The notes: generated from the letters alone by a model not told the origin. 64,000 nt of DNA from an uncultured Clostridia bacterium (GCA_944389475.1 CALXMM010000007.1:1-64000); one strand, 5' to 3'; shown: positions 1-64,000, counted from the stretch's first letter. Translations and numbers: made by a program.

Positions 1-111
1 AAAGAAAAGGGTTGCCTAGAAATAGGTGGAAACTTAAAAACAACATCTTTAAAAAAGGCACTAAAATTAATTAGTGCTAGTGTGAACGAAGTTCACATTT
101 GTTCTGCTTGA
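1..111 (+). CDS. C-terminal end of an unidentified protein (partial)
   Basis: An open frame enters from the left edge and ends at TGA 109-111, giving 36 residues. The last residues read LISASVNEVHICSA. It is followed by a promoter-like site and trmB. I do not recognise the family from so short a tail. The first 22 bases are repeated exactly, inverted, at 35177-35198. A perfect TGTGAAC/GTTCACA hairpin (81-97) lies within the coding part. Confidence 0.45.
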   Translation, partial: KEKGCLEIGGNLKTTSLKKALKLISASVNEVHICSA

Positions 112-120
112 ATTAAAGTC

Positions 121-149
121 TTGTAATAAAACAATATCTAGTATATAAT
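121..149 (+). promoter_or_regulatory. Sigma-A type promoter for trmB
   Basis: TTGTAA (121-126) and TATAAT (144-149) are separated by 17 bp, about 30 bp upstream of the trmB start. The -35 box matches 4 of 6 consensus bases and the -10 box is perfect. Confidence 0.6.
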
Positions 150-177
150 AAAATCCAAACATGAAAGGAGAAAGAAA

Positions 178-837
178 ATGAGAATTAGGTTTAAGCCTTG
201 GGCTAGGCCAGAATTAGAAGCTTGTAAATTCTATATAGATAATCCAGAAGACTACAAAGGTAAATGGAAAACAGTTTTTAAAAATCCTAATAATCCAATA
301 CATCTCGAACTTGGATGTGGGAAAGGGAATTTTATATCTCAAATAGCTATTCAAAATCCAAATATAAATTATATAGCAATAGATTTAGTAGATGCTATGC
401 TTGGTTTGGCAAAAAGGAATGTAGAACAAGCCTTTGCAGAGAAGAATATAGAACCGGATAATGTTATACTTACTAGATTTGATATTGAAAGAATTTTATT
501 AATAATGGACCATAATGATAAAATAGATAGAATTTATATAAACTTTTGTAATCCATGGCCAAGAGGAAAACATAGAAAAAAAAGATTAACACATACAAGA
601 CAGTTGGAAAAATATAAAGAATTTTTAGTGCCAAATGGAGAGATTTATTTTAAAACAGATGATGATGATTTATTCGAATCCAGTATAAATTACTTTAAAG
701 AAAGTGGTTTTGATATTATTAAAATAACATATGATTTACATAGCGAAACAGATTGGGAAGATATACAAACAGAACATGAGAAAATGTTTTCAGAAAAAGG
801 TATTAAAATAAAAGCTTTAATCGCAAAGCTTAAATAA
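178..837 (+). CDS. trmB: tRNA (guanine-N7-)-methyltransferase TrmB
   Basis: This enzyme transfers a methyl group from S-adenosylmethionine to N7 of guanosine 46 in the tRNA variable loop. The 219-residue length is normal for the family. The N-terminus ([16 protein letters not shown]) is typical of Bacillota TrmB. The SAM-binding motif [10 protein letters not shown] lies near residue 43, and the signature [17 protein letters not shown] lies near residue 124, with its acidic and basic residues in place. An AAAGGAGAAAG ribosome binding site precedes the ATG. The gene is 12 bp ahead of ispG and probably co-transcribed with it. Confidence 0.95.
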
Positions 838-849
838 TGGGGGAATAAT

Positions 850-1908
850 ATGAATAAAAGAAACGAAACTAGACCTATTAAAGTAGGAAATGTCCAAATA
901 GGAGGACAAAATAAAGTTATTATTCAATCTATGACTAATACAAAGACTAAAGATGTAGAAAATACAGTAAAACAAATTCTTGAATTAGAAAAAGCAGGTT
1001 GCGAAATAATACGTGTTGCTTGTTTAGATATGGATGATGCGAAATCTATTAAAGAAATTAAAAAACAAATCCATATTCCAATTGTTGCAGATATTCATTT
1101 TGATTATAGAATTGCTATTTGTGCAATAGAAGCTGGCGTGGATAAAGTTAGAATCAATCCAGGAAATATAGGTGGAAAAGATAGAGTAAAGGCTGTAGTT
1201 GATAAATGCAAAGAATTTAATGTACCTATTAGAATTGGTGTTAATGCGGGTTCATTAGAAAAAGATTTGTTAGAAAAATATGGAGGAAAACCAACTGCTA
1301 GAGCTATGGTAGAAAGTGCAAGAAGACATGTAGAAATCTTGGAAGATTTGGAATTTTATGATATTGCATTATCTCTAAAAGCATCCAATTTGGATTTATG
1401 CATAGAAAGTTATGAGGAAGCTGCTAAAGAATTTAAATATCCATTGCACTTAGGTATTACGGAGGCTGGTACAAAATTTAGTGGTACGATAAAGTCAAGC
1501 ATTGGTTTAGGAGTTCTTTTAAGAGAAGGTATAGGGGATACCATAAGAGTTTCATTATCTGATAATCCTATAGAAGAAATTAAAGTTGCTAAAGAGATTT
1601 TAAAGGATTGTAATTTATACAGAAATGTTCCTACATTGGTTTCTTGTCCTACTTGTGGTAGAACACAAATTGATTTAATTCCAATGGCTAAAGAAGTAGA
1701 AAACTTTTTACAGAATATAAATAGTGATATTACTGTTGCTGTTATGGGTTGTGCTGTAAACGGACCTGGAGAAGCAAGCAATGCAGATATTGGTATCGCT
1801 GGAGGAGTAAAAGAAGGGTTACTATTTAAAAAAGGTAAAATTATTAGAAAAATTCCTCAAGAAAATATAGTAAAAGAATTAGAAGAGGAAATATTAAAAA
1901 TAATTTAA
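850..1908 (+). CDS. ispG: 4-hydroxy-3-methylbut-2-en-1-yl diphosphate synthase IspG
   Basis: IspG is the iron-sulfur enzyme of the MEP isoprenoid pathway. It reductively opens methylerythritol cyclodiphosphate to HMBPP. At 352 residues it is the short bacterial form without a plant-type insert. The N-terminal TIM-barrel part contains [10 protein letters not shown] and VRINPGNIG. The C-terminal part carries the [4Fe-4S] cysteines: C266 and C269 in SCPTCGRT and C301 in [10 protein letters not shown]. It follows trmB after 12 bp and precedes a peptidase-like gene after 22 bp, consistent with one short operon. Confidence 0.96.
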
Positions 1909-1930
1909 AGCTTTTAAGGAGGTTGAAAAA

Positions 1931-2596
1931 TTGCAAAAAAAGGCTGTTATTATTGGTGGAGGTGAAATTGGAAGAAAAGGAACGGATTACGAAACTAAAA
2001 ATATAGATAAAGAAATTGTTGCTTTAGCAAATAGGGAATCTCCAAATTTCCTTTTTATCGGTTTTGCTAATGTTAATCATATAGAATCATATTTTAGAGT
2101 TATAAAAAGAAATTATAGAAATTTAGGATGTAATTGTAAAACTATTTTAAAAAAGCAATTAGATGAAAGAGAATTGATTCTAGAGCGTTTTAATAATGCT
2201 GATATAATTTATATTGGTGGAGGAAATACATTGGAATTAATGCGTATTCTAAAGAAATATGATATGGTTTCTTTAATAGAAGAGGCTTATAATTCTGGAA
2301 AAGTTATTTGTGGACTTAGTGCGGGTGCTATTGCAATTTGTAAATATGGCTGTTCTGATTCTAGAAAGTATAAAGAATTCAAATTAACAAAAGTTACAGG
2401 AATTGGTTTGGTAAATTTATTAGTATGTCCTCACTACAATTTGGAAGGAAGACAAGAAGAATTAGAAAGAATTATGAAAAAAACAAGAAAGATAAAAGGT
2501 GTTGGACTTAAAAATTTACAAGCTTTAAAAATTGTTGATGACAATATTAGTATAATCTCGGATAATGGTGATAAATTAGTAAAGTTTATTAATTAA
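1931..2596 (+). CDS. Peptidase E-like (S51 family) serine hydrolase
   Basis: This 221-residue protein resembles the S51 family (aspartyl dipeptidase PepE, cyanophycinase). Visible marks are IIGGGEIGRKG at the N-terminus, YIGGGNTLEL near residue 98 and the nucleophile elbow GLSAGA near residue 132. Downstream histidines (CPHYNLEGR) fit the family. The start is a TTG at 1931, chosen because AAGGAGGT ends 7 bp upstream. The substrate cannot be told from sequence; an alpha-aspartyl dipeptide or an acyl-peptide is the family's usual range. It is the last gene before the pta promoter. Confidence 0.8.
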   Translation: MQKKAVIIGGGEIGRKGTDYETKNIDKEIVALANRESPNFLFIGFANVNHIESYFRVIKRNYRNLGCNCKTILKKQLDERELILERFNNADIIYIGGGNTLELMRILKKYDMVSLIEEAYNSGKVICGLSAGAIAICKYGCSDSRKYKEFKLTKVTGIGLVNLLVCPHYNLEGRQEELERIMKKTRKIKGVGLKNLQALKIVDDNISIISDNGDKLVKFIN

Positions 2597-2610
2597 TATT
2601 ATGATTTTTC

Positions 2611-2639
2611 TTGCCAATAACAAAATACTATTATATAAT
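2611..2639 (+). promoter_or_regulatory. Sigma-A promoter for pta-ackA
   Basis: TTGCCA (2611-2616) and TATAAT (2634-2639) are separated by exactly 17 bp. They lie just after the peptidase-like gene and leave a leader of about 85 nt before pta. Confidence 0.75.
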
Positions 2640-2726
2640 AATCAATGATTGCAATATTAAATTGAGCTCTAAATATTATATCCATATATTACTTATTTTA
2701 AGTAATAATATTAAAGGAGGATACAA

Positions 2727-3737
2727 ATGGCTTTTATAGATGAAATAAAAAACAGAGCAAAACAAGAAATAAAAACGATAGTACTTCCAGAATCATATGA
2801 TGATAGAACTTTAAAAGCTACATCGGAGGTAATAAAACAAGATTTTGCAAAAATAATCTTAATTGGTAATAAGGAACAAATACTAAAAAGAGCCAAAGAA
2901 CTTGATTTAAATAATATCGACAAAGTAGAAATAGTTAATCCACAAAACTCAGATTTGTATAATGAATTTGTGGAGAGTTTTTACGAACTAAGAAAACACA
3001 AATATATATCATTAGAAAAAGCTAAAGAAATTATGCTAGATAATATTTATTTTGGAATGATGATGGTAAAGCATGGGTATGCAGATGGACTAGTTTCTGG
3101 AGCTGTACATTCTACATCAGATACTTTAAGACCAGCACTTCAAATATTAAAAACTGCTCCTGGAATAAAATTAGTATCAGCTTTTTTTATGATGGTAGTT
3201 CCAAACTGTACTTTGGGTGAAAATGGTGTTTTCTTATTTTCAGATTGTGGACTTAACGAAAATCCAGATAGTGAAGTTTTATCTGAAATTGCTATTGCAT
3301 CTAGCAATAGTTTTAAATTACTAACTGGTAAGGAACCAAAAATAGCAATGCTTTCTTATTCTTCTCATGGAAGTGCTAAGTCTGAGTTAACTAACAAGGT
3401 AATTGAAGCAACAAATTTAGTTAAACAAAAAGCACCAAATTTATTAGTAGATGGTGAATTGCAGTTGGATGCTGCAATTATACCTGAAGTTGCTGAATAC
3501 AAAGCAAAGGGGAGTCCTTTAAAAGGGAGAGCTAATATATTAATTTTTCCAGATTTAAATGCTGGTAATATTGGATATAAATTAGTTCAAAGACTTGCAA
3601 ATGCAGAAGCATATGGTCCTTTATGTCAGGGAATTTCAAAACCTGTAAATGATTTATCTAGAGGATGTACTAGCAAGGATATAGAAGGTGTTATTGCAAT
3701 TACAGCAGTACAAGCGCAGGAGCAAGCTAAAATATAA
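2727..3737 (+). CDS. pta: Phosphate acetyltransferase Pta
   Basis: Pta converts acetyl-CoA and phosphate to acetyl phosphate and CoA. This is the first step of the acetate and ATP-generating branch of anaerobic fermentation. The 336-residue protein is the short single-domain form. Recognisable stretches are IVLPESYDDRT near the N-terminus, GLVSGAVHSTSDTLRPALQI in the middle and NILIFPDLNAGNIGYKLVQR near residue 270. The RBS is AAAGGAGG 7 bp upstream. The next gene is acetate kinase, the usual partner, 28 bp downstream. Confidence 0.96.
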   Translation: MAFIDEIKNRAKQEIKTIVLPESYDDRTLKATSEVIKQDFAKIILIGNKEQILKRAKELDLNNIDKVEIVNPQNSDLYNEFVESFYELRKHKYISLEKAKEIMLDNIYFGMMMVKHGYADGLVSGAVHSTSDTLRPALQILKTAPGIKLVSAFFMMVVPNCTLGENGVFLFSDCGLNENPDSEVLSEIAIASSNSFKLLTGKEPKIAMLSYSSHGSAKSELTNKVIEATNLVKQKAPNLLVDGELQLDAAIIPEVAEYKAKGSPLKGRANILIFPDLNAGNIGYKLVQRLANAEAYGPLCQGISKPVNDLSRGCTSKDIEGVIAITAVQAQEQAKI

Positions 3738-3765
3738 AATAAAAAAATAAATGGAGGAATTGTTT

Positions 3766-4956
3766 ATGAAAATTTTAGTAGTTAATTGTGGTAGTTCATC
3801 ACTAAAGTATCAATTAATTGACATGGATACAGATGAAGTATTAGCATCAGGAAAATACGAAAGAATAGGGGAAGAAGCATCTTTTATAACTCATAAAGTT
3901 CATGGTAAAAAATATAGAATAGACAAAACAGCTCTTAATCATAAAGATGCAATTGAATTTACTTTAGCACAATTTACAAATCCAGAATATAAAGTAATAG
4001 ATAGTTTAGATGAGATTGGAGCTATTGGTCATAGAGTTGTTCATGGTGGAGAAATTTTCAAAAAATCAGCATTAATTGATGATAAGGTTATAGAACAAAT
4101 TAAAGAATGTGGAGAATTTGCACCTTTACATAATCCGGGAGCTGCACTAGGAATGGAAGCTTGTAAAAAATTAATGCCAGGTAAGCCAATGGTTGCAGTA
4201 TTTGATACAACATTCCATCAAACAATGCCAAAAGAAAATTATATTTATCCTATACCTTATAAATATTATGAAAAATATGGTGTAAGAAAATATGGTGCTC
4301 ATGGTACATCTCATAATTATGTATCACATAGATTAGCAGAAATAGTTAACAAAGATATTAAAGATTTAAAAATTGTATCTTGCCATTTAGGACAAGGTTC
4401 AAGTGTTTGTGCTATTAAAGATGGTAAATCAATTGATACAAGTATGGGATTAACACCTTTAGGTGGAGTTCCAATGGTTACAAGAAGTGGTGATTTAGAC
4501 CCATCAGTAGTTACATATATTATGAAAAAAGAAAATCTTTCAGCTCAAGAAATGCAAGATATACTAAATGAACAATCAGGTGCTACTGGAATATCTGGAG
4601 AAGCTCCAGACTTTAGAGAAATTGAAAACGCTGCAGATGCTGGAAGCGAAAGAGCAGAAGTTGCAATGAAAAACTTTGAATACGGAGTTGCAAGTTATAT
4701 TGCTAAATATGCTGTTTTAATGAATGGTGTAGATTATATTATATTTACAGGTGGTATTGGAGAAAATACACCTAGAATAAGAAGAGAAATATGTAAAAAA
4801 CTAGCTTTTATGGGAGTAGAATTTAATGATGAAGCTAATAATGTTAGAGGAGAAGAAACAGAACTTTCAACAGCTGATTCAAAAGTTAAGGTATATATTA
4901 TTCCAACAAACGAAGAATTAATGATAGCTAGAGAAACATTAGCTTTAATTAAATAA
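3766..4956 (+). CDS. ackA: Acetate kinase AckA
   Basis: AckA transfers phosphate from acetyl phosphate to ADP, making acetate and ATP. The 396-residue length is standard. The ATG at 3766 is preferred over the in-frame ATG at 3751, because the GGAGG ribosome binding site lies between the two. The protein then starts MKILVVNCGSSSLKYQ, the family's first signature. The second signature is AVFDTTFHQTMP, and the ASKHA ATPase motifs GAHGTSHNYV and FTGGIGENTPRIR are intact. It is co-transcribed with pta and ends at a strong terminator. Confidence 0.97.
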   Translation: MKILVVNCGSSSLKYQLIDMDTDEVLASGKYERIGEEASFITHKVHGKKYRIDKTALNHKDAIEFTLAQFTNPEYKVIDSLDEIGAIGHRVVHGGEIFKKSALIDDKVIEQIKECGEFAPLHNPGAALGMEACKKLMPGKPMVAVFDTTFHQTMPKENYIYPIPYKYYEKYGVRKYGAHGTSHNYVSHRLAEIVNKDIKDLKIVSCHLGQGSSVCAIKDGKSIDTSMGLTPLGGVPMVTRSGDLDPSVVTYIMKKENLSAQEMQDILNEQSGATGISGEAPDFREIENAADAGSERAEVAMKNFEYGVASYIAKYAVLMNGVDYIIFTGGIGENTPRIRREICKKLAFMGVEFNDEANNVRGEETELSTADSKVKVYIIPTNEELMIARETLALIK

Positions 4957-4970
4957 TTCGAATTTAAAGC

Positions 4971-5007
4971 AAAAAGAAAGTAGAGCCAAAATCTACTTTC
5001 TTTTTTT
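4971..5007 (+). terminator. Rho-independent terminator after ackA
   Basis: A hairpin with arms AAAAAGAAAGTAGA and TCTACTTTCTTTTT is separated by a 7-nt loop and followed by a T run. It lies 15 bp after the ackA stop. Confidence 0.85.
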
Positions 5008-5064
5008 CTATGCAAAAGTTTGGAATTTACCTTTTTTCTAGGTATAATAATATATTATTTTTAT

Positions 5065-5092
5065 ACCATAATTGACATAATTTCATATTATA
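5065..5092 (+). promoter_or_regulatory. Possible sigma-K type promoter for spoVFB
   Basis: The string AC (5065-5066), then 17 bp, then CATATTATA (5084-5092) fits the mother-cell sigma-K pattern AC-N16/17-CATANNNTA. The sigma-A type -35 nearby (TTGACA at 5072) has no well-spaced -10. In Bacillus subtilis the spoVF operon is sigma-K dependent, so the match is plausible, but the motif is short and the region is AT-rich. Confidence 0.35.
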
Positions 5093-5122
5093 TATTAAAG
5101 ATAATATGAAAGGAGGTCAGTT

Positions 5123-5701
5123 ATGGAACTAGAAAATATAAATATTGGTTTTACAATGACTGGTTCATTTTGTACATTCAAAAAAGTAATACCTAAAATA
5201 AAAGAATTAAAGGAAATGGGAGCAAATATAATTCCAATAATGTCATATAATAGTTATAACTTAGATACAAAATTTGGCACTGCAAAGGACTTTATTGATG
5301 AAATAGAAAATATTACAAATAATAAAATAATTCATACAATACAAGGTGCAGAGCCAATAGGACCTAAGGGATTAACAGATATTATGGTTGTTGCACCATG
5401 CTCTGGAAATACAATAGCAAAGCTTGCAAACAGTATAATTGATACTCCAGCTACCATGGCTATAAAATCTCATTTAAGAAATCAGAAGCCTGTGGTTATA
5501 GGTATATCAACTAATGATGGTCTTTCGGGTTCAGCAGAAAACATAGGAAAATTATTAAATAGAAAGAATTATTTCTTTGTACCTTTTACACAAGATAATC
5601 CAATTACTAAACCTACATCTTTAGTATTTAAGTTTGACTATTTAATTCCAACAATTAAGGAGGCTTTGCAACGTAAACAGTTACAGCCAATCATAGGATA
5701 A
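5123..5701 (+). CDS. spoVFB: Dipicolinate synthase subunit B
   Basis: Subunit B of dipicolinate synthase is a flavoprotein-fold protein. With subunit A it makes the spore-core metabolite dipicolinic acid in the mother cell. The 192 residues match the family: NIGFTMTGSFCTFKKVIP at the N-terminus, then PIGPKGLTDIMVVAPCSGNT and a C-terminal VPFTQDNPITKPTSLV. The RBS AAAGGAGGT precedes the ATG. Subunit A (spoVFA) is normally directly upstream; here the gene stands alone between an ackA terminator and a convergent recombinase. The partner must be elsewhere or absent. Confidence 0.93.
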   Translation: MELENINIGFTMTGSFCTFKKVIPKIKELKEMGANIIPIMSYNSYNLDTKFGTAKDFIDEIENITNNKIIHTIQGAEPIGPKGLTDIMVVAPCSGNTIAKLANSIIDTPATMAIKSHLRNQKPVVIGISTNDGLSGSAENIGKLLNRKNYFFVPFTQDNPITKPTSLVFKFDYLIPTIKEALQRKQLQPIIG

Positions 5702-5705
5702 AAAT

Positions 5706-5738
5706 AAAGTGTACATGAATAATGTACACTTTAAATAT
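5706..5738. terminator. Convergent terminator between spoVFB and xer
   Basis: A perfect 11-bp stem, AAAGTGTACAT (5706-5716) with ATGTACACTTT (5722-5732), has a 5-nt loop. The T-rich flank is best on the minus strand, so it probably ends the recombinase transcript and also spoVFB. Confidence 0.75.
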
Positions 5739-6722
5739 TTATTTTTCAGCAGAAAAATCAGATAGGGGATTTACATCTACAGCATTTCTAACTTGTTCAT
5801 TAGCAACATGTGTATAAATCTCTGTTGTAGAAATACTTTCATGGCCTAGAAGTTCTTGCAAAGCTCTTATATCTACATTTCCATATTGATACATTAATGT
5901 TGCTGCTGTATGTCTTAATTTATGTGTAGAATATTTTTTTGTATCCAAACCTGCACGAGTTAATTCCTTATCTACAACATATTGAACAGTTCTTTTACTT
6001 ATACGTTCTTTTCTTTCACTTAAGAATAATGCTTTAGTTGAATCTGGTTTTACACCTATTTTAGGTCGAACATTAAGATATTTATCTATAGCAGACATGC
6101 ATGCTTTATTTAAGTATATAGTTCTTTCCTTGTTACCTTTACCAATTACAGTCATTTTTGCATCATCAAAAGAAATATCATTAATATTTATTCCTACTAA
6201 TTCTGAAAGTCTTAAACCACAATTTAAAAATAAGGTAATAATTGCATAATCTCTTTCTGAGTTTCTTTCTTCATCACTTGTAACATTCAGTAATTTCTTA
6301 CTATCATCTAATGTTAAATATTTAGGCATACGTTTTTCAATTTTAGGTGTTTCCAAATTTTGAGCTGGATTTTTTTCTATTAAATTAGCCTTTTGAGATA
6401 AATAATTAAAAAACACACGTATACTACTTACTTTTCTTGCACGAGTAGCAGCTTTGCTATGATGTGTAGTAGTTAAATATGCAAGAAAAGCATGAATATC
6501 ATTTAATTCGATTTTTTTAATTACATCAATTGATAAATCTTTTATACTAATATCTTTAAAATCTTTTGCATTGGTAAGATGAAAATGAACCATAATAAAT
6601 TTTAAAAACATTGCTAAATCATAATTATATTCTTTAATAGTATTTGGTGATTTATTTAAAATTGTTACAGAATAATCTAAAAAAGAATTTAGATAATCTG
6701 GGTTCATATCACGAGATATCAT
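5739..6722 (-). CDS. Xer-type tyrosine recombinase
   Basis: This is a 327-residue site-specific recombinase of the XerC/XerD type. These enzymes resolve chromosome dimers at dif, or act in element integration. The N-terminal SAM-like core-binding domain spans roughly residues 8-115 and the catalytic domain roughly 130-320. The catalytic set is complete: R171 (GLRLSE), K195 (GKGNKER), H267 and R270 (THKLRHT), H294 (LLGHES) and Y303 (EIYTH). AGGAGG precedes the first ATG. It sits among housekeeping genes with no other phage or transposon genes nearby, so a chromosomal Xer role is more likely than an integrase role. Whether it is XerC or XerD cannot be decided. Confidence 0.88.
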   Translation of the reverse strand: MISRDMNPDYLNSFLDYSVTILNKSPNTIKEYNYDLAMFLKFIMVHFHLTNAKDFKDISIKDLSIDVIKKIELNDIHAFLAYLTTTHHSKAATRARKVSSIRVFFNYLSQKANLIEKNPAQNLETPKIEKRMPKYLTLDDSKKLLNVTSDEERNSERDYAIITLFLNCGLRLSELVGININDISFDDAKMTVIGKGNKERTIYLNKACMSAIDKYLNVRPKIGVKPDSTKALFLSERKERISKRTVQYVVDKELTRAGLDTKKYSTHKLRHTAATLMYQYGNVDIRALQELLGHESISTTEIYTHVANEQVRNAVDVNPLSDFSAEK

Positions 6723-6736
6723 TTTTGCCTCCTATA

Positions 6737-7744
6737 TTATTCTTCAAAATTAGACATATTATTTGATAATTTTTCTATTATTTCTATAATAAATGTAATT
6801 ATTACATAGCATAATGCAAAATTACTTTTGTTAAATAAATTCCCTATAAAAGAAGGAACAAATAATTGTGTTATAAAAAATCTTGAATATACATAATTCC
6901 CTGTAAATACAATTTGAAAATTAACATGATATTTATTATAAAATTCACATAAATAATCTAGTATATCAGAAGTTAATATTTCTGTAGCATTTAATCTATC
7001 ATTTGAATATACATGTAATACTTTGTTAAAATCTGCATTATCCATTTCTATATATTTTAAATAGGAATTTGTAGCACCTAAAGCATATGTAGTTATATAT
7101 TCAAGGTTCTCCGTATTAATTTTAGTGTAAGAAGGTATATTCTTATCCAATATTACTGTAGAGAAAATACCATTAAATACATTTTCCGTTGTAGTTGTGA
7201 CAGATATGTTAGATGCATAAAATTTGTAATTATCATTACTTTGACCACTTATAGTATCTTTTGCGATAAAAGAATTTAATTGTAAATCATCAAAACAAGC
7301 TGATTGATAATATTTTTCTTCGTTTGTAAAAGAAGTATTATTATAATTTAAATTAGGATTTATTAATTGTATAAACCTTCTAACAACATTAGTATATAAT
7401 AATTTAAATTTTTTAAATTCTAACAAAAATAGTACTATAAATACAGCTAAAAAAATTAATGGTATTAATGAAAATCCTAATTTAAGAGATTTTAAATATG
7501 TAAAAATAAAAATCATTAAAAAAGCTATAAAAGAAATCACTATTGCAATACAGTAAAATACTAGTTTTTTCTTTTTTTCATTAATTTCTGAAAAATCTAA
7601 TGCCTTAAATTTATTATATACATCCTCAAATTCTTGTGGAATTTCAGAAATATCAACTTTTTTAGTAGAAAATTTTGGCATTAAAATAAATTTAAAGACT
7701 AAAAATCCAACAAACAATATAATTAAAATTTCTAATATTAACAT
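6737..7744 (-). CDS. DUF3137-type membrane protein
   Basis: This 335-residue protein has one N-terminal hydrophobic segment (residues 3-24) and a two-helix hairpin at about 65-110. A predicted soluble domain follows, containing YYQSACFDDLQLNSFIAKD and ISGQSNDNYKFYAS. Another hydrophobic stretch lies near the C-terminus (about 300-325). The arrangement and motifs resemble DUF3137, a family often found beside LemA. Here lemA is divergent, 116 bp away, which supports the assignment. Function is unknown. The recombinase follows 14 bp downstream on the same strand. Confidence 0.65.
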   Translation of the reverse strand: MLILEILIILFVGFLVFKFILMPKFSTKKVDISEIPQEFEDVYNKFKALDFSEINEKKKKLVFYCIAIVISFIAFLMIFIFTYLKSLKLGFSLIPLIFLAVFIVLFLLEFKKFKLLYTNVVRRFIQLINPNLNYNNTSFTNEEKYYQSACFDDLQLNSFIAKDTISGQSNDNYKFYASNISVTTTTENVFNGIFSTVILDKNIPSYTKINTENLEYITTYALGATNSYLKYIEMDNADFNKVLHVYSNDRLNATEILTSDILDYLCEFYNKYHVNFQIVFTGNYVYSRFFITQLFVPSFIGNLFNKSNFALCYVIITFIIEIIEKLSNNMSNFEE

Positions 7745-7801
7745 ACGAAAAGTCCTCCTATTAGCAATATTTTATCATATCTTAAACTTTGTGTAAATTT
7801 T

Positions 7802-7830
7802 TTGACAATTTTTATAAAAAGTTTTATACT
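7802..7830 (+). promoter_or_regulatory. Sigma-A promoter for lemA
   Basis: TTGACA (7802-7807) and TATACT (7825-7830) have a 17-bp spacer, and the start codon follows about 30 bp later. This is one of the best consensus promoters in the window. Confidence 0.8.
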
Positions 7831-7860
7831 AAAAGTAATTATATATAGGGGAGGGCATAT

Positions 7861-8403
7861 ATGGCAATATATATTATATTAATAATTGTAATAGCATTAG
7901 TAGCATATGTTATTATCACATATAATCAATTTATAAAATTAAAAAAACAAATGAATAATTCATATAGTGTTATAGATGTGTACTTAAAAAAGAGATTTGA
8001 TTTAATACCAAATTTAGTTGAAGTTACAAAGGGATATGTTAAATATGAGGCAGATATTCTAACTAAGATAACAGAATATAGAACTCGATATAATAACAAT
8101 AAAGATAAAGATGCATTTAATAAATTAAACGATGAATATAATAATCTAATTTTGGTAGTAGAAAATTATCCAGAATTAAAGGCAAGCGAACAATTTTTAA
8201 AATTACAGAAAAGTATAATAAAAGTAGAAAGTGAATTACAAGCTGCTAGAAGAATTTATAATAATGATACTACTAAATATAATACTAAGTTAAATGTTTT
8301 TCCTTCAAATATAATTGGTAAAATGTTTAATTTTAAAGAAGGAAATTTGTTTGAGTTAGAAGATAGAAAAGTAGAAAGTAAAAATGTTAATGTAAATATG
8401 TAA
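7861..8403 (+). CDS. lemA: LemA family protein
   Basis: LemA proteins have one N-terminal membrane helix followed by a long antiparallel helical bundle. This 180-residue copy shows the helix at residues 2-21 and then the family hallmark VYLKKRFDLIPNLVEVTKGY at about 44-63. The helical part ends with LKLQKSIIKVESELQAARRIYN, also typical. The C-terminal tail contains NIIGKMFNFKE, matching the usual FPxxxxAxxFxF end. The role of the family is not settled; membrane-linked complexes with DUF3137 or DUF2207 proteins are common. GGGGAGGG precedes the ATG. Confidence 0.9.
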   Translation: MAIYIILIIVIALVAYVIITYNQFIKLKKQMNNSYSVIDVYLKKRFDLIPNLVEVTKGYVKYEADILTKITEYRTRYNNNKDKDAFNKLNDEYNNLILVVENYPELKASEQFLKLQKSIIKVESELQAARRIYNNDTTKYNTKLNVFPSNIIGKMFNFKEGNLFELEDRKVESKNVNVNM

Positions 8404-8406
8404 ATA

Positions 8407-8442
8407 AAAAAACTGCGAGACTTTAAAACTCGTAGTTTTTTT
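8407..8442 (+). terminator. Terminator after lemA
   Basis: Arms AAAAAACTGCGAG and CTCGTAGTTTTTTT form a stem with one G-U pair and a 9-nt loop, ending in a T run. Confidence 0.85.
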
Positions 8443-8466
8443 GACAAAATTTCTTATAAAAAAGGG

Positions 8467-8495
8467 TTTAAAAAAGTTTTTATTATTGATATAAT
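8467..8495 (+). promoter_or_regulatory. Sigma-A promoter for the DnaB-like gene
   Basis: TTTAAA (8467-8472), a 17-bp spacer and TATAAT (8490-8495) lie about 30 bp upstream of the start. Confidence 0.55.
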
Positions 8496-8527
8496 TAAAA
8501 AAATTAAAATTGCAAAAGGAGAAAAAA

Positions 8528-10360
8528 ATGGAAACAAATGAAAGTAATAATGATAGCGTAAAACAATTATATGATTTATTAAATCATATTCCAGTAACTA
8601 AAAACAATGCTGCTAAAATAGAAGAAATTAAAAATGCAATTGGGAATAATGATTTAGCTAAGGCCTTACAAGGAATAAATGACTTAAATGAAGCTTTAAA
8701 AATAAAAAAAATAGAAATAAAGAAGATGCAAAGTAAAAAGAAAAAGGATGAGCAAGCAGCTTTTGAAAAAGAAAAGAAACAATTTGAAGCTGAACAAATA
8801 AAAGAAGATGAAGTGGAAAGATTTCCAAAAGAGCTTCAAGATTTGGATTTAGAAGAGGATTATATTGGATTGTTATTATATGATCCTAGATATATAGTAA
8901 GTTATAACTTTACTTATGATGAAGTGGCTTTTCAGGATGATAGAATGTTAAACCTATATAAAAGTGTTATCTTTATCGAAGGCGAAAAATATGCTCCAGA
9001 AGCTGTTAAAAGAAAATTTAACTTTGCCAAGACAACTAAGGAAGTATATGAATTAAAGAAACAATTAGTAACTCGTATAAAATTACAAAGAGTTGTTACT
9101 ATGGAAAAAGTATATACGGACTTAAAGAAATTATTTGTTTTGCGTAGATGGTATTTAAAGATACCAATAAAAGCAACACAGGATAAAGTTGTTGAGATTA
9201 GAAATTACGAATTATATGACCATATGTCTGTTGAAGAAGTAGAAAATGCTGTTGAACAGGTAACTGCAACAGAAAAGTTTAAAAGGTCTATATTAAATAG
9301 AGGATTAACAGAATTTTTAGAGCAAGGAGAAAATAATTTAACTACAGGAATTCCTTTACCATTTAAAAGATTAAGTAGAGAATTTAAAGGTATAAGGAAA
9401 GGCGAAACAATGGCAATTGCAATGCCTTCTAATGCTGGTAAGAGTAGATTTACCATTAATGTAGTAGCTAATTTGGGCTTTGTACATAAAAAAAGAACTT
9501 TAGTAATATCTAATGAGATGTCAGAAGATAAAATGAAATTATGTTTAATAACAACTGTTCTAAATGACCCAGAACTTCAAAAACTTCATGGTAAAAAATT
9601 GCATAAAACAGAAGGTGAATTACTTGACTTTAAATTTAGACCTGATGAGGGTTCAAATGTTAAGCTTGATAAGGATGGATTTATTTTACAAGAAGAGGGT
9701 GAAACAAGAGCTGATTTTGTAAAAAGATTAGCGAATATTTCTCAAGAATTTAGAGATACAATTGCTGTAACAGATTGGATTGATAAAGAAATAGATAATT
9801 CAATATATTTTATTAATATTACTGATAATACTAATGATGAATTATTAAAAGTTATTATGAATTATTATTATATGAAACATATTGAATATGTATTTTATGA
9901 TACTTTAAAAACAGATACTGAGCATATAGGTAATGGGGAAGAGGTAAAGAAAACAGCCACAATACTTTCTAATGTAGCTCAAAACTTTAATATGTTTATA
10001 TTTTCAACATTGCAATTAACAGAAACACCTACTTGGCCTATAAATTTAACAATAAATGATTTACAAGCAAGTAGAACAGTAAAAGAGGTTTTAGATACTC
10101 TTTGTTTAGTAAAACAAATAAATCGTGAAAACTTTAAAGATTACGAATATACAATAGAAGAAACGGATAAGGAAGCATTTGACCTTATAGAATATGAGGA
10201 CCCTGATGTTAGATATTATGCATGTGTTGTAGATAAAAACAGAGCAGGTGCTAAACCAAAATTATTATTTAGGCTTAATCTAGCTTATAATAGATGGGAA
10301 GAACTTGGATATTTAAGATTAAAACAACAAGCTGAAGATAAAAATCCATTAAATAATTAA
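8528..10360 (+). CDS. Divergent DnaB-like (SF4) RecA-fold ATPase
   Basis: This 610-residue protein has a charged coiled-coil N-terminus (about 10-100), a helical middle and a RecA-like ATPase core. The core starts TGIPLPFKRLSREFKGI, as in replicative DnaB helicases. It has a Walker A variant MPSNAGKSR with K305, the DnaB-like VISNEMSEDKM, a Walker B region YVFYDTLKTDT and a later STLQLTETP where DnaB has its SQLSR motif. The ATG at 8528 is chosen because AAAGGAG lies 7 bp upstream; an upstream in-frame TTG at 8510 has no RBS. No N-terminal DnaB domain is recognisable, so it is probably not the main replicative helicase. It is transcribed alone. Confidence 0.65.
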   Translation: METNESNNDSVKQLYDLLNHIPVTKNNAAKIEEIKNAIGNNDLAKALQGINDLNEALKIKKIEIKKMQSKKKKDEQAAFEKEKKQFEAEQIKEDEVERFPKELQDLDLEEDYIGLLLYDPRYIVSYNFTYDEVAFQDDRMLNLYKSVIFIEGEKYAPEAVKRKFNFAKTTKEVYELKKQLVTRIKLQRVVTMEKVYTDLKKLFVLRRWYLKIPIKATQDKVVEIRNYELYDHMSVEEVENAVEQVTATEKFKRSILNRGLTEFLEQGENNLTTGIPLPFKRLSREFKGIRKGETMAIAMPSNAGKSRFTINVVANLGFVHKKRTLVISNEMSEDKMKLCLITTVLNDPELQKLHGKKLHKTEGELLDFKFRPDEGSNVKLDKDGFILQEEGETRADFVKRLANISQEFRDTIAVTDWIDKEIDNSIYFINITDNTNDELLKVIMNYYYMKHIEYVFYDTLKTDTEHIGNGEEVKKTATILSNVAQNFNMFIFSTLQLTETPTWPINLTINDLQASRTVKEVLDTLCLVKQINRENFKDYEYTIEETDKEAFDLIEYEDPDVRYYACVVDKNRAGAKPKLLFRLNLAYNRWEELGYLRLKQQAEDKNPLNN

Positions 10361-10366
10361 AAGATA

Positions 10367-10406
10367 AATAAATGTAAACAGAATATATTGTTTACATTTA
10401 TTTTTT
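10367..10406 (+). terminator. Terminator after the DnaB-like gene
   Basis: A 13-bp perfect stem, AATAAATGTAAAC (10367-10379) with its complement (10390-10402), is followed by TTTT. Confidence 0.85.
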
Positions 10407-10466
10407 GTCCAAAATTTATCATATTTTTTTTACTTTCGAATATATATATTTAAGGAGGTACTAGTT

Positions 10467-10760
10467 ATGATAGATGAAAGAAATCAGACCAACATTAATG
10501 TAATGCAAAATGTTGTTTTAGAAAATAGAGAGAAATTAAATATTACAGGTATAAATGATATTTTAAGCTTTGATGACCAAGTAGTTATTCTTTCTACAGA
10601 ACTTGGTATGTTAACAGTTAAGGGAACAAATTTAAAAATAAATAAATTAAATATAGATGAAAGTGAAGTTAAAATAGAGGGTAATATTTCTAGCATTAAT
10701 TATAGTGGAGATACAGAAGAGAGAAAAGGTGAAAGTATTTTTAGTAAAATATTTAAATAG
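10467..10760 (+). CDS. yabP: Sporulation protein YabP
   Basis: YabP is a small sporulation protein needed for normal spore formation. The 97-residue product shows the family core: NVVLENREKLNITGINDI, then FDDQVVILSTELGMLTVKG and LNIDESEVKIEGNI. AAGGAGG lies 8 bp before the ATG. yabQ follows 14 bp downstream and a DivIC-like gene after that, the conserved yabP-yabQ-divIC order of spore formers. Confidence 0.93.
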   Translation: MIDERNQTNINVMQNVVLENREKLNITGINDILSFDDQVVILSTELGMLTVKGTNLKINKLNIDESEVKIEGNISSINYSGDTEERKGESIFSKIFK

Positions 10761-10774
10761 TATGGGAGTTTTAT

Positions 10775-11194
10775 ATGTTACAAGTTTATAATTTTTTTAT
10801 ATTTATTATTTTAGGTATGATTGTAGCATTCATATTTGATGTATTTAGAATACTACGAAAAACATTTAAAACAAACAATATAATTACATATTTAGAAGAT
10901 ATTTTGTTTTGGATAATTTCAGGCTTTTTGATAATGTTATCTATTTTTACATTTAATAACGGGGAAATTAGATTTTATCTGTTCATAGGACTTTTGCTAG
11001 GTATATTAATGTATATTATTTTGCTGACAAAATTAATAAATAAGATTTTATTAAAGATTTTAAAACCTTTTAGGGAAATATTTCAATTTATTCATTCAAT
11101 ATTAAAAAAATTATATAATTCGATAATAAATATTTCAAAAAAATGTAAAAATAAATCAAAAAAACCTATACAAAAAAACAATTATAATGTATAA
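10775..11194 (+). CDS. yabQ: Spore cortex biosynthesis protein YabQ
   Basis: YabQ is a membrane protein needed for spore cortex formation. The 139-residue protein starts with a helix (LQVYNFFIFIILGMIVAFIFDVFRILRK), then two further hydrophobic stretches at about 45-62 and 68-85. The tail is basic and Lys-rich (about 100-139). FDVFRILRK after the first helix is the family's recognisable motif. A GGGAG site lies 8 bp upstream. It sits between yabP and divIC as in other endospore formers. Confidence 0.92.
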   Translation: MLQVYNFFIFIILGMIVAFIFDVFRILRKTFKTNNIITYLEDILFWIISGFLIMLSIFTFNNGEIRFYLFIGLLLGILMYIILLTKLINKILLKILKPFREIFQFIHSILKKLYNSIINISKKCKNKSKKPIQKNNYNV

Positions 11195-11230
11195 TAAAAA
11201 AGAATTGATTATAGGAGAGAAAATATATTT

Positions 11231-11515
11231 ATGAAAAACGTTTTTAGAAATAAAAAAATATTAAAAATTATTATATTTTTAGTTGCATTATCATACTTTA
11301 TTTATATTATTGTAAATCAGCAAAAAACTTTAAATTCATATAAATCAGAACAAAGTTATGTTTCTTCTCAAATTCAAGATCAACAAGAGTATAAGAATGA
11401 ATTAGCAGATATGGAAGCAAACATAAATTCTGATGAGTATATCGAACAAATTGCAAGAGATAAGCTAGATATGCATTTACCAAATGAAAGAGTTTATGTT
11501 GATGCAAATAAATAA
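11231..11515 (+). CDS. divIC: Septum formation initiator, DivIC/FtsB family
   Basis: This is a 94-residue bitopic division protein. A short basic cytosolic start is followed by a transmembrane helix (about 10-28), then a coiled coil. The conserved C-terminal motif is YIEQIARDKLDMHLPNERVY. DivIC/FtsB forms a complex with FtsL and DivIB/FtsQ at the septum. Position directly after yabQ matches divIC of Bacillus and Clostridium. The AGGAGAG site lies 12 bp upstream. A 19-bp inverted repeat follows the stop. Confidence 0.9.
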   Translation: MKNVFRNKKILKIIIFLVALSYFIYIIVNQQKTLNSYKSEQSYVSSQIQDQQEYKNELADMEANINSDEYIEQIARDKLDMHLPNERVYVDANK

Positions 11516-11554
11516 GGTCTAAAATATTAATAATAGGATTCTAAAGTTTTTTAC

Positions 11555-11610
11555 ATATATATCTGTTATTAATTATATAATTTTATTCTTCATTAATAAC
11601 AGATATATAT
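11555..11610. repeat. Perfect 19-bp inverted repeat between divIC and rho
   Basis: ATATATATCTGTTATTAAT (11555-11573) is repeated as its exact complement at 11592-11610, with an 18-nt loop. No long T run follows on the plus strand, so it is not a textbook terminator. It lies in the rho leader and could be a terminator for the spore operon or a control element of rho. Confidence 0.7.
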
Positions 11611-11712
11611 TACATATGCTTTTCTTTTATCCATTTATTTTTCTATTCTAACTTTTTATCTAATAATATGATTTCTCACATAATTATTATAATTGAATAT
11701 AGGAGGGATTTT

Positions 11713-13044
11713 ATGAACTTAGAAGATTATAGTCTAAGTGAATTAAGAGAGCTTGCAAAAAATAAAAACATTAAAGGTTATTCTAAATATAAAAAGAGTG
11801 AATTAATTGACTTATTAAATGAAAACATCACAGATGAAAAAGAAAATTCAAAAAATAAAGAAAATGAACAACACGAAAATATTATTGTAGATGGAAATAC
11901 ATCATACAAGATTACAAATAGTGATGATAAAATTGCAGAAGGAATTCTTGAAGTATTACCTGATGGATATGGATTTTTAAGAGGTGAGAATTATCTTTCT
12001 ACACCTAATGATGTTTATATTTCACCTGTTCAAATTAGAAGATTTAAATTGGATACTGGTGACCAAATTAAAGGAATTTCAAGAATGGCTAAGGAAGGGG
12101 AAAGATTTCCTTCACTAATATTTGTTGGTGAAGTTAATGGAGAGCCACCTGAGAAAGCTTATAGAAGGAAAAAATTTGATGATTTAATTCCAATTTATCC
12201 TAATGAAAGAATTAAGCTAGAAACTACACCAAAAGAATATGCAATGAGAATAATAGATTTAATTAGCCCCATTGGAAAAGGTCAAAGAGGTATGATTGTT
12301 GCACCTCCAAAAGTAGGTAAAACAACATTAATAAAGAAATTTGCTAATTCAATATCTAAAAATAATCCAGAAATTGAATTAATTGTACTATTAATAGATG
12401 AAAGACCTGAGGAAGTTACAGATATGAAACGTTCAATAAACGGAGAAGTTATTTATTCTACATTTGATGAACTTCCAGAACATCATGTAAAAGTAGCTGA
12501 AATGGTTATAGAAAGATCAAAAAGATTAGTAGAACAAGGTAAGGATGTTGTTATTTTATTAGATAGTATTACAAGACTTGCTAGAGCATACAATTTGGTT
12601 ATTCCTTCATCTGGAAGAACATTATCTGGAGGACTTGATCCAAATGCACTACATAAACCTAAAAAATTCTTTGGTGCAGCGAGAAATATTGAAAATGGAG
12701 GAAGCTTAACAATACTTGCTACAGCTTTAATAGAGACTGGTAGCAGAATGGATGATGTAATTTTTGAGGAATTTAAGGGAACAGGTAATATGGAAGTTCA
12801 TCTAGATAGAAAACTTTCTGAGAAACGTATTTTCCCTGCAATTGATATTAATAAATCTGGTACTAGAAGGGAAGATTTATTACTTTCTCCAAAAGAAATA
12901 GAAACAGTGTATGCATTGCGTAAAGCTTTAAATAATTTACCAGTAGCTGAAGTAACTGAAAATATTATATCTCAAATGATAGCGACAAAAAATAATGCAG
13001 AATTTTTAGATAAAATAGATGTTTATTTAAGAAGATTTAAATAA
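11713..13044 (+). CDS. rho: Transcription termination factor Rho
   Basis: Rho is a hexameric RNA helicase that ends untranslated transcripts. The 443-residue protein has the N-terminal helical domain ([20 protein letters not shown]), with a short charged linker at about 38-60. The cold-shock-like RNA-binding domain follows ([16 protein letters not shown], about 77-92). The ATPase domain carries [10 protein letters not shown] (Walker A), [33 protein letters not shown] and SGGLDPNAL of the Q/R loops. The ATG at 11713 is chosen over an upstream in-frame ATG because AGGAGGGA sits just before it. Confidence 0.96.
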
Positions 13045-13121
13045 ATAATAGTGTTAAAAAACAGAAGATGATTCGCCTTCATTTGTTATAACTAACTACA
13101 TTATTCTTATTTAGAAAATAT

Positions 13122-13157
13122 AAATCCCATATCTCTATTAAAAAAGATATGGGATTT
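13122..13157. terminator. Bidirectional terminator between rho and asnS
   Basis: AAATCCCATATCT (13122-13134) pairs with AGATATGGGATTT (13145-13157). A/T-rich flanks on both sides suit both convergent genes. Confidence 0.8.
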
Positions 13158-13162
13158 ATTTA

Positions 13163-14554
13163 TTAAAAATCACAATTTTTTGGAGTTCTAGGGAAAGGAA
13201 TTACATCACGAATATTTTGCATTCCTGTTAAATACATTATTGCTCTTTCAAATCCTAAACCGAATCCAGAATGTACACAGCTTCCATATTTCCTTAAGTC
13301 TAGGTACCAATTATAATTTTCGATAGGCATATTAAGTTCTTTCATTCTATTAAGTAATTTTTCGTAATTTTCTTCTCTTTGACTACCTCCAATTATTTCA
13401 CCTATACCAGGAACTAATAAATCAGCTGCAGCAACTGTTTTATTATCATCATTTTGTTTCATATAAAATGCTTTAATATCTTTTGGATAATCAGTTACAA
13501 ATACAGGCTTTTTATATATTTTTTCACATAAATATCGTTCATGTTCTGTTTGTAAATCAACGCCCCAAGATACTTTAAATTCAAACTCATCATTATGTTT
13601 TTCTAATTCTTTAACAGCATCTGTATAACTTACTCTAATGAAATCAGAATTAATAACATGATTTAATCTATTTAACAAATCCTTATCTACAAAATTATTA
13701 AAAAATTCCATTTCCTCTGGGCAATTATCTAGGACATATTTAAAAGTATATTTAATCATATTTTCTGCTAGATCCATATCATCCTTTAAATCTGCAAAAC
13801 ATATTTCTGGTTCAATCATCCAAAATTCAGCAGCATGTTTTACTGTATTTGAGTCTTCTGCACGGAATGTTGGACCAAATGTATATACTTTATTAAAAGC
13901 TTCTGCGAATGTTTCGGCATTTAATTGTCCACTAACAGTTAAATGAGCAGGTTTACCAAAGAAATCCTTTGAAAAGTCAACATTTCCCTTATCATCTTTA
14001 GGAATATTATTTAAGTCAAAAGAATTGACATTAAACATTTCTCCAGCGCCTTCAGCATCACTTGCTGTAATTAAAGGTGTATTAACATAAACAAATCCTC
14101 TTTCTTGAAAGAACTTATGTATAGCATAAGCTAATACACTCCTAACACGAAATACTGCATTAAATGTATTTGCTCTAGGGCGTAGATGTGCTATTGTTCT
14201 TAAATATTCAAATGAATGTCTCTTTTTTTGTAATGGATAATCATTATCTGATAAAGATTCTATTTGTATTTCACTTGCATGTATTTCAAAAGGCTGTTTT
14301 GCATTATCTGTTAAAACAAATTCTCCTGTAACTTTTATCGCTGAACTTATTGTTATTTTTTTCACTTCATCAAAATTAGAAAGGGAATGGTCAAAAACAA
14401 TTTGAATATTTTTAAAAAATGTTCCATCATTTAATTCAATAAATCCAAAATTTTTTGAATCTCTTATTGTACGAACCCATCCTTCGATTGTAATAGTTTT
14501 ATTAGCATAATCATTTGTTTCATTATATAATTTTTTAACTGTTATTTTTTCCAT
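13163..14554 (-). CDS. asnS: Asparaginyl-tRNA synthetase AsnS
   Basis: This class IIb aminoacyl-tRNA synthetase charges tRNA-Asn. The 463-residue length is standard. The N-terminal OB-fold anticodon-binding domain includes [21 protein letters not shown]. Class II motif 2 is seen as [21 protein letters not shown], shorter parts of which are diagnostic of AsnRS. Motif 3 is [29 protein letters not shown] at the C-terminus. Having AsnRS means asparagine need not be made on tRNA through GatCAB. I see no T-box features in the short leader. Confidence 0.96.
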
Positions 14555-14645
14555 TTTTGTTCTCCTCCATTCAATATTAGACCTTTTTATTATAAAATAT
14601 TATAGGTAAAAATTCAAGAAATAATCATGTTTTGTAAAAAATCAA

Positions 14646-14674
14646 TTTACTTATTTGGTAAAAGATGGTATAAT
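14646..14674 (+). promoter_or_regulatory. Sigma-A promoter for the 254-residue orphan gene
   Basis: TTTACT (14646-14651), a 17-bp spacer and TATAAT (14669-14674). The leader that follows holds a small hairpin, ATGGG (14682-14686) with CCCAT (14701-14705). Confidence 0.7.
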
Positions 14675-14750
14675 TAAGAGTATGGGTTAATATTTTTTAT
14701 CCCATGCTGTAAGTTCAATTCTAATTATTAATTAGGAAGGTATATACATC

Positions 14751-15515
14751 ATGTCTATTGCAACTGAACTCGGACAATCAACTTTGTCTTCTTGTAGTCA
14801 AGGTCCTTCAAATATGGAAATAAGCATGGTTAAACTACCAAGTAAGAATTCACCGGAATATGATGAATTATTTCCGCTTGTAAGAGTGGAAGATATTTCT
14901 CCGAATGATAGATTTATTAACGGTTATATACCAACATCTGCTAATCAAAGAAGAGTAAAAAGAAGTATAATGATGGCGATAAGCCCCCATAGTCATATGA
15001 TGAACTTTAGGAGAGCGGCAGTATTGCCTCGTTTTACAAAAAATGCTGATGGTAAATTAATGGTTTCTTTTAATGAAGAAGATAGACCAGCAGTTGGAAT
15101 GACTCCTGAATGGTGGGAAGAGTTTGCTCGAAATGCAGATAAAGTTAATCGTAGCAGACTTGGAACAGATTATGAATATGATGTTTTCTTAGGAACGGTT
15201 ATTAAAGATCTTGTTGAAAATAAAGGTTATGGCATTAGAGAAGCTTGGAAGATTACATGTGATAGCCAATTAATAGCATCAAATTTGGGTAAGCATAGTA
15301 AAAAAAGATATAAGCGTGCTCGACATGCCAAAGGTAAGATTTATGATGCAGAAAAGATTCGATTTATTCTTAAGGGACATAGTGAAAATTGTTTTTATAT
15401 TGTTGGGAACTATTCTGAAGGTAGGGATATTCGTTATACTGCATCCATGTTTGAAGCAGAGTATAAGAACACGGTTTATCTTAGAAGTGAAGGATGGATT
15501 GTGCTCGATAAATAG
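14751..15515 (+). CDS. Unidentified 254-residue protein
   Basis: I do not recognise this protein. It is soluble, with no signal or membrane segment. The first 25 residues are rich in Ser and Thr. It then has a basic patch (ANQRRVKRS, about 63-71), GMTPEWWEEFARNADKVNRSR in the middle, a Lys/Arg-rich segment KHSKKRYKRARHAKGK (about 182-197) and a C-terminal RSEGWIVLD. Codon use is visibly less AT-biased than in the neighbours. It has its own promoter, a leader of about 75 nt, AGGAAGG 10 bp before the ATG and its own terminator. Basic patches would allow nucleic-acid binding, but that is only a guess. Confidence 0.7.
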   Translation: MSIATELGQSTLSSCSQGPSNMEISMVKLPSKNSPEYDELFPLVRVEDISPNDRFINGYIPTSANQRRVKRSIMMAISPHSHMMNFRRAAVLPRFTKNADGKLMVSFNEEDRPAVGMTPEWWEEFARNADKVNRSRLGTDYEYDVFLGTVIKDLVENKGYGIREAWKITCDSQLIASNLGKHSKKRYKRARHAKGKIYDAEKIRFILKGHSENCFYIVGNYSEGRDIRYTASMFEAEYKNTVYLRSEGWIVLDK

Positions 15516-15535
15516 CTGACTACAATACAGCATAC

Positions 15536-15568
15536 AAAAAGGAGACTCTTTAATAGAGTCTCCTTTTT
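15536..15568 (+). terminator. Terminator after the 254-residue gene
   Basis: AAAAAGGAGACTCT (15536-15549) pairs with AGAGTCTCCTTTTT (15555-15568) around a 5-nt loop. This is a very stable, textbook hairpin. Confidence 0.92.
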
Positions 15569-15662
15569 GGTTGAATTTTAATTAAAAAATTAATTGTATT
15601 TTTTTTAAATATATGATATATGTTATCATGTAAATTCTACTAAGGAAAAGGAGGATTCAAAT

Positions 15663-16094
15663 TTGGATACAAAATATTCTATAGCATATACAGAAGTTTT
15701 AGAGATACTTAAATATATATCATTAGAAGACTATAATAAGATACCAAAAGATAAAATTAATTTATTTAAAACATATGCAAATAAAGATTATGTATTTAAG
15801 TATAATCCGAGAAAAACTTTAAATGAACAAAATGTATCTAAAATAGCCAAAGGGATAATTGCTATTTTATTTAGAGATTACTGGGCTACTCCTCATCAAA
15901 AAGAAAAAATACTAAAAAAAGAAAACTTTGATAGGCAAAAAATTCAAGAAGAAAATAAGAAAAAATATAATCCAGATAATATTTTTAAAGCAAATAATAA
16001 TATAAATAATGAATATTTACCAATTAATCAAAAAAAAGAAGGTTTTATTCATAAAATAATAAAATATATAAAAAATTATTTTAATAAATTATAA
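15663..16094 (+). CDS. Conserved-looking hypothetical protein, first gene of the mTERF-like unit
   Basis: A 143-residue soluble protein starting at TTG 15663, chosen because AAAAGGAGGA ends about 7 bp upstream. The N-terminal half contains YTEVLEILKYISLEDYNKIP and LNEQNVSKIAKGIIAILFRDY, which look like a helical domain. The C-terminal half is Asn/Lys-rich and ends in an amphipathic helix (GFIHKIIKYIKNYFNKL). I cannot name the family. The next gene, the mTERF-like repeat protein, begins 17 bp downstream, so the two are probably co-translated. Confidence 0.7.
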   Translation: MDTKYSIAYTEVLEILKYISLEDYNKIPKDKINLFKTYANKDYVFKYNPRKTLNEQNVSKIAKGIIAILFRDYWATPHQKEKILKKENFDRQKIQEENKKKYNPDNIFKANNNINNEYLPINQKKEGFIHKIIKYIKNYFNKL

Positions 16095-16111
16095 TTTTGA
16101 AAGGATTAAAT

Positions 16112-17332
16112 ATGGAAGAATTAAAGAAAAAGTTTCTAGATTTGGGATATACTGAAAAACAGATGAATAAAATTTTAAATTCAGTTCAATTAACTCCAAA
16201 AGTTTTATCTGAAAATTTAAAAAATACATTGGATTTTTTAACAGAATTAGGATTTCAACAAAAAGAAATAATTGAAATGACATTAAATTATCCAAATTTA
16301 TTACGTTATAGTACAAATAATTTAAAACAAAAAACAGATAATTTTAAGAATTTAGGGTATAGTAAAAAAGATTTTATTAAAATGCAAAAAGAATTACCTC
16401 AGCTATTAGGATATAGTATTGAAAATATAAATAATAAAATCAAGAACCTTTTAGATAATGGATATACTAATGATGACATTCTTAAGATGACAAAAAAATT
16501 ACCTCAATTATTAGGTTTGGCTACTCAAAATGTTAATCAAAGAATTGATGACTTAATAAATTTAGGATATGACAAAGAAACTGTATTAAAAATGACAAAA
16601 ACCTTTCCTTCAATTTATAGTTATAGCACGGAAAAAATTAATCAAAGAATTAATGATTTTAAAGAAATAGGGTATAGTAATGAAGAAATACATAAAATGA
16701 CAAAAGCATTACCTACATTATTTGGATTTGGTAAAGAGAAAATTAATGCTAGGATTGATGATTTAGTTGCAAGAGGATATACCAAAGATGAAGTAATGGA
16801 GATGACTAAAATATTTCCATCATTATATAGTTTAAGCCAAGAGACAGTAAATAATAGAATAGATGAAATAATTGCATTAGGATATAATAATGATGAAATG
16901 ATAAAGATAACAACAAGATTTCCATCTATCTATGGTTTAAGCTTAGAAAATCTAACACAAAAAATTGAATTTTATAATTATATAAACTTACATTCATTAC
17001 CAATAAGAGAACCAAAAAGATTAATGCAAAGTGTAGAATTAACTTATGCTAGATATATGTTTTTTAAAGATAGGGGAATAGACATAGATGAGAGTAATTC
17101 TCATAGGTTATTTATAGGCCAAAAAAGGTTTGAGACTCAATATGGAATAAAGAAAAATGAGTTACTAGAAAAATATAAATATGAAGATTTCAAAAGAAAT
17201 AAAAGTACTCAAGAGTTAGGAATTGAAACAATAGAAGAACAAAAAGATACAAGATTTTTAGATGATATAGCTAGAAAAATGAAACAAGATGAAAAACAAA
17301 TAAATAAAGATGATGATGAAGAAAGAATATAA
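16112..17332 (+). CDS. Eight-repeat mTERF-like helical protein
   Basis: A 406-residue protein built from eight tandem repeats of exactly 35 residues. The LGY/LGF-type marks fall at residues 11, 46, 81, 116, 151, 186, 221 and 256. Each unit reads roughly LGY-xxxEIxxMTxxxPxLxxxSxExINxRIxxL. The helix with a central proline, the helix beginning with Ser-x-Glu, and the end in LxxLG are the pattern of mTERF motifs, the helical repeats of eukaryotic organelle nucleic-acid-binding proteins. A non-repeat C-terminal domain (about 290-350) follows, then an acidic-basic tail. The ATG at 16112 has AAAGGA 6 bp upstream; an upstream TTG at 16097 lacks an RBS. Nucleic-acid binding is inferred from the fold only. 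Confidence 0.65.
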   Translation: MEELKKKFLDLGYTEKQMNKILNSVQLTPKVLSENLKNTLDFLTELGFQQKEIIEMTLNYPNLLRYSTNNLKQKTDNFKNLGYSKKDFIKMQKELPQLLGYSIENINNKIKNLLDNGYTNDDILKMTKKLPQLLGLATQNVNQRIDDLINLGYDKETVLKMTKTFPSIYSYSTEKINQRINDFKEIGYSNEEIHKMTKALPTLFGFGKEKINARIDDLVARGYTKDEVMEMTKIFPSLYSLSQETVNNRIDEIIALGYNNDEMIKITTRFPSIYGLSLENLTQKIEFYNYINLHSLPIREPKRLMQSVELTYARYMFFKDRGIDIDESNSHRLFIGQKRFETQYGIKKNELLEKYKYEDFKRNKSTQELGIETIEEQKDTRFLDDIARKMKQDEKQINKDDDEERI

Positions 17333-17336
17333 AATA

Positions 17337-17378
17337 AAATATAGTGAGAAAGAAACTATATTTTTCTCACTATATTTT
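17337..17378 (+). terminator. Terminator after the mTERF-like gene
   Basis: A perfect 15-bp stem, AAATATAGTGAGAAA (17337-17351) with its complement (17363-17377), begins just after the stop codon. Confidence 0.85.
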
Positions 17379-17457
17379 AAGGTATTATAAATAGAGAAGG
17401 GAGGTATAAATAGCTAAATAATTCAATATAAAATGTTAAAAAAAGAAATATATAACA

Positions 17458-17483
17458 TTGCACAAAATCAAAGTTTTGTGCAA
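17458..17483. repeat. 10-bp perfect hairpin in the gene desert
   Basis: TTGCACAAAA and TTTTGTGCAA are separated by 6 nt. On the minus strand it is followed by T-rich sequence, so it may end a minus-strand transcript containing the inverted 34-nt copy. Confidence 0.6.
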
Positions 17484-17565
17484 TAAGAGATAGGAGAAAA
17501 ATATATATTCAGTATGAGCCTAAACTTCTGTCGTTTCAAGGCTTTTAGCTGTTCTATACATACCA

Positions 17566-17599
17566 TTTTTTCTCCGTTTCGGAACTCAACTTCCATTTT
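17566..17599 (-). repeat. Inverted 34-nt copy of the ribosome-binding region of the gene at 19579
   Basis: Read on the minus strand, this block is identical over 34 nt to 19545-19578, the bases directly before the start codon at 19579. Similarity continues for a further dozen bases with small gaps. A plus-strand RNA from here would be antisense to that gene's ribosome binding site. A minus-strand reading gives RBS-like CGGAG and a 32-codon open frame, so it may instead be a decayed paralogue. Confidence 0.85.
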
Positions 17600-18438
17600 A
17601 ATATTCATTTATATATCTTTATTATTATTATATTTATATTGTATTCATTATTATTATAATCTTTTGTATTGCTTACTATATCAATATATATATGACTTAT
17701 TAAAATCAATTCTAAGACATTTTTTTATTTTACTTATATAATTTCATTACTATAATTTTTTTATTATATATTAATATATTAAATTGTCTGAAATTTTTTA
17801 AAAAATCTCAAAAAAGCTCATTTCTCTATATTTGCCCCATTTTATAGACAACAAACTATATGCACAAAAAATAAAAATGGCTTAGAATCGATTCTCGTGC
17901 GTTGTATTTTTGGCACTTTTTAGGCATTTTCTATTAATTTATATATAACAGTATTTTCTTTTAAAAAATCTAATTTTTTACTAATATATTGTAATAACAT
18001 ATTTAAGTTTAAATTTAAAATAAAATTATTTACCTTAAAATTAAAATAGCTTAAAATCGATTTTAGAAGGTCATTAATTACTATAATTTAAGTTTAAAAA
18101 TTATTATATTGTAACAATAATATAATTTATATGATTTTAGTATAAAGTAAAAATATTGTACATAATAAAAAATAATTTAAATAAAATATTATAAAAAATG
18201 CAATTTAAAATCACCAAACAACAAATGTTCGTTTTTTAATGTTATAAAATAATTATATTAGATAATTATTTTATATAAATTTTATTTATTAAATTACTTT
18301 TTAGATTTTAAAATTTAATTTTATATTAAAAAAATTTTTATTTAAAACTAATATTAGTCTACACAGAAGATTTAGCCAAAACTTTATTTAATATATTTTC
18401 ATAATTTTTATATGCTAATTTTCATAAATTTAATATAT

Positions 18439-18501
18439 GAAAAATAGGCTATTCTCCCCTACTCCACTCTTTTACATAGATTTAAAAATTGCCTATTTTT
18501 C
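18439..18501 (-). terminator. Inverted repeat at the end of the DUF1653 gene
   Basis: GAAAAATAGGC (18439-18449) and GCCTATTTTTC (18491-18501) form an 11-bp stem spanning the stop codon of the minus-strand gene, with a long loop. It is a possible terminator. Confidence 0.45.
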
Positions 18502-18741
18502 TTTTACACTTTTTATATTTTGCAATTCAAATCTATACTTTTGTTTTACATCTGGATATTTTTTATGATCAACCTCTGAAGCAAACATATCATAAGGTCT
18601 AATATATAAGTTAGTATCACCATATAACGCTCTATATACTACATATCTTTCTTTTGTCTCACTATGAATAGCAATATCTTCTACTAAATAATAATCTCCT
18701 TTAAAATGCTTGTAAATAGCCTTAACTTTTATTTCATTCAT
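18493..18741 (-). CDS. DUF1653 domain protein
   Basis: An 82-residue protein matching the DUF1653 family. It has [20 protein letters not shown] near the start, then [18 protein letters not shown] and YDMFASEVD. These aromatic-rich motifs are diagnostic. The family is small, cytosolic and of unknown function, often encoded alone. AAAAGGAG lies a few bases before the ATG. It is the only recognisable family in the 17.3-19 kb region. Confidence 0.88.
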
Positions 18742-18926
18742 AATTTTTATTCTCCTTTTATAAATATAAAATTATTAAATTTCATTTCTAAATCTATTAT
18801 AGAGTCTTTTATAAATATTATCAAAACCATTGTTCGCATTTTATAAAAGAATTTAAATTTTGTCAATATTTAAATATACCTAATGATTTTAAGAATAAAT
18901 AAACAGAAAGCAAATCCAATTCATTA

Positions 18927-18955
18927 TTGTAATATAAGCTAATTAGTGATATAAT
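18927..18955 (+). promoter_or_regulatory. Sigma-A promoter of the first orphan cassette
   Basis: TTGTAA (18927-18932), a 17-bp spacer and TATAAT (18950-18955). The transcript leader of about 80 nt shares sequence with the leader at 19490-19578. Confidence 0.7.
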
Positions 18956-19037
18956 TGTGGTGTTAGCATAAATTGTGCAAACCTATTTCTTTCTCTATGA
19001 TAGAAATAGTAGTTCTAGTTCCATGAAAGGGGACACA

Positions 19038-19376
19038 ATGAATAACAAGCTCGATAAAGAAATTCAGGATCTCACTCCTCTCAACCAGGACTGGACTCTT
19101 GAATGGATATCGAAAATTCCTTTTGGTGATGATAATATAAGTATCTTCCTAAAGTGCAAGCTGACAATAAACAATCCTTATTTGTTCGAAGCAGATTTGG
19201 CCAATCTGGAAAGTATTGGTGGTACTGTAAATTGTACAAAGCCATCCAAGGAAGGCAAAGCTGCACAAATAAGCTTTGTTATCCACAATTCCGACCAGAA
19301 CGAGCAAGTTGCTATTTTGGCCAAGCTTTTCTATTTGCTTGCAACTCATCCAAAAGGACATATCGAGTCAGCTTAA
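19038..19376 (+). CDS. Unidentified 112-residue protein (cassette 1)
   Basis: I do not recognise this protein. It starts at ATG 19038, with AAAGGGGA about 5 bp upstream; earlier in-frame ATGs lie before that RBS. It is soluble, with EWISKIPFGDDNISIFLKCKLT in the first half and AQISFVIHNSDQNEQVAILAKLFYLLATH in the second, suggesting an alternating beta/alpha small domain. Codon use (CTC, CTG, GCC) is clearly richer in G/C than the flanking genes, as in the genes at 14751 and 19579. It has its own promoter and terminator. Confidence 0.65.
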   Translation: MNNKLDKEIQDLTPLNQDWTLEWISKIPFGDDNISIFLKCKLTINNPYLFEADLANLESIGGTVNCTKPSKEGKAAQISFVIHNSDQNEQVAILAKLFYLLATHPKGHIESA

Positions 19377-19398
19377 TAGCTGTTCAACATTAAATAAG

Positions 19399-19429
19399 AA
19401 GCGGAGAATTTAAATTTCTTCGCTTTTTT
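19399..19429 (+). terminator. Terminator of cassette 1
   Basis: AAGCGGAGAA (19399-19408) pairs with TTCTTCGCTT (19416-19425), followed by T residues. The sequence before and within it resembles the 3' end of the next cassette. Confidence 0.75.
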
Positions 19430-19460
19430 ATTGTGTAACTGAGCACGATAACGGAAATGT

Positions 19461-19489
19461 TTGTATTTTATGTAAATTCATGTTATAAT
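19461..19489 (+). promoter_or_regulatory. Extended -10 promoter of the second orphan cassette
   Basis: TTGTAT (19461-19466), a 17-bp spacer and TATAAT (19484-19489), with TG one base upstream of the -10. Confidence 0.75.
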
Positions 19490-19544
19490 TAAATTGTTAT
19501 CACATATTGTGTAACCCATTTCTATTGCAATATTAGTGCTTTGG

Positions 19545-19578
19545 AAAATGGAAGTTGAGTTCCGAAACGGAGAAAAAA
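19545..19578 (+). repeat. 34-nt block before the start at 19579, repeated inverted at 17566-17599
   Basis: The block includes the CGGAG ribosome binding site and a TCCG-AAA-CGGA mini-hairpin, and it ends at the base before the ATG. An exact inverted copy lies 2 kb upstream. Confidence 0.85.
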
Positions 19579-19932
19579 ATGGATGCATATCCTAACACTA
19601 TTACGATTAGCCCTATTGAAGAAACTTTGGTTCAGCCTACTGAACCGCAAAAATCTTTTAAGATTTTTGGAGTTTCCTCTGAAGAGCTCGAATTGCCTTG
19701 GATTCTTGATTGTGTGACAAGGTCAATCAAGGATTCAACGGTTAAAGTTGTACTTTGTTGCAATACAAAAGAACCTTCTGCCACCGAACAAGTCGAAAAT
19801 GACTTTGAACGACTCAAGCAAAATGCTCCGCATGTTAACATAAGCTTTTTGCCAAGTACTGTGATATTTAAGCTCACTTCAAAGCCGGGTTCTTCCGTAA
19901 CTGTGACTCCGAACAACTTCGAGCTCTCATAG
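19579..19932 (+). CDS. Unidentified 117-residue protein (cassette 2)
   Basis: Starting at ATG 19579 with CGGAG 6-7 bp upstream, this soluble protein opens with a Thr/Pro/Glu-rich segment (about 1-30). A compact part follows, with LELPWILDCVTRSIKDSTVK, VVLCCNTKEPS and HVNISFLPSTVIFKLTSKPG. No family is recognised. Weak similarity of the ENDFERL...HVNISF part to the ADLANLE...TVNCT part of cassette 1, plus shared leaders and 3' ends, suggests the two are distant paralogues. Codon use is less AT-biased than that of the chromosome around it. Confidence 0.65.
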   Translation: MDAYPNTITISPIEETLVQPTEPQKSFKIFGVSSEELELPWILDCVTRSIKDSTVKVVLCCNTKEPSATEQVENDFERLKQNAPHVNISFLPSTVIFKLTSKPGSSVTVTPNNFELS

Positions 19933-20043
19933 AAACCGGACATTCCGGAGAACAAGGCCACAAGTAACTCCGAATTGAACTAATCTAAGTAAGAAAAGTC
20001 AATCGGAACAATTGAGAAGGCATAATAGCCTATCAATATTAAA

Positions 20044-20084
20044 AGAGAAGCGAAGAATTAATCCTTTGCTTCTCTTCTCTTTTA
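20044..20084 (+). terminator. Terminator of cassette 2
   Basis: AGAGAAGCGAAG (20044-20055) pairs with CTTTGCTTCTCT (20064-20075), with one G-U pair and a T-rich end. It follows a 3' untranslated stretch of about 110 nt. Confidence 0.8.
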
Positions 20085-20095
20085 TTATTATAAAA

Positions 20096-20728
20096 TTATT
20101 TATACAACTTATCTAGCACTAAGCTAACTTTATCCACGCATTCTTTTATATACTTCTCAAAAACTTCTTTAGAAATAAAAATTAATGATTTTCTATTTGT
20201 TTCAAATTGTTTAAAATATTCTTTAATTGTATTTTTTAAATTTTCATCCTCAGTTATTTGTAAAAATTCAGTACGTAATTCCTTTAAGTTTATATCTGAT
20301 TTATTTAAAAGATGTTTATCCATAATACTATAATCAGAATATAAAATTTTCCAAAACTCACTGCTTGAATGAGTAGAATTATTCTTTTTTAAAATATATG
20401 TATCATCATCTGGATGAGATGCTATCTTAGGTAGGTACACACTAAACCATAACATATCTTCAATTAAGTGAGATAAATATCCCTGTAGCATTTTGCTTTT
20501 AGGCAGCAAATATTTGTTTTCATTAATATATCTTTCTACATCAGGAAAATCTCCTTCAGTTCCATATAAAATTCCATGTCGCAAATAATGTGTCAGTTCC
20601 CTAGATTGTGTTTCACTTGATTTTTCTAACATATCTGGTAAAATAGAACCATATAAAAATTCATTATCCAAATTATATTTCTCTTTTAAAATATTTCCAA
20701 TATAAACATGACTAATTATTGAACTCAT
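20096..20728 (-). CDS. Zinc-dependent phospholipase C-like protein
   Basis: A 210-residue protein resembling the short bacterial members of the zinc-dependent phospholipase C/S1-P1 nuclease fold. Metal-ligand-like features are ISHVYIGNIL near the N-terminus, LYGSILPDML near residue 24, ELTHYLRHG near residue 44 and GYLSHLIEDMLWF near residue 83. No signal peptide is present, so a cytosolic hydrolase is more likely than a secreted toxin. A related protein lies at 34649-35167. The substrate is unknown. Confidence 0.65.
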   Translation of the reverse strand: MSSIISHVYIGNILKEKYNLDNEFLYGSILPDMLEKSSETQSRELTHYLRHGILYGTEGDFPDVERYINENKYLLPKSKMLQGYLSHLIEDMLWFSVYLPKIASHPDDDTYILKKNNSTHSSSEFWKILYSDYSIMDKHLLNKSDINLKELRTEFLQITEDENLKNTIKEYFKQFETNRKSLIFISKEVFEKYIKECVDKVSLVLDKLYK

Positions 20729-20741
20729 TTGTTTACTCCTC

Positions 20742-21806
20742 TTATTCTTCTTTTGGTTTTTCTGATATTTCTTCCGGCATATTTTCGTACAATGGTATTA
20801 TAAAATTAAATTTAGAATCAATCGTATTGGAACTTTCATACTGGTCTAATAGGATGTTACTTTCTGATGTAGGTGCTATTAAGTTTTGCATATATTGATT
20901 ATTATATAGTTCTCCCTGTTTTATTACATCAAATTTTTGAAAGTATAAAGTATTTTGACCAAGGTCCATATAATGAGTGTTTAAAAATGAAATTCCCTCT
21001 GATAATGCTTTATCCAATGAAAACCACTCTTTTGAATAAGCATATTCAGCTGCATTATTTAAAATACTAGTTTGAGAATTTCCAGAAGCTGCAATATTAA
21101 ACGGATTATAAACTACTTTTCCATTATATTCATAACCCTGTGATAATTTAGTACCTTTCTTCCCCTGTTCCTGAATTAGTCTTGACACTATAAAATATGG
21201 GTCTAAATTATTTTTCTCTGCAGATTCTAATATAGCATTTGCCACATCTTCACCTTCTAAAAAGCTATCCTTCGTTTTACTCATAATTCCTTCTTTAGTA
21301 TTGGCATCCTTAGTATAAACTAATTCTTTTAATTGAAAAATATTGTCATTATCTAATAAATTTCTAGGATCCATTTTATAAGCAATTGCCTTTTTGGAAG
21401 CACATAGCCAATTACCATTATCATAAGTTTTTCCATTATCTTCTTTACAAGGCCATTCTCCGGAATAACTTGAAGAATCAGGAACTAAATTTAATGGTGT
21501 TTTTCTTTCTGCTGAATGTGACTCATGCTTAACAACCGCATTCCAATTTAATTTAGTATAATATAAAGTAAATGTCCAATTTGGATGTTCTTCCTCCAAT
21601 TTATCTATTAATTCCTTATATCCAGGATATTTATTTTCATCTATATTATTTCCATCATAAACTACAGATTTTTGCTTTGAACTTTGTACAACTATTAAGC
21701 TTATTATTAATGCTAATAAAATAATAATTATTACAATTGTAAAAATAAGTTTTGATGGTATTTTTTTTAATGTTTTTAATATATGTTTTACATTTATTTT
21801 TCTCAT
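20742..21806 (-). CDS. Membrane-anchored N-acetylglucosaminidase (GH73-like)
   Basis: A 354-residue protein with a basic N-terminus and one transmembrane helix at about 20-41. The extracellular part starts YPGYKELIDKLEEEHPNWTF, a signature of clostridial peptidoglycan endo-beta-N-acetylglucosaminidases. A catalytic-type glucosaminidase domain follows: ANAILESAEKNNLDPYFIVS, RLIQEQGKKG with the likely catalytic Glu, then YNPFNIAASG. It probably trims peptidoglycan at the outer membrane face. It is 13 bp from the phospholipase-like gene and may share its transcript. Confidence 0.82.
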   Translation of the reverse strand: MRKINVKHILKTLKKIPSKLIFTIVIIIILLALIISLIVVQSSKQKSVVYDGNNIDENKYPGYKELIDKLEEEHPNWTFTLYYTKLNWNAVVKHESHSAERKTPLNLVPDSSSYSGEWPCKEDNGKTYDNGNWLCASKKAIAYKMDPRNLLDNDNIFQLKELVYTKDANTKEGIMSKTKDSFLEGEDVANAILESAEKNNLDPYFIVSRLIQEQGKKGTKLSQGYEYNGKVVYNPFNIAASGNSQTSILNNAAEYAYSKEWFSLDKALSEGISFLNTHYMDLGQNTLYFQKFDVIKQGELYNNQYMQNLIAPTSESNILLDQYESSNTIDSKFNFIIPLYENMPEEISEKPKEE

Positions 21807-21915
21807 TCGTTTTTACATTAACACTGCTTATATAACTCTTAATGCAGATTAATTTCCATCCTTTCAAAATTATTTATTATAAATTATATAATTCAAATAT
21901 GTTATTTTCAAGTTA

Positions 21916-22737
21916 TTATTTTAATAATTCTATAACTACAGAAATTTCTTTTTTTACCCTCTTCTCTACTTTCATAATATTATCAATAGTATCCATATGC
22001 CATATCTTTATATAGTAAAACAAAAACATATATACATCTACCGCATCCTGTAAATTTTTAAGCCATTTATTTCTATCTCGTGATTGAGTAACACTATTGG
22101 AATTTGTATTATACTTATAAAAAATATCATTAATAAATAATGCTGAATTAATATTATTAAATATTTCCAAATTCATCATTAAATCTTCACCATATTTAAT
22201 ATTTTTAGCATTAAATTTAATATTATTTAATCTTTCTCTTTTTACACATAAATTCCATATTGCATTTAACTGGAATCCATCTATAAACATAGGATATACT
22301 TTGTTAGGAAAATCGTTTTTATTTATTAAAATCTCATCCTCTTCAAAATATTTATATTGGTCATATTTATCTTTTTTATATCTAAATTTTATTAAGTCAG
22401 GTTGATACTTATTAATAAGTTCTATCATTCTTTCAAAAATACCATCCAAATATTCATCATCAGAGTCCAAAAACATTAGATATCTACCTGTAGCATTGTT
22501 AATTCCCTCAAGTCTAGCACATAATGTGCCTTTATTTTCTTGGTATATAACCTTAACTCTATTATCATTTTCCTTTATTTGATTACAAATTTCTAACGAA
22601 TTATCAGTTGCTCCATCTACTACCAGAATTAATTCTATGTCTTCTCTTTTACTACTTAATACAGAATCTGCTGCTCTTTTAATTGTATCTTGAGCATTAT
22701 ATACCGGTATAATAACAGAAATATTTTTTTCTTCCAT
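21916..22737 (-). CDS. Family 2 glycosyltransferase
   Basis: A 273-residue GT-A fold enzyme. The N-terminus ISVIIPVYNAQDTIKRAADS is the classic GT2 start. VVDGATDNSLEIC and FLDSDDEYLDGIFERM supply the DxD-type metal and nucleotide-sugar site (near residue 92). No membrane helices are evident, so it acts at the cytosolic face on a lipid or glycan acceptor. It is the last gene of a five-gene operon, 21 bp after the SDR gene. Confidence 0.88.
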   Translation of the reverse strand: MEEKNISVIIPVYNAQDTIKRAADSVLSSKREDIELILVVDGATDNSLEICNQIKENDNRVKVIYQENKGTLCARLEGINNATGRYLMFLDSDDEYLDGIFERMIELINKYQPDLIKFRYKKDKYDQYKYFEEDEILINKNDFPNKVYPMFIDGFQLNAIWNLCVKRERLNNIKFNAKNIKYGEDLMMNLEIFNNINSALFINDIFYKYNTNSNSVTQSRDRNKWLKNLQDAVDVYMFLFYYIKIWHMDTIDNIMKVEKRVKKEISVVIELLK

Positions 22738-22758
22738 TTTCTAACCTCTTCTATTTTA

Positions 22759-23490
22759 CTAAACACTTTGTCCCATATCAAGAACAATATTTTGACCATT
22801 AATACATTTTGCAATTTTTAATAGTGCATATATGGTATCTGCAACATCATTTGGTCTTACAAAATGTTTAATAGCTAAATGTTTTACGTAATGTTCAAAA
22901 TATTCATCACCTTTTACTTCTTGCTCCATATGAGGAACTGTTCCTAAGGATATTGTATTTACTCTTATATAAGATTTGCCTAGCTCATTTAATATAGAAT
23001 TCATAAAACCATATATTCCAGATTTAGCAGCACTATATGCAGGTAGACCATATGCAGTAATTGCATTAATAGAAGAAATCATTAAGAATGACTTATTATC
23101 TTTTTGCTTTGCATTTTCTAACAAATCCAACATTGTTTTTATTAAATAAATATGTGCATTAAGATTTAATTTGATTGATTTATCTATATCCTCAAAAGTA
23201 ATACCTTTAATTCCTTCTACTTCACTTTTCATATTTATTCCCGCCATACTTATTAAGTGATTTATGTGATTATATTTTTCTTTAATAATATCATGAGCAT
23301 TTTGTAAATCATTAATATTGGTGACATCTGTTTTTATAAATGTATAATTTTCATTTGATTTAATTTTAGAAGATTTCGTATCATTTGTATCTAGTACAAC
23401 AACTTTTGCTCCTTTTTTTAGTAAGCAATATACTACAACTTTTCCAATTCCGCCATGTCCTCCTGTAATAACTATAACCGTATCTTCCAT
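22759..23490 (-). CDS. Short-chain dehydrogenase/reductase
   Basis: A 243-residue classical SDR. The cofactor motif is ITGGHGGIGKVVVYCL (TGxxxGxG). The catalytic Ser lies in MISSINAI, followed by YSAAKSG with the catalytic Tyr and Lys (YxxxK), and an NTISLGTV region. The Asp in VLDTND after beta-2 favours NAD(H). The substrate is unknown; in this operon a sugar or sugar-derived alcohol is likely. The gene ends 21 bp before the GT2 gene. Confidence 0.9.
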   Translation of the reverse strand: MEDTVIVITGGHGGIGKVVVYCLLKKGAKVVVLDTNDTKSSKIKSNENYTFIKTDVTNINDLQNAHDIIKEKYNHINHLISMAGINMKSEVEGIKGITFEDIDKSIKLNLNAHIYLIKTMLDLLENAKQKDNKSFLMISSINAITAYGLPAYSAAKSGIYGFMNSILNELGKSYIRVNTISLGTVPHMEQEVKGDEYFEHYVKHLAIKHFVRPNDVADTIYALLKIAKCINGQNIVLDMGQSV

Positions 23491-23503
23491 TATTAACCTC
23501 CTC

Positions 23504-24412
23504 TTATATTTTATGAATCAATTCATTTACATTAGATATATCATCCTTTAGCTTATCACTTAAATAATTATATATATAAATACTTTTGCTTTCACTTAAA
23601 GTTTTTACAATTGTGTTGAGAGTACATATTTCTATAATAAGTTCTTTTTTAAAACTATATTTAGAATTAAAAGCAAATTCCGTAATTACCAAATCCAAAT
23701 TAGGAAATTCCTTTATAGTATAAATAATATCTTTAATTTCACTTTTATCCATCATAAGATGTTTATCGATTTTATCTTTATACTTTCCAGTTGTATCTAC
23801 ATTACCAGAAACATGTAAAATTTTTACCTTATCCTTATTGCCTAATTCATTTAAATAATCTCGAAAAGTTATTCCTAAATCCTTAGAATCTAATTTAGCA
23901 TGAGAAATATCAAAAACACCAAAATCCAACTTTTCCCATACATCACTTATAGTTAAAGGAGATATTTCATCCAAGGGTAAATTATATCCTCCTGATTGGT
24001 TTTCTCCACCAAATTGAATCTTTTCCTTATATTTTTCGTAAAACTTTTCCTTAACTAATTTAATATTATTATCTAATATGTTATTTAAACTATTTATATT
24101 TTGACCTTTTTCAGCTCCTATATGTGTGCTAATTCTCGCTTTATTAATTAGTGAAAATAAATCATTAGGAAGTGTCTCCCATTCTATATTTTTTAACATA
24201 TTTTCACTGTGAGTTTTAGGTTCCATTTTAGGTAAACCATGTAAATCAATCTTTATATTTAATTTACGTACTAAATTTAAGCAAGATTGAAATTCATAAT
24301 TATTACAAAGCTTACCGGGGAACTTTAAAACATTTATTAATTTATTTTTTATTAAAAATGAATATAATTTATCATTATCATCTGCTATATAATTACATCC
24401 AATATCTAACAT
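23504..24412 (-). CDS. TIM-barrel protein resembling DUF692/xylose isomerase-like enzymes
   Basis: A 302-residue protein that looks like an (alpha/beta)8 barrel with metal-ligand-like residues. LDIGCNYI is at the N-terminus, then KIDLHGLPKM, ISTHIGAEKGQNINS, IQFGGENQSGG, FGVFDISHAKL and VKILHVSGNVD; each follows a predicted strand end. These resemble the His/Glu/Asp ligands of DUF692 and sugar-phosphate isomerase families. The exact family is unsure. It starts 3 bp after the GT4 gene, so it is part of the glycan operon. Confidence 0.5.
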   Translation of the reverse strand: MLDIGCNYIADDNDKLYSFLIKNKLINVLKFPGKLCNNYEFQSCLNLVRKLNIKIDLHGLPKMEPKTHSENMLKNIEWETLPNDLFSLINKARISTHIGAEKGQNINSLNNILDNNIKLVKEKFYEKYKEKIQFGGENQSGGYNLPLDEISPLTISDVWEKLDFGVFDISHAKLDSKDLGITFRDYLNELGNKDKVKILHVSGNVDTTGKYKDKIDKHLMMDKSEIKDIIYTIKEFPNLDLVITEFAFNSKYSFKKELIIEICTLNTIVKTLSESKSIYIYNYLSDKLKDDISNVNELIHKI

Positions 24413-24415
24413 ATT

Positions 24416-25603
24416 TTAATTCTCCAAACTATCTAATAATTTATCTATACTAGATATAACTGTATTTATATCGAATTTTTGAGTTGTATTTTTTATGTTC
24501 TCTTGAAAGACTTTTCTTAAATTTTCATCTAATATTAACTTTTTTAATCCTTTGTATAAATTATAGGTATGATTAGGTACAATAAGTGCATTTGTATTAT
24601 CATCACCTAAAATATCTCTCATTCCAGAACATAATGTTGTAATAATTGGTTTGTCTAAGACTGCTGCTTCTATTACAGTAGAACTTAATCCCTCTATTCT
24701 TGATGAACAAACAAATATATCTGCTTCTTTTAGATATTTATATGGATTTTGTGTATATCCAACTAGTTGAACAGATTCTTCTAATTTATTATCTTTAATA
24801 TATTCCTCTAATCTAGCTCTTTCTAAGCCTTCGCCTACTATCCATATAGTATTATTAATATGTTCTCTTAGAAGCTTTCTATGTACTTTTAGAAGTCTAT
24901 CATATCCTTTCTCGAATGCAAGTCTACCAACAGCACATATTATTATTCCATTATGTATCATTTTTTCTTTTATTGGTTCTTTGGATTTCTCTAGTATTTC
25001 TTTAATATTAATAGGATTTAATTGTACCACTACATTCTCTGTAATACCTGTTTTGTGACAAAAATGAAATTTAACATCAGTTGAAACACAAACGATTTTA
25101 TTAAATTTTTTATAACAATCTATTTCCTCATCTAATGAGACAAACATATTTTTTCTTGAAATGTTTTCTATATCAGTATGTATCCATGCAACTTTTTTTG
25201 AATTTTTATTATTAGAATTTGCTATAATTTTTGCTACTTTTCCTTCCATAAAAGCTATCTCTATGTCATATACTTCCTTTATATTTTTCTTGTATAAATA
25301 TTTTGGAAAATATTTAATTAAAAATAAATACCATTTCCAAATAATATTCATCATTCTAGTACTTATTTTATAAAATTTTGAATTAATATCATTCCTACTC
25401 CTTTTAAAATATCCCTTAAAAAAATATTTATATTTAATCCCTGGTATATTCATTACATCCTTTTTAAAAATACCATCATCTACTACTGATAATAAAGTTA
25501 TGTCGTATTTTTGTTTATCCATCCTTTTTAATAAATTAACTACTATTTTCTCAACTCCCCCAAGTTGAAGAGTATGTACTGCAATCAATAGTTTCTTTTT
25601 CAT
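24416..25603 (-). CDS. Family 4 glycosyltransferase
   Basis: A 395-residue GT-B fold enzyme. The N-terminus LIAVHTLQLGGVEKIVVNLL is typical of GT4. The C-terminal domain has AVGRLAFEKGYDRLL, a donor-site region VGYTQNPYKYLKEADIFVCSS, and RIEGLSSTVIEAAVLDKPII with the conserved acidic EX7E-type residues. It likely adds a sugar from a nucleotide donor to a lipid-linked or peptide acceptor. It lies 10 bp after the lactonase-like gene. Confidence 0.9.
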   Translation of the reverse strand: MKKKLLIAVHTLQLGGVEKIVVNLLKRMDKQKYDITLLSVVDDGIFKKDVMNIPGIKYKYFFKGYFKRSRNDINSKFYKISTRMMNIIWKWYLFLIKYFPKYLYKKNIKEVYDIEIAFMEGKVAKIIANSNNKNSKKVAWIHTDIENISRKNMFVSLDEEIDCYKKFNKIVCVSTDVKFHFCHKTGITENVVVQLNPINIKEILEKSKEPIKEKMIHNGIIICAVGRLAFEKGYDRLLKVHRKLLREHINNTIWIVGEGLERARLEEYIKDNKLEESVQLVGYTQNPYKYLKEADIFVCSSRIEGLSSTVIEAAVLDKPIITTLCSGMRDILGDDNTNALIVPNHTYNLYKGLKKLILDENLRKVFQENIKNTTQKFDINTVISSIDKLLDSLEN

Positions 25604-25613
25604 ACATTCCCTC

Positions 25614-26600
25614 CTATTCTGATAAAATACAGGTTGGTAATGAAGTATTCTGTTTATTAATAAATTTTAATTTACCGGTGTTAACATCTCTACTATAAAT
25701 TGAAATTTCATAAGAATCTTGATTAGCAACTAATAAATATTTTTGTGTTTTATCAATCTCTAAATCTCTAGGAGTATTTCCATAGGATAAAATATTTTGT
25801 AGCAATTCTATTTTATTATTTTCATATTTAAATACTGATATACTATTATGTCCTCTTAATGTCGTATAAATATACTTACCATCATTAGAAACTTTTATAG
25901 CTGCAACCGTATCATTTGGCTTTTTAATGTGATTTATAGGTAAAATGCTTGCTTTTTGTAATATATTTATTTTTTGATTACAAAAATTTAATAAATATAA
26001 TTCACAACTTTTTTCGGACACTAAAAATATATTGTTATTATAAATAGCAATATGTCTAGGTTCTGTTCCATCTTCTAGTTTCTTACTTGATATTTTTAAT
26101 AATTTATTAGAGTAAATTTCGTAGACTGTTAGAATATCCATTCCTAAATCTACTGTTATAACATTGTGTTCATTATTAAAAACCTTTGCACAATGCAAGT
26201 GAGATTTTTTAGAATCTATAACTTCATTATGAATTAATTTGCCTATAGAACCATCGAAATTAATTTTATAAGTACTAAAATACCCATCTCTATAATTAGA
26301 AACAAACAACATCCTATTTTTAGGGCTTATCTCTATATGACATGGGTTACTACCAGCAGAGCTTTTTTTATTAATATACATTAATCCTTTAGAAGTTTTT
26401 TTGTATGAAATTACATATCCACATTTGTTTTCATCACCTATCTCCTGTACTGCATATATGTAATTTTTGTCCTGAGCTAAATATGTACATCTTTCGAAAT
26501 CCTGTGTAGAAGAACTAAATTGTAATTTACCATCTTTGAATAAATAAGTACTAATTCCAGATTTCGAAGCATTTCCTATAAATGTATATTGCTTTTCCAT
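25614..26600 (-). CDS. Lactonase-family beta-propeller protein
   Basis: A 328-residue protein with the seven-bladed propeller pattern of the 6-phosphogluconolactonase (Pgl) family. The blades repeat segments like NPCHIEISPKNRMLFVSNYRDG, EPRHIAIYNNNIFLVSE and TPRDLEIDKTQKYLLVANQDS. No signal peptide is seen. In this operon it could hydrolyse a sugar lactone or serve as a scaffold. It is the first gene of the five-gene run and has a good promoter 50 bp upstream. Confidence 0.8.
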   Translation of the reverse strand: MEKQYTFIGNASKSGISTYLFKDGKLQFSSSTQDFERCTYLAQDKNYIYAVQEIGDENKCGYVISYKKTSKGLMYINKKSSAGSNPCHIEISPKNRMLFVSNYRDGYFSTYKINFDGSIGKLIHNEVIDSKKSHLHCAKVFNNEHNVITVDLGMDILTVYEIYSNKLLKISSKKLEDGTEPRHIAIYNNNIFLVSEKSCELYLLNFCNQKINILQKASILPINHIKKPNDTVAAIKVSNDGKYIYTTLRGHNSISVFKYENNKIELLQNILSYGNTPRDLEIDKTQKYLLVANQDSYEISIYSRDVNTGKLKFINKQNTSLPTCILSE

Positions 26601-26646
26601 AAACCACTCTCTTTTATTAAAAATTTAATCGACATTAATCATGCTC

Positions 26647-26676
26647 ATTATATCATAAATAAACATTTATTGTCAA
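26647..26676 (-). promoter_or_regulatory. Sigma-A promoter for the five-gene glycan operon
   Basis: On the minus strand TTGACA (26676-26671), an 18-bp spacer and TATAAT (26652-26647), about 50 bp upstream of the lactonase-like gene. Confidence 0.75.
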
Positions 26677-26734
26677 TCAAAAACTTACAAGCTGTATCCT
26701 TAGAGCTAAGTAGGTCACACGAGATTTTTTAGTT

Positions 26735-26769
26735 CAAAAAAGCCATGTATTTAAGATTAAATACATGGC
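26735..26769 (-). terminator. Terminator of the mnmA-GNAT-PBP unit
   Basis: GCCATGTATTTAA (26742-26754) pairs with TTAAATACATGGC (26757-26769). On the minus strand a run of six T residues follows. Confidence 0.88.
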
Positions 26770-26776
26770 CATTTTC

Positions 26777-29299
26777 CTATTCCTCTTCTTCATTTGGCTC
26801 TACATTAGAATTAGTATTAGTATTGCTATTACTATTTGTGTTACTATTACTGTTTGAATTTGTATTTGTATTAGAATTATTATGTGTATTAGTGTTTGTA
26901 TTAGTATTTGTGTTGCTATTACTATTTGTATTACTGTTATTATTTGAATTAGTATTTGTGTTCGAATTATTATGTGTGTTAGTATTTGTATTACTATTAG
27001 TATTCATATTAGTATTTGTATTAGTATTTTCATTTTCAGCAGGTTTGTCTTCTGTTGTAACAACATTTGTATTCATCTCTGGTTCAACTGCATCAATAAC
27101 ATTCTTAATTTCTTGAACTGTAGAATCTTCGTTCTTTTGTTCATTACTACTATTAGATGATTTTACTTCATCACCACTATGCTTATCACATAGTCCCGGA
27201 ACAGTAAACATTAAGAAATATTCTGTATATGTATTTGTACAACCAGTCCTTGCTTTCATACCTGTTTCTGAACATACTGTAACTGCTTGTACAGTTGCAG
27301 GTTTTTCAAAATAAGCAGTCTTCAATCCAACATGAATTCTAGACATTACATTTGCCCATATTAAACCTGCGGGATTACGTTTATTAAAATTAACAGTTTC
27401 ATTTTGGTCATATCCATACCAAGTAACTGCAGTATAATATGGTGTAAAACCACAAAGCCATCTATCATAATTGGAATCAGTTGTACCTGTTTTTGCAGCA
27501 ACATCAATTCCATTTATTTTACAATAAGTGGCTGTTCCATTACTTCCTACTACAGGTTGTGTAAGCAAACTTTTTAATATAAAAGCTGTTTCCTTAGAAA
27601 ATACCCTTCTTTTTTCTTGTTTTGGAGTAATAATTGTTTCTCCAGAATGATTTTTAATATTCTGATAAAATACAGGTTCAATATATTCTCCATCATTAGC
27701 AATTGCCGCATATGCTGCTGCCATTTCTAATGGACTTATACCTTTTTGTAACCCTCCTAAAGCCAATGATAAATTATTATCCTCTTCTGTTAATGTAGTT
27801 ATACCTAATTTTTCCAAATAATTCATTGAAACCTTTGGCTTTAATTCTTGCATTATTTCTACAAAAGGAATATTTTGTGAAGATTCAATAGCTCTTCTTA
27901 CTGTTATTTTACCCAATGACTTACTATAATCAACTGGATGATATCCATCTGCAAAGTCTTGTTCTGTATCATCAAAAATTGAAGAAGCAGTAATTATCTT
28001 TTTTTGTATTGCAGGTCCAACTACCGCAATAGGTTTTATAGCAGAACCTGTTTGTCTAATGCTTTGTGTAGCTCTATTTAATGAACGAGGTTTATTTTTT
28101 TCTCCCAATCCTCCTACACAGCCTAAAACATGTCCTGTTTTATGGTCTATAATAACCATTGCTGCTTGAGAAGAATCTCCCCCTATTTGTGATGGAATAC
28201 TATATTTACTTTTTTCCATCTCAGTTTCCATTTGATTTTGTATTTTGTTATCCTGCGTACTAGTTATCGTTAAGCCAGCCATATAAATATAATTTGTTGC
28301 AAAATCGGTAGATATATTATATTTAGAAGCTATATCATTAGTAACATTATTTATAAGCGCATCTGTGTGATAAGAATATACACCATCACTTGAATCTATA
28401 TTTCCTTTTTTAAACTTTAATCCAGCATCCACGTTTTGTACAGCATTATTATATTCTGATTCTTCGATATATCCTAGTTCTAACATCTTACCTAAGACTG
28501 TTTTCGTTCTATTCTTTATTTTTTCAGAATTGTCTTTATCACCAAAAGGATTATATGAATTAGGTGAATTATTAATTCCAGCTAAAAAGGCACATTCCTC
28601 TAAGCTTAAATCCTTACAAGATTTATCAAAATAATAATTACTTCCAGCCTCGACACCATATATACTTGGACCTACATAAATAATATTTAAATACGTTTCT
28701 AGAATTTCATCTTTGTCTGTTATACATTCCAAATTCCATGCAAGCCACCATTCTTTAACTTTTCTAAAAATACTATCTGTAGAATCACTTGTCATATTCT
28801 TTACCAACTGCTGTGTAATAGTACTTCCTCCATATGATGAATTACCAAAATGGAATATGTAACTTAATATGGCAGCACCTGTTCTCTTAATATCTACCCC
28901 TTGATGCTTATAAAACCTTTCATCTTCGATTGCCACATATGCATTTTTTAGATTATTAGGCATATCGGAAATGCTTACTTTCTTTTGCTTTCTTTCACTA
29001 CCTAATTTGGCAATTTGCTCACCATCTGTACCAACCACTATTGAATTTTCATTTATTAGCATATCTTCCGCAATGTTTCTCCATTTTATTGCAGAGATTG
29101 CAAGGGTAATTGCCATAACTATAAGGAATACTACTATTACAAGGAAAAGAAATAATTTAAATTTTTTATTCGTTTTCTTTTTTCTTTTTTTAGTATTTTT
29201 TTTATTATTTCTTACTTTTGTATCTACTTTTCTATCCTTTTGAAATGCTTTTGGGACAAATTCTTCATCTTCTTGTTCTCTATATCTTTTTCCACTCAT
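26777..29299 (-). CDS. Class A penicillin-binding protein with an Asn/Thr-rich tail
   Basis: An 840-residue bifunctional peptidoglycan synthase (PBP1A type). A basic cytosolic N-terminus and one transmembrane helix (about 48-70) are followed by the transglycosylase domain with EDERFYKHQGVD, GGSTITQQLVKN and RKVKEWWLAW. The transpeptidase domain has SxxK in TGSAIKPIAV, SxN in SSQNIPF and KTGTT. The last roughly 80 residues are Asn/Thr/Ser repeats containing a 90-bp tandem duplication, then VEPNEEEE. The ribosome binding site AAGGAG lies 5 bp upstream, and the start overlaps the GNAT stop by 4 bp. Confidence 0.95.
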   Translation of the reverse strand: MSGKRYREQEDEEFVPKAFQKDRKVDTKVRNNKKNTKKRKKKTNKKFKLFLFLVIVVFLIVMAITLAISAIKWRNIAEDMLINENSIVVGTDGEQIAKLGSERKQKKVSISDMPNNLKNAYVAIEDERFYKHQGVDIKRTGAAILSYIFHFGNSSYGGSTITQQLVKNMTSDSTDSIFRKVKEWWLAWNLECITDKDEILETYLNIIYVGPSIYGVEAGSNYYFDKSCKDLSLEECAFLAGINNSPNSYNPFGDKDNSEKIKNRTKTVLGKMLELGYIEESEYNNAVQNVDAGLKFKKGNIDSSDGVYSYHTDALINNVTNDIASKYNISTDFATNYIYMAGLTITSTQDNKIQNQMETEMEKSKYSIPSQIGGDSSQAAMVIIDHKTGHVLGCVGGLGEKNKPRSLNRATQSIRQTGSAIKPIAVVGPAIQKKIITASSIFDDTEQDFADGYHPVDYSKSLGKITVRRAIESSQNIPFVEIMQELKPKVSMNYLEKLGITTLTEEDNNLSLALGGLQKGISPLEMAAAYAAIANDGEYIEPVFYQNIKNHSGETIITPKQEKRRVFSKETAFILKSLLTQPVVGSNGTATYCKINGIDVAAKTGTTDSNYDRWLCGFTPYYTAVTWYGYDQNETVNFNKRNPAGLIWANVMSRIHVGLKTAYFEKPATVQAVTVCSETGMKARTGCTNTYTEYFLMFTVPGLCDKHSGDEVKSSNSSNEQKNEDSTVQEIKNVIDAVEPEMNTNVVTTEDKPAENENTNTNTNMNTNSNTNTNTHNNSNTNTNSNNNSNTNSNSNTNTNTNTNTHNNSNTNTNSNSNSNTNSNSNTNTNSNVEPNEEEE
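26793..27030. repeat. In-frame Asn/Thr/Ser microsatellite with a 90-bp unit
   Basis: Within the PBP tail, hexanucleotide-like Asn-Thr and Asn-Ser codon pairs are iterated. A longer unit of exactly 90 bp (30 residues, starting at a His codon) occurs twice in tandem; the His codons lie at 26882-26884 and 26972-26974. The copies differ at few positions. Confidence 0.85.
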
Positions 29300-29721
29300 A
29301 CATTAAGCTCCTTAGAAAAATAAGCAATTTTACTTATTTCAGAAAAACCAGAATAATTATATAAATCTATAGTATGTTTATCATCAACATTACAAGTTGC
29401 TGTAAATCTTTCACATCCTTTTTCTTTTGCCCATATCTCACATTTATTTAATAATTTTTTAGCAATTCCTTTGTTTTGATAATTCTTTTTTATAAACATA
29501 TGTTCTAAATATCCTGTAGGTTTAACCTCCTCATCTTTTAAAGAACATTGTGCAAATGCAACAGGTATTTCATTTTCATAATCTATATAGACAATCTTAT
29601 TATAATTAGTAAGTGCTTCTCTAATTTCCATTATATCTTCATCAAATATTTGTGTTTTATTAACATCTGTAGCAATTTCTGAGATTATGTCATAATCACT
29701 TATTTTAGCTTCTTTAATCAT
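29296..29721 (-). CDS. GNAT family N-acetyltransferase
   Basis: A 141-residue acetyl-CoA-dependent acyltransferase. The fold's hallmarks are VAFAQCSLKDEE (beta-4 bulge region), GYLEHMFIKKNYQNKGIAKKLLNKCE with the Q/RxxGxG/A acetyl-CoA motif at about 78-84, and a late NVDDKHTIDLYNYSGF. The substrate is unknown; a small amine or protein N-terminus is possible. Its stop codon overlaps the PBP start by 4 bp, suggesting translational coupling. mnmA is 57 bp upstream. Confidence 0.88.
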   Translation of the reverse strand: MIKEAKISDYDIISEIATDVNKTQIFDEDIMEIREALTNYNKIVYIDYENEIPVAFAQCSLKDEEVKPTGYLEHMFIKKNYQNKGIAKKLLNKCEIWAKEKGCERFTATCNVDDKHTIDLYNYSGFSEISKIAYFSKELNV

Positions 29722-29778
29722 AATAATCCCTCCTCTACTTGGCTATTACTATAACAAAACTTTAGTTTTTTATCAACA

Positions 29779-30831
29779 CTAATTAAAAGCTTTTTCTATA
29801 ATACCTCCACCTAAAACTGTATTTTCTAAATAAAATACAGCTGACTGACCAGGAGTTAATGATTTTTCAGGAACTTCGAATTTGATTTTTATTTTATTAT
29901 TGTCCAACTGTTCTAACTTTGCTCTTGACTCCTTTTTAGTATATCTTGTTTTAACACCAACTTGTAAATTATTAATATTAATACCATCAATTAATATATT
30001 TACATTATTTATTATAGCTTCATGTTTGTATACATCATCTTTAGTTCCAACAATTAATTCATTTTTTAAGACATTAAAACCAATTACAAATAATGGTTCT
30101 TTATAGGAAATACCCATTCCCTTTCTTTGACCTATTGTATATCGATACAAACCATTATGTTGTCCTAAAATAGTACCATCTTTCATTACTATATTACCTG
30201 GCTTAGGCTTTATCTTTGAATTTTCTTCTAAAAATTTTTTGTAATTTCCATCCGGTATAAAACAAATATCTTCGCTGTCAGGCTTATTTGCAACTACGGA
30301 TAAATCATTATCTTTAGCTATTTTTCTAATTTCATCTTTTGATTTAAAATTTCCAAGAGGAAATTTAATTTTATCTAGAATTTCCTTTGGAAGAGTATAT
30401 AATACATATGATTGGTCTTTATCTGGATTATTGCATTTTTCTAATACATATTGATTATATTTTTCGCTATATTCAATCTTTGCATAATGACCTGTAGCTA
30501 AGAAATCACAATCTAATTCTTTAGCCTTTTTAAACATCTCTCCAAATTTTAATTTTCTATTACATTCAATACATGGATTTGGAGTTAGTGCATGCGAATA
30601 ACAATCTATAAAATTATCTATTACATATTTTTTAAAACTTTCTTGCATATCAATAGAAATATGTTCTATTCCTAATTTGTTGCATACTTCTTTTGCATCA
30701 CTAGCATCAGTTGTATTAGAAAGCGATAAAGTAACTCCTATAACTTCATAACCTTGTTTTTTTAATAATAAAGCAGCTACACTACTATCCACTCCGCCAC
30801 TCATTCCTAATAATACTTTTTCTTTTTTCAT
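29779..30831 (-). CDS. mnmA: tRNA-specific 2-thiouridylase MnmA
   Basis: MnmA inserts sulfur at C2 of wobble uridine 34 in Lys, Glu and Gln tRNAs. The 350-residue protein starts with the PP-loop LLGMSGGVDSSVAALLLKKQ. It carries the catalytic cysteine in NPCIECNRKLKF (near residue 95) and the second cysteine in EDICFIPDGNY (near residue 190). GLYRYTIGQRKGMGI and the C-terminal LTPGQSAVFY complete the family pattern. It is followed by the GNAT gene on the same strand. Confidence 0.96.
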   Translation of the reverse strand: MKKEKVLLGMSGGVDSSVAALLLKKQGYEVIGVTLSLSNTTDASDAKEVCNKLGIEHISIDMQESFKKYVIDNFIDCYSHALTPNPCIECNRKLKFGEMFKKAKELDCDFLATGHYAKIEYSEKYNQYVLEKCNNPDKDQSYVLYTLPKEILDKIKFPLGNFKSKDEIRKIAKDNDLSVVANKPDSEDICFIPDGNYKKFLEENSKIKPKPGNIVMKDGTILGQHNGLYRYTIGQRKGMGISYKEPLFVIGFNVLKNELIVGTKDDVYKHEAIINNVNILIDGININNLQVGVKTRYTKKESRAKLEQLDNNKIKIKFEVPEKSLTPGQSAVFYLENTVLGGGIIEKAFN

Positions 30832-30908
30832 TTTTAATTCTCCTATAGCGATATTTTATCATATATACTTTAATTTTGTCCACTAACCAATAGATTGGAT
30901 GCCAAAAG

Positions 30909-30946
30909 AAAAACACTATTAATTTTTTATTTAATAGTGTTTTTTT
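30909..30946 (-). terminator. Terminator after trxA
   Basis: AAAAACACTATTAA (30909-30922) pairs with TTAATAGTGTTTTT (30931-30944). A/T runs on both sides would let it act on either strand; it sits between trxA and mnmA. Confidence 0.8.
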
Positions 30947-30974
30947 ATTATTTCCATTAATCCAAAATCACAAT

Positions 30975-31289
30975 TTAATTTAATAATTCATTTAATACAT
31001 CTTGTTTTGTCCTTAGACCTATCATTGTAGATTTTACAACTCCATTTTTAAATAAAATTAATGTTGGTATGCTTTCTACATCATATTTCATTGCAATATC
31101 AGGTGACTCATCAACATTAAGCTTGCATACTTTTACCTCAAAAGCTTCATCTGCAATTTCATCTATTATTGGTCCCATCATTCTACATGGTCCACACCAT
31201 GGTGCCCAAAAATCCACAAGTACAGGTATATCAGATTGTAATACCTCTTTATCAAAATTTTCCTCTGTTACTTCTATTGTTTTACTCAT
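30975..31289 (-). CDS. trxA: Thioredoxin
   Basis: A 104-residue dithiol oxidoreductase with the active site WCGPC in VDFWAPWCGPCRMMGP (near residue 31). The cis-Pro loop is SIPTLILFKNG (near residue 73). The length and every core motif are standard. Its reductase-like partner is encoded 10 bp upstream, so both are made from one transcript that begins at or before lysC. Confidence 0.97.
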   Translation of the reverse strand: MSKTIEVTEENFDKEVLQSDIPVLVDFWAPWCGPCRMMGPIIDEIADEAFEVKVCKLNVDESPDIAMKYDVESIPTLILFKNGVVKSTMIGLRTKQDVLNELLN

Positions 31290-31299
31290 ATTAAACCTC

Positions 31300-32163
31300 C
31301 TATATATTTTTTAATTTTTTAGCTATACTTAAGCCACATTTTGCTCCTTCATAAATCGCTTTACTTATTTGTAATAAACCTCCAGTACAATCTCCTGCAG
31401 CATAAATTCCAGGGACATTTGTTTCCATATTATCATTTATTACTATATTATTATTTTCTAGAATAATTCCAAGTTTCTTAGCAAAATCTATGCTAGAAGC
31501 TATTCCTTGTGCTATAAAAACTCCATCAACAGGAATACTTCTTTTATCATTTAGAAGAATGTTTTCTACTTTTTTGTCTCCTCTTATGGCATCAATTCTA
31601 CCCTCTATAACATTTTTTATTTCGATTGACCTATTTTCTGGAAGTTTACCGCCATTTGTGAAAATTGTTACTTTATCTGAAACATTTTGCAAAATTCCAG
31701 CTTCATGAATAGCATATTCTCCACTTCCTATAACAGCAATATTTTTATTTTTGAAAAAATAGCCATCACATATAGCACAATAGCTAATTCCTTTTCCAAT
31801 AAATTTATCCTCACCTAATATATTCGACATTTTTCTGTTTTTTCCTGTTGCAAGAACAACTGTTTTTGTTTCGTATTCATTATTAACAGTCTTTACAAGA
31901 TAAGAATTATTAAGATATTCAATATCTAAAACTTCATCATTCTTTATTTCTATATTTTGATTTTTTGCTTGATTTATTCCTCTTCTAAATAATTCTTCAC
32001 CAGATATTGGTGATTCAAAGCCATAATAATTTTCGATTGATTTTGCTTTTTTTAAAGCTGTTTCATCCTTACCTACAACTAAACATTTTAGATTTGACCT
32101 ACTTATATATATTGCTGTACTAATTCCTGCTGGTCCTTTACCTATTATTATACAATCATACAT
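31300..32163 (-). CDS. trxB: Thioredoxin reductase-like flavoprotein
   Basis: A 287-residue FAD- and NAD(P)H-dependent oxidoreductase. The FAD motif is IIIGKGPAGISTAIYISR at the N-terminus. The redox pair is C129 and C132 in SYCAICDGYFF, and the second dinucleotide motif is AVIGSGEYAIHEA. The C-terminal GIYAAGDCTGGLLQISKA is the conserved FAD-binding end. The protein is shorter than the usual ~310 residues and the active site is CAIC rather than CATC, but overall it fits TrxB, and trxA follows directly. Confidence 0.88.
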   Translation of the reverse strand: MYDCIIIGKGPAGISTAIYISRSNLKCLVVGKDETALKKAKSIENYYGFESPISGEELFRRGINQAKNQNIEIKNDEVLDIEYLNNSYLVKTVNNEYETKTVVLATGKNRKMSNILGEDKFIGKGISYCAICDGYFFKNKNIAVIGSGEYAIHEAGILQNVSDKVTIFTNGGKLPENRSIEIKNVIEGRIDAIRGDKKVENILLNDKRSIPVDGVFIAQGIASSIDFAKKLGIILENNNIVINDNMETNVPGIYAAGDCTGGLLQISKAIYEGAKCGLSIAKKLKNI

Positions 32164-32173
32164 ATTATTTCTC

Positions 32174-32218
32174 CTAATCTGCTAAAGTTCCCATAGGGTT
32201 CCATGGTTCTAATTCCAT
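32174..32218 (-). CDS. Possible 14-residue peptide between lysC and trxB
   Basis: A short open frame encodes MELEPWNPMGTLAD, 5 bp after the lysC stop and 10 bp before the trxB start. AGGA lies 3 bp before its ATG, overlapping the end of lysC. Its codons are much less AT-biased than the intergenic norm, with Trp and two Pro residues, which hints at selection. Another reading is a vestige of a longer gene. Whether it is translated is unknown. Confidence 0.35.
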   Translation of the reverse strand: MELEPWNPMGTLAD

Positions 32219-32223
32219 TATTC

Positions 32224-33402
32224 CTAATCTATTAAAGCATTGTGTAATTGTTCTAAAATATTATCACTTAATTTATCTTTAAAGATTATTTTTATTTTAG
32301 ATTCATTTGTTTGAATATTTAAAACTTCTAACGCATTTGTATCTAGTATTTCCATTGTTTTAATTATTATATTAGAATCATTCATTATTCCATAACCAAT
32401 AATTGATATATTGCTAATATTTTTATATGAACAATCCAATTTAGGATATTCGTTTGTTATAACATTTTCAAACTTATTAAATTCTGATGACTTAATTGTA
32501 AATTGAATATTTAAATTAGATGTACTATTATTTATAATATTATTTATAAATATATTATTGTCTAATAATTTTCTATATATACGATTTATCATTCTAGGTG
32601 TATAAACATCTTGTTTTGCATTTACTAAAATTATATCATCATTCTTAACAATACTTTTTACTTTAGTGTCTTCAATTTTATTGCTTATAACACTTCCAGG
32701 TCTATTATTAAAAGTTGACTTAGTAACTATAGGAATATTAAATTTCTTTCCAACTTCTACACATCTATTATGCAAAACTTTAGCCCCTTCATTTGATATA
32801 TCTTCCATTTCCTCATAAGAAAGCTCTGGAATCTTTTTTGCATCTTTTATTTTATTTGGGTCTGTAGAATATACACCATCAACATCTGAGAAAATATAAC
32901 ACTTATCTGCTTTTAAAGCTGCTGCAATAGCAACTGCAGTTGTATCTGAACCACCTCTACCCAATGTTGTAATATCTCCTTTGTCATTAACACCTTGAAA
33001 TCCTGCTACAATAACAATTTTTCTATCTGCTAATTCTTTTTTTATTCTTGTTGTGTCAATATTTTCTATAACTGCAGATTGATTTGTTTCACTTGTAAAA
33101 ATCCCTGCTTGCCAACCGGTTAAGGAAATTGTTGGATATCCCAATCTATTAAGTAAAATACTTAATTTAGACATTGACATCTGTTCACCTGAGCTAAGCA
33201 AAGTATCTAATTCTCTTTCGTTTGGTACATTGCTTAATTCCCTTGCCTCTCTTAACAAATTATCTGTAGTTTTACCTTGAGCTGAAACTACAACTACTAC
33301 ATTATTCTCCTTATAAAAATCTTTAATTTTCTCAGCTACAATATTTAACTTAATATTATCTGAAACTGAACTTCCTCCAAATTTTAAAACTATTGTGTCC
33401 AT
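32224..33402 (-). CDS. lysC: Aspartate kinase
   Basis: Aspartokinase phosphorylates aspartate, the first step toward lysine, threonine, methionine and cell-wall diaminopimelate. The 392-residue protein starts IVLKFGGSSVSDN, the family signature. It has TTLGRGGSDTTAVAIAAALKAD (about 160-181) and FSDVDGVYSTDPN. The C-terminal third forms tandem ACT domains (about 255-392) for allosteric control. The leader contains a stem GAGGTGA/TCACTTC around an AT palindrome but is too short for a lysine riboswitch. Confidence 0.95.
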   Translation of the reverse strand: MDTIVLKFGGSSVSDNIKLNIVAEKIKDFYKENNVVVVVSAQGKTTDNLLREARELSNVPNERELDTLLSSGEQMSMSKLSILLNRLGYPTISLTGWQAGIFTSETNQSAVIENIDTTRIKKELADRKIVIVAGFQGVNDKGDITTLGRGGSDTTAVAIAAALKADKCYIFSDVDGVYSTDPNKIKDAKKIPELSYEEMEDISNEGAKVLHNRCVEVGKKFNIPIVTKSTFNNRPGSVISNKIEDTKVKSIVKNDDIILVNAKQDVYTPRMINRIYRKLLDNNIFINNIINNSTSNLNIQFTIKSSEFNKFENVITNEYPKLDCSYKNISNISIIGYGIMNDSNIIIKTMEILDTNALEVLNIQTNESKIKIIFKDKLSDNILEQLHNALID

Positions 33403-33465
33403 TTTGACACCCTCTTCTTTATAATGTAAGAAGTGAATTTAATTAAATATCACCTCAATATAATA

Positions 33466-33497
33466 TATGAAAATAAATAGTTTTTAGCAACGATTGT
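33466..33497 (-). promoter_or_regulatory. Candidate promoter for lysC-trxB-trxA
   Basis: On the minus strand TTGCTA is followed after 17 bp by TATATT, about 65 bp upstream of lysC and just after the prfB stop. The -35 match is moderate. Confidence 0.45.
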
Positions 33498-33534
33498 TGT
33501 TACTATTTTATTCCGAATAGATTATATCATATAA

Positions 33535-34642
33535 TTAATGTTTGTTAAATTTTTTTAAATATTCTTTTATAAAATCATCTAATTGTCCATCCATAACAGC
33601 TTGTACATTACCAACTTCATAATTCGTTCTATGGTCCTTTACCAATGTATATGGGCAAAATATATATGACCTAATTTGACTTCCCCATGCAATATCTTTT
33701 TGTTCACCTTTTAAGTTAGAAATATTTTTTTCATGTTCCTTTTCTTTTAAATCAAACAATTTTGATTTTAACATTTTCATTGCAGTTTCTCTATTTTGAA
33801 TTTGAGAACGTTCTGACTGGCATGTTACTACTATATTAGTTGGTATATGCGTTATTCTTACAGCAGAAGAGGTTTTATTAATATGTTGACCCCCAGCACC
33901 GGATGCTCTATATGTATCAATCCTTAAATCATCCGGATTTATATCAACTTCTATATCATCATTTATCTCCGGTAAAACTTCTACAGAAGCAAATGATGTA
34001 TGTCTTCTTCCTCCACTGTCAAAAGGTGAAATTCTAACTAATCTATGAACACCCATCTCACCTTTTAAATATCCATATGCATATTCACCCTTAACTAAAA
34101 AAGTAACACTTTTTATTCCAGCTTCATCGCCTTCTAAATAATCCAACTCCTTAACTTGGAAACCATGCTTTTCAGCCCATCTAGTATACATTCTATATAG
34201 CATTTCTACCCAGTCTTGAGATTCTGTTCCGCCAGCTCCCGGATGCATAGAAACAATTGCATTATTAGCATCATATTTACCAGATAATAAAGTTTTAATT
34301 TCTAAATTTTCAATATCCTCTTTAAGTTGTTTGGTATCATGCAACAATTCCTTAATAAGGTCATTATCCTCTTCTGTGGTTAATAAATTATTCATTTCTT
34401 CCAAATTTTCCAAACTAGTATATACTTTAGTATATGAATTAACCTTATCTTTTAGAATTTTAATCTCTTGCAAAATACTACTATTATCCTTACTCCAAAA
34501 ATCCTGTTTCAAAGTTTCTTTTTCCAATTCAGATAATCTTACTTTAAGCTTATCTACTTCAAAGAGAATCACCTATTTCTTTTAATTTAATAGATAAATC
34601 CTGAAGTTCTTTTAAATTCTCTTCTAACTCTATCACTTCCAT
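33535..34642 (-). CDS. prfB: Peptide chain release factor 2, with programmed +1 frameshift
   Basis: RF2 ends translation at UGA and UAA. The first frame starts at ATG 34642 (or GTG 34636, better spaced from AAGGAG) and runs to an in-frame TGA at 34561-34559. The slippery codon CTT precedes that TGA, and a GGTGA-type Shine-Dalgarno sits a few bases upstream. A +1 shift continues into the main 340-codon frame at EVDKLKVRL. GGQ lies in RASGAGGQHINKTSSAVRI, and domain 2 has the RF2-type stop-recognition region ISPFDSGGRRHTSFASVEV. It is autoregulated by the frameshift, as in most bacteria. Confidence 0.93.
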
Positions 34643-34648
34643 CACTCC

Positions 34649-35167
34649 TTATATTCTTTTTAGTGGTCTAATTTCTAGCCAAAATTTATCTCCTCTAAGT
34701 ACAGCTTTTTTTATGTCATTTAAATTATACTTTGCTGTTTTCCTTATAAATTCTATTGTTTCTTCTAGATTTAATATTTTAGTTTTTCCAGTCTCGTAAA
34801 AAACTTTATCTTTAACCTGTTCCGGAATTTTCACCTGAAAGATTTCTTGTAATTCCTTATTCAAAATATCATAATCAGTATAAATATATTTTTTTGAAAA
34901 TATACTTAAAAACTTATTATAAAACAAATAATCTGTAACTAAATGCAAAAAATAACCCTTATCGAAATCTTCGTTTATATCTCTTTTATTAAAAAATTCT
35001 CTTAAATTTGGCTGACTACTTTTAGGTCCAAAATGTGTTAATGATTTGTCTGTTACAGAATCAGGATAAATTATTCCTTCTATAAAATCCTCATATTTTT
35101 TTATTTCATTTGGATAATTTCTTAAATATTCCTCTCCCACTGCTAGGTGAATTACATAACCTGCCAT
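34649..35167 (-). CDS. Small zinc-dependent phospholipase C-like hydrolase
   Basis: A 172-residue protein similar to the gene at 20096. MAGYVIHLAVGEEYLR supplies the N-terminal His, FIEGIIYPDSVTDKSLTHFG the Asp and His after the PD motif, and KGYFLHLVTDYLFYNKF the HxxxD motif near residue 97. No signal peptide or membrane helix is present, and there is a basic C-terminal tail. It begins 7 bp from the prfB start, so it belongs to the prfB transcript. Its leader holds the 22-nt sequence repeated at the window start. Confidence 0.65.
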   Translation of the reverse strand: MAGYVIHLAVGEEYLRNYPNEIKKYEDFIEGIIYPDSVTDKSLTHFGPKSSQPNLREFFNKRDINEDFDKGYFLHLVTDYLFYNKFLSIFSKKYIYTDYDILNKELQEIFQVKIPEQVKDKVFYETGKTKILNLEETIEFIRKTAKYNLNDIKKAVLRGDKFWLEIRPLKRI

Positions 35168-35176
35168 TGTTACTCC

Positions 35177-35198
35177 TTTCTAGGCAACCCTTTTCTTT
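35177..35198 (-). repeat. 22-nt exact repeat of the window's first bases
   Basis: The minus-strand sequence starting AAAGAAAAGGGTTGCCTAGA matches bases 1-22 exactly. Here it lies directly before the AAAGGAG ribosome binding site of the phospholipase-like gene; at the window start it lies inside an open frame. Confidence 0.85.
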
Positions 35199-35203
35199 AT
35201 AAG

Positions 35204-35623
35204 TTATTCATTTATTTTATTTTTTAAAAATTTATAAATAGAATAAACTATTTTAACAATAATTACTATAATAACAGGAAATAACAATGCTATTCCATAT
35301 TCTACATATTGCAAACCATCAAGCCATTGCCCATCTTTTGGCTTATACTCACCAATAGTAAATCCTAATACTATTGAAAAAACTACCCATAATATTAAGA
35401 AGAAAGCATTAAATTTTTTTGAACTGTAATTATTTTTAGTTATTATTTTTTTAGAATATATTAAATAGATAATAGGTGTTACAATAAGAAACATTATTGA
35501 AAGTAAATATTTTTGTAAATCATTATAACGTATTTGAATTGTTTCATCACAAAATATAAAAATTCCCCATCCTATTATTTGCCACAATATTACTAATAAT
35601 AAAGAATTTTTAAATTCTTTCAT
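35204..35623 (-). CDS. Small four-helix membrane protein
   Basis: A 139-residue integral membrane protein. It starts at ATG 35623, chosen because AAAGGAGGAG lies just upstream; a longer frame from 35683 has no RBS. Four hydrophobic segments lie at about 5-23, 35-52, 65-83 and 105-127, with short charged loops. No family is recognised. Spacing to the next gene (36 bp) allows co-transcription with the phospholipase-like gene and prfB. Confidence 0.7.
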   Translation of the reverse strand: MKEFKNSLLLVILWQIIGWGIFIFCDETIQIRYNDLQKYLLSIMFLIVTPIIYLIYSKKIITKNNYSSKKFNAFFLILWVVFSIVLGFTIGEYKPKDGQWLDGLQYVEYGIALLFPVIIVIIVKIVYSIYKFLKNKINE

Positions 35624-35685
35624 TTGTTTTTCTCCTCCTTTTATTCCCGTATACACTATATTATTCAAAAAGCAAAAAGTCAAAT

Positions 35686-35727
35686 AAAAACTACCTTAAA
35701 TCCAATTATGGAGATAGGGTAGTTTTT
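35686..35727 (-). terminator. Terminator after the ClpX-like gene
   Basis: AAAAACTACC (35686-35695) pairs with GGTAGTTTTT (35718-35727), bracketing a 22-nt loop, 19 bp beyond the stop codon of the minus-strand ATPase. Confidence 0.7.
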
Positions 35728-35745
35728 ATTGGAGAAATTGACAAA

Positions 35746-36909
35746 TTATGAAATGGTATATTTTGAATTATCATCAACAATACCCAAATCCAAAGTACAT
35801 TTCTTATATTTATCAAAATGCCTCTTCTTTGGATATTTTTTAGGATTAGAAAGAACTTCATATATTATTCTGTCAAAAATATAATTGACAGTATTATTAA
35901 GCTCTCTCGCTCCCGTATCAGTTAATAATGATTTTGCAGCGATAAGTTCAAACAGCTTTCCTTTATAGTAAAGCGAAATACCCCTATTACGCAATTCTCG
36001 TTGGTATTCCCTGAATATTGATAGCTTAGAATTCCTAAGTATCAATGCCAAGTCTTGTTTTGTAAGCTTGTTCATCTCAACTATAGTATTAATTCTACCA
36101 ACAAATTCTTCAGGTAAACCATATTTTATCAAGTCTTGCTTCAAGAATCTAGTATCTTGCTTTACCTTAGAATCTTTATTCAACCTAAAACCAGATTGAG
36201 TAGAGTTTAATCTCTTTTTACGAATTTCCTCTAGTCCAGAGAAAGCACCTAAAAAGATTACAATCAAATTGGAGGTATCGAAATTAATTGAAAACGGATA
36301 TTCATCCGTAGAAACTACGACATTTGAACCTTCAATTATTTTAAGAAGACTGTTTAATACCTCTCTTCCGGAAACATCACGTTCACCGGAAACACCATTT
36401 CCTGCTTTTTTGTCAATTTCATCAATGACAATTACTCCATTTTTAGCCCTTTCGATATCTTCGTTTGCATTTTCGTAGAGATTATAAATCATATCTTCTA
36501 CATCAGCTCCATAATACCCTTCTTGAGTATACTTTGTAGCATCCTCAATAGTATATGGAAGATTAAGCTCATTCAAGATTTGGCGTATGGTCTCTGTTTT
36601 ACCAGTACCACTGTCACCAATTATCAAAAGGTTTGTTTTTATTTGTTTAAAAACAATTGCTTTATAAATGGCTGTAATAATCTGTCTTACTGGTTTATCT
36701 TGACCAATAATACATCTTAGAACGCTTTCTTCTACATCTTGAATTCTTGGAAGTTTCGTTATTGTGGATCCTTGACCTTCGGAATTTTCCTTCAAGAATC
36801 TATTAATTGCATTAGGCCTTTTGCTTTTATTTCTTTTCGCCTTTGCTTTTGGATTCTTCGTTGAATTCTCAGTAGTAGTAGCATTCTGATCAATTACATC
36901 ATCTGTCAT
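35746..36909 (-). CDS. ClpX-like AAA+ ATPase without a zinc-binding domain
   Basis: A 387-residue AAA+ protein of the ClpX/HslU clade. A Lys/Asn-rich disordered N-terminus (1-45) replaces ClpX's zinc finger. Walker A is GDSGTGKT (98-105), Walker B is VIDEID (161-166), the arginine finger region is FVGRINTIVEM (R272) and sensor 2 is GARELNN (333-339). The ClpP-docking IGF loop is not evident, so it may act as a stand-alone unfoldase or remodeller. Codon use is less AT-biased than that of its neighbours. It has a consensus promoter and its own terminator, so it is monocistronic. Confidence 0.82.
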   Translation of the reverse strand: MTDDVIDQNATTTENSTKNPKAKAKRNKSKRPNAINRFLKENSEGQGSTITKLPRIQDVEESVLRCIIGQDKPVRQIITAIYKAIVFKQIKTNLLIIGDSGTGKTETIRQILNELNLPYTIEDATKYTQEGYYGADVEDMIYNLYENANEDIERAKNGVIVIDEIDKKAGNGVSGERDVSGREVLNSLLKIIEGSNVVVSTDEYPFSINFDTSNLIVIFLGAFSGLEEIRKKRLNSTQSGFRLNKDSKVKQDTRFLKQDLIKYGLPEEFVGRINTIVEMNKLTKQDLALILRNSKLSIFREYQRELRNRGISLYYKGKLFELIAAKSLLTDTGARELNNTVNYIFDRIIYEVLSNPKKYPKKRHFDKYKKCTLDLGIVDDNSKYTIS

Positions 36910-36966
36910 GATATTCTCCTTGGTATCTTATAAGGTACTTGAATATTAAATTGTATTGTTCAGTTG

Positions 36967-36995
36967 ATTTTATCACTTATGATTAGTTATGTCAA
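36967..36995 (-). promoter_or_regulatory. Sigma-A promoter for the ClpX-like gene
   Basis: On the minus strand TTGACA (36995-36990), a 17-bp spacer and TAAAAT (36972-36967), with a leader of about 55 nt before the start. Confidence 0.8.
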
Positions 36996-37031
36996 CGAAA
37001 TTTATGCTTATTCAACTATTTTAATTGTTTT

Positions 37032-37532
37032 TTATTCAACTATTGCAGATGATACATGAAAAACTTCTCCCCTATCTTTAAGTGCTTTCTTTGTATTTCT
37101 TAATATATTATGGTCATCATCTAATAATATTAAATAATCATATTCGTTTGCTTTTTCAAGCATTTTGTTGCCTTTAACATAGTTTCTATTTTCTGAATTG
37201 TAATCTCCATTTTCTTTTACTAAAATAATGTAATTACTTTCTTTAATAAAAGGCATATATTTTTTTAACCAAATCTTTTTTTCTTCTCTTATTATATTGC
37301 TCCTTGAGTAAGTTAATATGTATATATCTATATTCTTTAACTCATTTATTCTTTTAATTTTATCTATTATAAAATTAAGTGGTTTATTATCCACAAATAG
37401 ACCTCTAGACTCAGTAGTTACCGCTCCATCTGGAAATACATTATATTCTACTAACGTTCCATCCATATCTACAAATAAAGCAACTTTATTATGTTCACCA
37501 CATATCTTTTTTATTCTTTCATAAAAATCCAT
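37032..37532 (-). CDS. HAD superfamily phosphatase-like protein
   Basis: A 166-residue HAD-fold protein. Motif I is ALFVDMDGTLVEYN (near residue 19), with the nucleophile and acid Asp residues. Motif II is the Thr/Ser of YILTYSRSN (near residue 73). The C-terminal LILLDDDHNILRNTKKAL supplies the acidic motif IV. There is no large cap domain, so it could act on a macromolecular or phosphorylated small substrate. Its last codons (ATAGTTGAATAA) recur directly after the stop, a small duplication. Confidence 0.8.
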   Translation of the reverse strand: MDFYERIKKICGEHNKVALFVDMDGTLVEYNVFPDGAVTTESRGLFVDNKPLNFIIDKIKRINELKNIDIYILTYSRSNIIREEKKIWLKKYMPFIKESNYIILVKENGDYNSENRNYVKGNKMLEKANEYDYLILLDDDHNILRNTKKALKDRGEVFHVSSAIVE

Positions 37533-37770
37533 AATCTTTTCTCCTTTACCTATTGTATTAGTTTGATTTTATCATTCTATTTACTTTATATCAACCAATT
37601 ATATGTTTTATAGAAAAATTTTTCTAATTAGAAGAGGAAAATTTACTAAAAACTATTTTTCATTGATATTTAAATATGCCTATATATCCTAATGAAGGAT
37701 GTATAAAAATAATAAATGGTATAGCAGTTGTTAAATTAAATTATTAATGCTGTTATAATTTATTGAAAAA

Positions 37771-37803
37771 TTAAAAGAAGAGGATACAAACCTCTTCTTT
37801 TAA
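37771..37803 (-). terminator. Terminator of the accessory HEPN/DUF3800 operon
   Basis: TTAAAAGAAGAGG (37771-37783) pairs with CCTCTTCTTTTAA (37791-37803); on the minus strand TTTTT follows. Confidence 0.85.
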
Positions 37804-37811
37804 TTTTAGCT

Positions 37812-39938
37812 TTATACTTTAATTTCTTCAGCAATAATCTTGCAAGCCTTTCTAATAGTTTCATTGTCATCATTAGATATCTCTATAATCTCAAATTCTT
37901 CCTTAAATTTATTCAAAAATTCATTAATTTCACTATATTTTTCATTATTAACAATATTTGAATATCTTTTTAAAAGATTTTGTTTATCATTTTGAATATT
38001 TTTAGATATTATTAATTTATCTGCCTCTATGGCAATAGCTAATACATCTATGGTTTGTTCATTCATTTTATCGCATATTTCTAATGCTTTATCAAAATAT
38101 TTATTAGCCAAATCTCTATTTGCTTCCTCAATAAATTTTCCTAAATTCCAATAAATGATTTCAAATGGATGCATATAAATATCTTTATTATTATTTTCAA
38201 ATACTATTTGATTTTCCTCAGTTATTAAAGAATACTCATTATAAATTTCTTTATTGTTTTTATATGAATCATACATTTTTAATCCAAGAGATTTATTGCC
38301 ATTGTTTAATGCATTTTGCATAATTATAAAATAATTAGTTATAATAAAATTTTTAGAAAAATCTGTAATAGTATTAACATACGCTAAAAACTTATCAAAA
38401 TTAATCTCATTTAATCCAACAACTTTCATTAAATATTTTACAGCATTATCAAAATTATCCATAGAAATCTCTAACATTGCTCTATACTGATATTGCCTTC
38501 TTTTATCCATTTCAGATATAAATTGATTTATTGCAAAATTTGAATCTTGTACTGCTTTTTCATAATATTCTTGTTTTAAATTCTCCGGAGTATTAGGTGT
38601 AATTAAATTTGTATATGACTGAAGTCTCGTACCAACTGCTTTCGCAACCATATCTGATTTAATATTACTAAATTCTTTTACTTCATTCATGATTTTTAAA
38701 AGTTTTATAAATTTGTCTATAACTTCAGTTAATACATCTATGGCTTTTGTATTATTAAAACATGTATTATAAAATACAGCTTCTCTTATTTTTAAAATAT
38801 AATAATAATCCAAGAAATCCCAAGAGCCATTAATTTCTCTTAATCCCTTTTTACTTATCTCAATCTGTTTTTTGCTATTTTCATTATCACCTTGATGTGT
38901 ATATATTGTAAGAAGATATAATGAAATATCAATTTTAAGTTTGTTTATGATAAAATCTTTAACTTTAATTTTTCCAATTATTTCATTTTGTAGCTTTACC
39001 AAAAATTTCTCACATAAAATCAAATTCCTTTGAACATCAATTATACTTCTAATTTTAAGAGCTAATAATTCTAATTGTATCCTTAAATTAGAAATAGGCA
39101 TAGTGTTTATATTATTAATTATTAAAAGTGCTAATTCTTTAGATTGTTTTTCATCATTTTCTTCATTTAATAAAAACATGGCATCTACTACATTGTTTTG
39201 TATTAAGTATTCTGATAATTTCTTTTGAATATCTGTTTTAAACACACTAAAAATATACTTACTACTATCATATATGTTATTTAAAATTTCTCTTTGTTCA
39301 TCATTGAATTTTTTACTGTTTATAGTTAATTTAGAATTGCAAACAACATCTGCAATCATTAATTTTGGATTTTTCCTTGCAGATGAAAGTTTGAAATTTA
39401 GTTTACAATTCTTGGATAAAAATAAATTTTTCTCAGCCATTTTCATATATATTCGTTCTTTTATTCTTGAACTATATTCCTCTATTTCTATTACAGTTTT
39501 ATCATCATCAATTTTTAAATCTCTTCTTACAGCAGCAATAACATTTAACTCTATTGGGTCAGCTTTTTCCATCGAAAGCTTTTCCAATAAATTCACTATG
39601 CCCTCAGCCATAATATTTAAATATAGCAATTTATCATCTTTAAAATCCAGTAATTCTTTATTAGAAAAAACTACTACATGTGCTGGAATATTTCTTATAT
39701 TTTTCATAATATCAACGGCTACTTTTGCAGATAATTTAGGATTTATTTTAGTTAAATCATTAATATGTACATATTTCTCATGTACATTTTTTACAGCCTC
39801 TTCCATAATATTTTTTGCTTTATCAATAAACAAATCATCTTTCTTTACCAATATCCCACCAATTAATGATGGTGAAATTGCTTTATTTTCATCTACAAAT
39901 TTTCCGCTTTCATCTAAATATAATTCAAAACTTCTCAT
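37812..39938 (-). CDS. DUF3800-TPR-like protein
   Basis: A 708-residue protein, last in the accessory operon. The N-terminal ~230 residues match DUF3800: ELYLDESGKF at the start and KNPKLMIADVVCNSKL near residue 190 hold the acidic residues of this RNase H-like family. The rest (about 250-690) is all-helical, with tetratricopeptide-like pairs such as YEKAVQDSNFAINQFISEMD and NFDNAVKYLMKVVGLNEINF. DUF3800 proteins are often linked to antiviral or mobile-element loci; the TPR part could sense a partner. Nuclease activity is inferred from family and not shown here. Confidence 0.75.
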   Translation of the reverse strand: MRSFELYLDESGKFVDENKAISPSLIGGILVKKDDLFIDKAKNIMEEAVKNVHEKYVHINDLTKINPKLSAKVAVDIMKNIRNIPAHVVVFSNKELLDFKDDKLLYLNIMAEGIVNLLEKLSMEKADPIELNVIAAVRRDLKIDDDKTVIEIEEYSSRIKERIYMKMAEKNLFLSKNCKLNFKLSSARKNPKLMIADVVCNSKLTINSKKFNDEQREILNNIYDSSKYIFSVFKTDIQKKLSEYLIQNNVVDAMFLLNEENDEKQSKELALLIINNINTMPISNLRIQLELLALKIRSIIDVQRNLILCEKFLVKLQNEIIGKIKVKDFIINKLKIDISLYLLTIYTHQGDNENSKKQIEISKKGLREINGSWDFLDYYYILKIREAVFYNTCFNNTKAIDVLTEVIDKFIKLLKIMNEVKEFSNIKSDMVAKAVGTRLQSYTNLITPNTPENLKQEYYEKAVQDSNFAINQFISEMDKRRQYQYRAMLEISMDNFDNAVKYLMKVVGLNEINFDKFLAYVNTITDFSKNFIITNYFIIMQNALNNGNKSLGLKMYDSYKNNKEIYNEYSLITEENQIVFENNNKDIYMHPFEIIYWNLGKFIEEANRDLANKYFDKALEICDKMNEQTIDVLAIAIEADKLIISKNIQNDKQNLLKRYSNIVNNEKYSEINEFLNKFKEEFEIIEISNDDNETIRKACKIIAEEIKV

Positions 39939-39960
39939 TTTATCATCCTCTCTTGAAAAA

Positions 39961-41658
39961 TTATTTTTTTATAAAGCTTGGCTTAACTTCTCCAGCAAAA
40001 TAATTTATATACTTATCTTTATCTTTTATAAAACATAAATAATTATTATACATTATTACATATTTTCCCAAATTTATTTTTTGATCTTCTTTATATCCAA
40101 CTTTTACATCCATATTATCATATTCGATATTTAAATTAGAAATATCATAAAATTTGTTTAAATAATTAACAAAAAAACGTGTTATATTCCACACTGCATA
40201 AATATTGTCATCATTTAATATTCCATGTGCTTCTACTTTATTTCTAAATACAATAAATAAATTCATCATTCCATCATATGTAATGTTATCTCCCTTAATT
40301 TCAGTATCTATCATGTTTGATAAATAGTATTTTATTAAAACTTTTTCATCTCTTGATAAATTATATTTTTTCTCTCTTAAATTCCTATATAACCTTTCCT
40401 GAGGTTGTTTGTATAAATTAATTAATATGTTACTATTCCAAATTGAAGGATTATCGCCTATTCTTCCCTTATCTATTTTATTTATATCAAATTTTTTATT
40501 ATATTTTGAATATAAATAATATTCAATTAATTTTCCACAAACAGTTATATAATTAAAAAATATAAGAACTGATTGATAAGGAGACTTATTTAAATATGCA
40601 TTTCTAAATAATTCAAATAAATATTTATCTGTAGGTACATCCTCTATCTTATCTTTTAATCTGTTATTAAAGTTATATTTACATGTAATTTCTATATTTT
40701 TAATAATGCTATCAGTAGTACTTTTTAATATAAATTTAGAAGAGGATAATTTTTTTAATGCTCTTTTATATTTAAATTCGTTTACAATATTATCAATTTC
40801 AATTGATAATATGTTTTCTACAAATTGAATATCATTTTCTAAATCACATATTTTTAAAGCATTTATATGTTGTAATTCTGTTTTTGTATAAATGTTTTTT
40901 AAATTAGAAACTGCCATAATATGGTACATATGAAAATTGTTTATAGTTTGTTTTTCTAATATATTTTTTATTTCTCCTATATCATTAATTTCATGTATCA
41001 CAGCAACGGTATTAGATAATACTAAGCTTTTGGCTTTTTCATTGTATTTTACAATTTCCGGTAGATCTTTATTAATATTAATATATATATTGTATTTTTC
41101 AATTTTATATTTCGGTAAATTAATTAAATCAAATGAACTTGATGTTTTAGAACCATCTATTAAAATAAAATTAAATTCCGTTTTACCTTTTTTTATATCT
41201 TTTCTTAATTTTTTTAATTTAAACGCTATATCATCACTTTTGGACATTAAGGCATGTAAAATGTAAAAAGTTATTGTAACTAATATAAATAGAATTATTA
41301 ATCTAATATATCTATAGGAAAAACCAGATAGTATTGTAACTTTATAGGTTGATAATAGTATTAAACTTAATTTAATTATTTCTAGAAAAGCAATATTTCT
41401 AGAAAATTTTAAATTTGCATCCTTTTTATATGTAAATAAAATATTTTTTATTTTTTTATCTCTATTTAAAATATCAAATATATATAATATATAAATTATA
41501 TCAAAAGCTAAAACAAGCAATACAGCTCGAATCCATCCATATGGATTGCTACTTAATGCTATCCCACATTGTTTTAATACAATGTTCAAACCAATTAATT
41601 CAATAGAAAAAATAAAGATTAGAATATACCAGTTAAGTTTTTCTATTTTCTGTTTCAT
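39961..41658 (-). CDS. Membrane protein with C-terminal HEPN-like domain (565 residues)
   Basis: Four hydrophobic segments occupy about 10-30, 42-62, 92-112 and 118-140. A long cytosolic part follows. Near the C-terminus the segment FRNKVEAHGILND contains R472-N-x4-H478, the RNxxxxH motif of HEPN ribonucleases, in a helical context. It ends in a small beta-rich tail (YVIMYNNYLCFIKDKDKYI). The next gene upstream encodes a longer protein of the same plan, with an equivalent motif and tail, so the two are diverged paralogues. No overall family is recognised. It lies 23 bp before the DUF3800 gene. Confidence 0.7.
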   Translation of the reverse strand: MKQKIEKLNWYILIFIFSIELIGLNIVLKQCGIALSSNPYGWIRAVLLVLAFDIIYILYIFDILNRDKKIKNILFTYKKDANLKFSRNIAFLEIIKLSLILLSTYKVTILSGFSYRYIRLIILFILVTITFYILHALMSKSDDIAFKLKKLRKDIKKGKTEFNFILIDGSKTSSSFDLINLPKYKIEKYNIYININKDLPEIVKYNEKAKSLVLSNTVAVIHEINDIGEIKNILEKQTINNFHMYHIMAVSNLKNIYTKTELQHINALKICDLENDIQFVENILSIEIDNIVNEFKYKRALKKLSSSKFILKSTTDSIIKNIEITCKYNFNNRLKDKIEDVPTDKYLFELFRNAYLNKSPYQSVLIFFNYITVCGKLIEYYLYSKYNKKFDINKIDKGRIGDNPSIWNSNILINLYKQPQERLYRNLREKKYNLSRDEKVLIKYYLSNMIDTEIKGDNITYDGMMNLFIVFRNKVEAHGILNDDNIYAVWNITRFFVNYLNKFYDISNLNIEYDNMDVKVGYKEDQKINLGKYVIMYNNYLCFIKDKDKYINYFAGEVKPSFIKK

Positions 41659-41676
41659 CTAATTCATCCCTTCCCC

Positions 41677-43608
41677 TTACATAAATCTTCCTAATGTTTC
41701 TTCTATTTCAGAAGGAGCCCAAATTCTGTCCAACATTTCAAAAATATTACCATTAGACATACGCTTTCCAGTTTCGTAATTTAAATATTCTGGAAAGTCT
41801 TTAGATTTATTTTTATTCATCTTACTATATAAATAAATAAACTTATCTTCTTTGTATATTGCTTTAATATCTTCTGCAAATATTTTCTTTATTTCTTCAT
41901 CTTCTTCTATTGTGATATCAATATTTTCAAAAATATTAACAAATTCCTTGGCAACAACAAATAAATATTTTACTATTCTTTCAGAAACATCATATGTAAT
42001 AACTCCATGACCAAGTAAATTATTTCTAATATCTATTATTGTTTTACATAAATCTTTTTTAAACTTAAATATATAATTTTCATTATATTCAGTCTTAAAT
42101 TCTAATATTTTTCTTAAATTGATTAACGAACTTATAATTTTTTCATCTTCTGCTAAAGTTCTATTATATGTTTTGTCATAATTAATACTATCACGCCAAG
42201 CAGATAACCCACCATCTTTTACTCGTATTTTTTTGTCTATAATTTTTTGTGGGGCATTTATTACATCTTTTAATCCTAAATAATGTATTATATATTCACA
42301 AATTTTTAATAGAGAATAGAAATATTCAATATAGTTAAATGATTTTAATATAGTGTTAAGACTATATTTTATATAAATATTTTTATCACTATTTTCTTTT
42401 TGACTTATTGAATTAAATAAATCTAAAACAGCTTCTTTTAAAGATATATCATCTTCTTTTAAATTTAAAACCTCAATTATAGCTTTTAAATCAAATTTAC
42501 TCCTATATCTTAATAAGAATTTTCCCTTGAGATTCTCTTTTTTTATTTGCAAACCGGGAAAATTAAATTTAGGAAAAATAATAAACTTATCACAATTTCC
42601 AATTATTTTATTTATTTTTTCTTGATAAATTCCCATTCTATAATCATCAATTACAAATAAATAAATATCATTCTTTAATAAAATGACATATGATTTCGCA
42701 TTATATTCAGTCGTTTTTATTAATCTATATCTTATTACATCATACGAAACAAATACATAGTCTTTTGCATCAACTAGTAAACTCTTTCCAATACTGGTTG
42801 TATTATATTTATAAAATTTAAATAAAGGATTTATAAAGTCTCCCAACATAGAAAACTCTCTACTATCTTGTGATGCAACAATTACTAAATTATCTTTTCC
42901 ATATTTTTGCTTATTTTTATTTATACACTTTTTAATAGATAAGTAATTTTTAATTATAAAACATATAACTGATAGTATAAGTATACTTATACCAGCCATT
43001 TTAACATAATAAACATATCTATATTTTGATGAAATTGTTAATACGAGAATAAAGAAAATAATAAATAATTTATATCTAAAAATATTTTTAATTACTCTAT
43101 CTAAAACATATCCAATTACTCCATAATTAGTAATGCTAACATAATTCTTTACCTTTTTCTCCATCTTTTCTCTTAATTGAGCAATTATAATAAATGCAAA
43201 AGAAAATATTGATTCAAGTAAAGTCATTTTTAAAATGTTTATATCACCATAATATTCTGGAATAAAAATAAAAGATAGTAACACTTTCTCTGCATTTTTT
43301 GATTGTGAATAATACAAATCATACCAATCATCTATTACATAATTCTTAGGTCCAAAATAATATATTAGATTTATTAAAACAAAAAAACTTATTATTACTA
43401 TTGTTGAATACAAAAATTTTCGTTTTTTTGTTTTTTCAAAAATATATTTTAGTGCATCATATTTAAAACATATAAGTAAAGCTAAAAAACTTGTAAAAAT
43501 TATATATACAGTTGAATACCAGTATGCAAATGTTATTGTACCTTTAGTAATAAGAAATACTATTACAAATAGTATTATTAATAATATAATTCTTAATAAT
43601 TTGTTCAT
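41677..43608 (-). CDS. Membrane protein with C-terminal HEPN-like domain (643 residues)
   Basis: Six hydrophobic segments lie in residues 5-225, followed by a cytosolic region that starts DNLVIVASQDSREFSMLGDF. The C-terminal helical domain contains DIRNNLLGHGVITYD, with R528-N-x4-H534, a HEPN-type RNase motif. After it comes a tail FIYLYSKMNKNKSKDFPEYL that parallels the tail of the 565-residue neighbour. The similar order of parts suggests the pair works together, perhaps as a heteromer. The overall family is not recognised, and catalysis is inferred from the motif alone. Confidence 0.7.
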   Translation of the reverse strand: MNKLLRIILLIILFVIVFLITKGTITFAYWYSTVYIIFTSFLALLICFKYDALKYIFEKTKKRKFLYSTIVIISFFVLINLIYYFGPKNYVIDDWYDLYYSQSKNAEKVLLSFIFIPEYYGDINILKMTLLESIFSFAFIIIAQLREKMEKKVKNYVSITNYGVIGYVLDRVIKNIFRYKLFIIFFILVLTISSKYRYVYYVKMAGISILILSVICFIIKNYLSIKKCINKNKQKYGKDNLVIVASQDSREFSMLGDFINPLFKFYKYNTTSIGKSLLVDAKDYVFVSYDVIRYRLIKTTEYNAKSYVILLKNDIYLFVIDDYRMGIYQEKINKIIGNCDKFIIFPKFNFPGLQIKKENLKGKFLLRYRSKFDLKAIIEVLNLKEDDISLKEAVLDLFNSISQKENSDKNIYIKYSLNTILKSFNYIEYFYSLLKICEYIIHYLGLKDVINAPQKIIDKKIRVKDGGLSAWRDSINYDKTYNRTLAEDEKIISSLINLRKILEFKTEYNENYIFKFKKDLCKTIIDIRNNLLGHGVITYDVSERIVKYLFVVAKEFVNIFENIDITIEEDEEIKKIFAEDIKAIYKEDKFIYLYSKMNKNKSKDFPEYLNYETGKRMSNGNIFEMLDRIWAPSEIEETLGRFM

Positions 43609-43637
43609 TTAATTTTCACCTTTATCTAATAATATTA

Positions 43638-44507
43638 TTAAAATTCGACTGTTGTAGTCTCTGCAGGTTTTATCTCAAATGTTTTACTTTCGACATCATT
43701 ACCATTAATCACTTTAGTTAATTTATATTGTCCTACTGGTACATTTGTAAATATAACCTTTCCATCTCTACCCGTTTTTGAATCTCCTATAAATTCTATT
43801 TTATTATATTCTGGAAATATTTTATCAAATCTTACTTGTCCCCCTATTAACAAATCTTTTGTACCAGGTTTATAAAATGTAGCTTCAACTCTTCCATAAC
43901 GTTCAAAATATGTAACTAAGCCTGTTGTAACTGAAGATTTATATGTTTTTCCATTATGTACAAATTCAACTGTAAATTTATAATCAACTACCGAAAAATC
44001 TGTATTGTCAGGGCATTTAATAACTATGGTCTCACCATTTTCAAATTCAGATTTTGTATTTTTATTTTTATCTAAAAATTCAATTTGATTTTTATCATCA
44101 TAAAATTTTTCTATTTGTACTTTTTTTATTATAGAATCATCAACTCTTACCCTACATTCTGTATATAAAAATCCATCTTCTATATTATGTTGCCTATCAT
44201 TAAGTATTTTTAATTTCAATCCATATAATTCTGGTTTTTTAAATGTGTATTCATATTTTTTTATGGCTAAAGAATATTCATCTGCTTTTGCTTCCTCACT
44301 TAAAATAGGAACATAATTTGTATTATTATTTTCATTTATCTCCTCATCTTCATTTTCTAACAAATATACATCTATACTATTTTCTGCACTATAGTCTACA
44401 TCAACGTTATCTTCTTCATTTGATAGGCTAACTTTAGAAAAAATTACTATAGCAATAATCACAATTAAAATTATTATCAATAAAATTAATAATCTTTTAG
44501 ATTTCAT
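43638..44507 (-). CDS. Single-pass protein with C-terminal CnaB/SpaA-like domain
   Basis: A 289-residue protein with a basic N-terminus and one transmembrane helix (about 3-23), then an acidic Asn/Glu-rich linker (about 30-75). A beta domain around 130-190 contains KSEFENGETIVIKCPDN, and a CnaB-type beta sandwich occupies about 200-289 (VEATFYKP, TGRDGKVIFTNVPVGQYKL). No LPXTG sorting signal is seen, so the N-terminal helix is the anchor and most of the protein is extracellular. ATG 44507 follows AGAGGGG at 11 bp; a GTG at 44516 is a less likely start. The middle domain resembles one in the next upstream gene. Confidence 0.72.
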   Translation of the reverse strand: MKSKRLLILLIIILIVIIAIVIFSKVSLSNEEDNVDVDYSAENSIDVYLLENEDEEINENNNTNYVPILSEEAKADEYSLAIKKYEYTFKKPELYGLKLKILNDRQHNIEDGFLYTECRVRVDDSIIKKVQIEKFYDDKNQIEFLDKNKNTKSEFENGETIVIKCPDNTDFSVVDYKFTVEFVHNGKTYKSSVTTGLVTYFERYGRVEATFYKPGTKDLLIGGQVRFDKIFPEYNKIEFIGDSKTGRDGKVIFTNVPVGQYKLTKVINGNDVESKTFEIKPAETTTVEF

Positions 44508-44529
44508 AAAAAACACATCCCCTCTTTAT

Positions 44530-45507
44530 TTATGTAGTCCAATGAATTGTTACAGGTTGCTCCATATGGTTATCTATACCAGCATTAATTACATAATCAT
44601 CTCCATTTTCCGCTTCAAAAAAAACACCATTCAGTCTTTTTACATCAGTCTTTACTGTAACTATTAGATCATCCTTATTATTTGGACATTTAACATAAAA
44701 TTCATCATTAGCAGCAAATTCCGTTTTGATTTTTCCATTACTTTCTAAAATTTGTGCTCCTATATCATTACCATTATTATCTAATGCTGTCACTTCACAA
44801 TTCACTAATTCACCCGCTGTAACTGTATATTTGTATGGTCCCGCTATATATCCACCATTTTCATAAAAAACATTTTTAACATCTAAAGTTTTTACAGTTA
44901 ATGTTGAAACAAGATCAATTTCTTCATTATCTGTATAATCAAATTCTTCAATATATCTAATTAATTCTTCTGCTTTTCTAAATATTGTTTCATCTTTTAG
45001 TTTCAAATCATTTCGTACAGAATCCACATAACTAAGTTCCGTACCATATTTAGACTCTCCTGTACGAAATGCCAATTCCCATAGTGCTAATTGTTTAATC
45101 ATATAAGCTTCCTCAACAGTTTTAACTCCCATTTCTTCCAAACTTATACTTGGATATGTTTTTTTAAAAATCATATTTAATTGATCAGAAGCATAAGGTG
45201 CTTCACACCTTTTAAGTTTATCACCAACTTTAAGCTCACTATTGCCATATGATAAACTAAATATATCTACATTAGTATTTTCAGCTTTATACATTATGTT
45301 TAATGGGCTTGCTATTTGAGTTTGATTAACTTCGGATACAAATATCTCCTCTTTATCATCTATAAATGTATCTTTTGCAGGAACTAAATAATTGTTCTCT
45401 CTAAGCAATGTCATTCTATCAGCTATCTCATATCTGTATGTAACTACAGATAACAAAACAACAATTAATAAAATAATTGTAATTAAATACCTATAAATAT
45501 TTTTCAT
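44530..45507 (-). CDS. Membrane-anchored thioester-domain (TED/TQXA-like) protein
   Basis: A 325-residue protein with one N-terminal transmembrane helix (about 6-24). The region 98-150 shows the thioester adhesin pattern: RCEAPY with C101 and EAYMIKQLALWELA with Q139. These correspond to the Cys and the TQxAIW Gln that form an internal thioester in Gram-positive adhesins. A beta-rich part follows (about 200-325), with GPYKYTVTAGELVNCEV and TEFAANDEFYVKCPNN. Unlike classical thioester adhesins it has no C-terminal LPXTG. The Thr of TQ is replaced by Lys. Its start overlaps the previous stop by 4 bp. Confidence 0.68.
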   Translation of the reverse strand: MKNIYRYLITIILLIVVLLSVVTYRYEIADRMTLLRENNYLVPAKDTFIDDKEEIFVSEVNQTQIASPLNIMYKAENTNVDIFSLSYGNSELKVGDKLKRCEAPYASDQLNMIFKKTYPSISLEEMGVKTVEEAYMIKQLALWELAFRTGESKYGTELSYVDSVRNDLKLKDETIFRKAEELIRYIEEFDYTDNEEIDLVSTLTVKTLDVKNVFYENGGYIAGPYKYTVTAGELVNCEVTALDNNGNDIGAQILESNGKIKTEFAANDEFYVKCPNNKDDLIVTVKTDVKRLNGVFFEAENGDDYVINAGIDNHMEQPVTIHWTT

Positions 45508-46196
45508 TCTTTTATCCCCTCAAATTCCAAATCATATCTTAAAACCTTATTTTTTTCTTGTTCAAAATATCTATATACATAATCACCTGTATTGGTTGGA
45601 ACAGCATGATACATACCAGGGCTTAAATTCATAACTCCCGCATATCCATCCTTATTTGTAACTAATTTATGTAATAGTTCATTATCACTGTTGTATACAT
45701 TTAACTTTACTCCTGGTAAAGGATTTCCGCTTTTATCAGTTACCACGAATATAACAGCATTATCTGTAGTTTCATCTACAATATTTAACTCATAATGAGT
45801 ATCATTTGGAGAAAAGATAACTTTATACCTTTGATTATTTTTTGTATAACCATTTGGCACACTTTTTTCTTCCAAAAAGTATTCGCCATAGTCTAAACCT
45901 ACTACTCCACCTTGTCCCGCTTCATTTGTTTCAAAAGTAGAAACTATATTACCATCAAAATCCAAAACATTCCAAACTGCACCTTCTATAGATGTATCCA
46001 TATTTTTTAATCTAGTTAGGAAAATATAATTAGTAGTTGTACCTACTACTTTGCATTTTTTTTGTTCATTATTATAATTTATATACGCATCTATTGTTTT
46101 CTCTTCATAAATCATTTTATTAAATTGCACATATATCGCAAATAATAATGCAATTATTGTAATAAAAATAAATAATTTTATAACCGTATTTTTCAT
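45504..46196 (-). CDS. Single-pass protein with two CnaB/SpaA-like domains
   Basis: First gene of the accessory operon, 230 residues. ATG 46196 is chosen because AAAGGGGA lies 10 bp upstream; an in-frame ATG at 46241 has no RBS. One transmembrane helix (about 6-25) is followed by two prealbumin-like beta domains. The first reads EGAVWNVLDFDGNIVSTFET then GLDYGEYFLEEKSVPNGY; the second reads LPGVKLNVYNSDNELLHKLV then MNLSPGMYHAV. These are the SpaA/CnaB pattern of pilins and adhesins. No sorting signal is present, so it stays membrane-anchored. Confidence 0.78.
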   Translation of the reverse strand: MKNTVIKLFIFITIIALLFAIYVQFNKMIYEEKTIDAYINYNNEQKKCKVVGTTTNYIFLTRLKNMDTSIEGAVWNVLDFDGNIVSTFETNEAGQGGVVGLDYGEYFLEEKSVPNGYTKNNQRYKVIFSPNDTHYELNIVDETTDNAVIFVVTDKSGNPLPGVKLNVYNSDNELLHKLVTNKDGYAGVMNLSPGMYHAVPTNTGDYVYRYFEQEKNKVLRYDLEFEGIKE

Positions 46197-46252
46197 AATT
46201 ATTTTTTCCCCTTTATTTTCAATGTGAATTCTCATTTTCAAACTTATTCAAC

Positions 46253-46282
46253 ATTATATCTTATAATTGTTACGATTGTAAA
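46253..46282 (-). promoter_or_regulatory. Promoter of the accessory operon
   Basis: On the minus strand TTTACA (46282-46277), an 18-bp spacer and TATAAT (46258-46253), about 55 bp upstream of the first gene. Confidence 0.65.
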
Positions 46283-46332
46283 TAAAATAGACAAATTTTT
46301 AATCTTGCTATTATTAGAAATCAACAATTAAA

Positions 46333-46366
46333 AAGAAGTGCTCCCTAGATTTAGGTTACACTTCTT
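46333..46366 (-). terminator. Terminator after the CBS-domain remnant
   Basis: AAGAAGTG (46333-46340) pairs with CACTTCTT (46359-46366), with an inner CCTA/TAGG stem. TTTTTAATT follows on the minus strand. It survives downstream of a gene remnant. Confidence 0.65.
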
Positions 46367-46399
46367 AATTCTAATTATTTATTCTTTCCATGGCAGTTC

Positions 46400-46561
46400 T
46401 TATTCTACATTTACAATATCTAATAAAGGATTTTCACTAAATATTCCTACTAATTTTTCATTTTCCAAAATTTGGACATGAGTATATAATTTTTTTGTCA
46501 TTTCTTTGATTGTGTCATATATACTATATATAATTATATTATTTGTTTTTATTTTAGTCAA
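46400..46561 (-). pseudogene. Remnant of a CBS-domain protein
   Basis: An open frame without a usable start or RBS ends KKLYTHVQILENEKLVGIFS then ENPLLDIVNVE and a TAA stop. This is the second half of a CBS domain; the rest of the gene is missing upstream. A complete CBS protein exists at 52517. The remnant suggests past deletion or insertion at this spot. Confidence 0.6.
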
Positions 46562-46609
46562 TTAAATAAAGAAAATTTTTAAAAAATGTGATTTTTTTTT
46601 CATATTTTA

Positions 46610-46638
46610 TTGACATGAAATATATTTCATATTATAAT
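46610..46638 (+). promoter_or_regulatory. Perfect-consensus promoter with operator palindrome
   Basis: TTGACA (46610-46615), a 17-bp spacer and TATAAT (46633-46638). The spacer is almost filled by the perfect palindrome ATGAAATATATTTCAT (46615-46630), which looks like a repressor site. Confidence 0.85.
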
Positions 46639-46671
46639 TAAGTCTCCTAATAACTATAAAAAAGGAGCATT

Positions 46672-46896
46672 ATGGCAAACTATTATACATTACAACAGAT
46701 AAAATATATTTATAATACTCTAACTTCATGTAAAGGAAGTTGTCCTTTTTGTAATTTTAGGAAACTTCGTAACTATATAGATGACAATGGTTTCGAAGAA
46801 TTTCAACGGCAGTTACATGAAGATATTTTACCTGATAATATAAAGCGTGCCTTTGAGATAAAAATTAAGATGCTACAAAAAAACTCAAAATCTTAA
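46672..46896 (+). CDS. Small Cys-motif protein, paralogue of the next gene
   Basis: A 74-residue protein of unknown family. It starts MANYYTLQQIKYIYNTL. A cysteine cluster C-x3-C-x2-C (SCKGSCPFCNF, near residue 19) could bind metal. FEEFQRQLHEDIL then parallels FGLEEFRKRLNQKL in the next gene. AAAGGAG lies 7 bp before the ATG. Expression is from a perfect-consensus promoter and stops at a strong terminator, so the gene is a free-standing unit that could be highly expressed when its operator is free. Confidence 0.7.
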   Translation: MANYYTLQQIKYIYNTLTSCKGSCPFCNFRKLRNYIDDNGFEEFQRQLHEDILPDNIKRAFEIKIKMLQKNSKS

Positions 46897-46909
46897 TTTT
46901 TAACTCCTT

Positions 46910-46948
46910 TCCTCCCTATACTTATAATTAAGATAGGGAGGATTTTTT
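46910..46948 (+). terminator. Terminator after the first small gene
   Basis: TCCTCCCTAT (46910-46919) pairs with ATAGGGAGGA (46933-46942), followed by six T residues. Confidence 0.88.
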
Positions 46949-46965
46949 ATACCTTTCTTAGTCAA

Positions 46966-46994
46966 TTGATTTTATGTAAGTTTCGTGTTATAAT
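46966..46994 (+). promoter_or_regulatory. Extended -10 promoter for the second small gene
   Basis: TTGATT (46966-46971), a 17-bp spacer and TATAAT (46989-46994), with TG one base upstream of the -10 box. Confidence 0.7.
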
Positions 46995-47031
46995 AACATT
47001 ATGTTAATTGGCATTTTTAGAAAGGACTATC

Positions 47032-47205
47032 ATGCCTAATTATACAAGAAAAGATGTTGAAAAAGTATATAAATATTTATCTTATTATTCACGAAAAGGA
47101 AGCCTTGCTCATAGTGATTATGGTATTCTTGCCCGGATGAATATGTTTGGGCTTGAGGAGTTTCGTAAAAGATTAAATCAGAAACTTAGGCAAAACTCTT
47201 TATAA
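47032..47205 (+). CDS. Small 57-residue protein, paralogue of the previous gene
   Basis: Starts at ATG 47032 with GAAAGGA upstream. It aligns along its length with the gene at 46672 (MPNYTRKDVEKVYKYLSYYS against MANYYTLQQIKYIYNTL), but the cysteines are replaced by GSLAHSDYG. The C-terminal half, GLEEFRKRLNQKLRQ, is shared. The family is unknown. Its 3' end overlaps by 6 bp the 3' end of a truncated gene on the other strand, which suggests the pair arrived by insertion. Confidence 0.7.
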   Translation: MPNYTRKDVEKVYKYLSYYSRKGSLAHSDYGILARMNMFGLEEFRKRLNQKLRQNSL

Positions 47206-47565
47206 TAACTCTCTAGTAGATGATGTTTTTGAACCATGATGTGGAATTTTTATTATATCTGCTTTTAATCTACTTTTATTAGTTATTTCAATAATTCTTT
47301 TTTCAGCAATTTCCTCAATATCTCCTGTAAACAACATTGAAAAATTATTATAATGTATATTAAAAACTAAAGAATTATTATTTATTACATTTTCTTCTAT
47401 TTGCTCACTTTCTGGGAATAGTATATCTAGATATAAATCTTTTTCAATATTTATTTTATCTCCTCTTTTTCCTACTATAACTGGTATATTCTTTTCTTTT
47501 TCCATCAACCATTCCTGTTTCGAATCGATATTCGTAAACCTATCCTCTTTTCTTACACTTACCAT
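47200..47565 (-). pseudogene. Truncated ComEC-type metallo-beta-lactamase fragment
   Basis: A 121-residue open frame with a plausible RBS (AAGGAGAG) resembles the C-terminal lactamase part of ComEC-like competence proteins. KGNIPVI-like and GDKINIEKDLYLDILFPE segments are followed by LVFNIHYNNFSMLFTGDIEE and IIKIPHHGSKTSSTRELL. The HxHxDH metal site that should precede is missing. The protein stops where a full one would go on for dozens of residues. It is therefore probably a remnant, although a short functional protein cannot be excluded. Confidence 0.6.
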
Positions 47566-47602
47566 AATTCTCTCTCCTTCACTAATTTTTTTAGTGAAAC
47601 GG

Positions 47603-47633
47603 AAAATGTCAGCATTTAGAATGCTGACATTTT
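47603..47633 (-). terminator. Hairpin behind secA
   Basis: AAAATGTCAGCAT (47603-47615) pairs with ATGCTGACATTTT (47621-47633) around a 5-nt loop. It can end the secA transcript; the T run is short. Confidence 0.7.
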
Positions 47634-47694
47634 ATAAGATTTCTTAATTTGTTTACACAGTATTTTTATTGATATATAAAGGTTTTCTTTTGAT

Positions 47695-47752
47695 TTGTCC
47701 ACAAACTTTAATTTATGTGGACAAATCGTGGACATTTGTCCACTGTGGACAA
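47695..47752. promoter_or_regulatory. Cluster of five DnaA-box-like 9-mers
   Basis: TTGTCCACA occurs at 47695-47703 (+), 47716-47724 (-) and 47744-47752 (-). One-mismatch forms are at 47727-47735 (-) and 47736-47744 (+). Together they form two nested inverted repeats. The motif fits the DnaA box consensus TTWTNCACA or its TTGTCCACA variant. It lies between secA and a pseudogene, not beside dnaA. Confidence 0.5.
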
Positions 47753-47799
47753 GTTTTTGCATTTTATTTATTTTTATAAATGCTTATTTTTCATTGGGT

Positions 47800-50571
47800 T
47801 TAAGCATTTCTACCATGACAGTTTTTGTACTTTTTGCCACTTCCACATGGGCAAGGGTCGTTTCTACCAATCTTTGGTCCATCATTTACAATTGTTTGAT
47901 GTGCATGATTTTTATCTGATTGAGATAATTTACCATCTACCAAGCTTATTGCTGATTCATCAAATCCTTCTTTTGTTTCACTTACACTAGATGTTCTAAC
48001 TACATTTCCTACTTTTTCTACATGGCAAAGTATCTTAACAACATCTAACTTAATGTTTTCATTCATTTCATCAAACATATCTGTTCCTTCAATTCTGTAT
48101 TGAACAACAGGGTCTTTTTGTCCATACGCACGAAGACCAATACCATTTTTTAATTCTTCCATATTATCGATATGGTCCATCCATTTTTGGTCAACAACTT
48201 TTAGAACAACAACTCTTTCAAGTTCTCTTATTTCTTTTTCTCCAAAGTCTTGCTCTTTAGCAGCATATGCAGCATTAACTTTATTTGATAATTCTTCTGT
48301 AACTTCTATAATATCTGGTTCATCTTTTTTCATACTGTCTAATTCAGTTACACCAAATTCATCTAAAATATCTTGCATTAATGCTTCTTTATTTAGTTTT
48401 TCACCTTCAGCTAAATTGAAGTGTGTTGCCAAAACATCATCTACAATTGAAGCAAACATTTTCTCTATATTATCTTTTAAATCTTTACCATCAAGAACTT
48501 CTCTTCTTTGTTTATAAATCAACTCTCTTTGAGCATTCATAACATCATCATATTTTAATACATTCTTTCTGATACTAAAGTTTCTACCTTCAACCCTCTT
48601 TTGAGCATTCTCAACAGCTTTAGTAATAACTTTAGATTCTATTGGTAAATCTTCTGATGCATTTAATTTATCATATACTTTTGTTATTGCAGCTCCACCG
48701 AAGATTTTCATTAAGTTATCATCTAGACCAATATAAAATCTTGAAGAACCTGGATCTCCTTGACGACCACTACGACCACGTAATTGGTTATCAATTCTTC
48801 TTGATTCATGTCTTTCTGTACCAATTATTTTTAAACCGCCAGCTTCAATAACTTTTTGTTTTTCTTCTGCTATTTCTTGGTCATATTGCTTAACTAATTC
48901 TCTAAATACTTTTCTAGCATTTAAAATGTCTTGATCATCTGTTTCATTAAATGCTGTAGCTTGTTCTATAATTTCTGGAGAATACTTCTTTCTTTTCATA
49001 GCTTGTTTTGCTAAGAATTCACTATTTCCTCCAAGCATAATATCAGTACCACGACCAGCCATATTTGTTGCTATTGTAACAGCTCCAAATTTACCTGCTT
49101 GTGCTATTATTTCAGCTTCTCTTTCATGAGCTTTAGCATTTAATACTTGGTGTTTAATACCTTCCTTTGTTAAAATCTTACTTAATTTTTCTGATTTTTC
49201 AATTGAAACGGTACCAATTAAGACTGGTTGTCCTTTGGCATGACTTTCTTTTACATCATTTACAACTGCTTTAAATTTAGCTCTTTCATTTTTATAAACA
49301 ATATCTGGATAATCTTTTCTTATCATAGGTTTATTTGTTGGTATAGAAACAACATCCAAATGATAAATTTCTTGGAATTCTGACTCTTCTGTCATAGCAG
49401 TACCAGTCATACCAGATAATTTTTCATACATTCTAAAGTAATTTTGGAACGTAATTGTTGCAAGTGTTTTAGATTCATCTGCAATTTTAACATGTTCTTT
49501 TGCTTCAATAGCTTGATGTAGACCATTATTGTATCTTCTTCCATACATAATACGTCCAGTAAATTCATCTACTATTAAAACTTCTCCATCTTTAACGATA
49601 TAATCTATATCTTTCTTCATAACTCCATGTGCACGTAATGCTTGGTTAACATTGTGTACAATTTCTGAGTTCTCTAAGTCGTTGAAATTTTCAAGATTAA
49701 AATATTCCTCAGCTTTTTTAATACCCTTTTGTGTTAATGAAGCTGATTTAGCTTTTAAATCTACTATATAATCATATTTCTCATTGTCCTCTGCCTGATT
49801 ATAATCTTTTACATCTTCTTCTACGATAACTTTTGGTTGTAATGTTCTTACAAAGCTATCTGCTTTTTTATATAATTCTGATGATTTACTTGCTCTACCA
49901 GAAATAATAAGTGGTGTACGAGCCTCATCAATTAAAATACTATCTATTTCATCAACTATTGCATAATTTAATGGTCTTTGTACAAGTTGTTCCTTATATA
50001 AAACCATATTGTCTCTTAAATAATCGAATCCAAACTCATTATTTGTACCATATGTTATGTCTGCTGCATATGCAGCTCTTCTTTGGTCTGGTTCCAATCC
50101 ATTAACAACAAGACCTACTGAAAGTCCTAAGAATCTATATAATTTACCCATCCATTCACTATCTCTTTTAGCTAGGTAATCATTTACTGTTATAATATGA
50201 ACACCTTTTCCTGTTAGTGCATTTAGGTATGCTGGAAGTGTTGCCACTAAAGTTTTTCCTTCACCAGTCTTCATCTCTGAAATTCTACCTTGGTGTAATA
50301 TAATACCACCAATTAATTGAACATCAAAATGCCTTAATCCTAAAACTCTTTTAGACGCTTCTCTAACAACTGCAAAAGCTTCTGGTAATATGTCATCCAA
50401 TGTCTTACCATCTTTTAATTGCTTTTTAAAATAATTTGTTTTTTCTGTTAGTTCTTTGTCTGATAATTTCTCCATCTCTGGTTCTAATTTGTTAATCTGC
50501 TCTACTATTGGCATTACTCTCTTAACTTCTTTTTCACTGTATGATTTAAAGATCTTCTTTAATACGCCCAT
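47800..50571 (-). CDS. secA: Protein translocase ATPase SecA
   Basis: SecA drives preproteins through SecYEG using ATP. The 923-residue protein has [17 protein letters not shown] (Walker A), [20 protein letters not shown] (DEID box), the preprotein cross-linking domain, [13 protein letters not shown] and the second motor with [10 protein letters not shown]. It ends in the zinc-binding [14 protein letters not shown], which contacts SecB-like factors or phospholipid. It is monocistronic here; a TTGCTA-N17-TATAGT promoter lies upstream. AGGAGG precedes the ATG at 12 bp. Confidence 0.98.
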
Positions 50572-50606
50572 TCGTCTTTTGCCTCCTAAAAATAAATATC
50601 AAATGT

Positions 50607-50635
50607 ACTATATCACTAAAATGTTTTTTTAGCAA
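50607..50635 (-). promoter_or_regulatory. Sigma-A promoter for secA
   Basis: On the minus strand TTGCTA (50635-50630), a 17-bp spacer and TATAGT (50612-50607). Confidence 0.65.
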
Positions 50636-50704
50636 TAATTTATTTTAAAAAAACATATATAAGGAAAAAATTTCATAATATTTATAAATGGAGGTGGAAT
50701 TATT

Positions 50705-51238
50705 TTGTTTATATATAATATAAAGGTTAGTGGAAGTTTAATATTTAAAATATTTTTTGTAATTGTAACAATTATAATAGTTACAGTTTTTTCGGTATGT
50801 TGCTATAATCTTTTTATGGATGCTAAAAATAATGTTAGTGTTTTAGATAACTCATCATCCGTGATTGAAATAGACCCAAAAAATTATACTAATATTTTAA
50901 AAGATTCTCATGAACATATAGATAATTATATTGGTAAATCTTATAAATTTTCTGGATATGTTTATAGAGCATATGATTTTACAGATGAGCAATTTGTGCT
51001 CGCACGTGATATGGTAATAAGTTCAGATTTTCAAACACTTATAGTTGGTTTTTTATCAGAATATAAAGATATAAAAAATTTTGCAGATGGAACTTGGGTA
51101 GAAGTTACCGGAACAATAAAAAAAGTTGATTACCATGGTGATATGCCAGAATTACAAATTACTACATTAAAGGAAATAGATAAACCAAATGATGAGTTTG
51201 TTTATCCACCGGATGAATCATACGTTCCTACAGTATGA
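50705..51238 (+). CDS. Membrane-anchored OB-fold-like protein (TIGR03943/YcgQ C-terminal type)
   Basis: A 177-residue protein with a TTG start at 50705, preceded by GGAGGTGG at about 9 bp. One transmembrane helix spans about 11-34. The extracellular part contains IGKSYKFSGYVYRAYDF, FVLARDMVISSDFQTLIVGF and DGTWVEVTGTIKKVDYHGDM, which match the C-terminal beta-barrel domain of the YcgQ/TIGR03943 family. The family's usual N-terminal four-helix part is absent. It is a single gene, convergent with ytvI. Function is unknown. Confidence 0.6.
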   Translation: MFIYNIKVSGSLIFKIFFVIVTIIIVTVFSVCCYNLFMDAKNNVSVLDNSSSVIEIDPKNYTNILKDSHEHIDNYIGKSYKFSGYVYRAYDFTDEQFVLARDMVISSDFQTLIVGFLSEYKDIKNFADGTWVEVTGTIKKVDYHGDMPELQITTLKEIDKPNDEFVYPPDESYVPTV

Positions 51239-51244
51239 TTCATC
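51212..51244. terminator. Inverted repeat between convergent genes
   Basis: GATGAATCATAC (51212-51223) and GTATGATTCATC (51233-51244) form a 12-bp stem that overlaps the last codons of the plus-strand gene. No T run follows, so terminator function is uncertain. Confidence 0.5.
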
Positions 51245-51247
51245 ACC

Positions 51248-52342
51248 CTACCTTTCTAGTATAGCTTTTATAACACCTTTGTCTATTAATGTACCAAATA
51301 TATTTTTTAGAACAATTAAAATTATTGGACCTAAAACCATTCCCCACACTCCAACAAATTTAAAACCTGTGTACATAGCTATTAATGTAAATATTGGGTG
51401 TATTCCTATTTTATTACTTACTAATTTCGGTTCAAGAAATTGTCTTACTATGGACATTATTACCCAAAGAGCCAAAATTGATATTGCAAGCTGTAAATTT
51501 CCATCCGCAGCGCATATTACTGCCCAAGGCAACATTACTGTTCCAGACCCCAATATAGGAAGAGCATCAACAAAAGCAATTCCTAAAGCAATTAGTAATG
51601 GATATTTAATATTCATTCCAATAATATTTAATATATAAAAACCAATGAGTGAAATTACAAAAGAAACTAAAACTAGTATAAATTCAGCTTTTAAATAATT
51701 TCCTACAGAGCCTATTATTTCTCTAATATGTGTGCCAAGTTTTTTTACCCATTTAGTAGGCAAATGATGTTCTACTTCATCTATCATATATACTTTATCA
51801 ACACACATAAAATATAGAGCTATTAAAGTTATAGATGTATAAATTGCAATTGTTGGAATTTGTATTAAAATATCTATTAATTTTGATAAACTATTTTTTA
51901 TCCATATTCCTATATTGTTAAAAAAATCATCTCCCGAAGTTTCAAATACCTTTTCTACCTGTTCTGGTAAATGTAATCTTTTAACATCAAATTGTGATGA
52001 AATACTTTGAATTTGAGTATATGCTTTATCTATATAATTATTTACTCCTTGCATTAAATTTGATGCCTCAGAAATTAATGTAGAAATACCCCAAACAAGT
52101 AAGCCTGTAATTATTGCTATTGTTATTAAAAATATTATTATACTACTTGTCCTTCTTTTTAAATTAAATTTTTTCATAAAAAATTTAATTGGATGCTCTA
52201 GAGTTAATGATAGTATAAACGCTATAAGAAATGGCATATAGAAAACACTGAGTTTAAATAAAAGTATTAAAACTATGATACTAAGAATAATTACCCATAT
52301 TCGTTTAAATACTTTAGAAAAATAACCTACATCAAAAACCAT
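51248..52342 (-). CDS. ytvI: YtvI-type sporulation permease (AI-2E transporter family)
   Basis: A 364-residue protein of the AI-2E/PerM family, in the sporulation YtvI subgroup. Hydrophobic segments lie at about 12-45, 60-85, 155-180, 215-245, 250-290 and 305-350. An amphipathic extracellular stretch (about 88-150) sits between them. Signatures include MPFLIAFILSLTLEHPIKFF near the N-terminus and ALGIAFVDALPILGSGTVMLPWA near residue 250. In Bacillus the ytvI product is an integral protein linked to sporulation; the substrate is not established. It is preceded by GGAGGG. Confidence 0.85.
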   Translation of the reverse strand: MVFDVGYFSKVFKRIWVIILSIIVLILLFKLSVFYMPFLIAFILSLTLEHPIKFFMKKFNLKRRTSSIIIFLITIAIITGLLVWGISTLISEASNLMQGVNNYIDKAYTQIQSISSQFDVKRLHLPEQVEKVFETSGDDFFNNIGIWIKNSLSKLIDILIQIPTIAIYTSITLIALYFMCVDKVYMIDEVEHHLPTKWVKKLGTHIREIIGSVGNYLKAEFILVLVSFVISLIGFYILNIIGMNIKYPLLIALGIAFVDALPILGSGTVMLPWAVICAADGNLQLAISILALWVIMSIVRQFLEPKLVSNKIGIHPIFTLIAMYTGFKFVGVWGMVLGPIILIVLKNIFGTLIDKGVIKAILER

Positions 52343-52431
52343 TTCTCCCTCCTTATTCTATTATATGTATATTTATATTATTTATGACAATTTGGATTTC
52401 CTTCTCCATTTTTAATTAAATGCACATAAGA

Positions 52432-52466
52432 AAAAAGAGAATTTTCGTTATGAAAATTCCCTTTTC
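52432..52466 (-). terminator. Terminator after the CBS protein gene
   Basis: GAATTTTC (52439-52446) pairs with GAAAATTC (52452-52459), with outer AAAAG/CTTTT pairing, and T residues follow on the minus strand. Confidence 0.7.
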
Positions 52467-52516
52467 AAAGTGAAATACATTATTTTTAAATTTAACTTCC
52501 TATAATGATTAATAAA

Positions 52517-52954
52517 CTATTCTGCATTCTTAGTTTTGTTACAACAAATATCTTCCAATGTTGCATATACTCCAGTTCTATTTACTTGTTCATTTTTAAC
52601 TAAATCTTTTAAAGTAATCATTCCTACAACTTTATTGCTATCTATTATTGGAATTCTTCTTACATTGTTTTCAGCCATTTTATTTTCAACTGTTTGTATA
52701 TCATCATTTGAAGTACAAGTATAAACATTACAAGTCATTATATCGCTAACTTTAGTTGTATTACAATCTTTACCAGATGCTATACATCTTAAAGTTATAT
52801 CTCTATCTGTTACAAGTCCAACTAAATTTTTACCTTCATCGCATACAGGCACACAACCTACATGGTTTTCATTCATAAGTTTAGCGCAATCAGTAACAGT
52901 AGAATTTGGCAAGCAATAGTAAACATTATTGCACATACAATCTTTAACTTTCAT
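52517..52954 (-). CDS. CBS-pair protein
   Basis: A 145-residue protein made of two CBS motifs. The first runs from VKDCMCNNVYYCLPNSTV to NLVGLVTDRDITLRCI (about 2-60), the second from VSDIMTCNVYTCTSNDDI to KVVGMITLKDLVKN (about 68-125). CBS pairs bind adenosyl nucleotides and regulate enzymes or transporters. Cysteines are unusually frequent (CMC, CC near the end). A remnant of another CBS gene lies at 46400. Confidence 0.9.
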   Translation of the reverse strand: MKVKDCMCNNVYYCLPNSTVTDCAKLMNENHVGCVPVCDEGKNLVGLVTDRDITLRCIASGKDCNTTKVSDIMTCNVYTCTSNDDIQTVENKMAENNVRRIPIIDSNKVVGMITLKDLVKNEQVNRTGVYATLEDICCNKTKNAE

Positions 52955-53102
52955 CTAATATACCTTCCTTGCTCAAAATTTGAATTGTGGTTGGAATCAT
53001 TGATTTCTTTCTCACAATTGCTTAATTTTATAACAATAAATTGCTGGTATACTAGTATGATGTCCTTTTTCTAAAAAATAATTCTTACAGTTTTTGCCAA
53101 AT

Positions 53103-53504
53103 TTAAAAATCTATATATGGATTGTAATTTCTTACTCCTCTATTTAAATATACACTTCTATCCCTAAATCCACATTTCCTTTCTTCAATTTTTTCTTTTA
53201 TTACTAAAATTTTTAATAAATCAATTATTATATTTTTCATATCTTTTGAATTTTCTTTTATTTTTAAATCTTTATATAACTCTTCAATTTCTTTATTAAA
53301 ATCTGTTTTACAATTTTGAATATTTATTTTATTTATTTTTTCAATTAATGATTGATACATTTCTGGATAATTTTTTTCCAATTCATAAGAAAAATCATCA
53401 AAATTATAATCATTATTGTAATCATTATTATAATATGTATTTTCTTGATTTATATTATATCCTAAAACAGTACTCATATAATCCTCATAATTTTTATCAT
53501 ACAT
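53103..53504 (-). CDS. Asn/Tyr-rich hypothetical protein
   Basis: A 133-residue soluble protein of no recognised family. The N-terminal third contains a Tyr/Asn/Asp repeat (YYNNDYNNDYNFDD, about 24-37). The middle is helical and acidic (KTDFNKEIEELYKDLKIKE), and the C-terminus reads RKCGFRDRSVYLNRGVRNY. AAGGAGG lies before the ATG. It sits between the CBS gene and the CMP-kinase-like gene on the same strand, without obvious coupling. Confidence 0.6.
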   Translation of the reverse strand: MYDKNYEDYMSTVLGYNINQENTYYNNDYNNDYNFDDFSYELEKNYPEMYQSLIEKINKINIQNCKTDFNKEIEELYKDLKIKENSKDMKNIIIDLLKILVIKEKIEERKCGFRDRSVYLNRGVRNYNPYIDF

Positions 53505-53536
53505 ATTTAAAACCTCCTTATTTTATTATATAAAAG

Positions 53537-53558
53537 AAGAGGCACATATGTGCCTCTT
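53537..53558 (-). terminator. Palindromic terminator after the CMP-kinase-like gene
   Basis: The 22-bp perfect palindrome centred on CACATATGTG lies 6 bp after the stop. On the minus strand TCTTTTATA follows. Confidence 0.75.
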
Positions 53559-53563
53559 TAAAC

Positions 53564-54268
53564 TTATTTAATATTTGGAATTTCACTTAAATTAATATAT
53601 TGTATAATTTTATTTGCTTCATCTTCTACAGTTTTACAATCTGTTACATCTACAACTTTTGTTATTGGATATACCTTATAATATCCAGATTCTTTTTGTA
53701 ATTCATCACGCTTTTGAATATGCTTTTTTAAATCCTCAATCGAAATTTCTCCCTCATATTGATGATATTTTCTTCTTACTCTTTCATCTAAATCTGCAAC
53801 TAAAAGGAAATGATAATTAACTTTTGGATACATATTTACAATGTCTCTTGAAGATAATATTATATTATACTTAGCTTTAAATTTTTCTATTATATGCTTT
53901 CCAAATTCATATAATTTTTCGTTGTTTGCATAATTACTGATTTTTGAAGTTGCAATTGATGTTTCAGGTGATTGCAAATCTTCTTCATCAATCTTTTTCC
54001 CATGAATATATACAACACTTTCTCTATTTTCTATTTTTAAACTTAGCTGCAATTTGTCCATTATATTTTTCATATTTAACGAACTTAATTTAGTATTATC
54101 TTCTTTTACATTTATTAAACCCGTTTTTAATATACCATATGTAATTGCTCTATAGATATTTCCTCCGTGTAATAAAATAGAATTAGGAATTCTATTTAAT
54201 AAAGCTCTACAAACAGATGTCTTTCCCGTACCTACATATCCTTCTATTCCAATAACTACATTTTCCAT
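53564..54268 (-). CDS. Cytidylate kinase-like P-loop protein
   Basis: A 234-residue nucleoside monophosphate kinase-fold protein. The P-loop is IGIEGYVGTGKTSVCRALL at the N-terminus. HGGNIYRAITYGILKTGL follows, as in CMP kinases, and HGKKIDEEDLQSPETSIATS corresponds to the Cmk NMP-binding region. The lid segment YHQYEGEISIEDLKKHIQKR ends the pattern. It differs from housekeeping Cmk in the Asp-rich core, so the substrate may differ. Gene order gives no extra clue. Confidence 0.72.
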   Translation of the reverse strand: MENVVIGIEGYVGTGKTSVCRALLNRIPNSILLHGGNIYRAITYGILKTGLINVKEDNTKLSSLNMKNIMDKLQLSLKIENRESVVYIHGKKIDEEDLQSPETSIATSKISNYANNEKLYEFGKHIIEKFKAKYNIILSSRDIVNMYPKVNYHFLLVADLDERVRRKYHQYEGEISIEDLKKHIQKRDELQKESGYYKVYPITKVVDVTDCKTVEDEANKIIQYINLSEIPNIK

Positions 54269-54463
54269 AATTTTCCTCCAAAATCAATAGTGTAATTTAT
54301 ACACTTACATGTTTCTTACCAATAATTTTGTTTTTATTCTTCCAAATTTAATATTGTAATTATATACCAATATATTCTATTTTTCAATTAATTTATATAT
54401 ATATGAATATTTTTATTTTTTATGTAGAAAATAAATATATATTCATTTATGGAGGTGCTGAAA

Positions 54464-54568
54464 ATGAGTAAAAATAATAATGAAAAGAAAAATAAACAAC
54501 AAAATAATAATAATAATTCTCAACAACACAAACCAGTTAATAACGAAACTTTAAATGACAAAAGATAG
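54464..54568 (+). CDS. Very small Asn/Gln/Lys-rich protein
   Basis: A 34-residue frame starts MSKNNNEKKNKQQNNNNNSQ and ends ETLNDKR. GGAGGTG lies 7 bp before the ATG, which supports translation. The composition is hydrophilic and disordered, similar in style to small spore proteins, but no family can be named. A TGAATA motif about 55 bp upstream could be a -35 for a sporulation sigma factor, though no good -10 is seen. Confidence 0.5.
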   Translation: MSKNNNEKKNKQQNNNNNSQQHKPVNNETLNDKR

Positions 54569-54640
54569 AGAATTATATTGTTTTTTATTTTAAATTAAAC
54601 CGTTGTCGAAATTCTAAATTTCGTTTACACAGTAAATTCG

Positions 54641-54675
54641 AAAAGTACACTGATTTTATATATCAGTGTACTTTT
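54641..54675. terminator. Bidirectional terminator behind uvrA
   Basis: AAAAGTACACTGA (54641-54653) pairs with TCAGTGTACTTTT (54663-54675). It ends uvrA on the minus strand and possibly the small plus-strand gene. Confidence 0.85.
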
Positions 54676-54679
54676 TACT

Positions 54680-57508
54680 TTATTCTTCCAAATATTTTTT
54701 TAAAAACTTTCCTGTATATGACCTATCATTTTTACATATTTGTTCGGGTGTTCCAACAGCTACTATTTCACCGCCACCATCTCCACCTTCTGGTCCTAAG
54801 TCTATTATATAATCACATGTCTTAATTAAATCCAAATTATGTTCAATAACAATTATCGTATTTCCCGTATCTACTAATCTTTGTAATATATTAACTAATC
54901 TATGGACATCTGCAATATGAAGGCCTGTAGTAGGTTCATCCAATATATACAATGTTTTTCCAGTAGCCTTTTTAGAAAGCTCTGTTGCCAATTTAACTCT
55001 TTGTGCCTCACCACCTGATAAAGTAGTAGAAGGTTGGCCTAATTTAATATAACCTAATCCCACATCATATAATGTTTGAATTTTTTGTTTTATTTTTGGA
55101 ATATTACTAAAGAAATCTAATGCTTCTTCTACAGTCATATCTAAAACATCAGAAATTGTTTTTCCTTTATATTTTACTTCCAACGTTTCATGATTATATC
55201 TTTTTCCTTTACAAACCTCACAAGGTACATAAATATCTGGCAAGAAATTCATTTCTATTTTTATTAATCCATCACCATTACAAGCTTCACACCTACCGCC
55301 TTGAACATTAAAACTAAATCTTCCTTTTGAATATCCACGTAATTTAGCTTCATTTGTATTTGCAAATATTTCTCTAATTGTATCAAAAACTCCTGTATAT
55401 GTTGCTGGATTTGACCTTGGTGTTCTACCGATTGGAGATTGGTCTATATTTATTATTTTATCTATTTTGTCTATTCCTACAATTTCTTTACATTTTCCTG
55501 GTCTTTCATTAGAACCATTTAACTGTTTAGCAATTGTTTTGTATAATATTTCATTTACTAATGTACTCTTTCCAGAACCGGAAACACCAGTTACACAAGT
55601 AAATACCCCAAGTGGGAATTTAACACTTATATTCTTTAAATTATGTTCTGTTGCACCTTTTATCTCAATAGCTTTACCTTTTACAGTTTTTCTTCTTTTT
55701 TTAGGAACAGGAATTTTTTTCCTTCCGCTTAAGTATTGACCAGTTATAGAATTTTCTACTTTCTTTATCTCTTCTGCAGTACCTTGTGCCATAACATTAC
55801 CACCATGCACACCAGCGCCTGGCCCAATATCAATTACTTGGTCTGCGGCATACATTGTATCTTCATCATGTTCAACAACTATAACAGTATTGCCTAAATC
55901 TCTTAATTTTTTTAATGTTGCTAATAGCTTATCATTATCCCTTTGATGTAGTCCAATACTAGGTTCATCCAAAATATATAATACTCCAGTTAATCCTGAA
56001 CCAATCTGGGTTGCTAAACGAATACGTTGTGATTCTCCTCCTGATAATGTTGCTGCTGACCTAGATAATGTTAAATATTCAAGCCCAACATCAACTAAAA
56101 AGTTAAGCCTTTTATCTATTTCTTTAAAAATTTGTTCACCAATCATTTTTTGTTGATTCGTTAACTCCAAATTTCTTAAATAATCTCTAATTTTATTAAT
56201 TGGCATATCTGTTAACTCATTTATATTTTTATCTCCAACCTTAATAGAAAGGACTTCTTTTCTAAGTCTTGCACCATGGCATGAATGACAAGGACTTTCG
56301 CTCATGTATAACTCATAGAAAGACCTCATAGCTTGTGATTTTGTTTCATTATGTCTTCTTTCCAATGTAGGAATAACTCCTTCGAATGGTGCACTATATT
56401 TTCTTATTCCAAATGGTGATTCGTGTTCAAAATCTATGCACTCATCACCTGTTCCATATAATATTTTATCTAAAAAATCTCTTGGCAATTTCTTTATTGG
56501 AACTTTTATATCTACTCCATAATGTCTTCCTATGGCTTCGAAATACATCTTTGCCATAGTTTCTCCCTTTTTCATTGTACTTGCTCCAAAAGCTTTTACA
56601 CCATCATATAATGTTTTATTTTTGTCAGGAATAATTAAATCTTCATCCATTTTCATTAAATATCCAATACCAGTACACTCTGGACAAGCTCCATCAGGAC
56701 TATTAAAAGAAAACAATCTAGGTGTTAATTCTGGAAAGCTAAATCCACAATCCGGACATGCATAATTTTGACTATATAATGTTTCTCCTTTTCCAGGAAC
56801 ATCTATAGTAACAATATTATTTGCATGTTTTAAAGCAATCTCAACAGATTCAGTTAACCTACTTCTAATTTCTGGTTTAATAACAAGTCTATCTACAATT
56901 AAATCTATATTGTGTTTTTTCTTTCTATTAATCTCGATATCATCAGTAAGTTCAACATTCTCCCCATCAATTCTAGCTCTTATAAACCCTTCTTTTAATA
57001 AGTCTTGAATTAATTTTGTATATTCACCTTTTCTGCCTCTAACTACTGGAGCCATAACCTGAACCTTAGTTCCCTCTGGTAATTTCATTATATTATCCAC
57101 TATTTGGTCAATACTTTGTTTTTCAATTTTTTTACCACAATTAGGACAATAAGGTACTCCAATTCTTGCATATAGCAAACGAATATAATCGTAAATTTCT
57201 GTTACTGTTCCAACCGTTGACCTTGGATTTTTAGATGTTGTTTTTTGGTCGATAGAAATTGCAGGAGATAATCCTTCTATTGATTCCACATCTGGTTTTT
57301 CCATTATTCCTAAGAATTGCCTAGCATATGATGAAAGACTTTCTACATATCTTCTTTGACCTTCTGCATATAATGTGTCAAAGGCTAATGATGATTTTCC
57401 AGAACCAGAAAGTCCTGTTATTACAACTAATTTATCTCTTGGTATTTCCAAACTTATATTTTTTAAATTATGTTCCTTTGCACCTCTAATAATTATTTTA
57501 TCATTCAT
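54680..57508 (-). CDS. uvrA: Excinuclease ABC subunit A
   Basis: UvrA is the damage-recognition ATPase of nucleotide excision repair. The 942-residue protein has two ABC modules: [20 protein letters not shown] at residue ~31 and [16 protein letters not shown] at ~637. The signature loops are [19 protein letters not shown] and [16 protein letters not shown]. Zinc-finger cysteines appear in [10 protein letters not shown] and in [17 protein letters not shown]. It ends at a strong terminator. The uvrB gene lies 1.5 kb upstream, separated by an unknown gene. Confidence 0.98.
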
Positions 57509-57682
57509 AAACTGCCCCCAAAATAATTTCTTGAATAATGTAATTATTTACATTAATATTATTAAATATCCTTAAAATCTATATTATTATATTATATTTA
57601 GCTCACAAAAACAATAGTTTGCTTTAATAATACAAAAAAGAAAGCAGACTTTTTATCCTGCTCCCTTTAACGTTTATTAATT

Positions 57683-58906
57683 TTATTTTCCTTCTTCACT
57701 ATTTTCTGAAATTTGATTTTCTTTCCTACTAAAATTATATCTAGTTAAATCTTTTAACGAATTTAGAAATGTCCTAGCACTTTTACATCCCATTAATATC
57801 CTATATCCTTCTTCGGTCTTTTTTAAATATCCAATATGCCTACTTCCTAAATTTTCACTGTCTTTATACTGTTCAACATTTGTTTCTGAAAATAATGTTC
57901 TAAAAGCTAAATTCAAACGTTCATCATCATTTTTTAATAATTCATTCATGTCTTCATCACCCAACTCAAAAGCAAGTTTTTGGTTATCTTTCTGTTGTTC
58001 TTCTGAGTCTGTTCTTGCAGTATAATTGGTAACATATAAATTAGAAATATTATCATCATTATGAACAACTGAATTTACTTTAGTAACTTCATCTAAGCAT
58101 ACAGTCTTTCCATTATCTGGGTCTGTGAAATAAATTGTCTTTTTCCCTGGCGCAACACGAATATTATTATCATTAATTCTATTTTCTTGTTTTTCTGTAT
58201 TTTGTACAAATGCACTACTTGTTTGAGGTGCATGATAAATTTTTTCCATATCTTCTTGTTTTCTTGTTTCTTCTTGTTGTTTTTTATCTCGTTTCATTTG
58301 TTTTAGCCAATTCTCAGAAAGCACATCTTTAGCATATTTTATTGCATCTTCAGTATTATCTTCTATATTTATTTTAATATGCCCTTCATCATTTGGTTCC
58401 ATCTTAATTCTTCCAACCGGATTTACTTGGTAATAATTTAAGTTTTCTAAATCTAATCTGCCGGATTTTATTAATTCATATAAACCATCGTTTGCTAAAA
58501 ATTCTTCTAGAGAATAATTATCAGGGATTTCGAAGCAAACCTTTCTAAATTCATCTGAACTCAACTCATCTGTATTATCCTCTTGCTTAAAATCTGCCAC
58601 AATTACTTTTGTCGATTCGCCCTCTGTATGATTAATTAATCCAAGTTCTTTTATTTGTTGAAAATTATAAGAATTTGTGTCATTTCCATCTATTGTTGCA
58701 TCATATACTTCTTCCCCAAATTTATGTTTAGCATTTACTATATGAGAATGCAAAGAATAAAAAGACTCGCTTGTAAAAAAATCTTCTCCTTTGTTTCTTC
58801 TAAAAAATGAGATGAGCTTAGAAAAGAAGCTTTGTTTTCTAGGTATTAGTGCTACTCCTATTTCATTTTCATCATTATTTTTATTTTTTCTTTTGAATCC
58901 AAGCAT
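57683..58906 (-). CDS. Unidentified 407-residue protein between uvrA and uvrB
   Basis: A soluble protein I do not recognise. The N-terminus is basic (MLGFKRKNKNNDENEIG), followed by SFFSKLISFFRRNKGEDFF. A middle part (about 85-200) contains HTEGESTKVIVADFKQED and FEIPDNYSLEEFLANDGLYE. A Gln/Lys/Glu-rich coiled stretch spans 205-240, and the C-terminal part has FRTLFSETNVEQYKDSEN and EEGYRILMGCKSARTFLNSL. It has its own promoter (TTGACA-N17-TACAAT). Position hints at DNA metabolism, but nothing in the sequence shows it. Confidence 0.65.
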   Translation of the reverse strand: MLGFKRKNKNNDENEIGVALIPRKQSFFSKLISFFRRNKGEDFFTSESFYSLHSHIVNAKHKFGEEVYDATIDGNDTNSYNFQQIKELGLINHTEGESTKVIVADFKQEDNTDELSSDEFRKVCFEIPDNYSLEEFLANDGLYELIKSGRLDLENLNYYQVNPVGRIKMEPNDEGHIKINIEDNTEDAIKYAKDVLSENWLKQMKRDKKQQEETRKQEDMEKIYHAPQTSSAFVQNTEKQENRINDNNIRVAPGKKTIYFTDPDNGKTVCLDEVTKVNSVVHNDDNISNLYVTNYTARTDSEEQQKDNQKLAFELGDEDMNELLKNDDERLNLAFRTLFSETNVEQYKDSENLGSRHIGYLKKTEEGYRILMGCKSARTFLNSLKDLTRYNFSRKENQISENSEEGK

Positions 58907-58953
58907 ATATTATCTCCTTTATTTTCTCATTGACATAATTCATTCATGATTTT

Positions 58954-58982
58954 ATTGTATATATAACTAATTTAAATGTCAA
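58954..58982 (-). promoter_or_regulatory. Sigma-A promoter for the 407-residue gene
   Basis: On the minus strand TTGACA (58982-58977), a 17-bp spacer and TACAAT (58959-58954), about 50 bp before the start codon. Confidence 0.72.
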
Positions 58983-59046
58983 TATTTTTAAAATTAAATT
59001 TCTGTTACATAAATTTTTCCTTTTAATATGTCAATTATTATCCTAA

Positions 59047-61008
59047 TTATTTGTCATTTATTTTCTCTAATTCTTTAATTTTATCCCTTAATTCTGCTGC
59101 TTTTTCAAATTCCATATTAGAAGCACATTTTAGCATTTCATCAGTTAATTTTGTAATTATCTCATCTATATCTTCATCCTGCTTAATTTTATATTCTGCA
59201 GAAACATCTTCAAGTACTGTTGCTCTAATTGTATCTCTAATAGATTTATTAATTGTTTTTGGTGTAATTCCATGTTCCTCATTATATTTCATTTGTATCT
59301 CACGTCTTCTATTTGTTTCACTTATAGCTTTTTCCATTGATTCTGTTAATTCATCCGCATACATTATTACCATTCCATTTGTATTTCTTGCAGCACGCCC
59401 TATTGTTTGAATTAACGAACGTTCTGAACGTAAAAATCCTTCTTTATCTGCATCAAGAATTGCAACTAATGAAACTTCTGGAATATCCAATCCCTCTCTT
59501 AAAAGGTTTATACCAACTAATACATCAAATTCTCCTAAACGTAAATTTCTAATAATTTCCATTCTTTCCAAAGCTTTTATGTCTGAGTGCATATAATTTA
59601 CTTTTATATCTACATTTTTAAGATAATCTGTTAAATCTTCTGCCATTTTCTTTGTTAATGTAGTAACTAAAACTCTCTCATTTCTAGCAGTTCTTTCTCT
59701 AATTTGTTCTATTAAATCATCAATTTGATTTTCTATTGGTTTAACCTCTATCTTAGGGTCCAATAAACCTGTAGGTCTTATAATTTGCTCTACTACATTA
59801 TCTTTGCTATGTTCTTTCTCATAATCTCCCGGAGTTGCACTAACAAATATAACTTGATTTATTCTCTCCTCAAATTCCTTGAATGTAAGAGGTCTGTTAT
59901 CATATGCTGAAGGTAATCTAAATCCATATTTTACAAGAGAATCTTTTCTTGCTTTATCCCCATTATACATTGCTCTTACCTGAGGAATTGTTGCATGTGA
60001 TTCATCTATTAATAACAAGAAATCTTTTGGAAAATAATCAAATAATGTAAATGGAGGACTACCAGGCTCTCTACCACTAATATGTCTAGAATAATTTTCT
60101 ATTCCTTGACAAAATCCTGTTTCTTTCATCATTTCTATATCAAAATTGGTTCTCTCTTCTATTCTTTGGGCCTCGATTAATTTTTCCCTATCCTTAAAAT
60201 ATTTTATTCTTTCTTGTAATTCTTGCTCTATCGTTGTAATCGCTCTGTCCATTTTTTCTTTAGTCGTAACATAATGTGAATTTGGGAAAATCATTACATG
60301 AGCTCTTGTTCCAATTGCTTTCCCTGTTAAAGGATTTATTTCTGAAATTTTTTCTATTTCATCACCCCAAAACTCAACTCTTATAGCTGTTTCGCTTTGG
60401 TCTGATGGATATATTTCCACAATATCTCCTTTTGCTCTAAAAGTTCCTCTTTTAAAATCTATTTCATTTCTTGTATATTGCATTTTTACTAGTTTTTTTA
60501 AAACTTCATCCCTAGATTTTTGCATTCCCGGTCTTAATGAAATAATCATATTTTCATAATCTATTGGGTCTCCCAAACCATATATACAAGATACTGATGA
60601 AACTATTATTACATCTCTTGTTTCAAATAAACTAGCTGTTGCAGAGTGACGTAATTTATCTATTTCATCATTTATGGATGCATCTTTTTCTATATAGGTA
60701 TCAGAACTAGGAATATAGCTTTCTGGTTGGTAATAATCATAGTAACTTACAAAATACTCCACATTGTTCTCTGGGAAGAATTCTTTGAACTCTGAATAGA
60801 GTTGTCCAGCTAGTGTTTTGTTATGTGCTAACACCAATGTTGGCTTCTGAACTTGCTGTATTATGTTAGCCATTGTAAAGGTCTTTCCAGAGCCTGTAAC
60901 ACCTAAAAGTGTCTGGAATTTCTTGCCTTGCTTAATTCCATTACTTAAATATTCAATTGCTTGTGGCTGGTCGCCAGTTGGTTTATATTCTGAATGTAAT
61001 TTAAACAT
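59047..61008 (-). CDS. uvrB: Excinuclease ABC subunit B
   Basis: UvrB is the helicase-like damage-verification subunit that receives DNA from UvrA and recruits UvrC. The 653-residue protein has [18 protein letters not shown] (Walker A), the beta-hairpin region [28 protein letters not shown] (DEAD-like) and the C-terminal helicase motifs [17 protein letters not shown] and [12 protein letters not shown]. The final UVR domain ([16 protein letters not shown]-like, about 615-650) is present. GGAGGAG precedes the ATG. No SOS box is obvious in the 70-bp leader. Confidence 0.97.
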
Positions 61009-61078
61009 ATCTCCTCCTATTATTTAATTAAATATTATTACCATTTATTCACCCTATGTTCTATCTCTTTCCCATAAT

Positions 61079-62536
61079 CTAATTGCCTATTGGTGCATAA
61101 TGGTCTGTTACTACTTTCCTATCACTTGAAAAACCTGTTATTTCTCTAGATAATAAATTTGCATATTGTCCACGTTTTTCTTCATTAATATTTGTACCAT
61201 TCTTAAAACCAATTAATATTAAATTTTGTATCTCACTATTTTCTGTGTCTCTTACTTTATATAATTTTACTTCAGGAAATACAGCTTTATATGTAGCATA
61301 TTCATACTTTATAAAATCATCATCTTTTCCTTCCAAACTTGATATTATATTTGTAATTACCATTCCATTATCATTTAAAGCATTTTTTGCTTTTTGCAAA
61401 GCCTCATATGTAGTTAGTTCAAATGGTGCATTATGTCCTTTAAAAGCATCTATTAAAATAGTATCATATTTATTTTTTGTACTATTTAAAAAACTTCTAC
61501 CATCTTGATGATAAATTTTAAGTCTTGGATTTTCAGTATCCAAACCAAATTGAGATTTAGCAAGTTCTGTCATTTTATCATCTATTTCTACAACATCAAT
61601 TGTTTTATCCTGATAATTATTCAAATAATATGTTGGATATGTATATGCTGCTCCACCTATCATAAGTGTAGATTTTGCATTCTTATTATAATAATCAAAT
61701 AAATTATAATAATATAAATAATCTGCCCCCATCTCATTTGTTTCTTGATTTATATATGATTCAAGTCCTGTATCTACTTGTAATATTTTATAATTTGTAT
61801 CTCCTACTAATTCATTTTTTACCCAAATTCTGCTATACTGTGAATCCACATCTGCTAAAATATCTGGGTTGTTTTTTTCAAAAAGTACTTTTCCATAATA
61901 ATTGAATCCCAACAATACAATTAGGCAAAAGAACATAGCAATGCAATATTGTAAATTCTTTTTATTGAACATCATAAATGATAATACAAATAGCACTAAT
62001 GTTATTATCAATATTAAAACTCTAACTCCCAAATGTGGTATTAATAAAAATCCAGCTGTAAATGTTCCAACTATACTTCCTATAGTCGATAGTGAAGATA
62101 TTCCACCAGATGTTTTTCCTATATCCTCATGCGAATCATCTTCTAATTTTACTGCAAATGGAGATACCATTGCTAATATAAAACTTGGAATTCCAAATAC
62201 TACTGCAGAGCATATTATAGCGATAAATACTAATTGGCTAGAAATCTCTGATAATGGTTTTACAAGTACCACCTCTAAAATTGGTATTAAACTTGTAAAA
62301 ATGGCTCCAACTAATATAAATAAAGATAATACATTTATATCTGGCTTCTTATCTGCTATTTTTCCCCCTAGCCAATATCCTATACTCATGCTAATTAGCA
62401 TTATTCCTATAATTGTAGTCCAAATTAAATTAGAGCTTCCAACATATGGTGACAATATTCTTGCTGCCACCAATTCTAAGACCATATCTAATGCTCCACA
62501 CAAAAATACTGTAATCTTCATTTTTAATTTTTCCAT
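61079..62536 (-). CDS. Membrane-fused spermidine synthase-like protein
   Basis: A 485-residue protein with an N-terminal transporter-like part and a C-terminal spermidine synthase-fold domain. About seven hydrophobic helices lie in residues 5-215 (LELVAARILSPYVGSS is the family's entry motif). The second domain (about 235-470) has LMIGGAAYTYPTYYLNNY, VVEIDDKMTELAKSQFG, HQDGRSFLNS and YDTILIDAFKGHNAPFELTT, the SAM-like binding motifs. Aminopropyl transfer to a polyamine is typical of the fold, but a fused family member may act on another substrate. Confidence 0.82.
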   Translation of the reverse strand: MEKLKMKITVFLCGALDMVLELVAARILSPYVGSSNLIWTTIIGIMLISMSIGYWLGGKIADKKPDINVLSLFILVGAIFTSLIPILEVVLVKPLSEISSQLVFIAIICSAVVFGIPSFILAMVSPFAVKLEDDSHEDIGKTSGGISSLSTIGSIVGTFTAGFLLIPHLGVRVLILIITLVLFVLSFMMFNKKNLQYCIAMFFCLIVLLGFNYYGKVLFEKNNPDILADVDSQYSRIWVKNELVGDTNYKILQVDTGLESYINQETNEMGADYLYYYNLFDYYNKNAKSTLMIGGAAYTYPTYYLNNYQDKTIDVVEIDDKMTELAKSQFGLDTENPRLKIYHQDGRSFLNSTKNKYDTILIDAFKGHNAPFELTTYEALQKAKNALNDNGMVITNIISSLEGKDDDFIKYEYATYKAVFPEVKLYKVRDTENSEIQNLILIGFKNGTNINEEKRGQYANLLSREITGFSSDRKVVTDHYAPIGN

Positions 62537-62566
62537 AATCTTCTTCCTTTAAACTAATTTTAGATT

Positions 62567-63832
62567 TTATTTCTTATTTTGCATATTATTATAATCCATA
62601 AAAGATTTTTCTTCAGATGATTGTGCTGATTTTACAGTAGTATTTATTGCATCCACTGTTAAACTTATCAATATTCCAAATGTATTTATTAAAAAATCAG
62701 CATTTGCTAAGAACCAACTAGGTGGTTGTATTCCAATTCCACCAAATTGTTCAACCCATTTTTCTGAAACATCCAAAGAATATGTATATGGTAAAACATC
62801 ATAAAAATATGATGGATTTTTTTCCACTAACTCTTCTATTTGTTCCTTTTCAGCGGTTTCAAGAAAGCGTTTAAATCCTTTAATCTTACCAAACATTTCC
62901 AATCCAAAAGGAGTTCTTTTTAATACTATTTTTCTAAGCATAAATAATATTATTATACAAATTATTCCTATTATATATGTAACTAAATATATTGGATTTG
63001 TAAAAATAGTAGGTAATACCATAAAAAGTAATGGGATACCAACAAATAATGCACCTAACACAACAGGAAATACCTTACTTATTTTGGCTTTACTTTGGAA
63101 AAGTTCTTTTATTAAAATTGTACTTCCTATAATTTGGAACATAATTGTTGTAATAGCTGTATTTGTATCATATGTATCAAATATAGGTTTACCACTTATT
63201 AAGATAAAAATAACAAGTATCATAGGTATTATAAGATTCTTCACTATTATTGATTTCTTATCAAATATTTTGTCCATATTTTGTTTTTTATTATAATGTT
63301 CTTTTATTTTGTCCACAGTTATATAAAATCTTTTAGATAAATCTGACAATTTAACAGAATTCTTAAACATAAATAAAGTATAAAAGAAAATTTTCTCCGC
63401 ATCATTGTTACCATCATATTCTTTTAATTTTGTTATAATATATTCATTTGAAGTTGCAGATAAATTATCCCCTTGTTTTATTTCTTCTATTTTTAAATAT
63501 CCTTTACTTGCTAAATATATTAGTAATGAAACTACTGCTTTGTTATCTACTGAACCTTTATATAAAAAAGCAACTTCAGCAGAATTATATCCTTCTGGAG
63601 GATAAAACTCCACCGTATCCACGACAGTTTTATCTTTTCCAAATAATATCCATAAAATTAATCCAATTAAAACAAATGCTATGCTTATTCCAATTATAAA
63701 ATAACAACTTGAATTAATATTATACAAATTTGTGAAATAATTTTCGCTTGCTGCAAAAGATTGATTTGAATATATTAATACTGTTACTAAAATAGAAATA
63801 AAACTAAATACTCCAATACTTTTTTTATTCAT
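62567..63832 (-). CDS. DUF2207-type membrane protein lacking the N-terminal beta domain
   Basis: A 421-residue protein with a signal-like N-terminal helix (about 5-27), a second helix at about 40-63, then the DUF2207 cytosolic signature VEFYPPEGYNSAEVAFLYKG and LLIYLASKGYLKIEE. Four further helices lie at about 195-300. A conserved tail ENPSYFYDVLPYTYSLDVSEKWVEQF follows. Full-length members usually carry a large extracellular beta domain between the first two helices; here only about 12 residues remain. Function is unknown. Confidence 0.78.
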   Translation of the reverse strand: MNKKSIGVFSFISILVTVLIYSNQSFAASENYFTNLYNINSSCYFIIGISIAFVLIGLILWILFGKDKTVVDTVEFYPPEGYNSAEVAFLYKGSVDNKAVVSLLIYLASKGYLKIEEIKQGDNLSATSNEYIITKLKEYDGNNDAEKIFFYTLFMFKNSVKLSDLSKRFYITVDKIKEHYNKKQNMDKIFDKKSIIVKNLIIPMILVIFILISGKPIFDTYDTNTAITTIMFQIIGSTILIKELFQSKAKISKVFPVVLGALFVGIPLLFMVLPTIFTNPIYLVTYIIGIICIIILFMLRKIVLKRTPFGLEMFGKIKGFKRFLETAEKEQIEELVEKNPSYFYDVLPYTYSLDVSEKWVEQFGGIGIQPPSWFLANADFLINTFGILISLTVDAINTTVKSAQSSEEKSFMDYNNMQNKK

Positions 63833-63927
63833 CTTAATTCCCCCAAGCTTATTTTTCTTTTGTTCTATTAAACTATTTGCTTATTGAATTATATCATTCT
63901 TTGAATATTATACAAGCAATTTTTGCA

Positions 63928-63999
63928 CTATTTAAATATTTGTTTTGCTTTTTTCTTGGACATTTTCTCATTTCTTTCATACTGCGCTCTAAATGTTTT
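63928..63999 (-). CDS. C-terminal end of an unidentified protein (partial)
   Basis: The last 23 residues of a minus-strand frame enter from the right edge and end at TAG 63930-63928. They are basic and helical (QYERNEKMSKKKAKQIFK). Too short to identify. Confidence 0.4.
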   Translation of the reverse strand, partial: KTFRAQYERNEKMSKKKAKQIFK

Positions 64000-64000
64000 T

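Follow-up and report, generated by a model that had tools for sequence, protein, structure and literature searches.

A conserved six-gene operon of Clostridia joins adhesin-like surface proteins to HEPN-like membrane proteins and a DUF3800-type protein

A six-gene operon (g1-g6) carried by the uncultured Clostridia bacterium GCA_944389475.1 (CALXMM010000007.1:1-64000; described as a small Clostridia genome) is confirmed as a real and conserved unit, beyond chance, since its gene order recurs in other genera, its genes show similar synonymous divergence (dS) and dN/dS falls at 0.08-0.41 across all between-operon comparisons, indicating purifying selection. The operon brings together three membrane-anchored surface proteins, two multi-pass membrane proteins with HEPN-like domains and a soluble DUF3800-type protein. 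It is tentatively read here as a membrane sensor-effector spread by horizontal transfer, whose paired HEPN ribonucleases would be gated by pseudo-adhesins at the surface, and a defensive role is the most likely one. The interpretation offered with the original prediction is borne out in part. The original prediction had known of no described system with this set of genes; the combination is indeed absent from the literature searched, and none of the six proteins has a PADLOC match at E<=1.

Within the window, that is, the whole 64,000-nt stretch of DNA analysed, the operon was found as predicted, with six co-directional open reading frames on the minus strand spanning positions 46196-37812: g1 (45504-46196; 230 aa), g2 (44530-45507; 325 aa), g3 (43638-44507; 289 aa), g4 (41677-43608; 643 aa), g5 (39961-41658; 565 aa) and g6 (37812-39938; 708 aa). 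The close packing described for these genes was also seen, with g1 and g2 overlapping by 4 bp and the next gaps measuring 22, 29, 18 and 22 bp. Of the single promoter and single terminator that had been proposed, the latter stands as a strong rho-independent terminator after g6 (37767-37807, minus strand; -19.6 kcal/mol, z -6.6), whereas the promoter-like TTTACA-18-TATAAT site 57 bp upstream of g1 (46253-46282, minus strand) is a weak call, as sites of this type are not enriched relative to shuffled sequences. Hydropathy agrees with the membrane topology first suggested, placing one N-terminal hydrophobic segment in each of g1-g3, approximately six transmembrane (TM) segments in g4, four in g5 and none in g6. 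A C-terminal LPXTG-type sortase signal was searched for in g1-g3 and none is present. Rfam gave no match anywhere in the window, and hence no DUF3800-linked RNA motif.

The profiles of all six genes were mapped onto the fetched loci, with 388 genomes of the order sampled. The complete set is present in the window and in three further genomes of the order (L007, in which g5 is frameshifted, L028 and L029), while g1-g5 occur without a linked g6 in L008, L009 and L026, g4-g6 without the surface triad in L010, and g4-g5 only in L031, where g5 is again frameshifted. The genes thus co-occur, and do so in identical order in other genera, rather than having homologues scattered singly. Pairwise identities of g1, g2, g4 and g5 all give one grouping (window-L007-L026; L009-L028), which indicates that these four genes travel together. 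Between the window and L007, dS is approximately 1 and alike across the five genes compared (g1-g4 and g6), with dN/dS of 0.13 for g1, 0.26 for g2, 0.26 for g3, 0.20 for g4 and 0.08 for g6. The frameshifted g5 genes of L007 (6095-7889) and L031 (9110-10976), both of genome G374, are broken at different places; a phase-variable or programmed frameshift was considered and rejected because no long homopolymer lies at either break, and the lesions are read as decay or assembly error. Strong g5 relatives occur in nine of the 388 genomes (~2-3%). A weak g5 match in G359 was set aside as a chance match to an unrelated repeat/transglutaminase-type surface protein. Searches with P0003 and the g5 profile, including a class-wide g5 search, returned relatives restricted to the window's own order, and none were found in viral contigs, plasmids or phages (no plasmid matches for g5 or g6).

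In the window, the operon occupies the interval between secA and prfB (34573-47799), which is variable in the genus, holding different cargo in each genome and ranging from ~4 to 14 kb. Placement at the prfB locus is found in three genera, and the window, L007 and L008 copies lie there with no transfer genes seen. The interval was considered as a defence island and rejected, its cargo being ordinary (permease, NUDIX, hydrolases). Between secA and the operon (46400-47565) are a truncated metallo-beta-lactamase-like ORF (47200-47565), two small, similar plus-strand ORFs (46672-46896 and 47008-47205) and an apparent gene remnant. Downstream of the operon lies a stand-alone ClpX/Cdc48-type AAA ATPase (35746-36909; AAA_2, 5.6e-19), no relative of which was found near operon copies in other genomes.

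An ordinary chromosomal site and purifying selection would also suit a role in envelope-stress or contact signalling, whereby the wiring of surface proteins to HEPN domains trims selected mRNAs upon a stimulus, in an Ire1-like fashion and with no cell suicide, as was proposed for other membrane HEPNs (PMC3710099). Such a role is nevertheless unlikely, as the sparse distribution, the divergent copies within one genus and the presence of a TPR-DUF3800 partner are more typical of conflict systems. On these comparative grounds, a conflict system that moves horizontally is favoured because of its patchy presence, the existence of two diverged versions and the recombinase- and conjugation-type neighbours of some copies.

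The surface proteins retain adhesin-type folds but have lost the chemistry for which these folds are known. A strong Pfam match (1.9e-20) identifies g1 as a SpaA/CnaB protein, but the Lys of the first strand that would form the isopeptide bond is replaced; a PDB alignment pairs Arg62 of g1 (codon at 46011-46013, minus strand) with the isopeptide-forming Lys in a domain of 3RKP. Arg occupies this position in all four aligned copies and, by eye in the translations, in L026 and L029 also. The Pfam score of g2 as a thioester domain (TED) lies right at the cut-off; however, its profile aligns with Class II TED structures over ~220 positions (6FWV, E=2e-10; 6FWY, 3.5e-6), and the fold is clearly of this class. 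In TEDs, the Cys of a [YFL]C-hydrophobic-hydrophilic motif and a Gln near the C-terminus are the sole universally conserved residues (PMC6194298). The former position in g2 (FSLS, residues 83-86; 45250-45261, minus strand) is a Ser in six of the seven operon copies and an Arg in L008, the variants being FSLS, FSVS, YSLS and, in L008, YRLY, while the expected Gln is replaced by Ala, Val, Thr or Ser, such that neither bond-forming residue is retained. This register is supported by a TED of the same genome bearing YCLD, the Cys of which precedes a conserved YP by 35 residues, compared to 34 for Ser84 of g2. Cys101 of the window g2 was examined as a candidate thioester Cys and rejected, being at the wrong position and not conserved. 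The domain labels originally given therefore held for g1 and g2, but not securely for g3, an extracellular protein with a weak prealbumin-like C-terminal region, whose SpaA match (0.009) is under the cut-off and which is barely CnaB by its sequence. The original view of these genes as surface attachment modules does not survive, since with the thioester Cys and Gln and the isopeptide Lys lost they are not functional modules for covalent attachment; judged from their alignments, g1 and g2 are pseudo-adhesin domains, the folds of which are under purifying selection.

A family of membrane-anchored TED-CnaB proteins of 440-470 aa is found across the order, unlinked to g4 or g5, in which Ser also stands for the thioester Cys (YSIDYG, YSLDYG, YSLTYK). 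Its members include L126:6409-7740, L126:8808-10127, L127:9-1325, L128:8986-10251, L129:7111-8442 and L130:146-1552, and several of these order-wide genes lie near a secreted GH25-muramidase-like gene. Against this background, the operon-type g2 is by profile score a distinct group, restricted to the seven operon genomes at E<=1e-84, with the next best match at 5e-30.

The two multi-pass proteins contain the RNxxxxH motifs originally reported, RNNLLGH in g4 (528-534; 42007-42027, minus strand) and RNKVEAH in g5 (472-478; 40225-40245, minus strand), each an Rx4H with a polar residue following the Arg, in keeping with the Rx4-6H of HEPN domains. The R, N, K and H are invariant in all eight g5 sequences, and five of the 26 invariant g5 columns fall within the eight-residue motif segment (p=7e-6). 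Among nine g4 sequences, N and H are present in all and R in seven, Arg being replaced by His in L010 and L031. An hhalign comparison of the C-terminal regions placed the g4 and g5 motifs in register (E=5e-4, at a probability of only 31%), and the two proteins are, as far as their sequences can be compared, distantly related with a common C-terminal helical domain. AlphaFold2 models of the two proteins (pLDDT 76 and 73, from shallow alignments of 8-9 sequences) contain TM helices and an alpha/beta domain, together with a helical domain that has the motif at the end of one of its helices. In g5, the predicted Rossmann-like region covers ~160-285 and the HEPN-like helices 346-504, followed by a small C-terminal beta domain; the motif ends helix 461-478 and is succeeded by helix 486-504. 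The corresponding helices of g4 are 516-532 and 539-562, and both models are of moderate confidence. This is the placement described for HEPN domains, at the end of helix 3 and ahead of a loop and helix 4 (PMC3710099).

The HEPN assignment that had been made from the motifs is thus strengthened by their conservation and by their position at a HEPN-type helix end, but the fold itself remains only probable, as whole-chain Foldseek searches at E<0.001 gave no PDB or viral match for g5 and no PDB match for g4. Neither protein has a match in Pfam, NCBIfam, PADLOC or PHROGs; weak BUD31/TolA/KH matches in Pfam lay under the cut-off, and full-length Foldseek matches to ATP citrate lyase, PurE and RCK domains had E>0.03, and all were discarded. 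The lack of a recognised HEPN profile or fold match, the loss of Arg in two g4 proteins and the many TM segments would also agree with g4 and g5 being no RNases at all, instead forming a membrane assembly (a scaffold, channel or transporter) for the surface proteins, with RN-x4-H having a structural part in the helical domain. Few parts of g5 are, however, as invariant as the motif segment, which the models of both proteins put at the canonical position for HEPN, and the proteins are associated with a DUF3800-TPR protein, all of which makes this alternative quite unlikely. A pair of putative membrane-bound HEPN ribonucleases is the preferred reading of g4 and g5.

The third component, g6, is soluble and was proposed to be a DUF3800-TPR-like protein, a label that profile-profile comparison upholds for DUF3800. 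Although both domains score under the Pfam cut-off, the N-terminal part of g6 can be aligned with the host family's DUF3800 proteins starting at its first residue, DESG (9-12) on DESG, at an hhalign score of 29.2 against a maximum of 20.2 in 150 column shuffles, and both DESG and the later AD (D197) are conserved. The literature describes DUF3800 as a nuclease with an RNase H fold (PMC12669027; PMC10910872), and a protein of the same TPR and DUF3800 architecture accompanies a Cas12a2 branch (PMC10910872). Seven of the 388 genomes have g6, and all seven, which lie within the nine with strong g5, also have g4-g5 (hypergeometric p=1.4e-13, uncorrected for genome relatedness). Nevertheless, g6 is missing from, or unlinked to, several operons. 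G096 has it by itself on a contig of 64 kb (L079), while in G041 it lies behind an AAA/DUF4143 gene on a contig of 4 kb (L006), with the g1-g5 operon elsewhere in each genome. The g6 copies of G041 and L007 share 99% identity, whereas g5 of the G041 operon is only 38% identical to the window g5; this disparity suggests that g6 was transferred separately from the operon, with the caveat that the 4 kb G041 contig may be misbinned, the G096 case being independent. In two genomes of another genus, g9 (L026:10343-12639; L027:5312-7611), the place of g6 behind g5 is taken by a second pseudo-TED together with a transglutaminase-like protein.

The patchy spread of the operon, the presence of two diverged versions within a single genus and even within one genome (G374), and the neighbours of several copies point to horizontal mobility, as far as gene content and identity can tell. 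Serine recombinases adjoin the L031 and L026 copies. The L028 copy is flanked by a VirD4-like coupling ATPase and a 1476 aa surface protein (L028:1-6411), which suggests that it resides on a conjugative element. These neighbours, and the Class II TED adhesin needed for efficient conjugation of B. subtilis (PMC8092201), could speak for a conjugation or competition module whose surface proteins recognise or exclude mates or rivals on mobile elements while g4-g6 penalise the entry of foreign DNA, but this is very unlikely given the prfB-locus copies, the lack of plasmid matches for g5 or g6 and the lost thioester chemistry.

Under the sensor-effector reading, g1-g3 would together make up an external, non-covalent sensor or plug, built of adhesin-type folds that no longer perform thioester or isopeptide chemistry and coupled through the membrane to g4 and g5. 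The latter would each contribute a cytoplasmic alpha/beta domain and a HEPN-like RNase domain, acting as a heterodimer, with g6 as an exchangeable accessory nuclease or adaptor (a DUF3800 RNase H-like domain on a TPR-like scaffold) working with them. A surface disturbance, most likely from an adsorbing phage or entering DNA, or else from contact with a mating partner or competitor, might then unleash the HEPN pair, whose cleavage of cellular RNA would arrest the cell. Set against this reading are L010, which has no surface triad, the g4 proteins of L010 and L031 that lack the motif Arg, and the ordinary surroundings in the window's genus. This type of mechanism has a precedent, as a 2013 study predicted that membrane HEPNs link stimuli at the cell surface to the degradation of RNA (PMC3710099, section 15). 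With surface domains and intracellular RNase candidates in one unit, that idea would become directly testable. The operon probably works as a tripwire, shutting down a cell that has been contacted or attacked, and it exemplifies the reuse of adhesin folds after the loss of their covalent chemistry. Most known bacterial immune sensors act inside the cell. A class of immunity in which non-reactive descendants of adhesins serve as external receptors, triggering a membrane HEPN heterodimer and a DUF3800 nuclease at the step of adsorption or entry, is conceivable though somewhat doubtful.

In the models of g4 and g5, a Rossmann-like domain precedes a HEPN-like one, an order that presumably parallels the CARF-HEPN effectors Csm6 and Csx1, whereas g4 and g5 are TM-anchored, have no CARF match and are accompanied by no cyclase or CRISPR genes. 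The membrane-associated HEPN proteins of Anantharaman et al. 2013 (PMC3710099) likewise combine a cytoplasmic Rx4H domain with TM helices and a proposed path from surface stimulus to RNA decay, but in each of those cases one protein, with one or two TMs, does the work (DUF4145 WP type, Abi2/SWT1 type, HEPN-TM-Zn ribbon), compared to the two multi-pass proteins seen here, which bear an alpha/beta domain and are joined by surface genes and a DUF3800 gene. As in the Cas12a2 systems (PMC10910872), a DUF3800-type domain and TPR-like helices stand beside an effector; here, however, the DUF3800 domain is very divergent, CRISPR genes are absent and the partners are HEPN-like membrane proteins. Finally, g2 can be aligned with almost the entire Class II TED of TIE proteins (BaTIE, 6FWV; PMC6194298) and keeps the Gln-x2-hydrophobic-Trp helix motif, and g1 has CnaB folds, but the bond-forming residues of these domains are replaced in g1 and g2, which are short, anchored in the membrane rather than by sortase, and encoded in an operon with HEPN-like genes.
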